Shown here: piece after piece, positions 1 to 64,000 of the stretch
Layout: each line of letters starts with the position of its first letter
Position numbering within the stretch: position 1 is the stretch's first letter
Origin: Deltaproteobacteria bacterium
GTDB taxonomy: Bacteria > Myxococcota_A > Polyangia > Polyangiales > JADJMO01
Reading direction: 5' to 3'
Length of the DNA: 64,000 bases
Assembly: GCA_025363655.1 (NCBI GenBank)
Contig: JANYDK010000145.1
Location: 62,001 to 126,000 of the forward strand
Notes under the pieces: model-generated
Told to the model about the DNA's origin: nothing
Database searches by the model: none
The model's input: the letters and a program-made list of their open reading frames with translations, nothing else
Position numbers and translations under genes: made by a program

Positions 1-98
1 TGAAGGCAGACGACGTCCGGGAGGTCACGCGCGAGCCAGGCTTGCAGCTCGGCGAAACGCTTGCGGACTCCGTTGACGTTCCAAGTGGCGATGCGCAT
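1..98 (-). CDS. xth: Exodeoxyribonuclease III / EEP-family nuclease, N-terminus only (partial)
   Basis: The first 32 codons of a minus-strand gene are visible before the window ends. They begin MRIATWNVNGVRKRF and reach PDVVCLQ, the typical N-terminus of exonuclease III-type endonuclease/exonuclease/phosphatase proteins. In that family the Asn of WNVNG is part of the active site and LQE follows with the metal-binding Glu, here just outside the window. The family acts in the cytoplasm as an AP endonuclease and 3'-5' exonuclease in base excision repair. The ATG at 98 is chosen because family members start there; an upstream ATG at 108 is in another frame. A TACCAT hexamer lies 8 nt upstream. 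The rest of the catalytic domain is not visible, so another EEP nuclease is possible. Confidence 0.8.
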   Translation of the reverse strand, partial: MRIATWNVNGVRKRFAELQAWLARDLPDVVCL

Positions 99-106
99 CG
101 CGGCGC

Positions 107-112
107 ATGGTA
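107..112 (-). promoter_or_regulatory. Putative -10 element TACCAT, near-leaderless promoter
   Basis: On the minus strand TACCAT is followed by 8 nt and the ATG of the exonuclease III-like gene. It fits the TANNNT-plus-short-spacer pattern seen at many starts in this window. No clear -35 box is visible. Confidence 0.45.
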
Positions 113-137
113 CTCGCAGCGCGCGACGAAGTTCTCT

Positions 138-947
138 CTAGAGCGACGAACGGCAGGCCTTGCCCGACGCGGTCGCCGGCGAGAGCTGCACGCAGAGCGT
201 GAAATCGGCCTTCGCCTCCGCCTTCTTGCCGAGACGCGCGAGGACGCGACCGCGCGCTTCGTAAGCGTCTTGAAGGTTGCGACAAGCCGGGTCGGCGGGC
301 TCGACCGCTTCGGTCAGCTCCTTGGCTGCGAGATCGAGCATCCCCTTCTTCTCGTAGGCGAGCCCGAGGCGGTAGTTCGCCCAGCAGAACGTGGGCTTCA
401 GCGCCACGGCCTTCGAGAGCGCGTCGATCGCCTTGTCGGGGTCGCCCTTGCCGAGGAAGGCGCCGCCGAGATCGTACCAGGCGAGCTCGGGGGTCTTGTA
501 GATGATGTCTTCCGCCAGCGGTTGGAGGACGGCGATCGCCTCGTCCCACTTCTTCTCGGTGACGAGGATCATTCCCAGCGTGTGCTTGGCGGGGCGATAC
601 TCGGGGTCCGCGGCCACGGATTTCTTCGCGTATTTCTCGGCCTCCTCGAAGCGACAGTCGCCTTCGGTCTGGCAGAGGGCGAGGAAGAGAATCGCCACGA
701 AGTGCTGCGCCTCGGCGTGCATGTCGTCGGCCTCGGAGGCCTTGATCGCGTGGTCCATCGCCGAACGGAGACGGCCGTGCTTCCACTCGTCTTGCGCGAG
801 ATCGTATTCGGCGCGCGAGACCTTCTCCGGGTCGGCGCCGTTGGGCACGCCGTTCGGGTTTCGCTGCGCGCAGGCGCTGAGCGCGAGACCGACCATGCCG
901 GCAGCGAAGCCGAGGGGGAGGAGCGAACGGAGTCGGCCGGGCAGCAT
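138..947 (-). CDS. TPR-repeat lipoprotein, Tgl/PilF-like
   Basis: A 269-aa protein with a lipoprotein signal (LALSAC, lipid Cys about residue 26), so it probably sits in the outer or inner membrane facing the periplasm. The rest consists of tetratricopeptide repeats, recognisable from A-A-G/Y-P spacing and phrases such as AEKYAKKSVAADP and KAIDALSKAVALKP. Size and layout resemble the type IV pilus pilotins PilF/PilW and Myxococcus Tgl, but TPRs alone do not prove that role. The start at 947 puts the hydrophobic signal at the N-terminus; AGGTCC just before ATG could be a ribosome site. It lies 39 bp upstream of the exonuclease gene on the same strand. Confidence 0.85.
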   Translation of the reverse strand: MLPGRLRSLLPLGFAAGMVGLALSACAQRNPNGVPNGADPEKVSRAEYDLAQDEWKHGRLRSAMDHAIKASEADDMHAEAQHFVAILFLALCQTEGDCRFEEAEKYAKKSVAADPEYRPAKHTLGMILVTEKKWDEAIAVLQPLAEDIIYKTPELAWYDLGGAFLGKGDPDKAIDALSKAVALKPTFCWANYRLGLAYEKKGMLDLAAKELTEAVEPADPACRNLQDAYEARGRVLARLGKKAEAKADFTLCVQLSPATASGKACRSSL

Positions 948-1058
948 GGACCTCGCGTACCGCCACCGCGAACGAGCGGGCAAGTTTGGCGGCACTCGCG
1001 GCAGGGCGCGACTTTGGCTGGTTGCCAGCGGGCGAGGTTTCGTCGATCCTCGGGTCCC

Positions 1059-1655
1059 ATGAAGCTTTCGCTGCGCGTGCGCAACCTCCAGACAGGCGAG
1101 CTCGGGACGGTGGATTTCGAGGAAGAGGCCAACGCGACGGTGTGGCTGCGTGCGCGGCCCCGCTTCGTCGAGGTGCTCGGCATGGCGAGCGACGAAGTGC
1201 CGCACGAGACGTCGATGGCGCTCCGTGCGGCGATGCGTCCGCTCGACGCCGAAGAGGCCAAGCTCGAGGCCGAGATCGTCGCCACGCAGCGCGCAGCGAT
1301 CGAGAAGCTGGCCCGCGATCGGGTCGAACGCGAGAAGCGTGAATCGGCGGCGCAGGCTGGAATGGCTGGAAATCTCGATCCGAATCGCGCGATGGAGATC
1401 TCGTGGACCTACGATCACGGGATGGTCAAGGGTGATGCGGCCGACACCCGCGAGATCAGCGAAGAGGCGCGCGCGGCGGCGATGGCGTGGATCGACGAGC
1501 GCATGGAGTGGGTCCGCGATCGTAAGCAAATCGTCGGCAGCGCCAAGGTCACCGTCTATCCCGCGGTCCTGCCGAAGGCGGCGGGCGGCGAGCGAGTGCA
1601 GAAGGGCACCTTCATCCCCTGCGCAGCCCCCGAGCCCAACGAAAAGATGAATTAG
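1059..1655 (+). CDS. Conserved hypothetical protein, 198 aa
   Basis: I do not recognise the family. The protein is soluble, without signal peptide or membrane segment. The N-terminal half (MKLSLRVRNLQTGELGTVDF, then VWLRARPRFVEVLGM) looks like a small beta-rich domain. The middle (about residues 65-105) is a charged, Ala/Glu/Arg-rich helical stretch that could be a coiled coil. The C-terminal part has WTYDHGMVKGDAADTREISEE and a basic beta-like end. ATG 1059 is used because the upstream part of the frame overlaps the opposite-strand TPR gene and has no sensible composition. Confidence 0.75.
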   Translation: MKLSLRVRNLQTGELGTVDFEEEANATVWLRARPRFVEVLGMASDEVPHETSMALRAAMRPLDAEEAKLEAEIVATQRAAIEKLARDRVEREKRESAAQAGMAGNLDPNRAMEISWTYDHGMVKGDAADTREISEEARAAAMAWIDERMEWVRDRKQIVGSAKVTVYPAVLPKAAGGERVQKGTFIPCAAPEPNEKMN

Positions 1656-1703
1656 CGCTCTCGGAGGAATGCCTTCGTCGGCATCGGTCGTTCGCCGACA
1701 CCG

Positions 1704-2393
1704 ATGCGCTCGTGGCTCTCCTCGTGGCCCTCGACCTGGTTTCTGCTGGCGCTTTCGCTGGCTGCTTGTCGTGTGCACGTGACCGTCGACTCCGAGGTCG
1801 GCGGCACGTCACCGCCGTCGGCCGGCCAATTCAAGTCGGCGGCGCCGATCACTCGGCTCGGCTTGGCGCCGGCGCCGAAATACGTCTCGCGGGGGCCCGA
1901 GGGTTGGGCGCGCGAGGCGATCGGTGAGCTCTCGGCGCGCGTAATCTCGGCGATCGCCCGGCGTGACGGCATCGCGCTCGCGGCGCTCGTCCATCCGGTG
2001 AAGGGGCTCCGCATCTCTCCGTACGCTTCCGCACAAGGGTGGAACGATCTCGTCTTCACCGCGCGCGAGCTGCCGACCGTGCTCCGCGAACGTCACGTCT
2101 ACCCTTGGGGTCGCGACCCGGTGACGCATGCGTTGCTCAGCGTTTCGCCGACCGAGCTCTTCGATCGCACCTTCGGCGCCGTCGATTGGAGCCTCGATTA
2201 CGTGCACTTTCGCGAGCTCGATGAGACCGACGATCGCTTCGATCTCTTTCCGCGCGGCGTCACCGCGCGCTACGAGCATCGATCGAAGTCCGACATTTTC
2301 GACGAGCGCGCTCTGGAGCTTGTGTTCGTGCGATGGGAGAAGGAACATCGGCTGGTGGCGATCGCGCACGCGACCCGGGCCGACACACCCTGA
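1704..2393 (+). CDS. Lipoprotein of unknown function
   Basis: A 229-aa protein with a Trp/Ser/Leu-rich signal ending in LSLAAC (lipid Cys about residue 22), followed by a mature domain of about 200 residues. No known catalytic motif is visible. The mature part contains IARRDGIALAALVHPVKGL and an Arg/Asp-rich beta segment near the end. Similar phrases occur in periplasmic proteins that measure SH3-like or NTF2-like folds, but I cannot assign one. It ends 6 bp before the MOSC gene on the same strand, so the two are probably co-transcribed. Confidence 0.8.
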   Translation: MRSWLSSWPSTWFLLALSLAACRVHVTVDSEVGGTSPPSAGQFKSAAPITRLGLAPAPKYVSRGPEGWAREAIGELSARVISAIARRDGIALAALVHPVKGLRISPYASAQGWNDLVFTARELPTVLRERHVYPWGRDPVTHALLSVSPTELFDRTFGAVDWSLDYVHFRELDETDDRFDLFPRGVTARYEHRSKSDIFDERALELVFVRWEKEHRLVAIAHATRADTP

Positions 2394-2399
2394 GCTTCG

Positions 2400-3269
2400 A
2401 TGAGCGCCGTCGTCTCCCTTGCCGTCTTTCCCGTGAAGTCGATGCGCCCGCTGGCGCGTGACGAGGCGCGCGTCACGCTCCGTGGTCTCGAGGGCGATCG
2501 TCGCTTTCTCGTGCAGACGAGCGACGGCGTGTTCCTCACTGGGCGCGAAGAGCCGCGGCTCGTGCTCGTCGAAGCTCGGTACCTCGATGGGCACCATGGC
2601 GACGACGGCGTCGCGCCCGCCATCGAGCTGCGAGCGCCGGGGATGGCTCCGATCGTGGCGCGGCCGGGGGACGTCGTCCGCTCGGCGCTGGTGTGGAAGA
2701 CCTCGTGCGACGCGCTCGATGCGGGTGAGGCCATTTCAGCCTGGATTTCTCGCTATCTCGGGCGCCCCGCGCGGCTCGTCCATCAAGGGGAGGGCAGCGT
2801 TCGGGCGATCAACCCCGAGCACGCCCGCGAAGGTGATCAGCTCTCGTTCGCCGACGCCTATCCGCTCCTCGTCGCCAGTCGCGCATCGCTCGCCGATCTC
2901 AACGCGCGCATAGCAGCAAGTGATGCAAGTGATGCAAGTGATGCAAGTGACGCGACCGCGGTCATGTCGATGGCGCGTTTTCGTCCGAACGTGGTCGTCG
3001 ACACCGACGTCGCCTTCGACGAAGACTCGTGGAAGCTCGTGGTCATCGGCGAGGTCCGATTCCGCGTCCCCAAGCTCTGCGATCGCTGCGTCTTCACCAC
3101 CGTCGATCCCGAGACCGCAAAGCTCGGCAAAGAACCGCTGCGTACGTTGGCTTCGTATCGTCGTTGGGACGACAAGGTTTGGTTCGGCGCCAACCTCATC
3201 CCCGAGAACGAGGGAGTGATTCGCGTCGGCGATCGCGTCGAGGTGCTCGAACGCGTCGCGCGTCCCTGA
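2400..3269 (+). CDS. MOSC domain protein (YcbX/mARC-like)
   Basis: A 289-aa cytoplasmic protein with an N-terminal beta-barrel region (YPVKS-like motif, here FPVKSMRPL; then LEGDRRFLV) and a C-terminal MOSC domain containing RFRPNVVV and CDRCVFTTVDP. In YcbX/mARC enzymes a Cys in that motif binds the molybdenum cofactor; Cys230 is the candidate, Cys227 sits beside it. Known relatives reduce N-hydroxylated compounds with a redox partner; no ferredoxin domain is fused here. Between the domains is a short tandem Ala-Ser-Asp repeat (residues 173-184). It follows the lipoprotein gene by 6 bp and converges with the cytochrome gene with a 3-bp gap. Confidence 0.9.
   Translation: MSAVVSLAVFPVKSMRPLARDEARVTLRGLEGDRRFLVQTSDGVFLTGREEPRLVLVEARYLDGHHGDDGVAPAIELRAPGMAPIVARPGDVVRSALVWKTSCDALDAGEAISAWISRYLGRPARLVHQGEGSVRAINPEHAREGDQLSFADAYPLLVASRASLADLNARIAASDASDASDASDATAVMSMARFRPNVVVDTDVAFDEDSWKLVVIGEVRFRVPKLCDRCVFTTVDPETAKLGKEPLRTLASYRRWDDKVWFGANLIPENEGVIRVGDRVEVLERVARP
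2916..2951 (+). repeat. In-frame 9-nt tandem repeat, 4 units
   Basis: GCAAGTGAT is repeated three times, followed by a fourth unit ending in C. It encodes four Ala-Ser-Asp triplets in a loop of the MOSC protein. Confidence 0.9.
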
Positions 3270-3272
3270 ACT

Positions 3273-5159
3273 TCAGTCGGCATGCTTCGCGAGCCACGCC
3301 GCCGCGTCGGCCTCGATACGTTCGTTCTTCATGTGCAAATCGATCGGGCTCTTCTCGCCGAAAATGGCCTCGAGCGCGCCCGCCGCATACCAGCGCACGA
3401 TGGGAATGCCGTGCGTCAGCTGCTTGGCGAGGAGCGGCACCGCCGCCTTCGCGAGCTTGGTTGCCTTTCCCTCGCCGCCGAGCTTGCCGAGGAGGAACAT
3501 CGCCACCGCTTGCTCGTGGGGCTTGCCCTGCTCCAACGTCGCGAGCGCCACCGAGCTCCCGAGATCGCCGTAGAGCTTGCGGAGCTCGTCGCGATTGAAG
3601 GCGCCCGCCGGCCACCACTTCTCCATCATCTTGACGAGCGAGGCGACACTCTCGCCGGCGTGGCAGAGGCCGCACTCGAGCGGACGATCTTTCTCGACGC
3701 GGACGCGATCGTTGGGCGAGCCGATGCGGTGGTAGCGCGTGAGGCCGCCGTCGAGAGACATGTTCTTCTTCGGCATGTGACAGGCGACGCAGCGCGCGCC
3801 TTCGCCGCCGGCGAGATGATGCGTGTGCTGCTGGATCGCGGCCGCGGTTTTGTATTTCTCGTGGCAGCGCTGGCAGACGGCGTCACCGGCCTCGCCCTCG
3901 AGCGCGGCCAATTTCGCGCCGTTGTCGGGTGCGTGCGGATCGTGGCAATCGACGCATGACATCGCGCTCGCACATCCGCCGAGCAGCATGTCGCGGGCTT
4001 CGCCGGAGTTGATGTTGCCGCCGCCGAGGTCGTCGCTCTTTCGAAGGCCGCCTTCCCAGGTGTACGGGTAGCCCGAGAAGAGCACTTGATGACATCGCGC
4101 GCAGGCGCGGTTGATGCGTTGCGCGCGGAGGGCGGCCGGCGCGAGGTCCTGACCGTGATCCCCGTGATCGACCGCGAGGAACGAGGCCTTCGGTTCGAAG
4201 CTCGGCCGGACGCGGACGTCGGCGACGTGCTCCTTGCTGCCGAGGTGACACGACTCGCACCCGATGCCGAGCTCGACGAAGTGACGTCCGTCGAAGCCGG
4301 CCTTGGTGGTGCGGACGAGTTGATCGAGCGCGCCGTGGGCGCCCGACTCGAGCTTGTCGCCCGGCGAGAGGAACGTGAGCTCCTTGCCGAGCGCCTCGCG
4401 GAGCCCCGCTTCGTCGGTGATGCGGAGCGACCATCGTCGATCGGGTGGTAGCCGATCATCGACGATTTCGCCCTGAAAACCAGGTGATTTCGCGCCGGTG
4501 CTGGCGGAGAGCGCGCCGAGCACCGTGCTCAAATAGGGGACGGTGTTGTGACAGAAGATGCAGGTCTCGGCCCAGACGCCGCCGGCCTTGAGACCGGGCC
4601 GCTCCTTCAGCATCACCGAGTAGCCCTTGTAACGAAAGGCCTGCGTCGCGAAGACCCAGGAGAAGGGGAGGATGAGCTCGTCGTGCGCGCTGCCGATGAT
4701 CTGCGCGTTCGCTTTGACGCCGACGACCTCGACGCCGGCGAAATCTTCCCGATGGTGACCGCCGATGACGCGGGTCACGCGGTAGGTCTTGGAGCCGAAC
4801 TGCTTCGAGGTGATGGCCACGTAGCGTTCGTCGCCGAACTTGCCGAGGCGGAGCTCGTCGTCCTTGAAGCGGAAGACCGCGTCGTTCCACGGCGCCTTGA
4901 TGACCGCCTGCTCCGGGAGGCGCGTCATCGTGTGCATCGGCGCGTTCTCGAAGCGCTCGGCGATGGCGGTGTGGCAGTGCGCGCAGGCCCGCGAGCCCGC
5001 GTAGTCTTCGCGACGGACGTTGCTCTCGACGACGCCAAGTTCGCGCTTTTCGGGCGTCGTCACGCGGCCCTTGCCTCCGCAGGAGACGAGCGTGAGGACG
5101 GCCGTGGTGCTGGCCGCGAAGGCGATCGCGAATCCGAGTCTCACGTCCGTCACGCCCAT
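3273..5159 (-). CDS. Octahaem cytochrome c lipoprotein with C-terminal HEAT-like repeats
   Basis: A 628-aa exported lipoprotein (LVSC, lipid Cys about residue 27). Eight CXXCH haem-binding motifs are visible in order: CAHCH, CIFCH, CESCH, CARCH, CVDCH, CQRCH, CVACH and CGLCH. A His-rich stretch (QQHTHH) could supply distal ligands. The order resembles the doubled-CXXCH and cytochrome c554/NrfA-related multihaem families. The last 130 residues are alpha-helical and HEAT-like (AVAMFLLGKLGGEG, VRWYAAGALEAIFG). Probable role: electron transfer or reduction at the cell envelope; the substrate is unknown. Its ATG overlaps the stop of the upstream dienelactone hydrolase gene by one base (TGATG), implying coupled translation. 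Confidence 0.92.
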   Translation of the reverse strand: MGVTDVRLGFAIAFAASTTAVLTLVSCGGKGRVTTPEKRELGVVESNVRREDYAGSRACAHCHTAIAERFENAPMHTMTRLPEQAVIKAPWNDAVFRFKDDELRLGKFGDERYVAITSKQFGSKTYRVTRVIGGHHREDFAGVEVVGVKANAQIIGSAHDELILPFSWVFATQAFRYKGYSVMLKERPGLKAGGVWAETCIFCHNTVPYLSTVLGALSASTGAKSPGFQGEIVDDRLPPDRRWSLRITDEAGLREALGKELTFLSPGDKLESGAHGALDQLVRTTKAGFDGRHFVELGIGCESCHLGSKEHVADVRVRPSFEPKASFLAVDHGDHGQDLAPAALRAQRINRACARCHQVLFSGYPYTWEGGLRKSDDLGGGNINSGEARDMLLGGCASAMSCVDCHDPHAPDNGAKLAALEGEAGDAVCQRCHEKYKTAAAIQQHTHHLAGGEGARCVACHMPKKNMSLDGGLTRYHRIGSPNDRVRVEKDRPLECGLCHAGESVASLVKMMEKWWPAGAFNRDELRKLYGDLGSSVALATLEQGKPHEQAVAMFLLGKLGGEGKATKLAKAAVPLLAKQLTHGIPIVRWYAAGALEAIFGEKSPIDLHMKNERIEADAAAWLAKHAD

Positions 5160-5941
5160 CAGGCAAGCCGCTCGCGAAGGAACGAGAGCACGCGGTCACG
5201 CGCGGCTCGCGTCGGGTGCCCGGCCTCGTCGACGAAGTGGGTGGTGAGCACCGAGTGCGCCGAGCGCGGAATGCCGTGCACGTTGCCGTGCGAGGAGTCG
5301 ATCTCGATCGCTTCGAAGCCCTCGCCGAGCTCGTCGCGCAGGCGATCGAAGCGTTCGATCGGGCACGCCGGATCGCTGGTGAAGCGGAGTCCGAGGACGC
5401 GCGCGCCCTCGTCGCGGACGCGTCGTTTGAGGTTCACGAGCCCCTCGTCGGAGAGGTGAAGGCCACGTTTTCTCGACGATCCGAGGGGGAAAGGGAGCGA
5501 GGGTTGGCTGAGCACGGGCGCCATCACCGCGTCGTCGAGCATCAGCGTGAGCGCGAAGTTGCCGGTCAAACACATGCCGATGGCCCCGACGCCCTTGCCG
5601 CCGAGCTCGCGGTGGACGTCGCGACAGAGGGCCCGGAGCCACTCGGTGATCGGGCTCGCCTCGCGCGCGGCGAGGACGCGGAACTCGTGCGAAATGCAGG
5701 CTCGAGCCATTTGGCTGGCGAGGTAGCCGACGCCGAGCGGACAGCCGGCGGTGCCGAAGAGCTCGGGCATCACGACCGTGAATCCGGCCTCGGCCACCAT
5801 CTCCGCGAAGGCGGCCACCTGCGGCGTAATCCCCGGGATTTCGTGCATGATCACGACGCCCGGGCCCGCGCCGCGTCGGTACACCGGACGGGAGATGGCG
5901 GCGTGCTCGAAGGTGCCGAGGGTGAAGCCGGGGAGGGTCAT
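5159..5941 (-). CDS. Dienelactone hydrolase family protein
   Basis: A 260-aa alpha/beta hydrolase without signal peptide. MHEIPGITPQ near residue 32 is the oxyanion-hole region, and IGMCLTGNFA carries the nucleophile Cys124, the residue typical of dienelactone hydrolases rather than Ser. An Asp near FTSDPACP and a His near SSHGNVHG complete the likely triad. The family hydrolyses dienelactones and other small esters or lactones. It is the first gene of a two-gene operon with the octahaem cytochrome, an odd pairing. ATG 5941 is the family-typical start. A TATCGG hexamer 5 nt upstream is a weak match to the leaderless promoter pattern. Confidence 0.88.
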   Translation of the reverse strand: MTLPGFTLGTFEHAAISRPVYRRGAGPGVVIMHEIPGITPQVAAFAEMVAEAGFTVVMPELFGTAGCPLGVGYLASQMARACISHEFRVLAAREASPITEWLRALCRDVHRELGGKGVGAIGMCLTGNFALTLMLDDAVMAPVLSQPSLPFPLGSSRKRGLHLSDEGLVNLKRRVRDEGARVLGLRFTSDPACPIERFDRLRDELGEGFEAIEIDSSHGNVHGIPRSAHSVLTTHFVDEAGHPTRAARDRVLSFLRERLA

Positions 5942-6020
5942 CGGTTCCGATATGCAGCGTCGGGAACGGGGGCAGAAGAGACCCTATCGCGGAGGGTCGC
6001 CCTTCGGGCATTCTGCGGTC

Positions 6021-7406
6021 GTGCGTGGTGCCCTTCGCTTTCGACTCGCGAGCCGCTCGAGCCTCGTGAGCCTCGTGAGCCTCGCGCTTGCGTGCACGGC
6101 GGCGCCGATCGTCACGCCCAAGGTCGGCACCGATCCGCAAGAGGGCTCGGCGAACGCGCCGGCGATCGTCTTCATCGAGGACGATTACCCCCGTGCGCTC
6201 GCCGCGGCGAAGGCGCAGAAGAAGCCGCTGGTCATCGATGCTTGGGCGATCTGGTGTCACAGCTGCATCAGCATGCGCGCGTACGTCTTCTCCGATCCGG
6301 CGCTGCGGCCGATCGGCGAGCGATTCGTCTGGCTCGCGCTCGACACCGAGAAGCCGCAGAACGCGGCCGCGCTCGCGCAGCTGCCGATCGAGGTGATGCC
6401 GACGCTCTTCGTCCTCGATCCGACGAACGAGACCAAGATCACCCGTTGGCTCGGCGCGGCGACGGTGGCCGAGCTGACGATCCTCCTCGAGGACGCGGCG
6501 GCGACGATGAACGGTGGCGTGAACTCGGGCGATGCGACGGCGACGCTGCTGCACGCAGAATCGCTCGCGGCTTCGGGCAAATGGGAAGAGGCGAAGGCGG
6601 CCTATCGAAGCGCGCTCGAACAGGCCCCGGTCGAGTGGCCGCGACGCGCGCGAGCGGTGCTCGGTCTCGTCCAGACCTTGGCCGACACGCACGACGAGGC
6701 TGCTTGCGTCAGCACCGCGATTGCGAGCTTGCCCGACATCGCGCCCGGCACCGCGCGCGTCGAGACCGCGATCACCGCGCTTCTGTGTGGGCTGGCGCTG
6801 CCCCCGAAGGCGAAGGAGCGCGAAGAGCTCCCGGCGATCGCCGACATCGTCGCGCGGATGGCGAAAGACCCGGCGTTGCCAATCCTCGCCGACGATCGCT
6901 CCGGTCTCTACGAGGTGCTCGTGGACTACTACGGCGAGATCGGTGACAAGACGACGGCCACCTCGGTCGCTCGCACTTGGTCGGCGTTTCTCGACGAGCG
7001 CGCCGCGGCGGCGACGACCCCGGAAGCCCGCAGCGTCTTCGATGCCCACCGACTCCTCGCCTACCTGGCGCTCGGCGAGCCGGCCAAGGCGATCCCCATG
7101 CTCGAAGCGTCCGAGCGTGATTTTCCGAGTGATTACGGTCCTCCGGCGCGCCTCGCGCGGGCGTACGTGGCGCTGAAGAAATACGACGATGCCCTCGCCG
7201 CCATCGATCGCGCGCTCGCCAAGGTCTATGGGCCTCGCCAACTCCGGGTCCTCGCGCAGAAGGCCGACATCTATTACGCCGTCGGAAAGCGCAAAGAGGC
7301 GCGCGCGACGCTGAAAGAGGCGATCAAGATCGGCGAGGGGATGCAGCTCTCCGCCTCTTACACCGCGCTCCTCGAGGACCTCCGAGTCAAGGCCAGCAAG
7401 CCTTAG
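6021..7406 (+). CDS. Exported thioredoxin-fold protein with TPR repeats
   Basis: A 461-aa protein. A hydrophobic N-terminus with LVSLVSLALAC suggests a signal peptide, possibly a lipoprotein, although the lipobox is imperfect. A thioredoxin-like domain follows (VIDAWAIWCHSCISM, with an intact CxxC, then IEVMPTLFVLD with the cis-Pro). From about residue 165 the protein is tetratricopeptide-like (GKWEEAKAAYRSALE, KKYDDALAAIDRALAK). It probably acts as an envelope thiol oxidoreductase or disulfide reductase held to a partner by TPRs. GTG 6021 is preferred because it places the signal at the N-terminus; longer in-frame starts overlap the divergent hydrolase gene. Confidence 0.82.
   Translation: MRGALRFRLASRSSLVSLVSLALACTAAPIVTPKVGTDPQEGSANAPAIVFIEDDYPRALAAAKAQKKPLVIDAWAIWCHSCISMRAYVFSDPALRPIGERFVWLALDTEKPQNAAALAQLPIEVMPTLFVLDPTNETKITRWLGAATVAELTILLEDAAATMNGGVNSGDATATLLHAESLAASGKWEEAKAAYRSALEQAPVEWPRRARAVLGLVQTLADTHDEAACVSTAIASLPDIAPGTARVETAITALLCGLALPPKAKEREELPAIADIVARMAKDPALPILADDRSGLYEVLVDYYGEIGDKTTATSVARTWSAFLDERAAAATTPEARSVFDAHRLLAYLALGEPAKAIPMLEASERDFPSDYGPPARLARAYVALKKYDDALAAIDRALAKVYGPRQLRVLAQKADIYYAVGKRKEARATLKEAIKIGEGMQLSASYTALLEDLRVKASKP
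6059..6085 (+). repeat. In-frame 9-nt tandem repeat, 3 units
   Basis: GAGCCTCGT is repeated three times with one final mismatch and encodes the LVSLVSLA core of the signal peptide of the downstream thioredoxin-fold protein. Confidence 0.85.
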
Positions 7407-7469
7407 CCCAAATTTTACGCAGCTCTGACGTCGAGGCGGGAACCGCGTGCGCTCCGGAGAGTCGGTCTC

Positions 7470-7488
7470 GCGGATCGAAGAGATCCGC
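7470..7488. other. Perfect 7-bp inverted repeat upstream of a membrane-protein gene
   Basis: GCGGATC, 5-nt loop GAAGA, GATCCGC. It lies 38 bp before the start of the 769-aa protein and after the thioredoxin/TPR gene. It may be an operator or a leader hairpin; there is no T-run to make it a terminator. Confidence 0.5.
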
Positions 7489-7525
7489 ATCCCGGCTCGC
7501 GCGTAAGAAATCGTCTGGAGGTCCC

Positions 7526-9835
7526 ATGCGTCCTGAATCGAGTGAGCGGGCTCGCGCGCTCATCGTGCGTCTCGCTCGTCTAGTTGCCGCGTCCACGCTC
7601 TTCGCCCTCGTCCTCGGCCTCGTGCTCGTCGCGCCGAGACGTGCCCACGCCGACGACGCTGCGTTCCTCCCTCGCGAGCTCGACGCGCTCGGCGCGTGGA
7701 TCACCGCGCAGAAGTCGGCGACCTGCAGCGAACACTGTTTCGTGCTGCAAAAGCTGACGCTCGGCGGCGCGGCCGGTGGCACCGAGGCGGGCCTCACGTT
7801 TCAACTCGAAGGCAGCGTGCTCGCGGACAAGCCGGTGGCCGTGCCGCTCTTCGGGCCGCCTGGTCAGGTGCGCCTCGAGGAGGTGACCGAAGATGGCAAG
7901 CCGGCCTTCGTCGGCTTCGACGTCGATCACTATTTCGTCTTCACCGGCCAGAAGCATTTCGTACTCAAGGGGAAGCTCGCGCTGGAGAAAGATCTCGCGC
8001 TGACCATCCCCGGTCCGCTCAACGCGCTCGATGCCGCGCTCGCTCGCGGTCGTGTCGTCGAGGGCGCGCACCTCTCGGGGCTCGCCGCCACCACCATCCA
8101 CTTCGAGCTCGGCAACGCCGCCGGAGGGCCGCCGCCGAAGGCCGCCGAAGAGCCGACCGTGTTCCAGCTCGCGCGCGCCGTCCGCGTCACCCGCGAGACC
8201 CAATTCGAATATCGACTGACCATGAAATCAGGGAGTGATCTCGGCGTCATCAAGCTCCCGCTGGTCTACGGCGAGAAGGTGATCGACGTCATCGGCTCGA
8301 CGGGGCATCGGCTCGAGGGCACCGACCTGCTCCTTCCGACCGCCGGTCACGAGGCCTCGATCACCATCCGCGGCACGCTCCCCGATCTCGCCCAAGGGAA
8401 GACGTTCGCGCCCGATCCGCGCTCGAAATACGAGTGGTGGCAGCTCGAGAACGATCCGGAGCACCGGCTCACCATCGGCGGCACCGGCAAGCAGCTCGAC
8501 GCGGCGACCGCGCCCTTCACCCGCGATCCGTCGACGCGTCTCTACTTGGTCGAGAAGGAGCACACCCTCGCGGTCTCGGCGCAGACGCTGGCCACGCTCG
8601 AGGCGCTCGCCGCCATCGTTCGGGAGCACGCGCGCACCGTGGTGGTGACGCCGAAGGGCGATTTGGTGATCGAGGACACGCTCAGCTACGAGAACAACGG
8701 CATCGATTATCTCGCCTTCACGCCGACCGGTCGCGCCATCTACACCGCCGCCGACGGCTACGCCGAGCGCATCATGCAGGCGCCGCAGACCTCGGGGGCG
8801 CCAGGCGTGAACGATTCGGCGCTCCTCGTGCCGCTCCGCAAGGGTTCGCACTACGCGTTCGTGCAGTCGCTCTCGCAGACGACGGTCGGCGCGTTCGGCG
8901 GGCGTTTGGTGATCGACGCCCCTGCCTATGCGCTCACCGCCAGCCGCGTCGACGTCCGGCTCGGGCTGCCGGCCTCGATGCACCCGATCGTCGCCCTCGG
9001 TGGCGAGAAGGCGCAGTGGTTTATCGGCGTCTCCGACGTCGCCTTCCTCGCGGTCGCGTTCCTCGTCGCGGCGCTCGTCCTTCGCGGAACCTCCCGACGC
9101 ATGCTCGGCGCAATCGCCCTCGCCGGCGTCTACGTCGTCTCCCCGCCCGCGTTCGTCGTCGCCTGCGCGGCCGCAGTCACCTCGGTCTTCGGACGCGCGC
9201 TCCTCCGCGGCTTCGTCGGCAAGCTCTCCGGCGCACGCCATGCGGTGATCGGCGGAGGCGTGCTCATCGTCCTCGTCGCCACTGGCACGATGCTCGGCCG
9301 TGGCTCACGCGGCCCGACGGTCACGAGCGCGATCGATCAGGAAAGTCATCACTACTTCAAGCAGAACCAAAACGGGATGACGACCAAGACGTCCGCCGAC
9401 GATGGCGAACACGCCGGTGCCTCTGGCGAAATGGGAGCCGGGAAGTCGAACGAGAAGAACGACGCCAAGGACGAGTCGAAGGGCGTCTCCAACGGCTTCG
9501 CCGGCAACCTCGCCAGCGTCGATCATCCCGTCGACGATTTGAGCTTGAAATTGGGCTCCGGCGTGCTCGACGGCGTGACGCCGGTGGCGCTGCCGCTCCC
9601 CACGTACGAACGGAGCGTCTCGTTCTCGCGTCAGCTGGTGACCAAAGATCGGCCGATGCGCGTGACGCTCGTCTACGTCACCGACCTCGTGCTCGTGCCG
9701 CTCGGCGCGCTCTGGGCAGTCGCGAGCCTGCTCCTCTTCTACCTGCACCGTCGCGAGCTTCGCGCACTCCTCGCTCGGGGGCGTGCCTGGCTGGCGACGC
9801 CTCCTGCGGCTCCAGCGACGACTCCAGCGGAGTGA
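7526..9835 (+). CDS. Exported multi-pass membrane protein of unknown function
   Basis: A 769-aa protein with a long signal peptide ending in AHA at about residue 42. Residues 45-500 form a beta-rich extracytoplasmic region with two CxxxC-type cysteines near residue 67 (CSEHC). About four membrane segments follow: WFIGVSDVAFLAVAFLVAAL, the SPPAFVVACAAAV region, VIGGGVLIVLVATG and, near the C-terminus, LVLVPLGALWAVASLLLF. Between the third and fourth is a hydrophilic Lys/Glu/Asp/Gly-rich loop of about 80 residues. A strong Shine-Dalgarno GGAGGT at 7517-7522 fixes the ATG. I do not recognise the family. It converges with the subtilase gene with no gap. Confidence 0.82.
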   Translation: MRPESSERARALIVRLARLVAASTLFALVLGLVLVAPRRAHADDAAFLPRELDALGAWITAQKSATCSEHCFVLQKLTLGGAAGGTEAGLTFQLEGSVLADKPVAVPLFGPPGQVRLEEVTEDGKPAFVGFDVDHYFVFTGQKHFVLKGKLALEKDLALTIPGPLNALDAALARGRVVEGAHLSGLAATTIHFELGNAAGGPPPKAAEEPTVFQLARAVRVTRETQFEYRLTMKSGSDLGVIKLPLVYGEKVIDVIGSTGHRLEGTDLLLPTAGHEASITIRGTLPDLAQGKTFAPDPRSKYEWWQLENDPEHRLTIGGTGKQLDAATAPFTRDPSTRLYLVEKEHTLAVSAQTLATLEALAAIVREHARTVVVTPKGDLVIEDTLSYENNGIDYLAFTPTGRAIYTAADGYAERIMQAPQTSGAPGVNDSALLVPLRKGSHYAFVQSLSQTTVGAFGGRLVIDAPAYALTASRVDVRLGLPASMHPIVALGGEKAQWFIGVSDVAFLAVAFLVAALVLRGTSRRMLGAIALAGVYVVSPPAFVVACAAAVTSVFGRALLRGFVGKLSGARHAVIGGGVLIVLVATGTMLGRGSRGPTVTSAIDQESHHYFKQNQNGMTTKTSADDGEHAGASGEMGAGKSNEKNDAKDESKGVSNGFAGNLASVDHPVDDLSLKLGSGVLDGVTPVALPLPTYERSVSFSRQLVTKDRPMRVTLVYVTDLVLVPLGALWAVASLLLFYLHRRELRALLARGRAWLATPPAAPATTPAE

Positions 9836-10936
9836 TCAGGTACGCGCGCCGCGGGCCTCGGCCCATTCGACGGCGAGACGCGGTTGGACGACGCCCGCTC
9901 CCTGGACATCGGCACGCAAGCCGGGGAGCGGCACTGCCGTGGACGTGAGGCCGAGCCTGATTTCATGCGGCTTCAGCGTCGGCGCGGCTTCGAGCATCTG
10001 CGCGGCGACCGCGGCGACGATCGGCGAAGCGAAGGAAGTTCCGTCGACGTGCTGATGGGTCGGCGTGATGTACTTGCAACGGGCGAGACGTGCCTCGACG
10101 GCTGCGAGCGTGCCTTCGAGCGAAGCTCGTTCGTCGTCGTCGACGATCTCGCCGGCCTCACGCGCGAACGAGGTCTCGAGCGTGCGCTCTTCGAGGATGC
10201 CCGCGAGCTGATGGAGCGCCAGCGCCTCGTGGGCTTGCGGCGTGCCGGGCAGCATCGGGGCAGGGAGGAGCGACGCGGGCGCCACCAGATCGGGCGGACG
10301 TCCGTCGAACGACGAAGGGTAGCGCGCGTCGTCGCCTGTTTCACGCGTGTTGCGATCGTCCGAACCCCCGACGGCGATCGCCGAGCGAGCGAGGGCCGGC
10401 GCATGGACGGGCGCGTAGGGATCGTTGCCGATCGCCGCAAAAACGCAGATGCCGGCCTCCGTCGCCTCGTCGACCGCGGCGAGCACGTCGGCGGCGGCAG
10501 GATCGTCCGGATTCACGCCCAACGAGACGTTGAGGATGCGAATGCCGAGGCCTGGATGACGCACCGGAAAGCGAATCGCTGCGGCGACGTGCTCGGCCTT
10601 GATGTCACCCTCTGCGCTCCGACCGACTTGGATGAGCACCACCTCGGCGTCGGGCGCGATGCCTCGGTAACGACCGCCCGACGCGTAGCCGCTGCCGACC
10701 GCGGTGCACGCGGTCATCGTGCCGTGCCAGGCCGAGCCGCGCGGCGTGTAGAGATCGCTTGGCCGCGGCTTCTCGCGCGAGACGTCGACGAAGGCGCGGA
10801 TGCGACGTGTCGGGCGCACCAAATCGGCGTGCGCGTAGAAGCCGAGGTCGACGATGCCCATGACGACGCCACGTCCGGTCCAACGCGGGTGGATGTCGAG
10901 GCGTTCGGCGAGCGAGAGCACTTGGAGTCGCGACAT
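9836..10936 (-). CDS. Subtilisin-like serine peptidase (S8 family), no signal peptide
   Basis: A 366-aa protease with the full S8 triad: Asp30 in GIVDLG, His71 in HGT, Ser301 in GTSFASP, plus the oxyanion Asn171 in AAIGND. An insertion of about 75 residues, partly helical and Glu/Arg-rich, separates the Asn and Ser regions. There is no signal peptide or propeptide, so it appears cytoplasmic. ATG 10936 is chosen because AAGGTGA lies just before it and a palindromic -10 candidate sits about 50 bp upstream. A GTG at 11002 would add 22 residues but lies inside the divergent promoter. Confidence 0.88.
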   Translation of the reverse strand: MSRLQVLSLAERLDIHPRWTGRGVVMGIVDLGFYAHADLVRPTRRIRAFVDVSREKPRPSDLYTPRGSAWHGTMTACTAVGSGYASGGRYRGIAPDAEVVLIQVGRSAEGDIKAEHVAAAIRFPVRHPGLGIRILNVSLGVNPDDPAAADVLAAVDEATEAGICVFAAIGNDPYAPVHAPALARSAIAVGGSDDRNTRETGDDARYPSSFDGRPPDLVAPASLLPAPMLPGTPQAHEALALHQLAGILEERTLETSFAREAGEIVDDDERASLEGTLAAVEARLARCKYITPTHQHVDGTSFASPIVAAVAAQMLEAAPTLKPHEIRLGLTSTAVPLPGLRADVQGAGVVQPRLAVEWAEARGART

Positions 10937-10986
10937 GGTCACCTTGCCTACGGCGAGCTGCGCCACGAGGCAACGATGCGCGAAGC

Positions 10987-10996
10987 GTGCTAGCAC
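10987..10996. promoter_or_regulatory. Palindromic shared -10 element GTGCTAGCAC
   Basis: The 10-bp perfect palindrome gives TAGCAC on both strands. Rightward, TAGCAC is followed by 6 nt and the GTG at 11003 (leaderless). Leftward, it would start a transcript about 45 nt before the subtilase ATG. Confidence 0.5.
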
Positions 10997-11002
10997 TACC
11001 AC

Positions 11003-12256
11003 GTGCGCCCTTCTTCACTTCACAGCTTGTTTTTCAGCGTGGTTCTCGTCGCTGCGGTCGGCTGCTCCTCGAGCTCGTCCTCGACTTCTGCGGGTGACGC
11101 CGGTGACTCGGCAGTCGTCACCGACGCTGCCGACGCTTCGCCGATCGTCACGCCGCCGTGGCTCACCGACGCACGCATCTTCGTCAGCGGTCACGGCGTC
11201 ACCAACGAAGACTGTCGCACCGGCATCTGCCAGCACAACGAGAACACCGATTTGGTGAGCTGGAAGGGTGCCCTCTATCTCGTCCACCGCACCGCCTACA
11301 GCCAGGTGCTCGGCCCGAACAGCGCGCTCCACATCTATCGCTCGACCGACCAAGGCAAGACGTTCACGCAGACGGCGCTCATCCCGGCGCCGAAGACGAA
11401 GCTCACCCCGCTCGACGGCGTCGACAAGGGCGATTCCGGGCGCGATTTGCGCGATCCGCACTTCTACGTGGTCGGCGACACGCTTCGTCTCAAGGCCCTC
11501 ACCCGACTGCCGGTGACCTCCGCGCGTGACAGCAACGTCGACACCATCGCCGTCGGCCTCTCGACCACCGACGGCGAACGCTGGTCCGATTTCCAAGCGA
11601 TAGGCCCGACGGGGTACAGCTACTGGCGCATCAAGCAAGCGGGCGGCGTTTATTACAACGCGGCCTATCGCGATGGCGATCAGAGCGTCACGCTCTTCAC
11701 CTCGACCGACGGCGTCAGCTGGACGAAGGGCGCGGTCATCTACGACATGGCCGTCGACACCCCCCTCGAAACCGAGCTTGAAATCATGCCCTCCGGCAAG
11801 ATGCTGGCGCTCGTGCGCATGGACGGCACCGACGACGAGCTCTTCGCCAACAAGGGCCGCCTCCGCACCAAGGTGTGTTGGGCCAGTCCTCCGTATGCCA
11901 GCTTCGACTGCAGCGCCGAGCTGAGCGGCCAGCGTCTCGACGGCCCCGTCTCCTTCCAATGGAAGGGGCGCCTCTTCCTCGTCGCCCGTCGACACCTCCA
12001 ACCGACGAACAAGAAGCGCACGAGCCTCTTCGAGCTCACCGGCACCCTCGACGGCGGCCCCATCGACATCAAAACCATCGGCGATTTCCCGAGCGCCGCC
12101 GACACCTCGTACGCCGGCGTGGTGCCGATCGACGACCACCGTTTCGCGGTCAGCTGGTACTCCGGCGACGTCGACGACGACCTGGACTGGATTCAGGGGA
12201 TGCTGGGCCTATCGGACATTTGGTTGGGCAACGTCGATCTGGCGTTGGTGAAGTAG
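11003..12256 (+). CDS. BNR/sialidase-like beta-propeller lipoprotein
   Basis: A 417-aa protein with signal and lipobox-like AVGC (Cys about residue 21), followed by a Ser-rich then Asp/Ala-rich linker. The main domain carries Asp-box motifs ([25 protein letters not shown]), the S-x-D-x-G-x-T-W turns of sialidase-type six-bladed propellers. [10 protein letters not shown] and [15 protein letters not shown] resemble active-site regions of sialidases and glycoside-phosphorylase-like propellers, but no full sialidase Arg triad can be confirmed. Likely surface glycan binding or hydrolysis. GTG 11003 follows TAGCAC by 6 nt. Confidence 0.8.
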
Positions 12257-12270
12257 CGGACTGTTTTCGG

Positions 12271-12276
12271 TAGTCT
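12271..12276 (+). promoter_or_regulatory. Putative -10 element TAGTCT, leaderless promoter
   Basis: TAGTCT, 8-nt spacer, then ATG 12285 of the IPT/TIG gene. No Shine-Dalgarno fits in the spacer. Confidence 0.5.
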
Positions 12277-12284
12277 TCGCCGCC

Positions 12285-14918
<2,634 letters not shown>

Positions 14919-14937
14919 ATCCTGAAACTCCGGAAAA

Positions 14938-15423
14938 TCAGGGCGATTCGATCCAAGCAACGAGCCGGCGGCGCTCGTCGTCGGTCGGCTTCGGGTTGGT
15001 ACCCGTGGCATCGTCGATCGGGAACTGTCGCGGCGGAGGGAACGCGCCACAGGCAGCGAGCCTGCTCGGTGCGACGCCACATGCGATGAGCGAGGAGTCT
15101 CGCGCCACGTCGCCGAAGGTGCGGTAGTCGCGCTTGGCGTCGGCGTGACACTCGACGCAGTACTTGGCGAAGAAGCCTTGCGCGTAGTTGTCCCAGTCGT
15201 CTTTCACAGCGACGTCACCGGCGAGGTCCGTGTCGCGGCTGGCGTCGGAGACCCCATCGACAGCCGCATCGGCGGGCGTGCTGCGCGTGTCGGTGGCGGC
15301 GTCTCCCGTCGTGGCCAGTCCGGTGTCTTTCGACTCGTCGGGGGACGTGCCGCTCGACGTGCAGCCCATGGAGAGGGGCAAGACCGCAACGAGCGCGAAG
15401 GGAACGAGAAGTGCGCCACGCAT
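14938..15423 (-). CDS. Monohaem cytochrome c-like lipoprotein
   Basis: A 161-aa protein with an N-terminal signal and lipid Cys near residue 21 (LSMGC), then an Asp/Thr/Ala-rich linker and a compact C-terminal domain. The domain has one CVECH haem site preceded by YAQGFFAKY, and ends DDERRRLVAWIESP, the closing helix of class I cytochromes in myxobacterial proteins. A distal Met is not visible, so the second ligand is uncertain. Two more cysteines (ACG and ACGA) could form a disulfide. TAGAGT lies 6 nt before the ATG. Confidence 0.82.
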   Translation of the reverse strand: MRGALLVPFALVAVLPLSMGCTSSGTSPDESKDTGLATTGDAATDTRSTPADAAVDGVSDASRDTDLAGDVAVKDDWDNYAQGFFAKYCVECHADAKRDYRTFGDVARDSSLIACGVAPSRLAACGAFPPPRQFPIDDATGTNPKPTDDERRRLVAWIESP

Positions 15424-15429
15424 TCCGAA

Positions 15430-15435
15430 ACTCTA
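15430..15435 (-). promoter_or_regulatory. Putative -10 element TAGAGT, leaderless promoter
   Basis: On the minus strand TAGAGT is followed by exactly 6 nt and the ATG at 15423 of the monohaem lipoprotein. Confidence 0.5.
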
Positions 15436-15449
15436 GCACCGCCACGACG

Positions 15450-15785
15450 TCACATCGTGCAGACGACCTTGGGGACGAAGTTGGCGACGGTGGATTCGAG
15501 GTAGGTGACGACCTCGATTCGTTCGTCCTTGGCGAGCGACACTTTTTGCACCTCGGGGCTCACGTCGGTCGAGACGTCGCAGCTCGCCGGCTTCGGGCAT
15601 TGGTTGTCGAGGTGGACGACGTGCTTGAAGCCGTACGCTTGACCGCGCGCTTCGCCCCAATACTTCACGCATGGCGCGACCACCGGCTTGTTGCCAGCCG
15701 CTTTCGAGTCACCAGCGCTCGAGGCGCCCGTGAGAGCGAAGGCGAGGAGCAAGACAGCAGCGGACAGCTTGCGGAGAGGGAGCAT
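15450..15785 (-). CDS. Small secreted protein of unknown function, four cysteines
   Basis: A 111-aa protein with a clear Sec signal (MLPLRKLSAAVLLLAFALTG, likely cleaved near Ala-Ser-Ser-Ala). The mature part is about 85 residues with Cys in APCVKYW, NQCPKP, ASCDV and the C-terminal VVCTM, so two disulfides are plausible. No family is recognised. The ATG at 15785 has GAAGGTGA upstream, a good ribosome site; an in-frame start 33 nt upstream lacks one. It lies 26 bp upstream of the monohaem lipoprotein gene on the same strand, so they may share a transcript. Confidence 0.75.
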   Translation of the reverse strand: MLPLRKLSAAVLLLAFALTGASSAGDSKAAGNKPVVAPCVKYWGEARGQAYGFKHVVHLDNQCPKPASCDVSTDVSPEVQKVSLAKDERIEVVTYLESTVANFVPKVVCTM

Positions 15786-15829
15786 GACGTCACCTTCAGT
15801 GTGACCGATCGCGCCCAAACAAGCGAATT

Positions 15830-17281
15830 TCAGGTCGAAGAGCGGCCTTTGTTCTCGGGCAGCTCGATCCCCAAATCTTTCATCTTGGCGTAGAGCTGTG
15901 GCCTCGCGATGCCGAGGAGGCGCGCGGCCTCTGCGCGATTGCCTTGCGCGCGGCGGAGCGCGCGATCGATGAGCTTGCGCTCGAGGGCTTCGACGGAGCG
16001 ATGGAGATCGAGATCGCCGCCGTCGTCTCGATCGACTCGATCGACTCGATCGGCGCGATCGTCGCGACCGGCATCGGCCGGCGCGCGATCGCTCTCGGAA
16101 GCTCCAGGTTGGGCGCCGCCGCTCCGAGGCCCGTCGCCGAGTCCGAGATCGGTCTCGTCGATGACCTCGGCGGTCGTCATCACCCGCGCGCGTTCGAGCA
16201 CATGGTGCAGCTCGCGGACGTTCCCGGGGAAGGGATAGGAGAGCAGCTTGCGCATCGCTCCCTCGCTCACCGCGCGTCGTGCGCCCTTGCCGGTGCGACG
16301 GAGGAAGGCCTCGACGAGGAGTGGAACGTCGCTGCGGCGCTCACGGAGCGGTGGCACCTCGATGCGGACGACGCCGAGTCGATAGAAGAGATCTTCGCGC
16401 ATCGTCGTACCGGGCGCGCGCGGATCGACTGGCCGCGAGGTGGCGGCGATGACTCGCGCATGAGAGACGAGCGGGGTCTGGCTGCCGAGCCGCTCGAACG
16501 TTCCATCTTGGAGAACGCGCAAGAGCTTGGTCTGCAGCGCGAGATCGAGATCGCCGATTTCATCGAGAAAAATAGTGCCTCGCGAGGCTGCCTCGAAGCG
16601 CCCTTCGCGACGTTGGGCTGCGCCGGTGAAGGCGCCCTTCTCGTGACCGAAGAGCTCGCTCTCGACCAAGGTGGCGGGGAGGGCGGCGATGTTGACCGCG
16701 ACGAAGGGTGCGCTTCGTCGTTCGCTGTTGTCGTGGATGGCGCGCGCGACCAGCTCTTTGCCGACGCCGCTCTCCCCGGTCACGAGGACCGGCACGTCGC
16801 TCCCCGCGGCGCGACCGATCGCCTTCCACACCTCGAGCATGCGCGCGCTCGAACCGACCAGCGCCGGGCCTTCGGTAGCCGCATCTTCGCCAGCAGCACG
16901 TTCGGCGACGGGGGCGGCGTCGTTGGCCTTGGCGGCGCGGGCGACGGTGGCGAGCAAGAGATCGAAGTCGAACGGCTTCGTCAGGTAGTCGAAGGCGCCG
17001 TGCTTCATCGCCAAGATGGTGCGTTCGCTGTCGCCGTAGGCCGTCGCCATCACCACCGGGAGGCGCGGATGGGTGCGCCGAAGCTCGGCGAGGAGCTCGA
17101 GGCCGTCGCCATCCTTGAGGCGGACGTCGAGGAGCACCGCGGCGAAAGTGCCCCTCGCGAGCTGGAGGCGCGCGTCCTTCACGCCTTCGCAGGTAGTGAC
17201 CGCGAAGCCTGCGGACCCGATGGCGCGCGCGAGACCTTCGCGAATCGCGCGATCGTCGTCGACGATGAGGATGGTGCTCAC
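15830..17281 (-). CDS. Sigma-54-dependent response regulator (NtrC family)
   Basis: A 483-aa regulator with three domains. The receiver (residues 1-120) has IVDDD, the phospho-acceptor Asp52 in LLDVRL and TKPF. The AAA+ domain (about 140-370) has Walker A GESGVGKE (169-176), the sigma-54 contact loop GAFTGA (216-221) and Walker B FLDEIGDL. A Fis-type helix-turn-helix is near the end (NRAEAARLLGIARPQLYAKM). It activates sigma-54 promoters when phosphorylated, most likely by the kinase encoded just upstream. The GTG at 17281 overlaps the kinase stop (GTGA) and has GGAG upstream. The linker before the HTH holds a short Asp-Arg-Val repeat. Confidence 0.93.
   Translation of the reverse strand: MSTILIVDDDRAIREGLARAIGSAGFAVTTCEGVKDARLQLARGTFAAVLLDVRLKDGDGLELLAELRRTHPRLPVVMATAYGDSERTILAMKHGAFDYLTKPFDFDLLLATVARAAKANDAAPVAERAAGEDAATEGPALVGSSARMLEVWKAIGRAAGSDVPVLVTGESGVGKELVARAIHDNSERRSAPFVAVNIAALPATLVESELFGHEKGAFTGAAQRREGRFEAASRGTIFLDEIGDLDLALQTKLLRVLQDGTFERLGSQTPLVSHARVIAATSRPVDPRAPGTTMREDLFYRLGVVRIEVPPLRERRSDVPLLVEAFLRRTGKGARRAVSEGAMRKLLSYPFPGNVRELHHVLERARVMTTAEVIDETDLGLGDGPRSGGAQPGASESDRAPADAGRDDRADRVDRVDRDDGGDLDLHRSVEALERKLIDRALRRAQGNRAEAARLLGIARPQLYAKMKDLGIELPENKGRSST
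16028..16054 (-). repeat. In-frame 9-nt tandem repeat, 3 units
   Basis: TCGATCGAC units (plus-strand reading) encode the ADRVDRVDRDD linker between the AAA+ and Fis domains of the sigma-54 regulator. Confidence 0.85.
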
Positions 17282-18759
17282 TGGGGCTCCAACGTTACTC
17301 CCGATCCCGAAGATTGGCGCGACGGTCGGCTCGGTCCGCCGAGCGTGACACGGAACACCGTCGCTCCCTCTTCGCGCGCGTAGACGAGCGTGCCGCGCAG
17401 TCGATCGACGAGCGAGCGCGAGAGCCAGAGGCCGAGCCCGGTGCCTTCGGGCTTGGTCGTGAAGAACGGCTCGAACATCTCCTCGACGCGTCCATCGGGA
17501 ATTCCATGGCCTTCGTCGCGCACCTCGACGATCGTCATTCCGTCGTCGGCCATGCGAGCGATGGCCGTCACCACGCCTCCATTCGGGCTCGCCTCGATGG
17601 CGTTGCGCACCAAGTTGTCGATCACCCGCGCGAGCGAGTCGGGATCGCTCTCGAGGCTCGCCGAACCTCGGCGCACGAGACGCACGTCTTTCGGCCCCGC
17701 CAGCTCGCGTGCGAGGCCGAGGCGCTCGTCGATCAGCCCACCGAGCTCGAGATCGCGGGTCGTCGGCGTGTCTTTGCGCGCCACGACCAAGAGCGATCGC
17801 ACCACCCGATCGAGGCGTTCGACCTCCTCGAGACACGCGCGAACATCTTGTTTTTGTGCTTCATCGGCGGCGCCGCGGACCATCAGGTCGAGCCGCAGCT
17901 TCATCCCTGCGAGCGGGTTGCGGATCTCGTGCGCGACGCCGGCGACGACGCGTCCGAGCCCAGCGAGACGTTGCTCGTGTCCCAGTTGATGGGCCAGCGT
18001 CTGCTCGCGCGCATGGGCCTCTGCGAGGTTCTTCGCCATCCGTTGCAACCCTTCGGCGATGCGCGCCAGCTCTTCGGCGCGCGGCACCTTGACGTCGGCA
18101 TGAAGATCTTCCCCGAGTCGAGCCAGCGCCTCGTCGAGCTCTCCAGCGCCACGCCGAAGGGCAAACGCCGCGTCGAGCGAGACCCCGACGAGGAGCAAGG
18201 TCGCGAGCGCGAGCACCAGAAATTCGACCTGCCACACCGTCGGTTCGTCCGACTTCTTCCCCACCACCAAGGCCGCAAACGCGAGGCCGCCGTCGTCACC
18301 GTCCAACTTGACGATGCTGATGGCGACGATGTCGCGCGTCTTCAAGGTCTCGAGGTAGTCACCCGGCCCGCGCTGACAATCGCGCTCGACCGTCGCTGCT
18401 TGTTCGGCGTTCAGGAACGGCTTCTTCGGATCAGGTCGCCCGGCTCTTCCTTGGATGAGAATCGGGCCCGCCGCGAGACAGTAGCCGCCGATCGCCTTCG
18501 GCAGCGGCGCGAGCATCGCCGCCGTCTCTCGCTGCAAGTAGCGACGAAGGTCGGGGCTCTGCGACGCGACAGATGTGCCCTCGGGACGACTCTCGTAGGC
18601 ATCGACCAGCGCTTGGGCAACCCCGCGTACTTGCGACTGTGCGGCCTCCGAGCGTGCCGCTTCCCGCGTGCTCGCGAGGTGGAAGATCGCGAGGACCGCA
18701 GCGGTGGCCGCGATCCCAGCGAGGAAGACGATCACGAGGAGGCGACTGCGAATGCTCAT
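17278..18759 (-). CDS. Membrane sensor histidine kinase, partner of the sigma-54 regulator
   Basis: A 493-aa inner-membrane kinase. Two membrane segments (about residues 8-28 and 176-196) flank a periplasmic sensor of about 145 residues containing two cysteines (GYCLAAG, ERDCQRG). A HAMP-like region precedes the HisKA domain with the phospho-acceptor His277 in GVAHEIRNPL. The ATPase domain shows the N box NLVRNAIEAS, GHGIPDGR and GTGLGLWLSRSL. The gene overlaps the regulator by 4 nt, so the two form an NtrB/NtrC-type pair. The signal sensed is not evident from sequence. Confidence 0.92.
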   Translation of the reverse strand: MSIRSRLLVIVFLAGIAATAAVLAIFHLASTREAARSEAAQSQVRGVAQALVDAYESRPEGTSVASQSPDLRRYLQRETAAMLAPLPKAIGGYCLAAGPILIQGRAGRPDPKKPFLNAEQAATVERDCQRGPGDYLETLKTRDIVAISIVKLDGDDGGLAFAALVVGKKSDEPTVWQVEFLVLALATLLLVGVSLDAAFALRRGAGELDEALARLGEDLHADVKVPRAEELARIAEGLQRMAKNLAEAHAREQTLAHQLGHEQRLAGLGRVVAGVAHEIRNPLAGMKLRLDLMVRGAADEAQKQDVRACLEEVERLDRVVRSLLVVARKDTPTTRDLELGGLIDERLGLARELAGPKDVRLVRRGSASLESDPDSLARVIDNLVRNAIEASPNGGVVTAIARMADDGMTIVEVRDEGHGIPDGRVEEMFEPFFTTKPEGTGLGLWLSRSLVDRLRGTLVYAREEGATVFRVTLGGPSRPSRQSSGSGVTLEPQ

Positions 18760-18847
18760 CGGCTGTCTCGGAGAGCGTCCCTCGCGCGGCCTCGTAGCTC
18801 AGGCCTGCGCGAGGAACGATCCTACCCGTCCAACGGACGTGAAGTCG

Positions 18848-19561
18848 TCACTTCGTCTTTTTCTCGTGCTTCTTCGGCGTCACGACCTTGCCGTCGGGGA
18901 GCTTGATCGATTTGACGGCCATCGAGCGTCCGAGATCGTAGCTGCCGCCGTGGCCTTCGATGGTGACCGAGTCACCCTTCTTCACGCCGAGCGACATCAG
19001 GTCGTCGTGCGAGAAGGCGACCGAGCCATCGGCGAGGGTGACGCCGACGTGGCGGCCCTTCGCGTCGAGAATGAAGCCGGTGACCGTCGAGGTCAGCGTC
19101 ATCGGCGCCAGCTTGGGCTTGTTGGCTTTGTCGCCCTTCTCGTTCTTCTCGTTCTTTTCGTTCTTCTTCCATTTCGAACCATCGGCGATCACCGTGGTGC
19201 CCTTGGTGACGATGGCGTGCGTGTAGACCGTTCCGTCGGCGAATGACTTCTGATGTCCCTCGACGTGGATCGCGTCGCCCTTCTGCAAAGTCTTGGCGGC
19301 GTTGGCGCCGGCGGGGATGCGCACCTCGCTGCCGTCCTGGAGGAGGATGCCGATGACCGCGCCCTGCGGTCCCACGAGGTAGCGGTCGAACTTGCCGTCG
19401 ATCGCGGTCTTCTTTCCCTTGCCGGCCTTCGCCTTGAGCTGCGCGGTGACCGGCGTCTTCACGTCGGCCGAGGCAGTACCGGCTCCGGCGGCGACGAAGG
19501 TGCCGGCCGAGAGGAACGAGAGGGCGAGGATCGAAGCGAGCTTGCGGGTCCAGTTGATCAT
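18848..19561 (-). CDS. Exported two-repeat protein of unknown function
   Basis: A 237-aa protein with a Sec signal (IGxLSFLSAGTFVAAG region, cleavage near ASA at residue 33). Two related segments follow, each with V/I-x-G-x-x-x-x-GDG pattern (DGSEVRIPAGANAAKTLQKG and DGSVAFSHDDLMSLGVKKG), suggesting a duplicated small beta domain of OB-fold type. A Lys/Asn/Glu repeat links them and the tail is Lys-rich, giving a very basic periplasmic protein that may bind acidic polymers or nucleic acid. No family is recognised. No Shine-Dalgarno is obvious before ATG 19561. Confidence 0.78.
   Translation of the reverse strand: MINWTRKLASILALSFLSAGTFVAAGAGTASADVKTPVTAQLKAKAGKGKKTAIDGKFDRYLVGPQGAVIGILLQDGSEVRIPAGANAAKTLQKGDAIHVEGHQKSFADGTVYTHAIVTKGTTVIADGSKWKKNEKNEKNEKGDKANKPKLAPMTLTSTVTGFILDAKGRHVGVTLADGSVAFSHDDLMSLGVKKGDSVTIEGHGGSYDLGRSMAVKSIKLPDGKVVTPKKHEKKTK
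19140..19166 (-). repeat. In-frame 9-nt tandem repeat, 3 units
   Basis: TCGTTCTTC units (plus-strand reading) encode the Lys-Asn-Glu repeats in the linker of the exported two-repeat protein. Confidence 0.85.
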
Positions 19562-19758
19562 GGGGATTCGTCCGTTTCTGCTCCCAAGCTCGCCCTTGTT
19601 TGGCGGCGGCGGGTGCTGAGGGTGACTTCAGCACGGAGCAGGCCAAGACGAATTGCCGGCAAAACAGGCCATTTCGCCGATTTCATGGCGTCACGAATCC
19701 AGACAGGTGTTCTCCCGCGAGACGCCTTCGGAATTTTCCGGCGAACCCGAGGGCAGGC
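19562..19758. other. 197-bp spacer with a hairpin
   Basis: Between the end of the Hsp70-like gene and the start of the exported protein, both on the minus strand. It contains a perfect 7-bp inverted repeat, GTGCTGA (19613-19619) and TCAGCAC (19628-19634) with an 8-nt loop, and a shorter CGGAA/TTCCG pair near 19731. These could end the Hsp70 transcript or lie in the leader of the next gene. No ORF is supported. Confidence 0.45.
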
Positions 19759-21090
19759 TCAGGAGAAGGCGTCGGCGGCACGCAGCGCGAGGCCGAGCGC
19801 GACCGAGGTGAGCTCGTCGCCGGCGCAGAGCTTCTCGTCGCCGAAGCGTCGCGAGAAGATCGCGCGCACCGCGGGGACGAGCGAGGTGCCGCCGGTCATG
19901 AAGACGCGATCGACCGCCGAGCGTGGGGTGCCTGTCTTCTCCAAGAGTCGATCGATGCACCCTTCGATGGCCGCGAGCGAGGGAGAGATCCACTGCTCGA
20001 ACGAGCCGCGGGGGACGTCGTCCTCGACGTGGGTCGGTTCGTCGACGAAGCGGAAGTGCGTCGATTGCTCGCGCGAGAGCTCGATTTTGCTGCGCTCGAC
20101 GGCCTTGTAGAGATGGAAGCCGAGATCGCTCGTCACCACGTGCACGAGGGCTTCGATCTTCGCGGGCTCGAGCGATTGCTTGCGCAGCTCCTCGAGGAGC
20201 TCGAGCGTGTCCTTCGACTTGAGAAACGAGAGATGATGCCAGCGCCGGAGCTTTTGGTAGATCCAGGGTGGCACCTCCATCGTCTCGTCCTCGCGCGCGC
20301 TCGTCGACATCGGCAGGCGATAGCGAGAGCCCATGCCGACGGCGGGCGAGACGACGTGCTGGACGATTTCGCTGTCGAAGACGTCGCCCGCGAGCGCCAC
20401 GCCTTCGGTCCCCAAGATCGACCGCGAGCGCTCTTTTCGAGCCGATTTCCCCACGCGAACGAGGCAGAAGTCGCTGGTGCCGCCGCCGAAGTCGGCGATG
20501 AGCACGAGCTCGTCGTGATCGAGCGAGCGCTCGTAGTGGTACGCCGCGCCGACCGGTTCGTACTCGAAGACGACGTCGGTGAAGCCGGCAGCGGCCAGCG
20601 CGGTCGTGAGCCTTGCCACCGCGAAGGCGTCGTCGGCCTCGTCCTCGGCGTGGGTGAAGCGCACCGGCCGACCGCAGACGAGGCGCGAACCGAGCGGACC
20701 GACCTGCGCCTCGGCGTCGCGCCTCAGGTGCGTCAGCATCGTCGTGATCAGCTCCTCGAGCGTGAATGGTCTTCCGGCGACCATCGTCGAGGTGAAGAGC
20801 CGACTCGCGAGCTGCGACTTGAGCGACTGCATGAGCCGCCCGGTGCCGTCGCCGGCGACGTAACGAGTGATCGCGCGCGGGCCCGCGTAGGGGAGGGGGC
20901 GCCCGCGCTTGTCGCGTTCGCCGAAGTCGAAAAACAGCACCGAACGAAACGTGTCGACGAACGAGCCGGCGTCGTCGCCGACCGGAAAACGAACCAGCTG
21001 CGTGTCGTTCACGCTCGCGCGATTCGCGCGATCGGCGATCGCGAGCGCAGAGTTGGTGGTCCCGAAATCGAGGCCGAGATGGCGGGTCAT
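19759..21090 (-). CDS. yegD: Hsp70-family protein, YegD-like
   Basis: A 443-aa protein with the actin-like ATPase signatures of Hsp70: LGLDFGTTNSALAIA at the N-terminus, LIADFGGGTSDF in the middle and FMTGGTSLVPAVRAIF near the C-terminus. It stops after the ATPase domain and lacks the substrate-binding and lid domains of DnaK. This matches YegD, an atypical Hsp70 of about 450 residues of unknown client range. Between the two ATPase halves lies a Lys/Arg-rich helical region. ATG 21090 has GGAGGTG upstream. It is not near dnaJ or grpE. Confidence 0.9.
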   Translation of the reverse strand: MTRHLGLDFGTTNSALAIADRANRASVNDTQLVRFPVGDDAGSFVDTFRSVLFFDFGERDKRGRPLPYAGPRAITRYVAGDGTGRLMQSLKSQLASRLFTSTMVAGRPFTLEELITTMLTHLRRDAEAQVGPLGSRLVCGRPVRFTHAEDEADDAFAVARLTTALAAAGFTDVVFEYEPVGAAYHYERSLDHDELVLIADFGGGTSDFCLVRVGKSARKERSRSILGTEGVALAGDVFDSEIVQHVVSPAVGMGSRYRLPMSTSAREDETMEVPPWIYQKLRRWHHLSFLKSKDTLELLEELRKQSLEPAKIEALVHVVTSDLGFHLYKAVERSKIELSREQSTHFRFVDEPTHVEDDVPRGSFEQWISPSLAAIEGCIDRLLEKTGTPRSAVDRVFMTGGTSLVPAVRAIFSRRFGDEKLCAGDELTSVALGLALRAADAFS

Positions 21091-21289
21091 GAGCACCTCC
21101 GAGGTGACGAGCGGAGCTTCGGGCTCGCTCGGTCGCAGAGCGCTTCGGCGCCTGCGATTTGCGCAAGGCGGCTCTCTTTGCTGGAGCGCACTTGTCCCGG
21201 CCGCGGGGGCGCTCCATTCCCAAAAGGGGGAGCGGTTGTTAGTGGACGATGGCTGCCTTGTCAACGGCGGATGCTAGGCTCGGTCCTCG
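21091..21289. other. 199-bp divergent intergenic region with a long inverted repeat
   Basis: Lies between the Hsp70-like gene (minus) and the FGE-like lipoprotein (plus). It has GGAGCGC (21183-21189) and GCGCTCC (21209-21215) around an inner CCCG/CGGG stem. It may be an operator or an mRNA hairpin in the leader of either gene. Confidence 0.4.
21275..21280 (+). promoter_or_regulatory. Putative -10 element TAGGCT
   Basis: TAGGCT, 9-nt spacer, ATG 21290 of the FGE-like lipoprotein. It fits the short-leader pattern of the window. Confidence 0.45.
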
Positions 21290-22417
21290 ATGCGCTCGAT
21301 GGGCACCACCTTCGGTTTCTTCCTGTTCGCCGCCTCGGCGATCGCCGCGGGTTGCAGTGGCGATTTCGGAGGTGACGGAGGTGACGGAGCCGATGGCGGT
21401 GACGGAGCGATCGTCTTCGACGCAGGAAATGATGGCTCTCTCGACGGCACCTTCGACGGCACCTTCGACGCGACGGAAGGCGACGCCGAGGTCTACACCG
21501 GCGGCGTCGAGTGCACGGTCAACGGCGTCCTCGGCGAATGCATCGACGTCTCGCTCTGCACCGGCGAGCTCGTGCCCACGCCAGGACACTGCGTCGGTCC
21601 GGCGAACATCCAGTGCTGCACGGTGCGCCGAGGCGACGCAGGCGTCGACGACACTCGGCCCGACACGAGCGCCGGTTGGTGCCCGACCGATCCGACGGCG
21701 CGCCCCAACGACTCGCGCACCGAAGCCGCCGGCGCCACCGGCTGCCTCACCGGCATGCTGCGTATCCCTGTTTCACCGGCGTTCTGCGTCGACAAATACG
21801 AGGGCGCGATCGTCGTGAAGAACGCGGACGGCAGCGAGTCGTCGTGGACGCCGTATTACCCGCCGCCGACCGATCGTCCCTACCGCGCCGTCTCTTTGGC
21901 GAACGCCGTTCCGCAGGGCTACATCAGCGGCGAAGAGGCGCAGGTCGCCTGCAAGGCTTCGGGCAAACGTCTCTGCACCAACGTCGAGTGGCTGCGCGCT
22001 TGCCAAGGTCCGAGCAAGACGACGTATCCGTACGGCAACACGCGGGTCGACGGGCGATGCAACGATCACCGCGCCCTTCATCCGGCGGTGCAATGCTTCG
22101 GCACCAGCGCGAGCTGGATCTACAGCGAGCTCGGCTATGCCGGCATCAACCAACAGGCCGACACCGTCGCGCTCACCGGCGCGCACAGCGGCTGCGTCAC
22201 CGCCGAAGGCGCCTTCGACATGATGGGCAACGTCCACGAGTGGATTTACGACGACCCTTCGAAGTACAGCGATCCGGTCAAGGCCATCGACTTCCGCGGC
22301 GGCTTCTACACCGACACCAAGCTCAACGGCGAAGGCTGCCTCTACCAGACGACCGCCCACACCTTCGGTCACTGGGACTACAGCACCGGCTTCCGTTGTT
22401 GTGCCGACGCGAAGTAA
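21290..22417 (+). CDS. Formylglycine-generating-enzyme-fold (SUMF1) lipoprotein
   Basis: A 375-aa lipoprotein (IAAGC, Cys about residue 22) with a Gly/Asp-rich linker, a Cys-rich segment (residues 75-115: VECTVNGVLGECIDV, NIQCCTVRR) and a C-terminal FGE/SUMF1 domain. Recognisable phrases are SPAFCVDKYEGAIV, YISGEEAQVACKASGKRLCTNVEWLRAC, DMMGNVHEWIYD and FRCCADAK. The Cys pair of real formylglycine-generating enzymes is not obviously present, and most bacterial relatives (PvdO, EgtB, sialidase accessory proteins) have other or unknown roles. Likely surface-exposed and disulfide-rich. ATG 21299 is an alternative start. Confidence 0.85.
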   Translation: MRSMGTTFGFFLFAASAIAAGCSGDFGGDGGDGADGGDGAIVFDAGNDGSLDGTFDGTFDATEGDAEVYTGGVECTVNGVLGECIDVSLCTGELVPTPGHCVGPANIQCCTVRRGDAGVDDTRPDTSAGWCPTDPTARPNDSRTEAAGATGCLTGMLRIPVSPAFCVDKYEGAIVVKNADGSESSWTPYYPPPTDRPYRAVSLANAVPQGYISGEEAQVACKASGKRLCTNVEWLRACQGPSKTTYPYGNTRVDGRCNDHRALHPAVQCFGTSASWIYSELGYAGINQQADTVALTGAHSGCVTAEGAFDMMGNVHEWIYDDPSKYSDPVKAIDFRGGFYTDTKLNGEGCLYQTTAHTFGHWDYSTGFRCCADAK

Positions 22418-22439
22418 TTCCGAGAGACGAGTTCAGTTT

Positions 22440-22503
22440 GGCCAAAGATTGCTTCGCAACTTTGGCCGCTTCGGTCAATCTCGCTCCGCTCGGTTGCCGA
22501 AGC
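22440..22503. terminator. Tandem hairpins between convergent genes (possible bidirectional terminator)
   Basis: Stem 1: GGCCAAAG (22440-22447) with CTTTGGCC (22460-22467), extended by TTGC/GCAA with a one-base bulge around a 3-nt loop. Stem 2: GCTTCGG (22468-22474) with CCGAAGC (22497-22503). They lie between the FGE-like gene ending 22417 and the minus-strand gene ending 22503. There is no T-run. Confidence 0.6.
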
Positions 22504-22856
22504 TAACTATCGTTCGCGGCGGCGATGAGCGTTTCGATCATCAACGGGACGTGGGCGACGCCGGCGATTTCGGCGAGGGCGACGGCGATTTGTACGCGGC
22601 TCGCCGACGGCGGAATGGCGACCATCGCCCAGTGTGACTCGGGCCCGGCGCGGAAGTAGCGACCGCGCTCGACCTTGAGCTCGAAGCGACCTTCGTAGAT
22701 GGCGACGTCGACGCCGCGCGGTTCGAGGATGCGAAGGGCACGCTTGGCGAAGGCGAGCGCGTCGTAGCCTGAACGACGGGCGCGGGCGATGCGACGACGC
22801 TCCTCGATGCGGTAGGCGCCGAGCGGTGATTCATCGTCGTCGCGCTTGGCGGCCAT
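22503..22856 (-). CDS. Small cytoplasmic protein of unknown function, 117 aa
   Basis: A soluble protein beginning with a charged segment (AAKRDDDESPLGAYRIEERRRIARARR), then an alpha/beta domain (ILEPRGVDVAIYEGRFELKV, SHWAMVAIPPSASRVQIAVALAEIAG, PLMIETLIAA). No family or motif is recognised. ATG 22856 has GAGAGGA upstream; longer reading in this frame runs into the divergent ABC permease gene. The gene ends inside a tandem hairpin shared with the convergent FGE-like gene. Confidence 0.7.
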   Translation of the reverse strand: MAAKRDDDESPLGAYRIEERRRIARARRSGYDALAFAKRALRILEPRGVDVAIYEGRFELKVERGRYFRAGPESHWAMVAIPPSASRVQIAVALAEIAGVAHVPLMIETLIAAANDS

Positions 22857-22903
22857 CGTGTCCTCTCGAAGGTTCTCGAGTGTCGCATGACCGAGGCGTG
22901 GGA

Positions 22904-22909
22904 TACAGT
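22904..22909 (+). promoter_or_regulatory. Putative -10 element TACAGT, leaderless promoter
   Basis: TACAGT, 8-nt spacer, ATG 22918 of the ABC permease, first gene of a three-gene operon. Confidence 0.5.
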
Positions 22910-22917
22910 GCCGCCCC

Positions 22918-23735
22918 ATGAATCCGATGCAAGAAGTCGGGCACCTCGTCGGACGCGAGCTGCGTCGGAGTGTCCGCAGCGCGAAGGGCCTCGTGCTCTT
23001 CATCCTCTGCGCGATGGGCGCCGCCGGCACCGCGATGCTCATCTCCGCCAGCGAGAAAGCGCTCAAAGACGGCCACCTCGATGCATCTGGTGCGCAAAAA
23101 CAATTCCTCGAAGGCGTCTACGATGCTGCCGTCGCCGGTCGTCTCGCGAACGTGCCCGGCATCGTCATCTGGATGCTCATCGGCACCGTCGCCCTCGCGC
23201 CAGGGTTCGTCGCCCTCCTCGGCTTCGACGCCGTCTCGGCCGAGCTGCAATTTCGCAGCGTGCGTTACTGGACGGTGCGCATGCGCCGTGGCTCGTACTT
23301 CGTCGGCAAGGTCGTGAGCGTCTTCGTCCTCGCCGGCGCCGCCACCCTCATCGCGCAGGTGCTCGGGTGGGGCATCGCCATCGGTCGCGGCGTCGCACCC
23401 TTCGGCGACACCGTGGGGTGGGGCTTGGTCCTCTGGGTGACGATTCTTCCCATCTTGCTCGCGTGGTGCGCGCTCTCGGTCTTCCTCAGCTCGCTCGTGC
23501 GCACGCCCATCCTCGCGCTCCTCTTCAACTTCGGCGCCAACTTCCTCCTCTGGATGTGTTGGCTCGTCGGCAAGCTGGCGACGCAGCCGTGGATTCGCTG
23601 GGTCTATCCCAACCACGTCGATGCCTACCTGCTCTCGCCGTCGTCGGAGAATGTCGCGCTCGGGCTCGTCGCCAACCTCGTCTTCGCTGCCGTCTTCACC
23701 ATCGCCGGCACGTTCATCTTCCAGCAGAGGGACCT

Positions 23736-23739
<4 letters not shown>
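22918..23739 (+). CDS. ABC-2 type transporter permease
   Basis: A 273-aa inner-membrane protein with about six membrane segments: LVLFILCAMGAAGTAMLI, VIWMLIGTVALAPGFVALLG, VVSVFVLAGAATLIAQVLG, LVLWVTILPILLAWCALSVF, ALLFNFGANFLLWMCWLVG, and NLVFAAVFTIAGTFIF. The phrase FDAVSAELQFRSVRYWTVRMRRGSYFVGK matches the ABC-2 pattern in which a large periplasmic or cytoplasmic loop precedes the core helices. It overlaps the ATPase gene by 4 nt (GTGA), so they form one exporter. The substrate is unknown. Confidence 0.88.
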
Positions 23740-26079
<2,340 letters not shown>

Positions 26080-26110
26080 CACGCTCCCGTAACTGCACTG
26101 CGTCGCGCGA

Positions 26111-26476
26111 TCAATCTTCGCCGCGATAGGCCTTCTCGACGGCGCTGACGTTGGCGCCGACGACCCACTTTAGGTCGGTTTTTCGGGCGATCGAGGTGAG
26201 GGGGATCACGTTCTGCCCTGTCGCCTTCTTCGCCCACGCGTAGGCGCCGGGATTGTCGTCGACGTCGATCTCGTCGAACGGAATGCTCTTGTCACGCAGC
26301 GCTTGCTCGAGCTGCTTGCAGGCGCCGCACCATTTCGCACCGTAGACGGTGACTTGCGCGGTGACGGTGTCGGGATCGGGCTCGCCGGCCGTGCTGCGGC
26401 TCACGCCGAAGACTGCGAGGCCGAGCCCCAAGATCATCGTCCCCGTCGCCCACGCCAGCCCGCGCCGTCCGATCAT
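26111..26476 (-). CDS. Membrane-anchored glutaredoxin-like protein
   Basis: A 121-aa protein with an uncleaved-looking signal anchor (about residues 8-28) and a glutaredoxin fold: VTVYGAKWCGAC (Cys50, Cys53), IPFDEIDVDDNP and the cis-Pro in VIPLTS. It should face the periplasm and reduce or exchange disulfides there. It lies 31 bp upstream of the thioredoxin gene in the same orientation, so the two may be co-expressed. The start is uncertain; a GTG 18 nt upstream gives six more residues. Confidence 0.82.
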   Translation of the reverse strand: MIGRRGLAWATGTMILGLGLAVFGVSRSTAGEPDPDTVTAQVTVYGAKWCGACKQLEQALRDKSIPFDEIDVDDNPGAYAWAKKATGQNVIPLTSIARKTDLKWVVGANVSAVEKAYRGED

Positions 26477-26500
26477 GGAACTCGAGCGTAGCACGGCCGT

Positions 26501-27682
26501 TCAGAGTGGCCCGTTCGGCACCTTCCCGGCCGCGACGGAGGCCTGTTGGGTCATCGAGAAAGGCGGCTCGAAGAGCTCGAGATCTTGTTGACGCGAGCGG
26601 AAGAGATTGAAGATGAAGTTCATCCGATCGGGGAGATTCGCCCAGTCGATCGAGGCCGAACCGGCGAGGCCGTTCTTCGCACGATCGTAGCGCTCGATGA
26701 TCTCGAGCAGCTCCTTCGGGCTCGGGAGATCTTGCAACGTCGCCGGGAACACGCGCGTCTTGTGCTCGGGCGGGACGTCGACGCCGAGCACCAGCCGCTC
26801 ACCGTCGGGGAGCGCGAGCGTCATCATGTGACGCGTGGCGAGGCGGCGGAAGACGAGCTGGATTTCGTCGACGAGCGGCTTCGTGTGCTCTTGGATCGCG
26901 TCGTCGATGCCGAGGTGCCGGCCGAAGGGGACGAGCTCGCGCGTGAGGTCGTCGAGCGCGGTCTCGAAGGTGTCGCGAATCGGCGCATCGAGCGCTCCTT
27001 CGATTTGCGGCTGCAAGCGCGACTGCTCATGGAGGCCGATGAGCGCGTTGCCGAGGAGAATCCATCGCGCGCGAATGGCACCGTCGGGCTCGAATTTCGC
27101 CGTGTAGTAGGCGGTGAAGGCGGTGCGGAGGAGCGCTTGTCCGCCGTCCTCGACCGGGCCTGGAATGAGCGTGCCGAGGAAGGTCTCGAGCGCGGCTGGG
27201 TCGGCAGTGGTGGTGCCACGGAAGGCGGCGATGAAGCGCGCGAAGACTGGCGCCAGCTCGGCGAACACCTTGAGGTTGCCTTGCGAAATTTGGCTGCTGA
27301 CGTCGGCGAGCGTGCGCGTGATCGGCGAGAGCAAGCGGGTGACGTCGACCTCCCTACCGGCGCCGAGGAAGCGGAGCGCCTCGTTGATGTAGTTGAGCCG
27401 GTCGAGCACCGCTCGCGCCTCGTCGAGGAGACCACGAATCGCCTTCGGCACCTCTTCGCCGCGGATGCTCTCGCCAGCGGTCTTCGAGGCCCAGGTGGCG
27501 AAGGTCGACCAATTGACGTTCGAGGAGCAGACCGTCTCGCGCAGTCCGATCGACAGGTCGTGGTAGCGCTGGGTGATCAGGAGGTTGCGGAGCACCGCCT
27601 CGCGCTCGGTCATGACTACGATCGTGGCGAGGTCGTCGGGGATCTTGGTCGTTGCCGTCATTACCGTCATGGGAGCCGTCAT
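26501..27682 (-). CDS. Conserved hypothetical protein, about 390 aa, mostly helical
   Basis: I do not recognise the family. The protein is soluble. It contains LRNLLITQRYHDLSIGLRE, NVNWSTFATWASKTAGESIR, then long amphipathic helices, and a late PEHKTRVFPATLQDLPSPKE segment. The NW-TFATWASKTAG-SIR phrase recurs in unannotated actinobacterial and myxobacterial proteins as I recall them, without assigned function. Start options are ATG 27682, 27670 or 27661, none with a strong ribosome site. The first gives 393 residues, with an N-terminus that repeats Met-Thr. It is divergent from the large kinase gene. Confidence 0.75.
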   Translation of the reverse strand: MTAPMTVMTATTKIPDDLATIVVMTEREAVLRNLLITQRYHDLSIGLRETVCSSNVNWSTFATWASKTAGESIRGEEVPKAIRGLLDEARAVLDRLNYINEALRFLGAGREVDVTRLLSPITRTLADVSSQISQGNLKVFAELAPVFARFIAAFRGTTTADPAALETFLGTLIPGPVEDGGQALLRTAFTAYYTAKFEPDGAIRARWILLGNALIGLHEQSRLQPQIEGALDAPIRDTFETALDDLTRELVPFGRHLGIDDAIQEHTKPLVDEIQLVFRRLATRHMMTLALPDGERLVLGVDVPPEHKTRVFPATLQDLPSPKELLEIIERYDRAKNGLAGSASIDWANLPDRMNFIFNLFRSRQQDLELFEPPFSMTQQASVAAGKVPNGPL

Positions 27683-27764
27683 GGGATCATTGTGCGGTAG
27701 CAGCGGGCCGACCGACCACGGCAAAATGGCCCCCGGTTGCTCGCCTGCGACACGTCGCCGATGG

Positions 27765-27770
27765 TAGTCT
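27765..27770 (+). promoter_or_regulatory. Putative -10 element TAGTCT, leaderless promoter
   Basis: TAGTCT, 8-nt spacer, then GTG 27779. It is identical to the element before the IPT/TIG gene and argues against the upstream ATG 27761 as the start. Confidence 0.45.
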
Positions 27771-27778
27771 CCAGCGCG

Positions 27779-30700
27779 GTGTCCGAACCGATCGTTCCCG
27801 CTCCGAAGGCGGCGGTGCAGATGCATGGTGCGGCCATCGCGCTGGCGGCGCTCGCGCGTCTGCAGCCTGGGTCCGTCCTCGCCGAGCGCTTCGAAGTCGT
27901 GGCGCTCGCCGACTGGGGCGGCATGGGCGCCGTCTACCGCGCGACCGATCGGCAGAGCGGGCAAGACGTCGCGCTCAAGGTGATCCTCGAGGGAGGGACC
28001 GACGAGCGATTCGCGCGAGAGTCGAAGTTGCTCGCAGAGCTGCAACACCCGCGCATCGTCCGCTACGTCGCGCACGGGCGCACCGAGTCCGGGCTGCCGT
28101 ACTTGGTGATGGAGTGGCTCGAGGGCAAGAGCCTGCGGCACGTCCTCGGCGCGCGTCGGCTCGGCATCCGCGAGAGCGTGACGATGGTCCGCGGCGTCTC
28201 CGAAGCGCTGTCGCTCGCGCACGATCGCGGCGTCGTTCATCGGGACATCAACCCGCGCAACATCTTCCTCCCCGGTGAACGCGTCGATGCGCCGAAGGTG
28301 CTCGATTTCGGCATCGCGCGGCCCTCACACGCGACCTGGGCCCTGACCTTGCCGGGCTCGCAACTGGGCACGCCGGGCTACATGGCCCCCGAGCAAGCGC
28401 GCGGTGAAGCCGAGATCGACGGACGCGTCGACGTCTTCGCCCTCGGATGCGTGCTCTTCGAGTGCCTGGCTGGTCGACCGGCGTTCGTCGGCGACAACAT
28501 GATGGCGCTCCTCTCGAAGGTCCTCCTCGAGGAGCCGCCTCGGCTCGGTACGCTGCGACCGGTCCCGCCGCTGCTCGAAGATCTCGTCGCGCGCATGCTC
28601 GCCAAGCACGCGGTGCGTCGTCCGGCCGATGGCGCGGCGATGTTGATCGAGCTCGATCGAGTGGCGACCGAGCTCGCGGGCGTCGTCGACGACGAGTCGC
28701 CCGAGCCGCCCGACAGCGCGCCCCCGACCTCACTCGGAAATCTCGAGCAACGCCTGGTCTGCGTGGTGATGGCCGGTCCGTCGCCCGATCGCGCCCTCGT
28801 CAGCGAGGCCGCGACGTTGGCCTCGGAGGGTGGGCCCGAGATGGTGACGCGCTCGAGGCTCCTGCGCTTCGGCGCCAAGACCGAGTGGCTGGCAGACGGC
28901 TCGGTGGTGGCGACGCTCACCTCCGACGGCGACGCGACCGATCACGCGACGCAGGCCGCGCGCTTCGCCTTGGCCCTCCGCGATGCCGTAAAAACAGGCC
29001 CCATCGCGCTCGCGACCGGACGCGGCGTCGTCACCGGCGGCACCCCTGTCGGCGAGGTCCTCGAACGCGCGGCGCATCTCCTCTCGGAAACCACCGCGGC
29101 CTCGCGCGAGCTGCAGACGTCGCAAGACGCGCCTCCCATCCGCATCGATCACGTCACCGCCGGCCTCCTCGATCTGCGCTTCGACGTCACCGACGATCCG
29201 ATCGGCCGCGAGCTCCGTGGCACGCGCGACGGCGGCGACACCGCGCGCACCGTGCTCGGCCGCTCGACCACCTGCGTCGGGCGCGATCGCGATCTGGCGA
29301 CGCTCGAGGCCACGTTCTCCGAGTGCGCCGAGGAGTCGGTCGCGCGCGCCGTGCTCGTCACCGGGCCGGCCGGCATGGGCAAGTCACGCCTCCGCCGTGA
29401 GCTCCTCCGCAGGCTGCGCCGTCGCGGCGAATCGATGGAGGTCTTCTTCGGCCGCGCCGATCCGATGAGCGCAGGCGCGCCCTTCGCGATGATCGCGATG
29501 GCAGTGCGCGGCGCCGCCGGCGTCGGCGAAGGCGAGCCCCTCGCGGTGCGTCGTCAGAAAATCTCCGTGCGCGTGGGCCGGCGCGTCGCCGACGCCGATC
29601 GTTCGCGCGTCAGCGAGTTCCTCGGCGAGCTCGTGGGAGCCCCTTTTCCCGACGATCAGAGCATTCAGCTCCAAGCCGCTCGTCGCGATCCGACGCTGCG
29701 CGGCGATCAGATGCGCCGCGCGTGGGAAGATTGGATCCGAGCCGAGTGCCAGAAGGGTCCGGTGCTCCTCATCCTCGAAGATCTCCATTGGGGCGACATC
29801 CCGACGGTCAAGGTCATCGACGCGACGCTACGAAACCTCCACGATCAGCCGCTGATGGTGCTCGCGCTCGCGCGTCCCGACGTGCACGAGCTCTTCCCCA
29901 ACGTCTGGCAGCAGCGCGGCGTCACCGAGCTCCGTCTCGCGCCGCTCACGCGCAAGGCCGGTGAGAAGCTGGTGCGCGAGGTGCTCGGCGACGACGTCGC
30001 CGAGGCCGTCATCGGTCGCATCGTCGAGCGCGCGGCGGGCAATCCCTTCTGCATCGAAGAGCTGATCCGCGCCGAAGCGGACGGACGCGGCGACGACGTG
30101 CCAGCCACCGTGCTGGCGATCGCCCAGGCCCGTCTCGAGCGTCTCAGCCAAGGGGGTCGGCGCGTGCTGCGTGCGGCGGCGGTCTTCGGCGAAGCCTCGT
30201 GGCGCGGCGGCCTCGTCGCCCTCCTCGGCGGAGATGGCAGCGCGCGCGACGTCGACGAATGGCTCCGCTACCTCATCGATCGCGAAATCCTCGCCAGCCG
30301 CGGACTCCGTAAATTCCCGGGTGAAGACGAATACGCGTTCCAGCATCCGACGATGCGCGAGGCCGCGTACGCGATGCTGACGCCCGACGATCGCGTCCTC
30401 GGGCACAAGCTCGCGGCCGCTTGGCTCGAGGCCGCCGGCGAGGCCGATGCGCTGACGCTCGCGCAACACTACGAGCTGGGCGCGGCGGGCGACGGTGCGG
30501 TGCGCTGGTATCGTCGCGCCGCCGAGCAGGCGCTCGAAGGTGGTGACCTCGAGGCCGTGCTCCAACGCGCAGCACGCGCGATCGCCCAAGGTGCGCGCGG
30601 CGAGGCTCTGGGACACGTGCGGCTCCTCGAGGCCGAAGCGCACAAGTGGCGTGGTGAGAACGAACGCGCCGAAGCTGCTGCACGCGAAGCGCTCGCGCTC

Positions 30701-31771
30701 TTGCCGCAGGCGACGGCCCCTTGGTGCGCAGCCGTCGGTGAGGTCGCGGCGGCGTGCGGCAAGCTCGGTCGACGCGAGCTGCTCCTCGACATCGCCACCG
30801 TGCTCCTCGAGCTCACCGCTGCGGGCGATCGCGATCCACGCATCATCGCCACCGCGCGGACGGCGACGCAGCTGGTCCTCACGGGTCGCAGCGACGTCGC
30901 GCTGCAGCTCCTCGCGCTCATCCAGTCGCTCTCGGCCGGCGGCGTCCACGATCACCCTGGCGTCGCCGCGTGGGTGCTCGAAGCGAAGGCGGTGAGCGCG
31001 GCCGGCGGTGAAGATCCCTCCGCGCGCTTGAAATACGCAGAAGCCGCGGCCGATTGCTTCGAGCAAGCGGGCGACATGCGCAACGCCTGCCTCCAGCGCG
31101 CCAGCGTCGGCCATGCGTACAATGAGCTCGGTGCCTATCCGCGTGCGCTCCGGGCTCTCCGCGATGCGCTCGTGATCAGCGAACGGATGGGGCTCGACAA
31201 CGTCGTCGGCATCATCCAAGCGCAGCTCGGTCGCGCCATCACCCGCACGTCGTCGCACCTCGAAGGCCGCGACATGATGTCGAAGGCCATCGCCACGCTC
31301 GCCGCGCAGAAGAACACGCGCCTCGAAGGGGTCGCGCGCTCGTGGCTCGCCAACATCGACCTCGAACGCGGCGAGCTCGAGTCGGCCGAGCGCGAGGCTT
31401 TGCTCGGTGAAGAGCTGCTCTCGAAGGCGCCGGCCCTTCGTTGCCGTGCGATCGCGTCGATTGCCGGCGTCCGCCTCGCGCAAGGTCGCATCGACGAGGC
31501 GATCGTGCTCGCGCGTGAAGGCACTGCGGTGGCCGACTCGGTCGGCAAGGCGGCCATCGGCGACACCCATCTGCGCGTCGTCCTCGCCGAAGCTCTTCAT
31601 CGCAAAGGCGATCACGACGGCGCGCGCACCAGCATCGAATCGGCGCGCGCAAGGCTCGTGCAACGCTCGGAGAAAATCGCCGACGCCGGGCTTCGTCGCA
31701 GCTTCCTCGGCCGCCCGGAGAACGCGCGGACCCTCGAGCTCGCCGACACCTGGCTCGATCCGACGGCGTGA
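27779..31771 (+). CDS. Large serine/threonine kinase-like regulator with cyclase-like, AAA ATPase and TPR regions
   Basis: About 1330 residues. Kinase domain (residues 30-295): glycine loop [13 protein letters not shown] Lys, HRD (154-156) but INPRN where family members have x-KPxN, DFGIAR and MAPEQ. Next (about 315-470) comes a degenerate class III cyclase-like domain ([11 protein letters not shown], GGxx[19 protein letters not shown]). Then an AAA ATPase (about 500-800) with Walker [20 protein letters not shown] and [15 protein letters not shown], in the MalT/STAND style. TPR-like helices fill the rest. Such PknK-like proteins integrate signals and regulate transcription or development. Starts GTG 27779 or ATG 27761 are possible. 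Confidence 0.9.
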
Positions 31772-31826
31772 AAATCGAAGTTCACGGACTTGGCCCGCGG
31801 CCGCTTGCTTCGTTAGCCCCTTGGGC

Positions 31827-32384
31827 ATGAACGCTCCGCGCTCCCGGCCGCCGCTGCCCCAAAGCCGCGATCCCCAGGCGTTGCTCTGCTCACTCTCATC
31901 AAGACAGACGGAGCTCTTCGGCATCGACGTCGCCCTCCACCTCGGCGTCATTCTCCGCGCGCACGCGCTCGACGCGATCGTCGTCCTCGAGCACGACGGC
32001 GCCCTCCTCGCTGCCGCCGGCGAGAGCGCGAGCTCGCACGACCTCACGCTCTTCGCGGCCGCGATGGCCGGTGGCTCGCCGATCGGTGCCCGCCGCGACT
32101 TCGACGGAGGCCGAATCGTCGCCGAAATCATGCCGCTCGCGACCACCGGCGTCATCGTCGCCGTTCGTCGAGAAGGTACTTTGCCCGGCTTCGAGGCCAG
32201 TGCCCTCGGAGAGCTCCGCGCCTTTCTCGCCGATCTCGCCGATCTCGCCGCAGGAGGCGGCCGCGAAGCCGCGATCGACGAAACCGCGCTCGATTCCGCC
32301 GATTCTGCCGATTTCGACGACTTCGCGGGGCTCGACTTCGACCTCACCCCCGTCGGGCCGGCCGAAGCATGCATGGCGTCGTGA
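31827..32384 (+). CDS. Small acidic protein of unknown function, 185 aa
   Basis: A soluble protein that starts with a Pro/Arg-rich segment, followed by an alpha/beta core (LFGIDVALHLGVILRAHALD, AIVVLEHDGALLAAAGES, LTLFAAAMAGG, RIVAEIMPLATTGVIVAVRR) that vaguely resembles roadblock/LC7-type folds, which regulate GTPases. The C-terminal third is acidic and repetitive (LADLADLAAGG, SADSADFDDF). No catalytic motif is visible. It lies 55 bp after the large kinase and may be its accessory. The fold assignment is weak. Confidence 0.7.
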   Translation: MNAPRSRPPLPQSRDPQALLCSLSSRQTELFGIDVALHLGVILRAHALDAIVVLEHDGALLAAAGESASSHDLTLFAAAMAGGSPIGARRDFDGGRIVAEIMPLATTGVIVAVRREGTLPGFEASALGELRAFLADLADLAAGGGREAAIDETALDSADSADFDDFAGLDFDLTPVGPAEACMAS

Positions 32385-32403
32385 ACCGGGGCGGCGACTG
32401 CAG

Positions 32404-32409
32404 TAGAGT
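32404..32409 (+). promoter_or_regulatory. Putative -10 element TAGAGT, leaderless promoter
   Basis: TAGAGT, 6-nt spacer CCAGGA, ATG 32416. AGGA in the spacer is too close to the ATG to be a usual Shine-Dalgarno. Confidence 0.5.
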
Positions 32410-32415
32410 CCAGGA

Positions 32416-32964
32416 ATGGCGTCCATGAAAGGTCGGCTCACCGAGCTCCGCGCCATCGGTCGCGACGATCTCCAGCTGCTCCACGGGTGGCTGAACGATC
32501 CGGACATCATGCAGTACTGGGACGGTCGCGATCATCCGGCGACGTTCGATCGCGTCGAGGCGCGCTTCCGACGCAGCGTCGAGGGCCTCGATCGCGACGC
32601 CGTTCGTTTCATGATCGACATCCGCGATGGCGAGACGATCAAGACCATCGGCATGATCCAACACGGCCGCATCGTCCCGCGCGCGCGTCACACGCAAGTC
32701 GACTTGCTGATCGGCGATCCCGAGTATCGCGACTCCGGTTACGGCAGCGACGCGATGCACGCCTTCCTCGGCTACCTCTTCCACGATCAGAAGCTTCGTC
32801 GCGCCTGGTGCACGCTGCGGGCGCCGAACGCGCGCGCGGTTCGTGGCGTCGAGAAGTGCGGCTTCGTTCGCGAAGGTGTCCTCCGTCAACACGACTTCCT
32901 CGAAGGACAGCTGGTCGACGTCGTCGTCTACGGCATCCTCGCCTCCGAGCTCACCGTCGACTGA
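32416..32964 (+). CDS. GNAT-family N-acetyltransferase (RimJ/RimL-like)
   Basis: A 182-aa cytoplasmic protein with the GNAT layout of ribosomal-protein-type acetyltransferases: LTELRAIGRDDLQLLHGWLND at the N-terminus, IGMIQHG strand, QVDLLIGDPEYRDSGYGSDA (acetyl-CoA loop, R/Q-x-x-G-x-G/A form), and RAVRGVEKCGFVREGVLRQHDFLEG. Substrate could be a ribosomal protein, an amino group of an antibiotic, or a small molecule. It is preceded by a leaderless-type promoter and stands alone between two transcription units. Confidence 0.9.
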   Translation: MASMKGRLTELRAIGRDDLQLLHGWLNDPDIMQYWDGRDHPATFDRVEARFRRSVEGLDRDAVRFMIDIRDGETIKTIGMIQHGRIVPRARHTQVDLLIGDPEYRDSGYGSDAMHAFLGYLFHDQKLRRAWCTLRAPNARAVRGVEKCGFVREGVLRQHDFLEGQLVDVVVYGILASELTVD

Positions 32965-33041
32965 GCCAGCGCACTCTCACGGGAAATCAGCGACGGTTCG
33001 TTGTTTGCTAGGTGGGACGCCAGGCGAAAGCCGGAGGCGTC

Positions 33042-34376
33042 ATGGCGAATGCAGCAAGAGACATCACGGGGCGTGCGACCGAACAACTCGTTGGGTCCTA
33101 TCGACTCTCGCACTGCCTCGGTGAGGGGCGGGTCTGGTCGGCTCGACATGCGGAGCTCGGTCATCCGGTGGTGCTCAAGCTCCTCCCGTCGCCATCGGCG
33201 GCCCAGCGTCGTGCGCGACCTCCGGCGGCCTTCGGACTCGGAGCCGCGGCCGAGGTCGCCGCGCGCTCCGAGAATCTCTGCCGCATCCTCGATTTCGGCG
33301 AGTCCGAGCGACACGGGCAGCCCTTCGTGGTCCTCGAGGCGCTGGTGGGCGAGACCTTGCAAGAGCGACTTCGGCGCGAGCCACAGCTCCCCTTCGACGT
33401 CGCGCGCGACATCACGCTTCAGCTCGCGCGTGCGCTCGCCGTCGTCCACGCAGCCGGGATCGTCCACGGCGCGATCAAGCCGTCGAACATCTTTCTCTGC
33501 ACGGACAGCGCGGGTGCTACGGGCACGTCGGATGGCGCGGGCCCTCTGCGCGTGAAACTGCTTGGCCTCGGCCAAACGAGCCTCGAAACGAGCGAACGCG
33601 ACTCCTCGCCCGAGCACTTGGTGATCGGGAGCCCGCTCTATATGAGCCCTGAGCTCCTCCTCCATGGCAGGGCCGATGGCCAGAGCGATCTCTGGTCGCT
33701 CGCGTCCGTGTTTTACCGCATGATCGTCGGTGCGACGCCGTTCGGTACCGGTTCGCTGGTGGCCCTCTTCCGACGCATCGGCGATGGAGACATGCGCGCG
33801 CCGAGCGGCGTGCCGGGGCTCCCTGCGGGGATCGATTCCTGGATGCGGCGCGCCTTGGCGCAGGAGCCGACCGCGCGGTTCTCCTCGGCGATGGCCTTTC
33901 GCGATGCGCTCGAGCGTTTGACGCCGCGCATGCAGAGCTGCCCGACGTTGCGGGTGGCGCCGGTCGTCATGCAGGACCTCGCCGACGAAGACGAAGGCGC
34001 CGAACGCACGATCGTGCGGGCGCCGTCGCCAAATTTGCTCCAGCTCGCCGCCTTGCCGATCAGCCCCGACGGGCGGCCCTCGGCGCCTTCCTACACGCCG
34101 ATGCCAGCGACGCGGCCCGACGTGCCACAGGCGATCGTGAGCGCTCGGAAGGTGGACGCGACCACGAGAAAACCGGCACTTTCGCCCTCGTCGTCGGTGC
34201 GGTGCGAGACGGTCCTCTTGCCGCACGTCCGCGCGCGTCGTTTTCGCCGCGCTGCGTTCTTCGCCCTCGTGACGTTGATCATCGGCACGCTTGGCGGCTT
34301 CGTCATCGGCAGCTGCATGCTCCATCACGATGCAGCCCAGGCGGCCGAGCACAGCGCCGCTGGAATGCCCCGTTAA
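33042..34376 (+). CDS. Protein kinase-like pseudokinase with C-terminal membrane anchor
   Basis: A 444-aa protein with kinase fold (residues 25-300) but lost catalysis. The HRD motif is His142-Gly143-Ala144, so the catalytic Asp is Ala; the DFG motif is Leu174-Gly175-Leu176-Gly177, so the metal-binding Asp is Gly; the glycine-rich loop is shortened (LGEGRVWSARH). Other elements remain: VVLKLL, AIKPSNIFL, MSPELL, SDLWSLASVFYRM. A Pro/Ser-rich, phosphorylation-like region of about 100 residues follows, then a single membrane helix (FFALVTLIIGTLGGFVIGS) at the end. It probably scaffolds or senses rather than phosphorylates. ATG 33042 has GGAGG upstream. Confidence 0.88.
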   Translation: MANAARDITGRATEQLVGSYRLSHCLGEGRVWSARHAELGHPVVLKLLPSPSAAQRRARPPAAFGLGAAAEVAARSENLCRILDFGESERHGQPFVVLEALVGETLQERLRREPQLPFDVARDITLQLARALAVVHAAGIVHGAIKPSNIFLCTDSAGATGTSDGAGPLRVKLLGLGQTSLETSERDSSPEHLVIGSPLYMSPELLLHGRADGQSDLWSLASVFYRMIVGATPFGTGSLVALFRRIGDGDMRAPSGVPGLPAGIDSWMRRALAQEPTARFSSAMAFRDALERLTPRMQSCPTLRVAPVVMQDLADEDEGAERTIVRAPSPNLLQLAALPISPDGRPSAPSYTPMPATRPDVPQAIVSARKVDATTRKPALSPSSSVRCETVLLPHVRARRFRRAAFFALVTLIIGTLGGFVIGSCMLHHDAAQAAEHSAAGMPR

Positions 34377-34387
34377 GCGGCGTGGCG

Positions 34388-34405
34388 CCCCCCGGCGAGG
34401 GGGGG
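34388..34405. terminator. G/C-only hairpin after the pseudokinase gene
   Basis: CCCCCC, 5-nt loop GGCGA, GGGGGGG, 12 bp after the TAA. No T-run follows, so a rho-independent role is uncertain. Confidence 0.4.
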
Positions 34406-34479
34406 AAACTCGACACGCCTCGCGGGCTCGCTTGGCCCTGCGTCAAAGTTGCATCCCCATCTTCGGCAGGGAGAACGAG

Positions 34480-34485
34480 TAGAAT
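34480..34485 (+). promoter_or_regulatory. Putative -10 element TAGAAT
   Basis: TAGAAT, 11-nt spacer, ATG 34497 of the PLP-dependent enzyme; this would give a leader of about 5 nt. Confidence 0.4.
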
Positions 34486-34496
34486 GCGCCGCCGTC

Positions 34497-36251
34497 ATGA
34501 ACGACTCGCGACGCCGTCTGGTCGACACCATCCGCAGCTCGATCATCGGTGACGATCAGGTCCTCCGTGGCCCCTATGGTCCGCGGCGCGTGACCTACGC
34601 CGACTACACGGCGTCGGGTCGCTCGCTCACCTTCCTCGAGGACTTCCTCCGGCAAGAGGTGATGCCGCTCTACGCCAACACGCACACCGAGACCTCGGGT
34701 ACAGGCAGACAGACGACGCGTTTTCGCGAGGACGCGCGCGAGCTGGTCCTCGAAGCGACCGGCGGCAGCGCCGACGATTGCGTGATCTTCTGCGGCTCGG
34801 GCGCGACGGGGGCGATCAACAAGCTCATCGACGTGATGAACCTGCGCATTCCCGCCGACCTCGACGCGAGATACCACCTGAGCGCGCAAATACCCGCGGG
34901 AGAGCGCCCTGTCGTCTTCATCGGTCCCTACGAGCATCACTCGAACGAGCTGCCGTGGCGTGAGTCGATCGCCGAAGTCGTGACCATCGACGAGGACGCC
35001 GACGGGCAGATCGACCTCGCCCACCTCGAACGCGAGCTCCTCGCGCATGCGGCGCGTCCGGTGCGCATCGGCAGCTTCTCGGCCGCCTCCAACGTCACCG
35101 GCATCGTCTCCGACACACGCGCGGTCACCGAGCTGCTCCATCGTCACGGCGCGCTCTCGTTCTGGGACTACGCGGCCGCCGGGCCGTACGTGAAGATCGA
35201 GATGCGCGGCGACGATCCGAACGACACGCTCCACCAGAAGGACGCGATCTTTCTTTCGCCGCACAAGTTCATCGGTGGGCCGGGGACGCCGGGGGTGCTG
35301 GTGGCGAGGCGCGCGCTCTTCACCAATCGCGTGCCCACCGTGCCCGGCGGCGGGACCGTCGCGTACGTCAACACCAAGGAGCACCGCTACCTCGCCGATC
35401 CAGTTCACCGCGAAGAAGGCGGCACGCCGGCGATCCTCGAGTCGGTGCGCGCGGGCCTTGTTTTCCAGCTCAAAGAAGCGGTGAGCGAGCCGCTGATTCG
35501 CGAGCTCGAAGAGGATTTCATCCATCGCGCCATCGAGTCGTGGAGCGAGAACCCGAGCCTCCGCATCCTCGGAAATCGCAACGCGCGGCGGCTCTCGATC
35601 GTCAGCTTCGTCGTCCGTCATGGCGAGGGTTTTCTCCACCACAACTTCGTCGTCGCGCTCCTCAACGATCTCTTCGGCATCCAAGCGCGCGGCGGGTGTT
35701 CGTGCGCCGGTCCTTACGGACATCGACTCCTCGGCATCGATCTCACCAGCTCACGCAGCTTCGAGTGCGCCATCCTCGCCGGCACCGAGGGCGTGAAGCC
35801 GGGCTGGGTGCGGGTGAACCTCAACTACTTCGTCTCCGAGACGGTCTTCCAGTTCCTCCTCGATGCCGTGCACTTCGTCGCCACGCACGGCTACAAGCTG
35901 CTCCCGCACTATCGCTTCGATCTCGCGACCGGGAGCTGGCTGCATCGCGACGGTCACCCCGAGGCGGCGATGCGGCTGCTCGACCTCTCGTATCGCTCCG
36001 GCAAGCTCGAGTACCGCTCGCGCCATTCGACCGAGCCGGAGTGGACGCTCGCCGGGTATCTGCAGGACGCGCGACGCATCGTCGACGCCGCGGTCGAAGA
36101 CTTTCGCGCGCACCCGATCGCCGCCGATGCTGCTTTTCCTGAAGAAATCGAGCGCCTCCGCTGGTTCCCCCTGCCGGCCGAGATTCAGTGTGAGCTCCAA
36201 GGCCGGACCCCGACGACGCAGGCGGGATTCCACATCACCGCGAAGCAGTGA
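34497..36251 (+). CDS. Class V aminotransferase (cysteine desulfurase/selenocysteine lyase-like)
   Basis: A 584-aa PLP enzyme, longer than the usual 400. Residues about 30-480 form the fold: YADYTASGRSL, NTHTETSGTGRQTT (cofactor region), GSGATGAINKLID, IGPYEHHSNELPWR, DYAAAGPYVKI and the PLP lysine Lys257 in SPHKFIGGPGTPG. CSCAGPYG (Cys401, Cys403) could be the active-site loop of a desulfurase. A C-terminal extension of about 100 residues holds HYRFDLATGSWLHRDG and ends ITAKQ. The natural substrate is unknown. It may supply sulfur or act on a small molecule. No fesX partner genes are nearby. Confidence 0.85.
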   Translation: MNDSRRRLVDTIRSSIIGDDQVLRGPYGPRRVTYADYTASGRSLTFLEDFLRQEVMPLYANTHTETSGTGRQTTRFREDARELVLEATGGSADDCVIFCGSGATGAINKLIDVMNLRIPADLDARYHLSAQIPAGERPVVFIGPYEHHSNELPWRESIAEVVTIDEDADGQIDLAHLERELLAHAARPVRIGSFSAASNVTGIVSDTRAVTELLHRHGALSFWDYAAAGPYVKIEMRGDDPNDTLHQKDAIFLSPHKFIGGPGTPGVLVARRALFTNRVPTVPGGGTVAYVNTKEHRYLADPVHREEGGTPAILESVRAGLVFQLKEAVSEPLIRELEEDFIHRAIESWSENPSLRILGNRNARRLSIVSFVVRHGEGFLHHNFVVALLNDLFGIQARGGCSCAGPYGHRLLGIDLTSSRSFECAILAGTEGVKPGWVRVNLNYFVSETVFQFLLDAVHFVATHGYKLLPHYRFDLATGSWLHRDGHPEAAMRLLDLSYRSGKLEYRSRHSTEPEWTLAGYLQDARRIVDAAVEDFRAHPIAADAAFPEEIERLRWFPLPAEIQCELQGRTPTTQAGFHITAKQ

Positions 36252-36330
36252 CGCGTCTCGTCACGGCGGGACGCCTCTACCGCATGTTCATGCGATCTCG
36301 GGAGCACTTCGGCGTGCCGTACCACAAGGC

Positions 36331-37206
36331 ATGCCGAACTCCACGTCTCGCGTCTCCGTCTTCTGCGTCGCCGCCGCCGCGGCATTCGGTCTTTCTGGCT
36401 GCTTCATCGAGCTCAACGGAGGTCTGGTCTCGACCAAGTACACGGCGCCCGAGGGATCGACCGCGAACCTCGATCTGAAAGGCAGCTACGCCATCGGCGT
36501 CAGCGGCGGCGTCGCCTACGACTACGACAAGAAGGTGCGTGGCGCGCTCCTCGTCGGGGCCGACGGCGTGCTCCTCAAGAACGGTGACGCCAGCGCCTCG
36601 TCGACGGCGACGGGCTTCGGCGGACGCATCGACTACACCTTCAAGGACCTCGACGACACGACCAAGCTCCGCGCCACGCTCGGCGCGCTCTTCGGCACCA
36701 AGTCCAAACTGAGCAGCGACGGCGGCGGCGGCGCCGACTCGAGCGGCTACACCGACATCTTCGGCGGCGTCAGCATCGCGTTCTACGACGACGGCGCCGG
36801 GAGCAACTTCATGCTCACGGCTGGGCCGAAATACGTGCATTCCAAGGGCGATTGGGGCTCGCTGACCTCGGTCGGTCTCCACCTCGGCCTCACGTACACC
36901 TGGGTTCCGGGCTTCGCCGGCAGCGGCGGAGGCGGCGGCGATGTCGGCACCTACGACGGCATGTACGGCTTCGAGTCGACGATGCCTGACGACACCAACG
37001 TCATCCCCGCGCTCGTCGCCGCCGCGCAGCGCTCCGGGTGCAACGGCGCCGTCGATGGTCAGACGATGGTCGCCGACTGCCCCGGCGGACGCGTGATGGC
37101 GGGGCAAAAAGGACGCACCGTGCTCCGTCTCTGCGCCAAGGGAATGAGCAGCTCGCAGTGCAAGGCGGTGTGGAACAACGTGCTGAGCAACGTGGAAGTG
37201 AAGTAG
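36331..37206 (+). CDS. Lipoprotein with beta-barrel-like body and Cys-containing tail
   Basis: A 291-aa lipoprotein (LSGC, Cys about residue 24). Residues 40-205 alternate hydrophobic and polar in beta-strand style with many Gly and Tyr (GVSGGVAYDYDKKVRGALLVG, FGGRIDYTFKD, GLHLGLTYTWVPGF), as in small outer-membrane barrels. A Gly-rich hinge follows and a tail with four Cys (SGCNGAV, ADCPGG, RLCAKG, SQCKAVW), probably two disulfides. Function unknown. It is 79 bp after the PLP gene on the same strand. ATG 36331 is preceded by TACCAC and AAGG. Confidence 0.78.
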   Translation: MPNSTSRVSVFCVAAAAAFGLSGCFIELNGGLVSTKYTAPEGSTANLDLKGSYAIGVSGGVAYDYDKKVRGALLVGADGVLLKNGDASASSTATGFGGRIDYTFKDLDDTTKLRATLGALFGTKSKLSSDGGGGADSSGYTDIFGGVSIAFYDDGAGSNFMLTAGPKYVHSKGDWGSLTSVGLHLGLTYTWVPGFAGSGGGGGDVGTYDGMYGFESTMPDDTNVIPALVAAAQRSGCNGAVDGQTMVADCPGGRVMAGQKGRTVLRLCAKGMSSSQCKAVWNNVLSNVEVK

Positions 37207-37207
37207 C

Positions 37208-38731
37208 TCATTTGGCAGCGCATCGCGCGGTCTTCGGCGGGGCCGTCGGGTCGACGAGATATGCCGTGATGGCCTCGCGGAGACACGCGCTGCGCAGCGA
37301 CGGCGAGTGTCCCTCGCCTTCGTAGGTGACGATCGACGTCTTCGGGCCGAGGAGCGCGGCGAGCTTCTCGGCGTTCCGATAGGGCACGATGGGGTCGTTC
37401 GCGCCGGCCACGATGAGCGCCGGAGGGGCAGTTTTTCCGTCGATTGCGAGACGGGGCGTCGCGCGCGACCAGGGCCACTGCACGCACATCGCAAAGGCCT
37501 CGAGCGCGATGGGGGCGCTCCGTGGCTCGTGGGAGAGCGCGTGCGCGAAGCCTCCGAACTCGTTCATCGATTGCGCGGCCAGCGGTGCATCGAGGCAGAC
37601 GATGAGCGCGCGCGCGAAGAAGGTGCCGTCTTCGTGTCCGCTCGGATCGACGCCGAAGCCCGCATCGCTTCGAACCATGAGCGCGGTGGCGTCGCCTGCC
37701 TCGGCGGTGGCGAGGTCGGTCGCGAGCTTGGCGAAGTCCCCCGCGCGTAGCCCATCGGTGACGGCAGCGACGAGGTCGGAGGGGTAGAGCTTGCGTGGGC
37801 CGGCAGGGATGGGCGCGGCGGCGACCTTGGCGACGAGCGCGTCGTAGCGAACGCCGATCGACTCCTTGGTGACGCCGGCGCCCCCCAGCTTGCATGCCGG
37901 ATCGGCTGCGCAGGCCGCGTAGAATCGATCGAGCCCGAGAAACGCGGAGCCGGCTTTGAACGAGATCGCGGTCTCGAGCTGCTCCTCGACGTAGGTCGGC
38001 GAGTCGAAGGCGAGCGCACGCAGGTGGGCTCCGTAGGCGGTGGCGTACGTCGCGCCGAGCCATCCGCCGTACGAGAAGCCGAAGAACGAGATGCGTTCTT
38101 CGCCGAGCGCGCGCCGCACGATGTCGACATCGTGGGCGACGTCGACCGTGCTCATGTGCGGGAGGAGCTCGGCGTCGGCGCGCGCGCGACATCCCTCGAC
38201 GAGCTTCACGCGAAGGGCGTCGACGGCGCTCACCGCCGCAGGTGAGAGGACCGCCAGATCGACCGCGCGGAGAGCCTGGATTTCCGCGTCGTCGGTGCAT
38301 CGAATGGGCGTGCTCTGCCCGACGCCGCGCCAGTCGATGGCGACGACGTCGAAGCGCCGCGCGATCTCCGGGAAGGCGAGCTGCAACCCTGGATAGCGCT
38401 CGGCGAAGCGCGCGACGAAGGGGCTGCCCGGCCCCCCGGGATCGACCACCAGGACGCCGATGCGCGACGCCGGATCGAGCGCCGGAGCGCGGATCATCCG
38501 CAAAGAAAGGGTCTTCGTGCTCGTGCCGTTCATGCGAGCGGCGTGATCGATGGGGACGACGACGTCGGCGCAGTCGAAGCCGTCGTAGCAATCGGTGAAG
38601 ACCGCCTTGGGGACGACCTCGACGCTCGTCGGCTCGTCGTGCTTCTGCACGCAGCCGGCGACTCCTTCGACGCATCCGAGGCACGCGAGAAGAAAGGAGC
38701 CGCGAATCGCGCTGAAAGGAAGCCTTCGCAT
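37208..38731 (-). CDS. Secreted alpha/beta-hydrolase peptidase (tripeptidyl aminopeptidase-like), lipoprotein
   Basis: A 507-aa protein with a signal ending in VAGC (Cys about residue 27). The alpha/beta-hydrolase core shows VVDPGGPGSPF (oxyanion loop), AIDWRGVGQS, the nucleophile in GFSYGGWLG, GANDPIVPYRN (Asp) and GEGHSPSL (His). The C-terminal TAP-like region with LVDPTAPPKTARC matches the tripeptidyl aminopeptidase / SlpD-SlpE group that trims peptides outside the cell. The last residues include a Cys. It starts 6 bp after the LuxR-type regulator gene, so it may be co-transcribed with it. Confidence 0.88.
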   Translation of the reverse strand: MRRLPFSAIRGSFLLACLGCVEGVAGCVQKHDEPTSVEVVPKAVFTDCYDGFDCADVVVPIDHAARMNGTSTKTLSLRMIRAPALDPASRIGVLVVDPGGPGSPFVARFAERYPGLQLAFPEIARRFDVVAIDWRGVGQSTPIRCTDDAEIQALRAVDLAVLSPAAVSAVDALRVKLVEGCRARADAELLPHMSTVDVAHDVDIVRRALGEERISFFGFSYGGWLGATYATAYGAHLRALAFDSPTYVEEQLETAISFKAGSAFLGLDRFYAACAADPACKLGGAGVTKESIGVRYDALVAKVAAAPIPAGPRKLYPSDLVAAVTDGLRAGDFAKLATDLATAEAGDATALMVRSDAGFGVDPSGHEDGTFFARALIVCLDAPLAAQSMNEFGGFAHALSHEPRSAPIALEAFAMCVQWPWSRATPRLAIDGKTAPPALIVAGANDPIVPYRNAEKLAALLGPKTSIVTYEGEGHSPSLRSACLREAITAYLVDPTAPPKTARCAAK

Positions 38732-38737
38732 GCGCCC

Positions 38738-39388
38738 TCAGACGATGCGATAGGCCATCGTCACGGCTTCGGCCTTCGAGCAGACGTGCAGCTTGCGGTA
38801 CATCGCGCGCACGTGGTGGCGGACGGTGTTCACGCTCATCGTCAACATGTTCGCCACTTCGTCGTAGGTGGCGCCTTTGGCGAAGAGCTCGATGATTTCT
38901 CGTTCGCGGTGGGTGAGGTCGTCGAGCTCGGGCGTGCTCGCGGCGGCAGGCGCCTTCACCGGAGGCTTGTTCGGACCGCGGAAGCGATCGAGGAGTCGAC
39001 GCGCGATCGTCGGGGAAATGGGCGCCCCGCCGTCGCGGAGGGTCGTCAGGGCCTCCAGTACTTTCCCCGAGGCATCGCCCTTCAGCAGATACCCGGCGGC
39101 GCCGGCGCCGAGCGCGTCGTAGACGGTGTCGTCGTCGTCCCAGACGGTCAGCACGAGCACCGACATGCCGCGTTCGCTCGCCGTGCGGATGAGCCCCATC
39201 GAGCTTCCGTCGACGAGCTCGAGATCGAAGAGGCCTATGGTCGCGAGGCCCGACTCGACGTGCTTCTTGCCCTCGGCGACGCTGGCCGACGCGCCGATGA
39301 CGCGGAAGTCGCCGCTGGCTTCGATCTGCCGAACGACCGCACCCCGCACGAGTGCGTCGTCCTCGAGAACCAACACGCCATCATTCAC
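38738..39388 (-). CDS. LuxR-type response regulator
   Basis: A 216-aa regulator: receiver (residues 1-120) with LVLEDDALVRG, the phospho-acceptor Asp in LFDLELVDG and LLKGDA; then an Ala/Pro-rich linker; then a LuxR/NarL HTH (LTHREREIIELFAKG, VNTVRHHVRAMYRKL). It binds DNA when phosphorylated. The divergent double-transmitter kinase is the obvious partner. GTG 39388 is chosen because TACACT sits exactly 6 nt before it and the receiver begins there. The gene precedes the secreted peptidase gene by 6 bp, which may be a target. Confidence 0.9.
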   Translation of the reverse strand: MNDGVLVLEDDALVRGAVVRQIEASGDFRVIGASASVAEGKKHVESGLATIGLFDLELVDGSSMGLIRTASERGMSVLVLTVWDDDDTVYDALGAGAAGYLLKGDASGKVLEALTTLRDGGAPISPTIARRLLDRFRGPNKPPVKAPAAASTPELDDLTHREREIIELFAKGATYDEVANMLTMSVNTVRHHVRAMYRKLHVCSKAEAVTMAYRIV

Positions 39389-39394
39389 CGTCTG

Positions 39395-39404
39395 AGTGTA
39401 CTTT
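39395..39404. promoter_or_regulatory. Overlapping divergent -10 elements (TACACT minus, TACTTT plus)
   Basis: On the minus strand TACACT (39395-39400) stands 6 nt before the regulator GTG 39388. On the plus strand TACTTT (39399-39404) stands 6 nt before the kinase ATG 39411. They share two base pairs, so polymerases cannot occupy both at once. Confidence 0.55.
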
Positions 39405-39410
39405 CTGCGC

Positions 39411-41798
39411 ATGGGCATCGCAACCGCGTGGAATCGCGTCGCCGCCTCGCTGCGCGATGCCTCCGCGGACGACCCCGATCTCACCCGCATCCTCGAAAAA
39501 GAGCACTCCGATCGCTTTCGCGGGCGCGCGCGTTGGGTGCTGCTTGCGACGATGGTGGTGTTCGTCGTCAGCCTCTTCGTCATCGACACTCGGGTACTCT
39601 CGCGCCGCGACGCGCTCGTCATCCGCTTGCCTGAGCTCGTCAGCACGGGGCTCGTCTATTGGTGGATGCGGGAAGGGCGTGCGTTGCGGTCGCTCGAGTG
39701 GGCGATGGTCGGGCAGTGGACGGTCATCGCCGCGCTCAGCTCGTGGGGCTTCACCCGCACGCCGACCGAGATGCTGCCCTCGAAGGTCATCAGCTTGGTG
39801 GTGTCGGTGCTGCTCGTGCAGCTGATCGTCGGCTTGCGCACGTGGGCCAACCTCGCGACCGCGTTCGTCGCCTTCCTCGCGCTCCTTCCGGTCCCCTTTC
39901 TCGGCGCGCGACAGCTCTTCGTCGTCGCCATGACCGGCGCGGGATTCAGCTCGATTCTCATCGTCGTCTACTCGGTCGGACGGGCGCGGATGGAGCGCAG
40001 CGAGCTCTCGGCCCGGCGCGCGCTCGAGGTGGCGAACGAGCGTCTCCGCACCGAGGACGAGCTCCGTCGACGTCTCTTCACCAACCTGGCGCACGATTTC
40101 CGCACCCCGCTGGCGGTGATTCGCGGTGAGGCGGCGCTCCTGCGCGAGACGCTGGCGGACGAGCTGGTCGCCGATCCCTTGCGTCGGGTCGAGCGCAATG
40201 CGGCCGCGCTCGCCGATCTCACCGATCAACTGCTCGATCTCGCGCGTCTCGAAGCGGGACAGATGGCGGCGCGGGCGATGCCCTGCGATCTCGCGGCGGT
40301 CGCGCGAGACGTCGCTGCGCAGCTCGCGCCGGCACGCACGTCGCGGATCGAGGTCTCGGCGCCGAAGTCGACGTGCGCCATCGTCGATCCGAAACACGTC
40401 ACCCGCATCCTCGGCAACCTCGTCGCCAACGCGCTCCGTCAGAAGGGCGAAGACGGCGCACCGAGCCGGGTCGTGATTCGTATCTCGCGTGAATCACGCG
40501 AGGGACGCGACGGAGAGCTCGCGATCGTCGACGTCGTCGATGACGGGCAAGGCGTGCCAGTCTCTCGCCGAGAGGCTATTTTCAAGCGTTTTGTCAGCTT
40601 CGATCGCGACGGCAACACCGCGTCGGGGATCGGGCTCCCGCTCGCCCGCGAGCTCGCGCGGCTCAATGGTGGCGAGCTGACGCTGCTCGACACGCAAGCG
40701 CTCGAGCGGAGCGAGACGACGTTTCGTCTGACGCTGAGGGCCACCGACGAGGCGCCGGTCGGGCACGAAGGCCTCGACGTCGGATCGCTCGGCGAAGTCG
40801 TCACGGCAGCGGCGGTGCCGAGCGGCGGGCGACGTCGCGTGGTCGTCGTCGAGGACAACGCCGACATGCGCAGCGTGCTCGAGCGGGCGCTCGGTCGTGT
40901 GTTCTTGGTCGAGGCGCTCGAGAACGTCGAGGAGGCGCGCGCGCGTCTCACCGGGCCGCCGCCTGCGGCGCTGGTCAGCGACGTGCTTCTTCCGGATGGC
41001 AACGGCTACGACGTGCTGGCGATGGTGCGCGCACTCCGCGAGTGGGAAGGCGTGCCCGTGCTCCTGCTCTCGGCGCTCGGGAGCTCGGACGAGCGCGCGC
41101 GCGGTCTCGCCGCCGGCGCCGACGACTACGTGGCCAAACCCTTCGCACCGGCCGAGCTGGTGCGTCGCATCCTCTCGGCGGTCGAGCGCGCCGAAGGGTT
41201 CAAAAAGAAGCTCGATGGTCAACGCGAGACGCTCTTGATGGAGGTGCACGACGGGGTCAGCGCCAGCCTCGCACGCGCGTCGATGATCCTCTCCGAGGAC
41301 GGCGTCGACGCGACCAACCTCGGCTACGCGCGCCAGGCGATTCGTGACGGGCTCGACGAGGTGCGCGCCATCCCGCGCGTGCTCGCGCCTCGGCCGATTC
41401 GCTTCGACGAGCTGGCGGCGGAGATGAGGCGCGCGATGGGCGACGCCTGTGCTGCTCAAAAATTGGCGCTCGACATCGAAATCATCGACGTCGATGCCTC
41501 CAGCTCGCCGCTCTCGGCCGCGAGCGCGCACGTCATCCGTCGCGCCGCACGCGAGGCGACGACCAACGCCATCAAGCACGCCAAGGCCAGCCGTCTTCGT
41601 TGTCGGCTACGTGCCGAAGGAGGCTTCTTGCATCTCCGCGTCGAGGACGATGGGCGCGGTTTTCCAGCCGAAATCGTCCCCGGGCAAGGGCAGGGGATCA
41701 TGCGTCGTCGCGCGGCGCGCGTCGGAGGAGTCGTCGAGACGGGCAACCTCGCCGAGGGTGGCGCCTTCGTCGACGTGCGTGTGCCGCGGGCTCCTTGA
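39411..41798 (+). CDS. Hybrid sensor kinase with two transmitter modules (HisKA + REC + NarX/DesK-type)
   Basis: A 795-aa membrane kinase. Residues 40-190 hold about five membrane helices (WVLLATMVVFVVSLFVI, VLLVQLIVGL, FVAFLALLPVPFLG, LFVVAMTGAGFSSILIVVY). HisKA with His228 in NLAHDFRTPL; ATPase 1 with GNLVANALRQK, DDGQGV and SGIGLPLARELA. A receiver with VVEDNADM and Asp524 in VSDVLLPDG. Then a second transmitter: HisKA_3-like His613 in EVHDGVSASL and ATPase 2 with AAREATTNAIKHAKA, VEDDGRGFP and GQGIMRRRAA. The receiver may pass phosphate between modules, and the second could signal to the LuxR-type partner. GTG 39396 is an alternative start. Confidence 0.9.
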   Translation: MGIATAWNRVAASLRDASADDPDLTRILEKEHSDRFRGRARWVLLATMVVFVVSLFVIDTRVLSRRDALVIRLPELVSTGLVYWWMREGRALRSLEWAMVGQWTVIAALSSWGFTRTPTEMLPSKVISLVVSVLLVQLIVGLRTWANLATAFVAFLALLPVPFLGARQLFVVAMTGAGFSSILIVVYSVGRARMERSELSARRALEVANERLRTEDELRRRLFTNLAHDFRTPLAVIRGEAALLRETLADELVADPLRRVERNAAALADLTDQLLDLARLEAGQMAARAMPCDLAAVARDVAAQLAPARTSRIEVSAPKSTCAIVDPKHVTRILGNLVANALRQKGEDGAPSRVVIRISRESREGRDGELAIVDVVDDGQGVPVSRREAIFKRFVSFDRDGNTASGIGLPLARELARLNGGELTLLDTQALERSETTFRLTLRATDEAPVGHEGLDVGSLGEVVTAAAVPSGGRRRVVVVEDNADMRSVLERALGRVFLVEALENVEEARARLTGPPPAALVSDVLLPDGNGYDVLAMVRALREWEGVPVLLLSALGSSDERARGLAAGADDYVAKPFAPAELVRRILSAVERAEGFKKKLDGQRETLLMEVHDGVSASLARASMILSEDGVDATNLGYARQAIRDGLDEVRAIPRVLAPRPIRFDELAAEMRRAMGDACAAQKLALDIEIIDVDASSSPLSAASAHVIRRAAREATTNAIKHAKASRLRCRLRAEGGFLHLRVEDDGRGFPAEIVPGQGQGIMRRRAARVGGVVETGNLAEGGAFVDVRVPRAP

Positions 41799-41811
41799 AC
41801 CTCGGATCAGC

Positions 41812-42735
41812 TCATTCGAGCACGAGCTCGGTGGTGCTTCGCTCGGCCAAGGTCTCGACGACGCGCTCGCGTTCGAGCCCCGACCAGGCCATCACGCAGC
41901 GCACGAGATCGAAGTGCGTCATGGCGTCGAACCACTCTTCGATCGGGAGCGCGAGGACCACGCTCGGAGCCATCGCCCGCGCCGACCAACCTTTGGACGT
42001 GGCCGAGAGCCCGGCAAGGAAGCTCGAGCGCCCGAAGATGCCCTGCATGCCCGGGTTTTCCTGCGTGGTTTGCACGTGCCCGTGGGCGACGATGAAGACG
42101 TGATCGCGGGACGCGTCGGCGGCGAGGAGCTCTTCACCCTCCGCGAGGCGCACTTCTTCCGAGGCCTCGGCGAGGATCGAGAGGGTCTGCACGCCGGCCT
42201 TGCGGACGATGGCGCCATCGAAATAGACGAGCAGCCGATCGAAGAGCGAGAGACGACGTGACGGAACGGGCGTCGGCGCGGCGGGCTCGGGGTAGGGCGA
42301 AGGGGCGATGCGTTCGTAAAACTTGGCGCTCATGGCCATCTGGAGGCCGATCAGATCGCGCGCGGTCTCGTGGGTGTCTTCGAGCACTTCGAACCAGTCG
42401 TCGCTGCGCGCCGTGAGCAAGGCCGAGTCGGCGAGCGTGACGGCCGTGCGCCGACGGACGCGACCGGCGAGCGCGTCGACGCCGCCGACGATCCAGCGCC
42501 CTGAATAGACGTACGATGCGAGCCCCCCGCGCGACATCCGTACGCGTCCATTTGCCATGAAATGAAGGCGATCGGCTGGGTCGCCTTCGCGATAGAGGAC
42601 CTCGCCCGCGTGCACCGTGCGCTCTTCGAGGATGCTCGTCAGACGATCGAGGAGCCAAGGATTGGTCGCCGCCGGACCGCCGAGGAAACTACGGAGGAAG
42701 AGCTCGCGCGAGAGCCTGACGCCGGCGTCAGCCAC
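41812..42735 (-). CDS. Protein with two cyclic-nucleotide-binding-like domains
   Basis: A 307-aa cytoplasmic protein. Domain 1 (about residues 25-135) has VLYREGDPADRLHFMANGRVRMS, the CNBD jelly-roll pattern, and WIVGGVDALAG where the phosphate-binding cassette lies, but the key Arg of PBC is not in its usual FGE-x-A-L context. Domain 2 (about 185-295) has VRLAEGEELLAADASRDHVFIVAHGHV and is likewise degenerate. It may bind a cyclic nucleotide weakly or only stabilise a partner. The GTG at 42735 overlaps the stop of the upstream transporter-HEAT gene by 8 nt, so they are coupled. Confidence 0.85.
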   Translation of the reverse strand: MADAGVRLSRELFLRSFLGGPAATNPWLLDRLTSILEERTVHAGEVLYREGDPADRLHFMANGRVRMSRGGLASYVYSGRWIVGGVDALAGRVRRRTAVTLADSALLTARSDDWFEVLEDTHETARDLIGLQMAMSAKFYERIAPSPYPEPAAPTPVPSRRLSLFDRLLVYFDGAIVRKAGVQTLSILAEASEEVRLAEGEELLAADASRDHVFIVAHGHVQTTQENPGMQGIFGRSSFLAGLSATSKGWSARAMAPSVVLALPIEEWFDAMTHFDLVRCVMAWSGLERERVVETLAERSTTELVLE

Positions 42736-45496
42736 GAGGGACCTCGACCAGTGATTTCGGTGCCAGGGCCGCTTCCACGGACGGCGAGGCGAAGAAGCGA
42801 CGTCCGCTCTCGGCCAACGCCGGCCTTCCGGAACGAGCGCGCCCGGCGGCCTCGATGAGCGCGCGATCGTGGTGACGCAAGGCGTACTCGGTGGCGAGCG
42901 TCGCGATCATCAAATCGGCATCACCGATGAGCTCGGCAATCGCCTCTGCGTGGTTGGCTGGCGGCGCCTTCGGGAGGGCGAAGGCCGCGCGAGAGACCCG
43001 CTCGTGCGCGGGGAGGTCGTCGAGGACGATGCGCAGCGCGAGGCGCAAATCACGCTGATCGGGGCGCGAGAGGAGCGCGTCGAGGAACTCAGCGGCGTTT
43101 CCGCGCTGTCGCTTGTCGTCCCCGAGGGCGGCCTCGTGGACGCGATGGAGGTCCTCTTGGCGGTGGGCGAGCTTGAGGAGACGAAAGACACGCTCGAGGC
43201 TCTGCTGCAGCTTGTCGTCGAGGAGCCCGCGGAGGAGACGGCTGGTCGGCTCACCTTCGATGTCGTCGACGTGCGCGTGGAGCGAGAGCAGTCGCAGGTG
43301 CTCGACGAGGTTGCGAAACGCGAGGTGCTCGATGGTGCGACGATCGAGGCGGAGCTTCTGTCGATCGGCGATGACTCGTCCGAGCGCCCGGAGCGATTTG
43401 TATCGCACGAGCCCGTCACGATCGTCCGCGAGTCGCGCGAGGAGGAGATCGGCCGCGCGCTGCGTTCCGAAGGCGGCGAGCGTGCGCGGGAGGTGCGAGC
43501 GCAGCCTTCGCGGCAAGCGTTCGTCGAGGAGCGCGCTGGCGACGGCCTCGTAGGCAGGCTCGCCCAACTGCGCGAGGGCAGCGCGCACGGCGAGCCTTCC
43601 ATCGCCGCGTTCGAGCCGCGCGACGAGCCAATCGATCAACTGCGTGTCGCCGCTCTTTCCGATGGCATCGGCGAGGAGCGTGATCAGCTCGGCAGAGCCT
43701 TGCACCCTCGCGTCCTCGCTCAAGCGCCGAAGCAACGCATGCGCAGAGGCAGGGCCACCGAGGTCGGCGACGGCCGCCAAAATACCTGCGCGAACGGCGT
43801 TCTCGTCGTCGCCCTTCGCCGAAGGGGGGCACCCGGCGAGGACTCGATGGACGCGGACGTCGACGAGGAGATCTTCTTGCCCGTCTCGCGCGGCGAGGCA
43901 CACGGCAGCATACGCACGCATGCGCGGGCTCCCATCCTCGGCGACCTTTTCGACGACCTCGCCAGCGCCGTGGGTCGCGAGCGCACGCATCGCCGCGTGC
44001 CGCACGCCTTCACTCTCGTGGTCGAGGAGACGCTGACCGAGCGGTGTCCAGTCGTTGCGGTCGCTGCCCGCGAAAATTTCCAAGGCGCGACGAAGCACCA
44101 GCTCTTCGGTGCGATAGAGCACCAGGGCGGGGATGAGACGGGCGCGACCGCGTCGTTCGAGGACGTCCATCGCCGCCACCACCTGGCTTGAATCCAAATT
44201 CGAAAGACGCTCGATGAGGACCTCGGCGCTGCTCAAGTCGAGCCCCTCGCCGCCGTCGGGGGTGATGGCGCCGGTGGCGAGCGCGCGTCGGAAGAGCGCG
44301 AGGTAAGGGCGACGCACCGTGACCGCGACGACGAACCAGGAGACCGTCAGCACCGCGAGCAAGACGGTGACGAGCCGGCCGCTGCCGAGGCCGACCGCGC
44401 CGAGCCCGAGGAGCGCGAGGGCGGTGAGGGCTTGCGCACCACGGGCGAAGGCCCCGTCGAGGAGAGGCTTGGCCCTCTCGCGCGCGGACGTAGGTACCGG
44501 CAAGTAGAGGAGCTCGCTGCTCACCCGATGGACCGAGTATCGCAGCCCGCCATCGGCCAATTTGGCGGCAAAAACCGCGATCAACGCGCCGCCCGAGAAG
44601 AGCGTCCCGAGGCTCGCGAGGAGCAAGAGGGCGGGCGTGAAGCCGACCGCGGCGGCGACGCCGAGCCGACGAATGATCGCCCCGCCGAGGAAGAGCTGGA
44701 CGACGATCGAGAGCGCGTTGAGGCCGGTGTAGAAGCGCGCGAAGAAGGCGCCGAGCTCGGCGGGTGGAATCGAGAGCGCGACGCGGAGCTTGAAGAGGTA
44801 GTCGAGCACCAGGAGCGACGACGTCGAGAGGATGACGAGGAGCCCGATGCGGAGGAGAAAGGGCTCTTCGCGAAAGACCGAGACGCGCGCCGGCTGCTTG
44901 TCTTCAGGCGGTTTCTCTCCGGCGGGGGCGAGCAGCGTGAGCGTCGCGGTGAGCCCGAGGATGGCCGAGGCGACGAGGAGGAGCGTGGCCACCGGCAAGA
45001 CACCCACGAGCAGCGCCGCTGCGCCCGAGCCGACCACGCCGCCGAGCACGCCCGCGGTGGCGACGACGCCGAAGAGTCGTCGCGCTTGGGCCATCGTGAA
45101 CATCCCATCGACCACCGCCCAGAACTGCGGCACGAGGATGGCGCCGAGGAGCCCGCTGACGACGTAGAGGGCGATGACTGCGCTCGCATGTCCACGCATG
45201 AAAAAAAGCCCTCCCGTCAGCGCCGCGGCGACGAAGAGGGAGACCGTGAGCGCGCGGTGGGCGCCGAGACGACGGCTGAGCGCGCCGCTCGCGGGACCGA
45301 TGAGCAAGGCGAGCGCGGCGACGATGACGTAGACGCCCGTCAGCTCCTTGACCGGGAGCTTGGCGAGGAAGAGCGCGTCGCGCGCGGTCTCGAGCATCGA
45401 GTGCGCGGTGATGACGAGCAGGAGCACGGCGAACGCGCCGGCCGCCATCGGGCCTTCGCCAGCTCGGATGTCGATCGATCGCCAGAGTGCCCGCAT
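42728..45496 (-). CDS. ATP/ADP-carrier (NTT)-family transporter fused to HEAT repeats
   Basis: A 922-aa protein. Residues 1-425 contain about 12 membrane helices in MFS/NTT style (FAVLLLVITAHSMLETARDALFLAKLP at the start; GALILVPQFWAVVDGMFTMAQARRLFG; LADGGLRYSVHRVSSELLYLPVP). The latter two phrases match the signature parts of ATP/ADP translocases. From about residue 435 the protein is a soluble HEAT-repeat solenoid (VVAAMDVLERRGRARLIPALVLY, VRHAAMRALATHGAGEVVEKVAEDG). In related proteins NTT, HEAT and a CNBD form one chain; here the CNBD is the next, overlapping gene. Substrate unproven. ATG 45496 lacks a clear ribosome site. Confidence 0.88.
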   Translation of the reverse strand: MRALWRSIDIRAGEGPMAAGAFAVLLLVITAHSMLETARDALFLAKLPVKELTGVYVIVAALALLIGPASGALSRRLGAHRALTVSLFVAAALTGGLFFMRGHASAVIALYVVSGLLGAILVPQFWAVVDGMFTMAQARRLFGVVATAGVLGGVVGSGAAALLVGVLPVATLLLVASAILGLTATLTLLAPAGEKPPEDKQPARVSVFREEPFLLRIGLLVILSTSSLLVLDYLFKLRVALSIPPAELGAFFARFYTGLNALSIVVQLFLGGAIIRRLGVAAAVGFTPALLLLASLGTLFSGGALIAVFAAKLADGGLRYSVHRVSSELLYLPVPTSARERAKPLLDGAFARGAQALTALALLGLGAVGLGSGRLVTVLLAVLTVSWFVVAVTVRRPYLALFRRALATGAITPDGGEGLDLSSAEVLIERLSNLDSSQVVAAMDVLERRGRARLIPALVLYRTEELVLRRALEIFAGSDRNDWTPLGQRLLDHESEGVRHAAMRALATHGAGEVVEKVAEDGSPRMRAYAAVCLAARDGQEDLLVDVRVHRVLAGCPPSAKGDDENAVRAGILAAVADLGGPASAHALLRRLSEDARVQGSAELITLLADAIGKSGDTQLIDWLVARLERGDGRLAVRAALAQLGEPAYEAVASALLDERLPRRLRSHLPRTLAAFGTQRAADLLLARLADDRDGLVRYKSLRALGRVIADRQKLRLDRRTIEHLAFRNLVEHLRLLSLHAHVDDIEGEPTSRLLRGLLDDKLQQSLERVFRLLKLAHRQEDLHRVHEAALGDDKRQRGNAAEFLDALLSRPDQRDLRLALRIVLDDLPAHERVSRAAFALPKAPPANHAEAIAELIGDADLMIATLATEYALRHHDRALIEAAGRARSGRPALAESGRRFFASPSVEAALAPKSLVEVPRG

Positions 45497-45654
45497 GGAA
45501 GTGGCTCGGAAGTCAGAGCGATCGGGGTGCCGCCTGGCGATGCTCCCGTTGGATGCCGCGCGCTGCAACAGCGATGCCCCCTCGCGCATCGAAGGCATGA
45601 TTTGGCAATTTCCCACGAGCAACCGACGCAGTTTTCGGCGATGGTGCGCTCCGG

Positions 45655-47022
45655 ATGAGCAAGCCGCGGCCGCGTTTCGTCGAGCATCCCCTGGAGTGGG
45701 GGCTCTCGCTCTTCGCCGAGGTTCGCGCCGGCGAGGCGACGACCGCGCTCCTCCTCACGCTCAACGTCTTCCTCCTCCTCACCGCCTACTACCTGCTCAA
45801 GGTCGCGCGCGAGCCACTCATTCTCGTGGGCGGCGGCGCCGAGGTGAAGAGCTACGCCTCGGTCGGCCAATCGATTCTCCTCGTGTTCGTCACCAGCGCC
45901 TACGGCTGGCTCGCGTCGCACGTCGGTCGCATGGCCCTCATCGGCTCGGTGACGGCGTTCTTCGTCGTCAACCTCGTCGCCTTCTGGGCGCTCGGCGAGC
46001 GCGGCGTCCAGCTCGGCGTTCCCTTCTTCCTCTGGGTCGGCATCTTCAACGTGATGTCGATCGCCCAGTTCTGGAGCTTCGCCGCCGACGTCTACACCGA
46101 GGAGCAGGGCAAGCGCCTCTTCGCGGTCATCGGCATCGGCAGCTCGGTCGGCGCGGTGGCCGGCGCTTGGATCGCCGATCTCCTGGTGAAACAAGGTCCG
46201 TTTCGTCTGATGCTCCTCGCCGCCGGGATCCTCCTCGTGTGCCTCGCCCTCACGTACGTGACGCATCGCCGTGAGTCCGAGCGTGCGGAGAAGCAGAGCT
46301 CCGGGAAGGAGGGGAAAAGAGAGAAGCCGGCGGAGGCGACGATCGGCGGGGAGAACGGCTTCGTGCTCCTCCTTCGTGATCGCTATCTGCTCCTCTTCGC
46401 TGCCGTCATCTTCGTCCTCAATCTCGTCACCAAGACGGGCGACTACGTCCTCGATCGCAAGCTGCTCGACGCCGCGCGCGCCGCGGGAGGCACGCCCGCC
46501 GACGTGACCGCCTACGTCGGACAGTTCAAGGCGCGCTTCTTCGAGTACTCGAACGGCATCGGCGTGCTCCTTCAGTTCTTCGCCGTCTCGCGCATCATCA
46601 AGTACCTCGGGCTGCGCGCAGCGCTCGTGATCATGCCCTTCGCTTCGATCGGCGGGTACGGGCTCGCGTTCGCGCTGCCGATGCTCGGAGTTCTCTTCGG
46701 CGCCCGCGTCGTCGAGAGCGGGCTCGACTACTCGCTCTGGAACACGACGCGGCAAGCGCTCTGGCTGGTGACCTCGCGCGACGCCAAGTACAAAGTGAAA
46801 CAGATCATCGACACCTTCGTCGTCCGCGCGGGAGACGCGCTCTCGGCCGGCCTCGTCTGGATCGGGGCGCACACGGCGATGAAGTTGCAGAGCTTCGTCG
46901 CGGTGAATCTGGTGCTCTCGGCGCTGTGGCTCTTCGTTGCCTATGCGTTGGCGCGCGCCTACGCGAAGAAGATCGAGGCCGCGCCGGCGGGGCCGCCTAT
47001 GAGTGAGCCGCAACATGCGTAG
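45655..47022 (+). CDS. ATP/ADP-carrier (NTT)-family transporter
   Basis: A 455-aa inner-membrane protein with 10-12 helices. Family-typical parts are YYLLKVAREPLILVGGGAEVKSYASVGQ, FFLWVGIFNVMSIAQFWSFAADVYTEEQGKRLF and SLWNTTRQALWLVTSRDAKYKVKQIIDTF. A hydrophilic loop of about 30 residues (Lys/Glu/Ser-rich) splits the two halves. NTT proteins exchange ATP for ADP or import nucleotides in intracellular parasites; free-living relatives are of unknown substrate. It is divergent from the NTT-HEAT gene across 158 bp and its stop overlaps the next barrel gene. Confidence 0.88.
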   Translation: MSKPRPRFVEHPLEWGLSLFAEVRAGEATTALLLTLNVFLLLTAYYLLKVAREPLILVGGGAEVKSYASVGQSILLVFVTSAYGWLASHVGRMALIGSVTAFFVVNLVAFWALGERGVQLGVPFFLWVGIFNVMSIAQFWSFAADVYTEEQGKRLFAVIGIGSSVGAVAGAWIADLLVKQGPFRLMLLAAGILLVCLALTYVTHRRESERAEKQSSGKEGKREKPAEATIGGENGFVLLLRDRYLLLFAAVIFVLNLVTKTGDYVLDRKLLDAARAAGGTPADVTAYVGQFKARFFEYSNGIGVLLQFFAVSRIIKYLGLRAALVIMPFASIGGYGLAFALPMLGVLFGARVVESGLDYSLWNTTRQALWLVTSRDAKYKVKQIIDTFVVRAGDALSAGLVWIGAHTAMKLQSFVAVNLVLSALWLFVAYALARAYAKKIEAAPAGPPMSEPQHA

Positions 47023-48370
47023 CGGCCGGAAGAACCTGGTGCGTGGCGGTCTCGCGGGAGTCCTCGCGCTCGTCGCGTCGACGGCCGCCTCCACCACGTC
47101 ACGCTCGGCCCACGCCGACGATCCGAAGCGGCCGGTGCCCGACTACGACGGCAGGCCGCCGGCCCCCGCGACGCCTGGCGAGGTCGCCCTCTGGGTGCCG
47201 CGCGTGCTGTTTTTTCCGCCCTATTTGGTGAGCGAGTACTTCATTCGTCGTCCCCTCGGCGCGCTCATCACCGCTGCCGAGCGCGGCAACTGGGCGACGA
47301 CGTTGGTGAACGTCTTCACCTTCGGCCCCGAGCACAAGGCGGGCGTGGTGCCGACGGCGTTCCTCGACTTCGGCATGCTGCCGAGCGTCGGTCTCTACTT
47401 CTTCTGGGACGACGCCTTCGCCAACGCGAACGACGTCCGCGCGCACGTCTCCTATTTCGGTTCGAGCTGGCTCGCGCTCGCCCTCACCGATCGCGTGCAC
47501 CTCGGCGGGGCCTCCACCTTCTCCCTCGACGGCGCGTTTCTCCGGCGTCCTGACAACCTCTACTACGGCGAAGGAGCCAACGCGCCGAAGAGCGCGCTCT
47601 CTCGCTATCTCGCGGACAAGCTCGACGTCGCCGCCAGCTTCGTCGTCAAGCCGTCGCCGTATTTCTCGTTCGACGCCCACGTCGGCCTCCGCGTGATGTC
47701 GTTCTCCGATCGCGAGTTCCACGGACAACCGTCGATCGACGAGCAGGTCGCCGCGGGCGTCTTCGCGCCGCCGACGGGCTACGATACGGGGTATGCGAGC
47801 GCCTATCAGCGCGCCGGCGTCGTCCTCGATTCGCGCCGAAAAGAAGGCTCGGGCGCGCGACTCACCGCGTACGGCGAGCACGCGAGCGACGTCCGCGCGG
47901 CCGCCGGAAGCTCCTGGTTCAAATACGGCGGCGCCATCGGCGGCTATCTCGACGTCTACGGCCAGCGGGTCTTCGGTCTCTCGGTCGACGTCGACTTCGC
48001 CAGCCCGACGCGCGGCAGCAACATTCCCTTCACCGAAGAGGTGACCTGGGGCGGCACCGAGCCGATGAGCGGCTTTCGCTCGGGGCGCTTCCACGGCCGT
48101 AGCGCCGCCGCCGCGAAGCTCTCTTATTCATGGCCAATTTGGGTGTGGCTCTCGGGGACGATGCACGCAGCGGTGGGCAACGTCTTCGATGCCGGGCTCC
48201 GCGACTTCGAGCCCAAGCTCCTTCGTCTCTCGTCCGGCATCGGCGTCCACTCCAACGGGAGCCCCGATCATCGCTTCGAAATTCTCTTCGGCATCGGCAC
48301 CGAGACGTTCGAGAACGGCGCCAAGGTGGAGTCGTTCCGCTTCGTGGTCGGAGGAACCAATGGCTTCTGA
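47015..48370 (+). CDS. Outer-membrane beta-barrel protein (BamA/TamA-like fold suspected)
   Basis: A 451-aa protein with a Sec signal (cleavage near AHA at about residue 38). The mature part begins PRVLFFPPYLVSEYFIRRPLG, which recurs in BamA/TamA-like proteins of myxobacteria, then consists of many beta strands with Tyr/Phe ends (FGSSWLALALTDRVHLGG, GYLDVYGQRVFGLSVDVDF, LSYSWPIWVWLSGTM). It ends in Phe (GGTNGF), as barrels do. No POTRA domain is visible. It overlaps the transporter gene by 8 nt and the kinase-like lipoprotein gene downstream. GTG 47003 is an alternative start. Confidence 0.8.
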   Translation: MRSGRKNLVRGGLAGVLALVASTAASTTSRSAHADDPKRPVPDYDGRPPAPATPGEVALWVPRVLFFPPYLVSEYFIRRPLGALITAAERGNWATTLVNVFTFGPEHKAGVVPTAFLDFGMLPSVGLYFFWDDAFANANDVRAHVSYFGSSWLALALTDRVHLGGASTFSLDGAFLRRPDNLYYGEGANAPKSALSRYLADKLDVAASFVVKPSPYFSFDAHVGLRVMSFSDREFHGQPSIDEQVAAGVFAPPTGYDTGYASAYQRAGVVLDSRRKEGSGARLTAYGEHASDVRAAAGSSWFKYGGAIGGYLDVYGQRVFGLSVDVDFASPTRGSNIPFTEEVTWGGTEPMSGFRSGRFHGRSAAAAKLSYSWPIWVWLSGTMHAAVGNVFDAGLRDFEPKLLRLSSGIGVHSNGSPDHRFEILFGIGTETFENGAKVESFRFVVGGTNGF

Positions 48371-50135
48371 GTCGCTTCGCAAGCTCTTCCTGCGCCCCGC
48401 GTTCTTCGCGTTCACGGCGGCCGTCACCGCCTCTGCCTGCGGCGGTGAGCGTCGCTTTCCACTGCGCGATCCGATGACCCGCGACACCGATCTCGATCCG
48501 GTCTCGATCGACTGTCGCGCCGAGCCGACCAAAAAAGATCCGAGCCACGTCGCCTGCGCCCCCGAGCCGTACGTCTCGCCGCTCGCCTGGGACGGCGTCG
48601 ACAACTCTATTTTCCGACCTTTTGCCGAGATTTTTGCGGTCCACGCGACGAGCGAGGCGGTCAACGCCAATGCCCTCGACGAGGTGGCCGAGTCGGCGTG
48701 GTTTCAGAACCGCATCGCCACGAGGCCGATGTCGTTCGAGGAGATCGCCAAGGGCGCGTGCAGCCCCGAGCAGATGCTCATCGACGCCGAGCATGCCCCC
48801 GACGGCTCGTGGATCATCGACAAGGGCAAGGACAACGGCGCCACCGCCGGCTTCCGCGTGAAGATCCCCGGCAAGGGAAAATACATGCTGAAGAGCGACG
48901 GGCCGATGCCCGAGCGCCCGAGCGCGGCGAGCGTGATCGGCTCCGCTGTCTACCACGCGGTCGGCTTCAACATCAGCTGCGAGCAGGTCATCTACATCAA
49001 GCGCTCGGCGCTGAAGCTGACGCCCGGGCTCACCGTCACCGACAACACTTCCATCACGCACCCGTTCGACGAGGCGGCGCTCGAGAAGGTCCTCGAGAGC
49101 ACCGCGAAGAAGGGCGAATACCTGCGTTTTCAAGCCTCCGCTTGGCTCGATGGGCGGCTCCTCGGTCCCTTCCGCTACGAGAAGACGCGCGACGACGATC
49201 CCAACGACGTCATCGATCACCGCGAGCGTCGTGAGCTCCGTGGCGGTCGGCTCCTCGCCGCATGGCTCGATCACTTCGACGCCCGAGAACAAAACACGAT
49301 GGACGTCTGGATCGCGAAGAACCCCGCCGCGGGTCCCGACTCGTCACCCGGCTACGTGCGACATCACTATCTCGACACCAGCGATTGCTTCGGCAGCCTC
49401 TGGGATTGGGACGGCATCTCGCGACGTCTCGGGCGCAGCTATCTGCTCGATTGGGGCGACATCGGGCTCGACTTCATCACCCTCGGCATCGGCACGCGCT
49501 CTTACGAGCGAATTCAGAAAGAGCCCGGGCTCGAGGTCTTTGGCTACTACGGGACGAAGGAGTTCGTGGCCGAAGATTGGGTCAACGAGTATCCGAACCC
49601 GGCGTTCAGTCGGATGACCGAGCGTGATGGCGCGTGGATGGCGCGCATCCTCGCGCGCTTCTCGAAGACGACGGTGCGGCAGCTCGCCGACCTCGGTCGC
49701 TTCGCCGACTCGAAGAAGACCGAGTACCTCGCGAAGGTGATGGAGGGGCGCATTTCGGCGATCCTCGAGCGCTATCTCACGCGCCTGTCGCCGCTCGGTG
49801 ACGTGCACCTGGAGAGCGGCGCCCTCTGCGCGGTCGATCTCGCCGAGCTGCGCGAGGTGCGTCCGGCGTCGTCGTTCCATCATTCGGCTCACCTCGGGGG
49901 CACACCGATCGGCGGCGTGGCCACTCCCCTGACGGTGACGAAGAGCGCGGGCGCCAAGGTCTGCGTGACGTTGCCCGCGCACTTCGCCGCCGATGGGGGC
50001 TCGCTCGACGACGCGAAGGAGCGCTACTTCGCGATCACGATCGAGGACGGCGTCGCCCATCCGCTCGTCGCCTATCTCTACGACGTCGGCCCCGCGCACG
50101 GCTTCAAGCTCGTCGGCGTCGACCGACCCGAGTGA
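48360..50135 (+). CDS. Lipoprotein with weak HipA/Fam20-type kinase-fold features
   Basis: A 591-aa lipoprotein (ASAC, Cys about residue 27). No known family is certain. The middle contains GKYMLKSDGPMPERPSAASV, like the ATP-binding Lys region of HipA/Fam20 kinases, then RRELRGGRLLAAWLDHFDAREQNTMD (Asp-x-Arg-x-x-Asn) and HYLDTSDCFG, reminiscent of catalytic and metal-binding motifs. That reading is inference. A later segment of about 150 residues is beta-rich with Cys in ALCAVDL and KVCVTLP. It starts with a strong GGAGG before ATG 48360 and overlaps the barrel gene, suggesting a barrel-lipoprotein pair at the outer membrane. Confidence 0.78.
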   Translation: MASESLRKLFLRPAFFAFTAAVTASACGGERRFPLRDPMTRDTDLDPVSIDCRAEPTKKDPSHVACAPEPYVSPLAWDGVDNSIFRPFAEIFAVHATSEAVNANALDEVAESAWFQNRIATRPMSFEEIAKGACSPEQMLIDAEHAPDGSWIIDKGKDNGATAGFRVKIPGKGKYMLKSDGPMPERPSAASVIGSAVYHAVGFNISCEQVIYIKRSALKLTPGLTVTDNTSITHPFDEAALEKVLESTAKKGEYLRFQASAWLDGRLLGPFRYEKTRDDDPNDVIDHRERRELRGGRLLAAWLDHFDAREQNTMDVWIAKNPAAGPDSSPGYVRHHYLDTSDCFGSLWDWDGISRRLGRSYLLDWGDIGLDFITLGIGTRSYERIQKEPGLEVFGYYGTKEFVAEDWVNEYPNPAFSRMTERDGAWMARILARFSKTTVRQLADLGRFADSKKTEYLAKVMEGRISAILERYLTRLSPLGDVHLESGALCAVDLAELREVRPASSFHHSAHLGGTPIGGVATPLTVTKSAGAKVCVTLPAHFAADGGSLDDAKERYFAITIEDGVAHPLVAYLYDVGPAHGFKLVGVDRPE

Positions 50136-50166
50136 CGCCTCGTCGTCCGTGTGATCGCAAATCGGC

Positions 50167-51024
50167 CTAGAAATAAGGCGCGCCGAGCCCCGTCGCCCAA
50201 CGGTAGCGAAGCCCGAGCTCGGCGAAGTCGCCGCCGAGAATGCCGATCGAGTCGGGGCTCTTCACCGGCAGAACCAAGAGACCGACCGCCTCGAGGTGAT
50301 CGTCGATGGCGAAGCTGCCGATGAGACCGGCGCGGTAGACGAGCGCGCTCCGTCCCGGGAGATCGATGACCTCGCCGACGACGCCGACGCGGCCGTTGCC
50401 TTCGCTGCCGAGTCGCAACGCGTAGCCGGTGCGCGCGCGGTAGATGGTTGGGGGGCTGGTGATCACTCGCAGCGTCTCTTCGTAGACGAAGAACCCGGCG
50501 GGCACCCCGCGCACCGACGAGGCGGTGAGCACGAGCAGTACGGTGCCGGGCCCGAGAGGAATTCCCCCGGAGAGCTCGGCCTCGAGGGTGACGTACTTCG
50601 AAGTCTGTCCGGTCGTGTCTTGAAGATCGACCGACGAGTAGTTGCTCTGCGGGACGAGAAATTCGCGCTCGCTGGCGCGAAAGGCACGTGCGCCGGCGCG
50701 GAGATCGAACCAGGGAATTTGCACGCGTGCGCCGCCGTACGCGCCGAGGCCGGTGTTGCTGACGATCGGGTTGGCGTCGAGACCGGCCCAGAGCGTGAAG
50801 GGCTTGCCGTAGCCCACGGTGATGCGCGGCCGCAGGTAGAGGTACCCGACGTCGACGGTGGTCGCGAGGAACGGACGCGCTTCGCCGCGTGACCAATAGT
50901 CGCGGTGGACGACCGGCACGCTTCGTCGTTCGTCGACCGTCGGCGCTTGCGCGTTCGCGACGCCGCTGACGCACACGCTCGCGAGGACAATCGCCGTGAA
51001 GGCGCTGAAGAATCGCGCGCGCAT
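50167..51024 (-). CDS. Outer-membrane beta-barrel protein
   Basis: A 285-aa protein with a Sec signal (cleavage near NAQA at about residue 26) and alternating strands (VDVGYLYLRPRITVGYGKPFTLWAG, GGARVQIPWFDLRAGARAF, FAELGLRYRWATGLG) ending in PYF, the aromatic terminus of barrel proteins. Function unknown. Its ATG overlaps the stop of the upstream PAP2 phosphatase gene by one base (TGATG), so the two are coupled and may act together on lipids of the outer membrane. Confidence 0.82.
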   Translation of the reverse strand: MRARFFSAFTAIVLASVCVSGVANAQAPTVDERRSVPVVHRDYWSRGEARPFLATTVDVGYLYLRPRITVGYGKPFTLWAGLDANPIVSNTGLGAYGGARVQIPWFDLRAGARAFRASEREFLVPQSNYSSVDLQDTTGQTSKYVTLEAELSGGIPLGPGTVLLVLTASSVRGVPAGFFVYEETLRVITSPPTIYRARTGYALRLGSEGNGRVGVVGEVIDLPGRSALVYRAGLIGSFAIDDHLEAVGLLVLPVKSPDSIGILGGDFAELGLRYRWATGLGAPYF

Positions 51025-51971
51025 CAGAAGGTCCCCACCAGCTGCACGCCCGTCGGCCCTGGCGCGAGCGACATCGTCGGCCCATTCGCCTTGCCCGACG
51101 TCGAATCGGCACCTCGCCGGTAGTGATGAAGGAGCGGAATTCCTAGGCCAATCGTCGTTCCGACGAGCGCGCCGACGATGACGTCGGAGGCGTAGTGCAT
51201 GTCACCGACCATGCGCAGCGAGGCGACGGTGCCGGCGGCGACGAACCCCGAGACGCAAGTGACGACGTCGGCGGCGCTCTCGAAGAGCTCGAGGCGAAGA
51301 TGATGCGCGCAGATGAGCCCCGCGCTGGTGAACGAGAGCGCGCTGTGACCGCTGAAGAAGCTGCGGTGCTCGGAGTTGGTGTTGCAGTCGATGGCCGTGC
51401 TCTTCGGCTCGGTGCCGCAGCCAGCGACGTACGGACGCTCGCGGCCCGCGAGGAAGGTGGTCGCGCCCTGCACCGCCGCGGAGATCGCCAACGCTTCGGC
51501 GTCGATGAGCGCCATCTGCATCGCCACGTCGTCGCTGCCTCGGTACCAGTAGGCGACCGAGAGCGAGTCGACCAAAATCGGGAACATGGTGAGGAAGCCG
51601 AGGCCGACGTCGCTCGCGTCACGCGCGTTGAGGCGGCCCTGGTAGGTCGGCGCGCGCAACGTGCTGCGCACACGCTCGTCGAAGAGGATGCCGCCGCTCC
51701 ACCCATTCTGCAGCGGCCTCACCAAGACGGCCCCGAGGGCCACGCCGCCAGCGCCGAGCGTGAGCACGATCTCCGGCGTATCCATGCGGTTGAACGACGG
51801 ATCCCAAGTGAGGGGCTTGCCTTCGTGTCGCCGCGGAAGCTCGGTCGCGACGGGCGGGCCGTTGACGGGAAACGTCGAGGCCTCGGCGCGCGCATTGGCC
51901 GGCAAGAGGCCGACGGCGAGGGCGCTCGTGAGGGCGCAAGCGAGCACGGGCAGGGAAGGGGTGAAGTTCAA
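51024..51971 (-). CDS. PAP2-family phosphatase, exported
   Basis: A 315-aa protein with a signal peptide (ending near ARAEA at about residue 30) and several hydrophobic segments. The PAP2 motifs are present: AGRERPY (motif 1, K/R-x6-RP form), SFFSGHSA (motif 2, with the catalytic His) and SLRMVGDMHYASDVIVG (motif 3, with His and Asp). The family removes phosphate from lipid phosphates such as undecaprenyl pyrophosphate or phosphatidic acid. It ends QLVGTF, Phe-terminated. TTG 51971 is the probable start; the longer frame would overlap the divergent gene. Confidence 0.85.
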   Translation of the reverse strand: MNFTPSLPVLACALTSALAVGLLPANARAEASTFPVNGPPVATELPRRHEGKPLTWDPSFNRMDTPEIVLTLGAGGVALGAVLVRPLQNGWSGGILFDERVRSTLRAPTYQGRLNARDASDVGLGFLTMFPILVDSLSVAYWYRGSDDVAMQMALIDAEALAISAAVQGATTFLAGRERPYVAGCGTEPKSTAIDCNTNSEHRSFFSGHSALSFTSAGLICAHHLRLELFESAADVVTCVSGFVAAGTVASLRMVGDMHYASDVIVGALVGTTIGLGIPLLHHYRRGADSTSGKANGPTMSLAPGPTGVQLVGTF

Positions 51972-52009
51972 GGCGGGCTCACGCAGGTAGACAACGAACC
52001 AGGGAACGA

Positions 52010-52015
52010 TACCTT
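52010..52015 (+). promoter_or_regulatory. Putative -10 element TACCTT, leaderless promoter
   Basis: TACCTT, 6-nt spacer GCCGGC, GTG 52022 of the second PAP2 gene. Confidence 0.5.
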
Positions 52016-52021
52016 GCCGGC

Positions 52022-52891
52022 GTGCACCGCGTCTTTCGTCGTTGCAGCACACGCTTTCCCGCGAGCCTTCCCGCGAGCCTTCCCGCGAGCCTTCTCGTCC
52101 TCGTCGCGATGGCCGGTGACGTTCACGCCGATCTCGACGAGCGCCGCTTCCATGTCGATGCCGGTACCGATGGCACGTTGATTGGTCTCGGCGTCGCGCT
52201 CGGGGGATTCCAAGAGTTGCTCATTTCGACGGGCGAGCTGAAGCCGCAAAAGCCTGGCGCTCCTGATAGGTTGCTGGGCCTCGATCGCGCGGCTCTCGGT
52301 CATCCCTTCGATCCGTTCGCGTCGACGTATTCCAACGTCGGGCTCCTCCTCGCGATCGGCTACGCTGGCGTCGAGCCGGTGGTGGAAGGCGCACGTACGA
52401 CGCGGCGTTCGGGCGTCACCGACGGGACGCTCTACGCCGAGAGCCTGGCGCTGACGTGGGCGCTCACCGATCTCGTGAAGCTCGCGGTGCGAAGGCCGAG
52501 GCCGCGCACGTATGGCGCGAGCGAAGGCGACGAGGGCACCACCGACGATAGTTTGTCCTTTTTTTCAGGCCACGCCGCGATCACGTCGACCGTCGGCGCG
52601 ACCGCCACCTACCTCGCGTTCTCGCGCGGGACGACGCCGCGATCGTGGGCGACCCTCGGCGGCGCGGTCGTCCTCGACTTCGTGGTCGGCTATGGCCGCG
52701 TGCGAGCCGGCGCGCACTTTCCCACCGACGTCTTCGCGGGGACGTTGATCGGCGCCGCGATCGGCATCCTCGTCCCGCACCTCCACCGAACGACGAACGT
52801 CGACGCCACGTCGTCGACGTCCTCCAGCGTCAGCATCTCGTCACCCGGAGCACCGCTCAGCCCGACGATGACGTTTGGGTCTACTTTTTAG
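52022..52891 (+). CDS. PAP2-family phosphatase, exported, paralogue of the divergent gene
   Basis: A 289-aa protein. The signal peptide contains three perfect Pro-Ala-Ser-Leu repeats before the hydrophobic core (LLVLVAMAG). PAP2 motifs: KLAVRRPRPRTY, SFFSGHAA and GYGRVRAGAHFPTDVFAG, with all catalytic residues. Membrane-like segments surround them. The last 35 residues are Ser/Thr/Pro-rich and end in FGSTF. It is divergent from the first PAP2 gene with 50 bp between starts. Both end in Phe, which suggests a shared outer-membrane or envelope location. Confidence 0.85.
   Translation: MHRVFRRCSTRFPASLPASLPASLLVLVAMAGDVHADLDERRFHVDAGTDGTLIGLGVALGGFQELLISTGELKPQKPGAPDRLLGLDRAALGHPFDPFASTYSNVGLLLAIGYAGVEPVVEGARTTRRSGVTDGTLYAESLALTWALTDLVKLAVRRPRPRTYGASEGDEGTTDDSLSFFSGHAAITSTVGATATYLAFSRGTTPRSWATLGGAVVLDFVVGYGRVRAGAHFPTDVFAGTLIGAAIGILVPHLHRTTNVDATSSTSSSVSISSPGAPLSPTMTFGSTF
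52058..52093 (+). repeat. In-frame 12-nt tandem repeat, 3 perfect units
   Basis: CCCGCGAGCCTT three times, encoding Pro-Ala-Ser-Leu three times in the signal peptide of the PAP2 protein. Confidence 0.92.
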
Positions 52892-52919
52892 GCGGGTTCG
52901 CTACGTCGGCGGCGCAGAC

Positions 52920-55652
52920 TCAAGGACAGTGCAGCGTGCCTTCGATGCGTCCTTCCGCAGCGCGGTAGATGACGCCTGATTCGATCGTCTCGCCGGTGGC
53001 GGCGCCTGCCCCGTCGACGTTGGCGCAGAGGAGCTCGAAGTCGGAGGGACCTTCGCCCGTCACGGGGTCGAGATCGAGCGCGCTCTGGGTGCCGACGAGA
53101 TCGAGGCCCCCGCCGCCGCCGAGGCGCGTGATGGCGTCGAACACCGGCGTCGGGCCGACCTCGACGAGCGGACCGGGCGGCATCAGGCGCGCGAACGAAC
53201 GCGAGAGCGCGAGCCCGTCGACGGGGCGATCGCCGAGCGCGTAGACCGCATAGGCGAGGAGATAGAACGCGTCGTAGCTGGGGCCGGGGTTGATCATCCG
53301 GCTCACGCTCTTGGCGTTGGCCGCGTTGTATCGAATGACGAAGCGCGCGTTGGTCGTCGAGCTCGAGAGAGACTGCACGGCGAAGAGTCGGCGACGGCGA
53401 TCGGCGTCGCGACCGAGGAACTCGCGGAAGAGCTCGAGATCGTCGCTCGAGACGACGTAGGTCGGGCGTTGCGCGCCCTTGGGCCATCGAGCTTCGACCT
53501 GCTCGACGATCGGCACCGTCGCGGCCGGTCCGCCGACGAGGACGAGGAGGGAAGGGCGCGCCAAAGTCGCCGCGTCGACCACCACCTTCAGATCGGCCGG
53601 CGTAGGAACGGGCGGAAATTCAAGCTCCGTCCACGCATCGCCGTTGTCGAGCGCGGGCTTGCCGTTGAGCACCAGGCTGCGGGAGAGCTTGTCTGCGAAC
53701 GACACGCCCGACGCACTCTTTCCATGCGCGACGGCGACTCGAAGTTGCCGAGGTGGCTGAAGTGGCTCGGCTGAGGTGACGCGCGGACCGAGCACGTCGT
53801 GGAGGATCGCCGCCGTCGCCACCGCGGTGAGATCGAGGCTGAAGGTGGTGCGCCAGACGAGCCGTGGCAGATCGGCCGGCTGCGGAATGCGCGTCACGAG
53901 CGGGCTCGACGACAGCGACGCGACGGTGAGCACGTGGCGCTGCACGAGATAGGAGCCAGCGACGTCGACCACCTCTTGCCCCGACGCGAAGCCGAGGATC
54001 GCCGGCACGCCCACGTCTTCGACGAGATGCTTGGCGACCCGCATCGGATCGTCGGTGTCGTCGCAGGAGACGAGGGCGAGACGTCTCACGTGTCGCGCTG
54101 CATCGGGCCCGACCAGCGCGCTGGTCGCCTTGGCGAGCTCGCTTCGTGCCAGCTCGGTGCCCTGCACGTTCATGTTCCCATAGAGCGCGCCGTTGTCGCC
54201 TTGGGTGGGAAAGAGCGCGCCGATCCAGACGGTGTCGTCGGCCAGGAGATCTCCCGGCTCGTGGTGGACGGTGCACTCGGCGCTCGCCACCGGTGCGCAG
54301 CTTCCATCGGCTCGACACGTGTACGCGGCCCCGCCGTGCTCTTTCGAGCACACGCTCGGGCGACAGGAGGGCCCCGCGCCGCTCGGGCTCGTCGACGCGC
54401 TGCCGGAAATCCCAGCGTCGCTCGTGCTCTTGCGCGCCGCGCGCACCATCGGAATCGCGACCACGACGCCCGCGGTGACGAGCGCCCCGAGCGCTGCGAG
54501 CCCGGCGTAGAGGCGGACGCGCGATGGATGTGCGGCGCCGGTGAGCGCCGCCATCAGCGCCTCCATCGATGCATAGCGACGTGATGGTTCTGCTTCGAGC
54601 CCGATCAAGAGCGCGCGGCGGAGGCGCGGGGGGACGTCGCTCTTCGGCGGCGCCGGGCGAATCGTCATCGCTCGTTTGCGCGCATGGAGCTCTCGGGCGC
54701 TGGCTGCACGAAAGGGACGTTCGCCGTAGAGCCCTTCGTAGAGCGCGACGCAGAAGCAGTAGACGTCGGAGCGAGCGTCGGCCGGCGTGCCCATGACGTT
54801 CTCGGGCGCCATGTACGCCGGCGTGCCCACGAGAAGCCCGGTCTTGGTCAGCTGCGTCTCTTCGGGGATCGCGTCCGAGTCGCCCGAGTCGCTCGAGTCG
54901 TGCGCGTCGGTCCCGTCTTTCGAATCGAGGTCGGCGCCGACGCGCGCGAGGCCGAAGTCGGTCACCCGGACCCTGCCGTCGGTGCCGACGAGCACGTTGT
55001 CGGGCTTGAAATCACGGTGAATGATCCCTGCCGCGTGGGCGCGCGCGAGCCCGCGACCGGCGCGGAGGAAGATGTCGAGCACCTCGCGCCATTCGCGACG
55101 AGTCGCCACCAGCCACTCACGGAGCGTGCCTCCCTCGACCAGCTCCATCGCGATGAAGAGCTGATCGCCGTGCATTCCGACGTCGAAGACGGAGATGACC
55201 TCGGGGTGAGAGAGGCGAGCCATCGACTTCGCCTCGCGCAGGAGCCGCGCTTCGAGATCGGGCCCGCCGCGCCCGTGACGAACGAGCTTGAGGGCGACGC
55301 GTCGATCGAGTGACGGATCACGCGCGGCATAGACGCTCCCCATGCCGCCGACGCCGAGGAGCTCGAGGACTTCGTAGCGTCCGACCCGTGCGCCGGCACG
55401 GAGCGGTTGCGGACCCGACGACGGGACGCCTGGTGAGAGGGGGGTCGGCGAGTTGGAAGGCGTCGGCTTCGCGGTCGCGGCTGGCGACTGCTGCGCCGGT
55501 GGCTCGACCGCACGGGCGACGGCGGCGACGAGTTGCGGGCAGGTGATGCACGACGAGAGATGCCGCTCGACGACGGCCATCCGCGACGCGCCGAGCCGCC
55601 CCTCGACCAGCTCGGCGATCTCGTCGTCGGTGAGGCAGGCGTCGTCCGTCAC
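52920..55652 (-). CDS. Receptor-type serine/threonine kinase: zinc-finger, kinase, TM, periplasmic binding domain
   Basis: A 910-aa protein. N-terminus (residues 1-50): anti-sigma-like zinc finger with His31, Cys35 and Cys38. Kinase (about 92-370): LGVGGMGSVYAA, VALKL, HRD 212-214, DFG 232-234, MAPEN; all catalytic residues kept. A membrane helix follows (about 381-400). The periplasmic part has a Cys-rich hinge (about 428-458) and a type 1 binding-protein fold like branched-chain amino-acid receptors (IGALFPTQGDNGALYGNM, DDTDDPMRVAKHLVEDVG, PSYDAFYLLAYAVYAL). It should sense a small ligand and phosphorylate a target inside. Divergent from the sigma factor gene. Confidence 0.92.
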   Translation of the reverse strand: MTDDACLTDDEIAELVEGRLGASRMAVVERHLSSCITCPQLVAAVARAVEPPAQQSPAATAKPTPSNSPTPLSPGVPSSGPQPLRAGARVGRYEVLELLGVGGMGSVYAARDPSLDRRVALKLVRHGRGGPDLEARLLREAKSMARLSHPEVISVFDVGMHGDQLFIAMELVEGGTLREWLVATRREWREVLDIFLRAGRGLARAHAAGIIHRDFKPDNVLVGTDGRVRVTDFGLARVGADLDSKDGTDAHDSSDSGDSDAIPEETQLTKTGLLVGTPAYMAPENVMGTPADARSDVYCFCVALYEGLYGERPFRAASARELHARKRAMTIRPAPPKSDVPPRLRRALLIGLEAEPSRRYASMEALMAALTGAAHPSRVRLYAGLAALGALVTAGVVVAIPMVRAARKSTSDAGISGSASTSPSGAGPSCRPSVCSKEHGGAAYTCRADGSCAPVASAECTVHHEPGDLLADDTVWIGALFPTQGDNGALYGNMNVQGTELARSELAKATSALVGPDAARHVRRLALVSCDDTDDPMRVAKHLVEDVGVPAILGFASGQEVVDVAGSYLVQRHVLTVASLSSSPLVTRIPQPADLPRLVWRTTFSLDLTAVATAAILHDVLGPRVTSAEPLQPPRQLRVAVAHGKSASGVSFADKLSRSLVLNGKPALDNGDAWTELEFPPVPTPADLKVVVDAATLARPSLLVLVGGPAATVPIVEQVEARWPKGAQRPTYVVSSDDLELFREFLGRDADRRRRLFAVQSLSSSTTNARFVIRYNAANAKSVSRMINPGPSYDAFYLLAYAVYALGDRPVDGLALSRSFARLMPPGPLVEVGPTPVFDAITRLGGGGGLDLVGTQSALDLDPVTGEGPSDFELLCANVDGAGAATGETIESGVIYRAAEGRIEGTLHCP
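54876..54902 (-). repeat. In-frame 9-nt repeat, 3 units, in the kinase gene
   Basis: CGAGTCGCC-like units (plus-strand reading) encode the Asp-Ser-Ser-Asp-Ser-Gly segment in the activation region after DFG of the receptor kinase. Confidence 0.75.
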
Positions 55653-55731
55653 GTCGGACGCGATGGTGGCCCAGCGACGGCGGCAGCGCCAGACCCTGAC
55701 AAGCGCGCTCGATGAGCCTCCGAGGCGATGC

Positions 55732-55737
55732 TAGACT
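55732..55737 (+). promoter_or_regulatory. Putative -10 element TAGACT
   Basis: TAGACT, 11-nt spacer containing GAGAAAG, ATG 55749 of the sigma factor. It lies after the other candidate start, ATG 55728, and so favours 55749. Confidence 0.4.
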
Positions 55738-55748
55738 CCGAGAAAGCG

Positions 55749-56564
55749 ATGGAGGAGACGCGCACGGGGCAGCAGCTCGACGAGCTCCATCGGCTCGGTC
55801 AGGCAGCGTGGCCGAACCTGACGATCGCCGCCGACATGTTCGCGGCGCACATCGGTAAAGTCGCCCGCGACGGTGAGCTGCCGGCGCCCGAGTACGCGTC
55901 CGACGTCTTCCTTGCCTGCGCCTGCGCGCTCGAGGTGCGCGGCGCGGCCGAGGCCTTCGACGCCAGTTTCGCCGCCGATCTCGGGCGCACCATCGCTCGC
56001 ATCGACTCCGATCAAGCCTTCGTCGCCGATGCCTTGCAGACGCTTCGCGAACGGCTGCTGCTCCGTCGCGACAGCGAGATGCCGCGCATCGGCGAGTACA
56101 TGGGGCGCTCGTCGCTGCGCACCTGGCTGACCACCACGGCGAGCCGCACGGCGCTGAATCTACGGCGAAACAAGGACGAACAGTCGCACGATCAGGTGCG
56201 CTCGGACGCCCTCGTGGAGGCCATTCCTCCCGAGCTGATGATGCTCCGCGCGCGATACAAGCCCGAGCTCGAGGCGGCCATTCGCGAAGCCGTGCTCGGC
56301 CTCGAGCAACGCGAACGCGCGCTTCTTCGGCTCAACATCGCCGACAGCCTCAGCATCGACGCCCTCGCCAAAATGTACGGCGTCGGCCGCTCGACCGCCG
56401 CGAGGTGGCTCGCCGCGGCACGCGATTCTCTGGCCGAGCGCACGCGCGCCTGTTTCTGCGCTCGCGCGAAGATCTCCCTCGACGAGTACGACAGCATCGC
56501 CGACGCGCTGCGCAGCGATCTCGAGGTCAGCCTCGCGCAGCAACTCGCGTCGCAAGTCGCCTGA
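55749..56564 (+). CDS. RNA polymerase sigma-70 family factor, Myxococcales type
   Basis: A 271-aa protein. The N-terminal half is helical, with ADLGRTIARIDSDQAFVADALQTLRERLL; region 2-like contacts are IGEYMGRSSLRTWLTTTASRTALNLRR, and region 4-like DNA-binding is ALLRLNIADSLSIDALAKMYGVGRSTAARWLAAARDSL. This arrangement matches the sigma-70 subfamily restricted to Myxococcales (gmx1 type) that often sits beside Ser/Thr kinase genes. The divergent receptor kinase is therefore a likely regulator. ATG 55728 would add seven residues but precedes the TAGACT element. Confidence 0.85.
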   Translation: MEETRTGQQLDELHRLGQAAWPNLTIAADMFAAHIGKVARDGELPAPEYASDVFLACACALEVRGAAEAFDASFAADLGRTIARIDSDQAFVADALQTLRERLLLRRDSEMPRIGEYMGRSSLRTWLTTTASRTALNLRRNKDEQSHDQVRSDALVEAIPPELMMLRARYKPELEAAIREAVLGLEQRERALLRLNIADSLSIDALAKMYGVGRSTAARWLAAARDSLAERTRACFCARAKISLDEYDSIADALRSDLEVSLAQQLASQVA

Positions 56565-56578
56565 GCGGCGGGCTCTGC

Positions 56579-56584
56579 TACGCT
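56579..56584 (+). promoter_or_regulatory. Putative -10 element TACGCT, leaderless promoter
   Basis: TACGCT, 6-nt spacer TTGGGT, ATG 56591 of the Cys-rich lipoprotein. Confidence 0.5.
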
Positions 56585-56590
56585 TTGGGT

Positions 56591-57148
56591 ATGGTTCGCT
56601 TGCGCGCTCACGCTTGCTTCTTGTTCGCATTCTCGTGCCTCGTCGGGTGCTCGAGCAGCAACTTCGGCATCGCCTCGAGTGGCGACGGTGGCGACGACAC
56701 GAGCACGCTCACCGACGCGAGCGGGGTCGACACCAGCGGCGCCGACTCCACGACCACCGTCGACGGCTCCACCTCCGACGCGATCGGCACGGATGGCTCG
56801 GCCGGCGACGGAACTGCAACGGATGGATCGCCGAGCGAGACCCTCGACGCGCGTCCGATCTGCGATCGCGCCTCGTTCCCGATGTTCGTCCGCGCCTGCA
56901 CCAACGACGAATCGTGCTCCTTCGGTATCCACGTCACCGACTGTTGCGGCAACAAGACGGCGATGGGCTTCAACCACAGCGAGAAGAGCCGCTTCGACGC
57001 TGCCGAGACTGCTTACGAGGCGGCGTGCCCGGCGGCGTGCGGTTGCCCTGCGGGCCCGATCAGCACCGACACCGGCCTGACCACCGGCGACGCGTCCAAA
57101 ATCATCGTCACGTGCGTCTCCGGGACCTGCAAGACCTCGGTCAAGTAG
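56591..57148 (+). CDS. Cys-rich lipoprotein of unknown function
   Basis: A 185-aa lipoprotein (LVGC, Cys about residue 20) with an Asp/Thr/Ser/Gly-rich linker of about 65 residues and a compact domain with nine or so Cys (RPICDR, RACTNDESCSFG, TDCCGNK, EAACPAACGCPAG, VTCVSGTCKTS). Disulfides are likely. This layout is common for secreted proteins of unknown role in Polyangiales. It begins 26 bp after the sigma factor but has its own promoter candidate, and its stop lies 20 bp before the NTPase start. Confidence 0.78.
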   Translation: MVRLRAHACFLFAFSCLVGCSSSNFGIASSGDGGDDTSTLTDASGVDTSGADSTTTVDGSTSDAIGTDGSAGDGTATDGSPSETLDARPICDRASFPMFVRACTNDESCSFGIHVTDCCGNKTAMGFNHSEKSRFDAAETAYEAACPAACGCPAGPISTDTGLTTGDASKIIVTCVSGTCKTSVK

Positions 57149-57168
57149 TCACGCGCAAGACCGACATC

Positions 57169-58245
57169 GTGCACGCAATCGAGCACTTTCCGCCGCTTCC
57201 CCGCGGCCTCAAGGGGCGGACGACCGAGCTGACGACGCTCGCGCGCACGCTCGAGGCCGGCGCGAGACGTCTGGCCCTGGTGGGCGGCGGAGGGAGTGGG
57301 AAGTCGATGCTCGCGGCCGCGCTCGGTCATCGGGTGGCGGCGAAGTTCGGTCGGCGTCTGCATTGGTTTCGCATCGGTGCGTGGGACGCCTGGACGCTCT
57401 TCGAGATGCTCGCGATACGCTTCGGCACCCCGCGTGCGCGCGACGGTCGGCTCGACAATCTCAGGGCATTTCTCGTCGGCGAAGGCCCACGCTTGGTGGT
57501 GCTCGACAACCATGAAGACGACGCTGCGACCGCGCGCGTGCTCGACGAGCTCGCGGACACACCCACCACCTTCGTCATCACGGCGCGCCGATGCTTGCTC
57601 GGTGGCGTCCTCGTCTATCCGGTGACGGCGCCGCTGGTCACGCTCGGACGTTCGGCATTTCCCCGCGTCGCCTCCCTCACGCGGGTCCTTCGTTGGAACG
57701 CGCTCGCGCTCGACATCGCCGACGGACTCATCGGCGCAAAGGCGCTGACCCTCCCGGAATTGACACGATTTCTCGGTGATCGCGGCGTCGGTCGGGTCCG
57801 CGTGGTGGCGCACGAAGACGACGTCCCCGAAGTGGCTGCGCTCGTCGATTGGTCTTGGCAACACCTCGGCGCGGCGAGTCGGCGCGTGCTCGGGGTCCTC
57901 GGACACGTCGAGGGTGACCACGTCGACGTTCGCTCGCTCGCCCACCTCGCGCGGGTGCGTGACATCGAGGCCGCCCTCGCGCCCCTCGAGACGTTCCGAC
58001 TCGTGCAGCAGCCTCTCCGGGGTCGATTCACGCTCCATGCGGTGGTCCGTCACGCCATCCGACAGCGCACCACGCCCGAGCCAGATCGCTGGTTTTCGTA
58101 CTATCTGCGTCTCCTCGAGCGAGAGCCCGGGCGGCTCGCCCTCGAGCAGACGCACCTCTTCGCGGCGATGGATCACTGCAATCGCGCCAACGATCTCGAC
58201 GGCATGCTCCGCATCGAGCGGCTGCTCGCTGCGCAAGGGCTGTGA
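57169..58245 (+). CDS. Short STAND/NB-ARC-like NTPase
   Basis: A 358-aa protein: Walker A LVGGGGSGKS, LHWFRIGAWDAWTLFEMLAIRF, LVVLDNHEDD (Walker B), PTTFVITARR, then a winged-helix-like region (LVDWSWQHLGAASRRVLGVLGH) and the start of a helical region (GRLALEQTHLFAAMDHCNRAND) that ends abruptly. Relatives such as AfsR-type ATPases go on for several hundred residues of TPRs; none follow here. It may be a natural short form or a truncation. GTG 57169 has no strong ribosome site; a start further upstream in the same frame overlaps the lipoprotein gene. Confidence 0.7.
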   Translation: MHAIEHFPPLPRGLKGRTTELTTLARTLEAGARRLALVGGGGSGKSMLAAALGHRVAAKFGRRLHWFRIGAWDAWTLFEMLAIRFGTPRARDGRLDNLRAFLVGEGPRLVVLDNHEDDAATARVLDELADTPTTFVITARRCLLGGVLVYPVTAPLVTLGRSAFPRVASLTRVLRWNALALDIADGLIGAKALTLPELTRFLGDRGVGRVRVVAHEDDVPEVAALVDWSWQHLGAASRRVLGVLGHVEGDHVDVRSLAHLARVRDIEAALAPLETFRLVQQPLRGRFTLHAVVRHAIRQRTTPEPDRWFSYYLRLLEREPGRLALEQTHLFAAMDHCNRANDLDGMLRIERLLAAQGL

Positions 58246-58283
58246 CGCGAGCCGCGCATCTCGGCGTCGCCCGTGCAGAATGA

Positions 58284-58949
58284 ATGAAGCTTTCAGCGGT
58301 ACGGAGCGAAGATTCACGAGTGTCCCGAGCCCATCGAACCCCCGTGCCCGCTCCCGTCACCGAGGGCGAGCTCCCGCGCGTGGACGACGACGTTCGTCTC
58401 CTCGCGCGGGTCGCCGAATCGGATCTCGACGCGCTCGGCATTCTCTACGACCGCCACGAGGCTGCCGTTCGTCGCTTGATTCGACGACTCGGCGTCTCCG
58501 CGGGCGACGTCGACGATCTCGTGCAATCGACGTTTCTCGACGTCTTGAAGTCTGCGAACAAGTTCGTACCGACCAAGAGCGCTCGCACCTGGGTGCTGGG
58601 CGTCTCCGTGATGATCGTCCGTCGGCATCGACGCTCGGCGCGTCGCTGGTTCGAGAACCTCACCGGCGGCATCTTCGAGCGTCGGCGCGCGCCGCCGTCG
58701 ACGCCGGTCGAGATGTTCGAGCAGCGCGAAGATCATCGACGCTTCGAGCAAGCGCTCGCCGACCTGTCGCCGAAGCGTCGCGAGGTGTTCGTCCTCGTGG
58801 TGATGGAGGAGATGTCGGGCGAGGCGGTGGCGACGCTCCTCGGCATTCCGGTGGCCACCGTCTGGACGCGTCTCCATCACGCCCGCAAGGCCCTGCGCGC
58901 TTCCCTTGTCGAGCCTGGTGAGCCTGGTGAGCCCAAGGAGGTCCCGTGA
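58284..58949 (+). CDS. ECF RNA polymerase sigma factor
   Basis: A 221-aa sigma factor. Region 2: ARVAESDLDALGILYDRHEAAVRRLIRR, then DVDDLVQSTFLDVLKS (the region 2.2 DAEDLVQ-type motif). Region 4: LSPKRREVFVLVVMEEMSGEAVATLLGIPVATVWTRLHHARKAL. It lacks long additional domains. It is followed with a 4-nt overlap (GTGA) by the FecR-like anti-sigma gene, so it is the sigma partner of that pair. The C-terminal tail has a short Glu-Pro-Gly repeat. Confidence 0.92.
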   Translation: MKLSAVRSEDSRVSRAHRTPVPAPVTEGELPRVDDDVRLLARVAESDLDALGILYDRHEAAVRRLIRRLGVSAGDVDDLVQSTFLDVLKSANKFVPTKSARTWVLGVSVMIVRRHRRSARRWFENLTGGIFERRRAPPSTPVEMFEQREDHRRFEQALADLSPKRREVFVLVVMEEMSGEAVATLLGIPVATVWTRLHHARKALRASLVEPGEPGEPKEVP

Positions 58950-60052
58950 GCGCACCGAAGTGTGCACGAACGTGGGAAGCCGAGGCGGTCGAGGACGGGC
59001 GTCTTCCCGGAGAGAGTCGTACGGCCTACGCGCGGCACGCCGAGCGATGCGCCGAGTGCCGTGCCGAAATCACCGATCTGCGGCGCATTCGTGAGCTCGC
59101 GCGCGCGAGCTCGCCCCTGAACGTCAGCGAGCTCGAGCGACGAAGGCAGCGCGCGATCCTGCTTCGTCGTGCGAACGAAGAACGCCTGCAGGCACCCTCG
59201 CGACGGCGCCCGGTGATTTGGGCGCTGGCCGCGTTTTCGGCCTGCATCGTCGCCTGCGTCCTCGTCGTCGCCGCGCGTCGCGTTCAGAATCGAGCGGGTG
59301 CGTCGCCCAGCGCGGAAGCCTCCGTCTCCTACGACGTGGCCGACGTGCGAGGCGCGTCGTGGACCGTGAGCCGGCCAGGTGCGTTCACCATCATCGGCCT
59401 CGCTGATGGCCGCGCCGCCTTTCACGTCGAGCACCTTTCGAGCACGCAGCGCTTCGTCGTCGCGCTCCCCGACGGCGAGCTCGAAGTGCGTGGCACGCGA
59501 TTCGTCATCGGCGTCGACGCACGTTCGCTGCACACGACCGACGTCGCGGTCACCGAGGGCATCGTCGTCCTCCGCCTGACCGGCGCGCCGGAGTTGATCT
59601 TGCGCGCAGGGGATCGCTGGGCGCCACCGCTCGCGGCCGCTCCTTCGGTCACCGGCCCCGCCGCGGTCGTCGAGGTCACGAGTACGCCAACCCCAAAGGT
59701 CGTAGCGCTTCCGAAGGCGACAGCGGTCTCCACGAGCATGGCTTCCACGAGCGCGTCCCCGAGCCCGAGCGCGAAGCCGTCCAGCTCGGCCGAGGCGGCC
59801 GGCTTCGGCGTCGCGATGAGCGCATTCCAGGCAGGAAAATATGCCGAATCCGACGTTCTCTTCGCGCGCTTCCTCAGCGAGTCGCCCGGGGACGCACGCT
59901 GCGAGGACGCGCTCTTCCTCCGCGCCGTCGCCCACGCACGGATGGGCGATCGCGTCGGGGCCAAGGCGCTCATCCATGCCTATCTCGCCGCCTACCCCGA
60001 GGGGTTACGTCGGGAAGAGGCACGGCGCTTCGCCGAGACGCTCGAGAACTGA
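58946..60052 (+). CDS. Anti-sigma factor: zinc-finger, TM, FecR-like domain, TPR-like C-terminus
   Basis: A 368-aa membrane protein. Cytoplasmic N-terminus with a zinc-finger (AxHAERCAECRAE), one membrane helix (VIWALAAFSACIVACVLVVAA, about residues 90-110), a FecR-like domain (YDVADVRGASWTVSRPG, VVALPDGELEVRGTRFVIGV, TDVAVTEGIVVLRL), a Ser/Thr/Pro linker and two TPR-like helices (MSAFQAGKYAESDVLFARFL, DALFLRAVAHARMGDRVGAKAL). It probably keeps the ECF factor inactive until an envelope signal arrives. It overlaps the sigma gene by 4 nt. The outer-membrane protein gene follows at 1-2 nt. Confidence 0.9.
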   Translation: MSAPKCARTWEAEAVEDGRLPGESRTAYARHAERCAECRAEITDLRRIRELARASSPLNVSELERRRQRAILLRRANEERLQAPSRRRPVIWALAAFSACIVACVLVVAARRVQNRAGASPSAEASVSYDVADVRGASWTVSRPGAFTIIGLADGRAAFHVEHLSSTQRFVVALPDGELEVRGTRFVIGVDARSLHTTDVAVTEGIVVLRLTGAPELILRAGDRWAPPLAAAPSVTGPAAVVEVTSTPTPKVVALPKATAVSTSMASTSASPSPSAKPSSSAEAAGFGVAMSAFQAGKYAESDVLFARFLSESPGDARCEDALFLRAVAHARMGDRVGAKALIHAYLAAYPEGLRREEARRFAETLEN

Positions 60053-60053
60053 C

Positions 60054-61037
60054 GTGAGCAACCGCGCGCGAGCCCATGTGTCCGGCGTCCATCTCGTCTT
60101 CGGCGTCATCACGTCCATCACGTCCATCACGTCCATCACGTGCATCACATGCATCACGCGAGCTGCGCTTGCCGAGGGCACCTGCGCGGTCGAAGTACAG
60201 CCCCCAAGCGCCCCGGACGAATGGCAAATAGCTGCACGCAACGTCGGCGCCGAGAGTGGCGCGCTCGCCTCCGAGGACAACGACTGCGACCACATCGTCG
60301 TTCACGTCGACGACACTGGCGCGTGGGTCGAGCTCGTCACCACCAGCGGCGCTCACGCCAAGCGACGCGTCGCCACGCCGGCCGAGCTCGAACCGACGGT
60401 CGCGGCGATGCTCGTACGCTTCCCGCTGGACGCGAGCAAGGACGCGAGCAAGGACGCGAAGAGCGCAGCCGGGACTTCGAGCCCGCCGAACCCGCCAGCG
60501 ACGTCGAGTGGAGCCAAAGCCAGCCTTCTCCTCGGCTTCCTCGTCGGCCTGCGCGTGGGCTTTCCTCATCACTTCGTCTCCCCGATGCTCGGCGGCTACG
60601 CAGGAGTCGCACTCGGCCATTGGGAGCTAGGCATCTTCGGGCAATGGGAGATGAACTACGTGTCGTCGTCGGTGCCTTTGCCCTCCGGCGTCCAGCTCTA
60701 CGCCATCGGCGCCGGCGTCTCGCTCGGGCGTCGCCTGCTCGTGAGTGACAGTCTGGCGATGATCGTCGAAGGACACCTCGGCGGCGCGGTGGTCAACGAA
60801 GAGGGCAACGAAGCGACGATGGATGGCATCGGTGGCGCACAAGCCGAAGCGCGGGTCGGCGCGGGCATCGGCATCACGGTGCCGCGCTCGTCGTCGGTCC
60901 ACCTCCGGCCGATGCTCTCGTTCGACGTCGCCCCGACGCGGTTCAGCAAACGCGGTCAGTACCTCGACTCGCAGCTCCCCGCGCCCCCCCAGTGGGGCAT
61001 CTCGCTCTCGGTCGCCCTCGAGAGCGAGGCGCTGTGA
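60054..61037 (+). CDS. Outer-membrane protein with a repeat-built signal peptide
   Basis: A 327-aa protein. The signal-peptide core is made of Thr-Ser-Ile and Thr-Cys-Ile triplets, then RAALAEGT for cleavage. An alpha/beta region of about 100 residues follows (EWQIAARNVGAESGAL, HIVVHVDDTGAWVEL) and a barrel-like C-terminal part (GLRVGFPHHFVSPMLGGYAG, QWEMNYVSSSVPL, GISLSVALESEAL). The first part resembles domains in myxobacterial proteins coupled to FecR-type regulators. It is the third gene of the ECF sigma operon, hence a candidate target or signal transmitter. GTG 60054 follows the anti-sigma stop directly. Confidence 0.78.
   Translation: MSNRARAHVSGVHLVFGVITSITSITSITCITCITRAALAEGTCAVEVQPPSAPDEWQIAARNVGAESGALASEDNDCDHIVVHVDDTGAWVELVTTSGAHAKRRVATPAELEPTVAAMLVRFPLDASKDASKDAKSAAGTSSPPNPPATSSGAKASLLLGFLVGLRVGFPHHFVSPMLGGYAGVALGHWELGIFGQWEMNYVSSSVPLPSGVQLYAIGAGVSLGRRLLVSDSLAMIVEGHLGGAVVNEEGNEATMDGIGGAQAEARVGAGIGITVPRSSSVHLRPMLSFDVAPTRFSKRGQYLDSQLPAPPQWGISLSVALESEAL
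60111..60155 (+). repeat. In-frame 9-nt tandem repeat, 5 units (3 perfect)
   Basis: ACGTCCATC three times, then ACGTGCATC and ACATGCATC. It encodes Thr-Ser-Ile x3 and Thr-Cys-Ile x2, the hydrophobic core of the signal peptide. Confidence 0.92.
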
Positions 61038-61047
61038 AATCAACCAA

Positions 61048-61968
61048 TCAATGCGATTGCTTGATCGTCGCGACGCACGTGCCCGTCTCACCGAGGCCGA
61101 CGATCTGCGGAAATAGACCGAGGTATTCGAAGTCCTCGAACGTCGTCCACGAGGGTGTACCGGCGTCGCCCGTCGTGACGTCTGCGCTGGTGAGCCCGGC
61201 CTGCGCGAGGGTCATCTTGCCCAGCTCGTCGAGCGTGACGTCACCGTTGGCGTCGCCATAGACGTCGTCGGCCAAGGCATAGGGCGCAAAGCGGAGCTTG
61301 GCGGTCGCCGGGTCGAGACGATCGCGAAAGAGCACCTCGCCGTGCAAGTGGAGGTCCACCACGACCGCGTCGTCGCCATGGAGCACCAGCTCTTCGGTGG
61401 CCCCACCCGGCACGCGCGTGCACCCATCGACGCTCACCCGACGCTCGCGCCATCCCCACGTGAACGTCTTCGAGACCGCATCTTTTTGGGCCTTCCCCTT
61501 GACATAGACGCTGATGCCGGAGGTGCCCGCGTAGCTGTCGCTCCCCTCGGTGCGCATCAAGGTGACGTCGTCGTCAGTGACGCCGGACGAGAGCACGGTG
61601 TCTTGGTCGGGATTGCTGATTCGAAACCCCAGCGTGCAGGTCCCGAGCGCGTAGCTGATGCTGACCTTCTGCGGCTCGAGTGTCCGGGCGTCGAAGATTC
61701 GTCGGTAGTCGGCGTCGGTGTACGGCGTACACGGGTCGCCGTTGAGGGTCACCTTGCCGAGCGAGACGACGAACTTGTCGAAGGTGATGCTCCAGCCGTC
61801 GGTGCGCGAGCCGTCGATGCCGTTCTTGACCTGCGGATCGCCGCTCACCGTCACGAGCACGCTTGCCGGCGTCGGGCGCGCGTCGACGGGCAGACAATGG
61901 AGTCCCACCGCGGCGACGAGCGTCGCGACCATCGCCGCAGAAGTGGTTCGAGAGCGCTTCGACATCAT
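61048..61968 (-). CDS. Exported partner of a TonB-dependent receptor, Ca-loop-like motif
   Basis: A 306-aa protein with an N-terminal hydrophobic stretch (AAMVATLVAAVGLHC) that may be a signal peptide. The body is beta-rich (SITFDKFVVSLGKVTLNGD, LGTCTLGFRISNPDQD, TWGWRERRVSVDG, LVLHGDDAVVVDLHLHGEVLF). It has DANGDVTLDELG, which resembles an EF-hand/dockerin Ca-binding loop, then EYLGLFPQIVG. Two to four Cys could form disulfides. It starts 2 bp after the receptor stop, so it is probably expressed with it and may be its surface lipoprotein/substrate-binding subunit. ATG 61965 is an alternative start. Confidence 0.78.
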   Translation of the reverse strand: MMSKRSRTTSAAMVATLVAAVGLHCLPVDARPTPASVLVTVSGDPQVKNGIDGSRTDGWSITFDKFVVSLGKVTLNGDPCTPYTDADYRRIFDARTLEPQKVSISYALGTCTLGFRISNPDQDTVLSSGVTDDDVTLMRTEGSDSYAGTSGISVYVKGKAQKDAVSKTFTWGWRERRVSVDGCTRVPGGATEELVLHGDDAVVVDLHLHGEVLFRDRLDPATAKLRFAPYALADDVYGDANGDVTLDELGKMTLAQAGLTSADVTTGDAGTPSWTTFEDFEYLGLFPQIVGLGETGTCVATIKQSH

Positions 61969-61970
61969 CT

Positions 61971-64000
61971 TCAGATCGCCCCCTCGACGCCGACGCTGGG
62001 AATGGTCACGGGTCCAATGGCTTCGCCGTTGATGGTCTCCTTGTGGAGAGTGGCATTGAGGAACTCCATGACGAAGGCGAGCCAGGCTTTTTCCCCGAAA
62101 TTCCATCTTTTCTCGAGCCTGAGGTCGACGCGATAAAAGGCCGGATCGCGCACGGTGCTGAGCGTCGGCGGTGGGGCGATGAGCCCGTGAGGCAACGTGT
62201 TGACCTGCGGGGAGCCGGTATAGAATACCAACCGCGTGCCCACTCGCCACTTGCGCCCGAGCTCGTAGGCAAAGGCCGCGCTGGCGACGTGTGTGCGATC
62301 GAACGTCGCCGGATACGTCTGGCCGTCGATGGTGCGGAGCGAGCGCGAGAGCGTGTACGAGAGGAAGCCGCCGAGGTTGGTGGTCAACTTCTTGCGGATG
62401 AAGACCTCGAGCCCGAACGCGCGTCCGCCGGCGCGCTTGTCGGCGAGCGGATCGTCGAGCGACACGGTGGTGCCGAGCGCGTCCGTCATCTTGAAGAAGG
62501 CATTGTGGAAGACGTTGATCGTCGCGCTGACGCCCTTGTCGAACGTCGCCTCGACGCCTGCGCTGGTCTGGAAGGCGGATTGCAAACCGGCGTTGAGCGT
62601 CCCCGGCACGAGCCCCGGCACCGGCACGACGAACGAGGGCGCCTGATGAACGACGCCATACGCGTGAATCAAGCGCACACGGTCGCTCGCCCGAAATCGC
62701 ATCGCCAGGCGCGGATCGACGGCGTAGGTCGTGGCGCCGACCGAATGGAAGAAGTCGACGCGTACCCCAGGGGTGATCTCGACGCGTTTCTCCGGCGCCC
62801 AGACGAAGTCGAGCCAAAGGCCTCCGGCGCGATCGACGCGTGAAGGAAACAGCGCCGCGAGCTTGGCGGTGTCGGGGTTCTCGGGATCGGAATACGTCGG
62901 CAGCGTCGAGACGAAGCGATCGGTCGTGACGTCACCACCGGCGCGAAAGAGCAACTCGTCACCGAACTGGTGATGGAGCACCGTTCGCATGCCCCCGAGC
63001 GTGTCGCGCGAGTTGCGCTGGTCGGCGACGTGCGTCTGATCGAAGCCGAGGGTGACCGCATAGCGGAGCGTCGTCCGCGGGCCGAACGAGTGATCCCAGC
63101 GCAGGTCGAGGCGATAGAATTCGGAGCCGAAGAGGACGTTGACGGTGTCGTTCTTGCGCTGCGCGAGGAAGTCGTATGCGCCGAAGGTGAAGAGCGTCAG
63201 CCGATCGTGATCGGTCAAATCGTACGCGATGCGCGCTTGAAAATCGCGATAGTCGAGCTGGGTGTCTTTGGCGATGAGCGACAAAATCGCCGCCGAATAC
63301 GAGTAGCGAAAGGCGACGAGCGCGCTCCCTTTGCCCTTGGCGAATCCCGTCTCGGCGAGGGCGCCCATGTCGAAGATGCGAATGTTTCCTTCGCCGTGGA
63401 AGTCGTGACGAGGTTCGGCGGTTTCACCGGAGACGATGCCACCCGCGAATCGCCCGAATTCGGAGGGATACCCTCCGGGGTAAAGATCGACCCGTTCGAT
63501 CATCCCTGGATGGATGACGGAGGGTCCGAGCCCGACGTGGAAGAGATAAGGAACGCGGACGCCGTCGAGGTAGTACCCGATATTGCCCGGAGGTGAACCG
63601 CGTACGTAGAAAAAGGGCAATCCCGAGACGACGGGCGTGACGCCGGGGAGCACCTCGAGTGCGCGAAACGGATCGCCGAACGCGCCCGGGAGCTCGCGCA
63701 CTTCGGCCTTGGAGAACGACGTCACGCCGACGGCCAATTTCTCACCGACGACCACCAGCTCGACGGCCTCGCTCTTCTTCGCCGGGGGCGGGGGCGGGGT
63801 TTTGACTGCCGACGATGACCCTTTCGGAGGCGGCGTGACCGGATCCGGCTCCGGCGGCGGTGGCGTCACGACCGGCGCCGCGAAGGTCAATTTGAAGCGG
63901 ATTTGTGCGCGGCGAGCGACGCCATCTTTGGTCGCGGGAGCGAAGTGCCAGCTCAGCGCGGCGTTGATCGCCGCCGAAACGAAGGGCTCTTCGCCCGAAA
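61971..64000 (-). CDS. TonB-dependent receptor with N-terminal TonB-like domain (partial, 5' end outside window)
   Basis: The reading frame is open to the window edge. The visible 5' part translates to EEPFVSAAINAALSWHFAPA, then TKDGVARRAQIRFKLTF, which resembles the C-terminal domain of TonB (AALRWRF-x-PA-x-x-G pattern). A Pro-rich linker (PPPPEPDPVTPPPK) follows. Then comes the receptor: plug with VRGSPPGNIGYYLDGVRVPYLFH and MIERVDLYPGGYPSEFGRFAGG, and a barrel with many strands ending in PSVGVEGAI. A receptor carrying its own TonB-like domain is known in Myxococcota. The substrate is unknown. The TTG at 63890 is not a start. Confidence 0.9.
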   Translation of the reverse strand, partial: SGEEPFVSAAINAALSWHFAPATKDGVARRAQIRFKLTFAAPVVTPPPPEPDPVTPPPKGSSSAVKTPPPPPAKKSEAVELVVVGEKLAVGVTSFSKAEVRELPGAFGDPFRALEVLPGVTPVVSGLPFFYVRGSPPGNIGYYLDGVRVPYLFHVGLGPSVIHPGMIERVDLYPGGYPSEFGRFAGGIVSGETAEPRHDFHGEGNIRIFDMGALAETGFAKGKGSALVAFRYSYSAAILSLIAKDTQLDYRDFQARIAYDLTDHDRLTLFTFGAYDFLAQRKNDTVNVLFGSEFYRLDLRWDHSFGPRTTLRYAVTLGFDQTHVADQRNSRDTLGGMRTVLHHQFGDELLFRAGGDVTTDRFVSTLPTYSDPENPDTAKLAALFPSRVDRAGGLWLDFVWAPEKRVEITPGVRVDFFHSVGATTYAVDPRLAMRFRASDRVRLIHAYGVVHQAPSFVVPVPGLVPGTLNAGLQSAFQTSAGVEATFDKGVSATINVFHNAFFKMTDALGTTVSLDDPLADKRAGGRAFGLEVFIRKKLTTNLGGFLSYTLSRSLRTIDGQTYPATFDRTHVASAAFAYELGRKWRVGTRLVFYTGSPQVNTLPHGLIAPPPTLSTVRDPAFYRVDLRLEKRWNFGEKAWLAFVMEFLNATLHKETINGEAIGPVTIPSVGVEGAI

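Follow-up and report, generated by a model that had tools for sequence, protein, structure and literature searches.

What does a membrane kinase do with an N-terminal segment that resembles an anti-sigma factor, and is that segment connected with the sigma factor encoded beside it? The question is raised by two divergent genes in the window, the 64,000-nucleotide stretch of DNA from a member of the Myxococcota that we analyzed. One gene (52920..55652, minus strand, GTG start) encodes a protein of 910 aa, the other (55728..56564, plus strand) a sigma factor of 278 aa belonging to the Sig-70_gmx1 family, and 75 nt (55653..55727) lie between the two start codons. A reading of the locus made from the sequence alone had described this divergent arrangement, which we confirm, and had interpreted the larger protein as a receptor and anti-sigma factor in one, whose kinase would either hold and release the sigma factor or phosphorylate it when a small molecule is bound outside.

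Anatomy of the receptor protein

From the N to the C terminus, the 910-aa protein is made up of a zinc finger, a 40-residue proline-rich linker, a Hanks-type kinase, a hydrophobic helix, and a C-terminal part of 485 residues. The kinase domain (residues 91-375; 54528..55382, minus strand) matches Pfam Pkinase over residues 93-366 (E 1.5e-39), and the catalytic lysine, HRDxKxxN, and DFG of Hanks-type Ser/Thr kinases are all present. With its catalytic residues complete, the domain is probably an active kinase, as the sequence-only reading had it, and the one membrane helix of that reading is likewise predicted here as a single helix (residues 381-403; 54444..54512, minus strand; hydropathy 2.35 over 19 residues). 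The charges flanking this helix do not settle the topology. We place the C-terminal part outside because of its invariant cysteines and because its stand-alone homologs look exported, several of them reading as lipoproteins (L209-L213, with a signal-like stretch ending in a lipobox-like Cys).

This C-terminal part (residues 426-910; 52923..54377, minus strand) opens with a Cys-rich lead-in, and we assign to it the Venus-flytrap fold of type-1 periplasmic binding proteins, as predicted from a family profile and a structural model. A phmmer search of the PDB with the sensor alone returned nothing, so that a family profile was needed; built from 21 sensor homologs, it picks out PDB entries of the LIVBP type (3ipc, E 7e-9). 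The AlphaFold2 model of the sensor (pLDDT 92, pTM 0.91) has 3hut as its best Foldseek match (E 8e-17, target TM 0.77), after which come, in order, GABA-B, other solute-binding proteins, and mGluR ligand domains. Pfam Peripla_BP_6 is found below its cut-off (23.1 bits vs 31.7, E 7e-5). Both the type-1 binding-protein fold and, with the exported-looking homologs, the receptor half of the earlier interpretation thus gain support, while an amino acid as the ligand is a guess from the family.

The finger at the other end (residues 4-50; 55503..55643, minus strand) has the ligands C6, H31, C35, and C38, spaced C6-x24-H31-x3-C35-x2-C38; the sequence-only reading had correctly picked out the last three as an anti-sigma-type finger and had missed C6, the fourth ligand. 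When the whole 910-aa protein is compared with Pfam, the finger gives no match; taken alone, the segment matches zf-HC2 at E 0.003, a family also matched by 54 of 61 homologous fingers, the best at E 2e-9. We built a finger profile of 61 rows, in which C/H/C/C is invariant as the rows were chosen for that motif, and the origin of these rows in sigma-adjacent fingers biases counts made with it. Against the PDB, the profile finds RslA (3hug, E 3e-6) and DdvA (8rlz, E 3e-5), and also RsiW and ChrR. The segment therefore shows the Hx3Cx2C motif of class I anti-sigma domains (ASDI/ZAS), to which a Cys farther upstream adds the fourth ligand; it is homologous to anti-sigma domains of known structure and is encoded beside its presumed cognate ECF-type sigma factor. 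In class I anti-sigma domains, helix 1 contacts sigma-4 and helix 4 contacts sigma-2 (PMC7406223). The sequence of the window protein shows no sign of the fourth helix; the proline-rich linker (residues 51-90; 55383..55502, minus strand) appears in its stead, and the linkers of homologs, which are Ala/Pro/Gly-rich and have a median of 22 aa (range 2-71), can be as short as 2 aa. Because helix 4 seems to be missing, the finger may supply half of a clamp and leave the remainder to the kinase domain, or it may be a mere docking site for phosphorylation.

The finger and its sigma factor across Myxococcota

The sigma factor matches NCBIfam TIGR03001 (Sig-70_gmx1) with 188.4 bits against a curated cut-off of 154.6 (E 1.3e-55), and in its predicted structure (pLDDT 93) extra N-terminal helices and a C-terminal helical hairpin, the latter conserved in the family, surround the usual sigma-2 and sigma-4. 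Exactly three gmx1 sigmas exceed the cut-off in the genome from which the window comes, and one or more matches occur in 61 of the 379 Myxococcota genomes sampled. A limited literature search found no paper naming TIGR03001. A plasmid search gave no match, a peptide-pattern search of named genomes gave no close relative of the kinase or the sigma factor, and promoter dyads sought upstream of 121 gmx1 sigmas amounted to GC-rich noise, with no autoregulatory motif.

For these 121 loci, namely the window and 120 further gmx1 loci with, in nearly all cases, up to 4.5 kb fetched on each side, we find a kinase domain within 1.2 kb of the sigma factor in 79; in the same genome as the window, none of 17 other sigma-70 matches has a kinase in its 1.5-kb flanks. 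Within 700 nt, 56 kinases are divergent upstream and 16 co-directional downstream. In the paralogous pair of the same genome (L057), both partners are kept in a convergent order about 0.7 kb apart, and therefore the link survives rearrangement. The claim that this sigma subfamily often lies next to kinases is thus upheld, and the absence of a conserved neighborhood, which the sequence-only reading had named as grounds for giving up its proposal, does not apply, as the pair recurs in Myxococcota well beyond chance. The catalytic K/D/N/D is kept in all 79 sigma-adjacent kinases, which argues that their catalysis is under selection.

Most of these kinases carry the finger. It is complete (CHCC) in 69 of the 79 and variant in four more (L095, L097, L119, L174); L079, L098, and L121 have the same helical segment with the zinc-ligand cysteines gone, and no finger is recognized in L110, L146, and L153, the first of which has a finger-kinase as its next gene. 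When the whole fetched stretch is considered, 93 of the 121 loci have a finger, and the other 28, a few of which are cut by contig ends, show no intact one. Among at least 152 kinases in the window's own genome, the finger profile makes three strong matches (E 4e-15 to 9e-13), all of them kinases, and each lies near one gmx1 sigma; two are direct divergent neighbors of theirs, and the third is convergent at a distance of about 0.7 kb. The next matches in that genome are weaker; they fall mostly on small or anti-sigma-like frames, one of which is inside the window, and include canonical-looking anti-sigmas. Across 106 genomes of the class, which share descent, finger and sigma factor are both present in 45, the finger only in 11, the sigma factor only in two, and neither in 48 (Fisher p 7e-17). 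Among the matches listed, the 47 sigma-bearing genomes hold 195 fingers and 195 sigmas in total, with a correlation between the two counts of rho 0.92, or 0.89 allowing for genome size, a figure likewise to be read with their common descent in mind. A listed gmx1 sigma lies within 4.5 kb of 39 of the 60 best finger matches.

The sensor behaves differently. Eleven other fused kinases, one of them from the same genome (L202), have the window protein's sensor with their kinase end in the available sequence; all 11 lack both the finger and an adjacent gmx1 sigma, the only matches to the sigma profile near such kinases being weak ones (E 1e-13 to 1e-14) that lie several kb away, at L201 and L202. 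In a quick version of the kinase-domain tree, these same-sensor kinases fall elsewhere than the window kinase, which groups with its L057 paralog (pair support 98) among the gmx1-linked kinases. Conversely, among 64 sigma-adjacent kinases, the Venus flytrap is confined to the window protein and that paralog; 39 match TPR_12, and phosphonate-binding, FGE, lectin, PEGA, and STAND domains occur as single cases. At two of the gmx1 loci (L161 and L164), a finger-membrane helix protein lacking a kinase occupies the divergent place, in the layout of ordinary membrane anti-sigmas. Since same-sensor kinases with no adjacent gmx1 sigma have no finger, and since these two loci have a finger and no kinase, it is the finger that stays with the sigma factor. 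On the simplest reading, the window protein arose when a finger-kinase of the gmx1 type gained a Venus-flytrap sensor, and the sensor appears to be a modular part, swapped while finger and sigma factor travel together.

Could the two genes be neighbors and nothing more? They might be inherited together as a successful two-gene block, with the finger serving another purpose such as dimerization. Distances between fingers correlate with those between sigmas at 0.247 in the observed pairs vs 0.130 when pairs are re-made within genomes (0 of 2000), and those between kinase domains at 0.341 vs 0.284 (7 of 2000), yet linked genes can show such correlations with no physical contact, and linkage alone, which is expected to account for part of the correlation, could give the observed excess. 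Against this explanation stand the ties of finger-kinases to gmx1 sigmas, which recur in many genomes and with differing gene orders, and the contrast just described: the finger persists through changes of sensor, and this sensor, where it occurs away from the sigma factor, comes with no finger. We regard the absence of any direct interaction as quite improbable.

Proposed clamping, docking, and release

How the kinase might act on the sigma factor depends on what the latter needs in order to work. EcfP-type sigmas have lost the acidic residues of region 2.2 and require phosphorylation there (PMC8999054). In an alignment of 121 gmx1 sigmas, position 101 is D or E in all 121 and position 100 in 96; residues 98-101 of the window sigma read F-V-A-D, with A100 where D/E prevails among homologs, and hold no Ser/Thr at the EcfP-type phosphosite. 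The hallmarks of ECF43 sigmas, namely the loss of the DAED of region 2.2 and the gain of a Ser/Thr phosphosite, are thus not those of the gmx1 sigma. Because region 2.2 stays acidic, one would expect a gmx1 sigma to bind RNA polymerase without help and to require an inhibitor. Phospho-activation of the EcfP type was set aside as the default mechanism, as gmx1 sigmas keep these acidic residues. The idea that the kinase phosphorylates the sigma factor is accordingly weakened in its known form, and the sequence-only interpretation is supported in part, by the conserved pairing, by the finger that goes with the sigma factor as would be expected of a built-in anti-sigma, and by the predicted fold of the receptor half.

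Sequestration is the most economical role for the finger, given that its profile finds anti-sigma domains of known structure and that gmx1 sigmas do not seem to need help in binding polymerase; the finger is most likely an anti-sigma clamp and the sigma-linked part of the receptor kinase. We therefore propose a clamp-and-release switch, to which we give about an even chance of being correct. At rest, the N-terminal finger of the membrane-bound kinase would bind the gmx1 sigma and keep it inactive at the membrane. Binding of a ligand to the Venus-flytrap domain in the periplasm would activate the cytoplasmic kinase, which would act on its own finger or linker, or on the sigma factor, so as to loosen the grip, and the freed sigma factor would join RNA polymerase. 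What this switch takes from observation is the anatomy, the pairing, the finger that follows the sigma factor and not the sensor, and the conserved catalytic residues; physical binding, inhibition at rest, release by phosphorylation, and control by ligand we infer. There is a precedent for the release step in Mycobacterium tuberculosis, where PknB phosphorylates the anti-sigma factor RshA and so frees SigH (PMC13147305, PMC8999054). Several points speak against the switch. The finger appears to lack the fourth helix with which class I domains grip sigma-2 (PMC7406223), so that it may dock rather than inhibit; the 28 loci with no intact finger, and the adjacent kinases that have lost the zinc ligands or the finger, also count against it, as does A100 of the window sigma.

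If the finger merely recruits the sigma factor, the kinase might phosphorylate and thereby activate it, as PknT does for EcfP, and would be a positive regulator. Activation of ECF43 sigmas by kinases is established (PMC8999054), all 79 adjacent kinases keep their catalytic residues, the sigma-2-binding helix seems absent, and conserved Ser/Thr occur at other positions of gmx1 sigmas (T223, S256, S263, S268). This explanation has to contend with the acidic pair that the family keeps in region 2.2 and the window sigma's want of a Ser/Thr at the EcfP phosphosite, and also with the two kinase-less loci and a third (L082) at which the finger is carried on a pseudokinase; we consider it unlikely, albeit a serious candidate. 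The kinase-less finger-membrane proteins would sit more easily with a mixed form of control, in which the finger sequesters the sigma factor, the kinase mainly serves other targets, and release comes about through redox chemistry at the zinc site, proteolysis, or a ligand-driven change of conformation, and ZAS zinc sites can indeed sense redox (PMC8999054). The unbroken conservation of catalytic residues in the adjacent kinases suggests, however, that kinase activity belongs to the circuit, which makes such mixed control improbable in our view.

Returning to the clamp-and-release switch, does it extend beyond this locus? The gmx1 sigmas of Myxococcota may in general be governed by a large class of modular receptor kinases that unite sensor, kinase, and anti-sigma factor in one polypeptide and freely exchange the sensor (TPR, Venus flytrap, lectin, STAND, and others), with the window protein as the Venus-flytrap form, a generalization that we hold tentatively, at somewhat short of even chances. 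Myxobacterial Ser/Thr kinases are very numerous, and their targets are mostly unknown. The finger flags those kinases that are connected to a sigma factor and points to the likely partner, and would thus offer dozens of testable circuits from kinase to transcription. If the proposal is true, receptor kinases and anti-sigma factors have been joined in a single protein with swappable sensors, which would be attractive for synthetic receptors.

Relation to known systems

Each of the three elements has been described before: kinase-linked ECF sigmas, fused anti-sigma domains, and flytrap receptors. A limited literature search turned up no account of a single protein that unites them, or of the finger as what generally marks gmx1-linked kinases. 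No paper with zf-HC2 came out of a full-text search for the combination of zf-HC2, Pkinase, and sigma factor.

Class I anti-sigma proteins such as RsrA, ChrR, RslA, and RsiW (zf-HC2/ZAS) share with the window protein a C...Hx3Cx2C finger encoded beside an ECF-like sigma, and in them the finger often shares its polypeptide with a membrane helix and a sensor; here, by contrast, a proline-rich linker and then a Ser/Thr kinase that looks active come after it, with no apparent fourth helix. The ECF43 pairs EcfP-PknT and EcfK-PknS likewise combine an ECF-like sigma gene with an adjoining Ser/Thr kinase gene. Their sigmas lack the acidic DAED and are phospho-activated (PMC8999054), whereas gmx1 sigmas have retained acidic residues and are linked to a kinase that bears an anti-sigma-like finger. 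In PknB-RshA-SigH of M. tuberculosis, Ser/Thr phosphorylation of an anti-sigma factor releases the sigma factor, as we propose here, with kinase and anti-sigma factor being separate proteins there and a single one here (PMC13147305, PMC8999054). LIVBP-type binding proteins and class C GPCRs resemble the window protein in the predicted ligand-binding fold outside the membrane helix. In RsbW and SpoIIAB, anti-sigma factor and kinase are one protein, as in our proposal; unlike the window protein, these are soluble, have the GHKL kinase fold, and phosphorylate an anti-anti-sigma factor. The Venus kinase receptors of invertebrates couple a Venus-flytrap fold outside the membrane helix to a kinase; the window protein differs from such Venus-flytrap receptors in its bacterial Ser/Thr kinase, its reversed domain order, and its proposed output through a sigma factor.

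Stand-alone and fused flytrap sensors

Homologs of the Venus-flytrap sensor of the window kinase also occur as stand-alone, lipoprotein-like proteins beside kinases, as seen at three loci (L212, L213 and L215) where the kinase gene and the separate binding-protein gene lie about 1 kb apart. In the kinase-domain tree, the kinase domains of these loci cluster with those of the fused sensor-kinases L199 and L200 (support 100). Because the stand-alone sensors adjoin kinases that group with fused ones, sequence comparison suggests a split-and-fused receptor pair. The source genome (C51) encodes a third flytrap-kinase (L202, 6465-9239, minus strand), which has neither a finger nor an adjacent gmx1 sigma (TIGR03001) gene.

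Finger proteins and sigma helices at gmx1 loci

Opposite a gmx1 sigma in each case, locus L082 carries a finger protein with a pseudokinase (motifs HGDIAS and SGF) and a STAND NTPase (2420-4342, minus strand), while L161 (5205-6065, plus strand) and L164 (2543-3403, minus strand) carry finger-membrane helix proteins without a kinase, whose C-terminal domain matched no Pfam family in a scan of L161. The window gmx1 sigma (55728-56564) has additional, confidently predicted helices at both termini (residues 2-67 and 251-275), with Ser 256, 263 and 268 strongly conserved in the C-terminal hairpin.

Other neighbors in the window

A PAP2 phosphatase-family membrane protein gene (52022-52891, plus strand) is convergent with the window kinase gene. 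Located 3' of the gmx1 sigma gene, the product of about 57150-58245 (plus strand) is possibly a STAND-like ATPase with a GGGGSGKS motif; Pfam gave no match. The gmx1 sigma gene is followed, 1.7 kb further downstream, by an ordinary sigma/anti-sigma pair (58284-60052, plus strand), recognized from Pfam and sequence features. It consists of another ECF sigma, of 221 aa (Sigma70_r2 and r4_2), and, encoded by an overlapping gene, a 368-aa protein that combines a finger-like Cys/His N-terminus with a membrane helix and a FecR domain.
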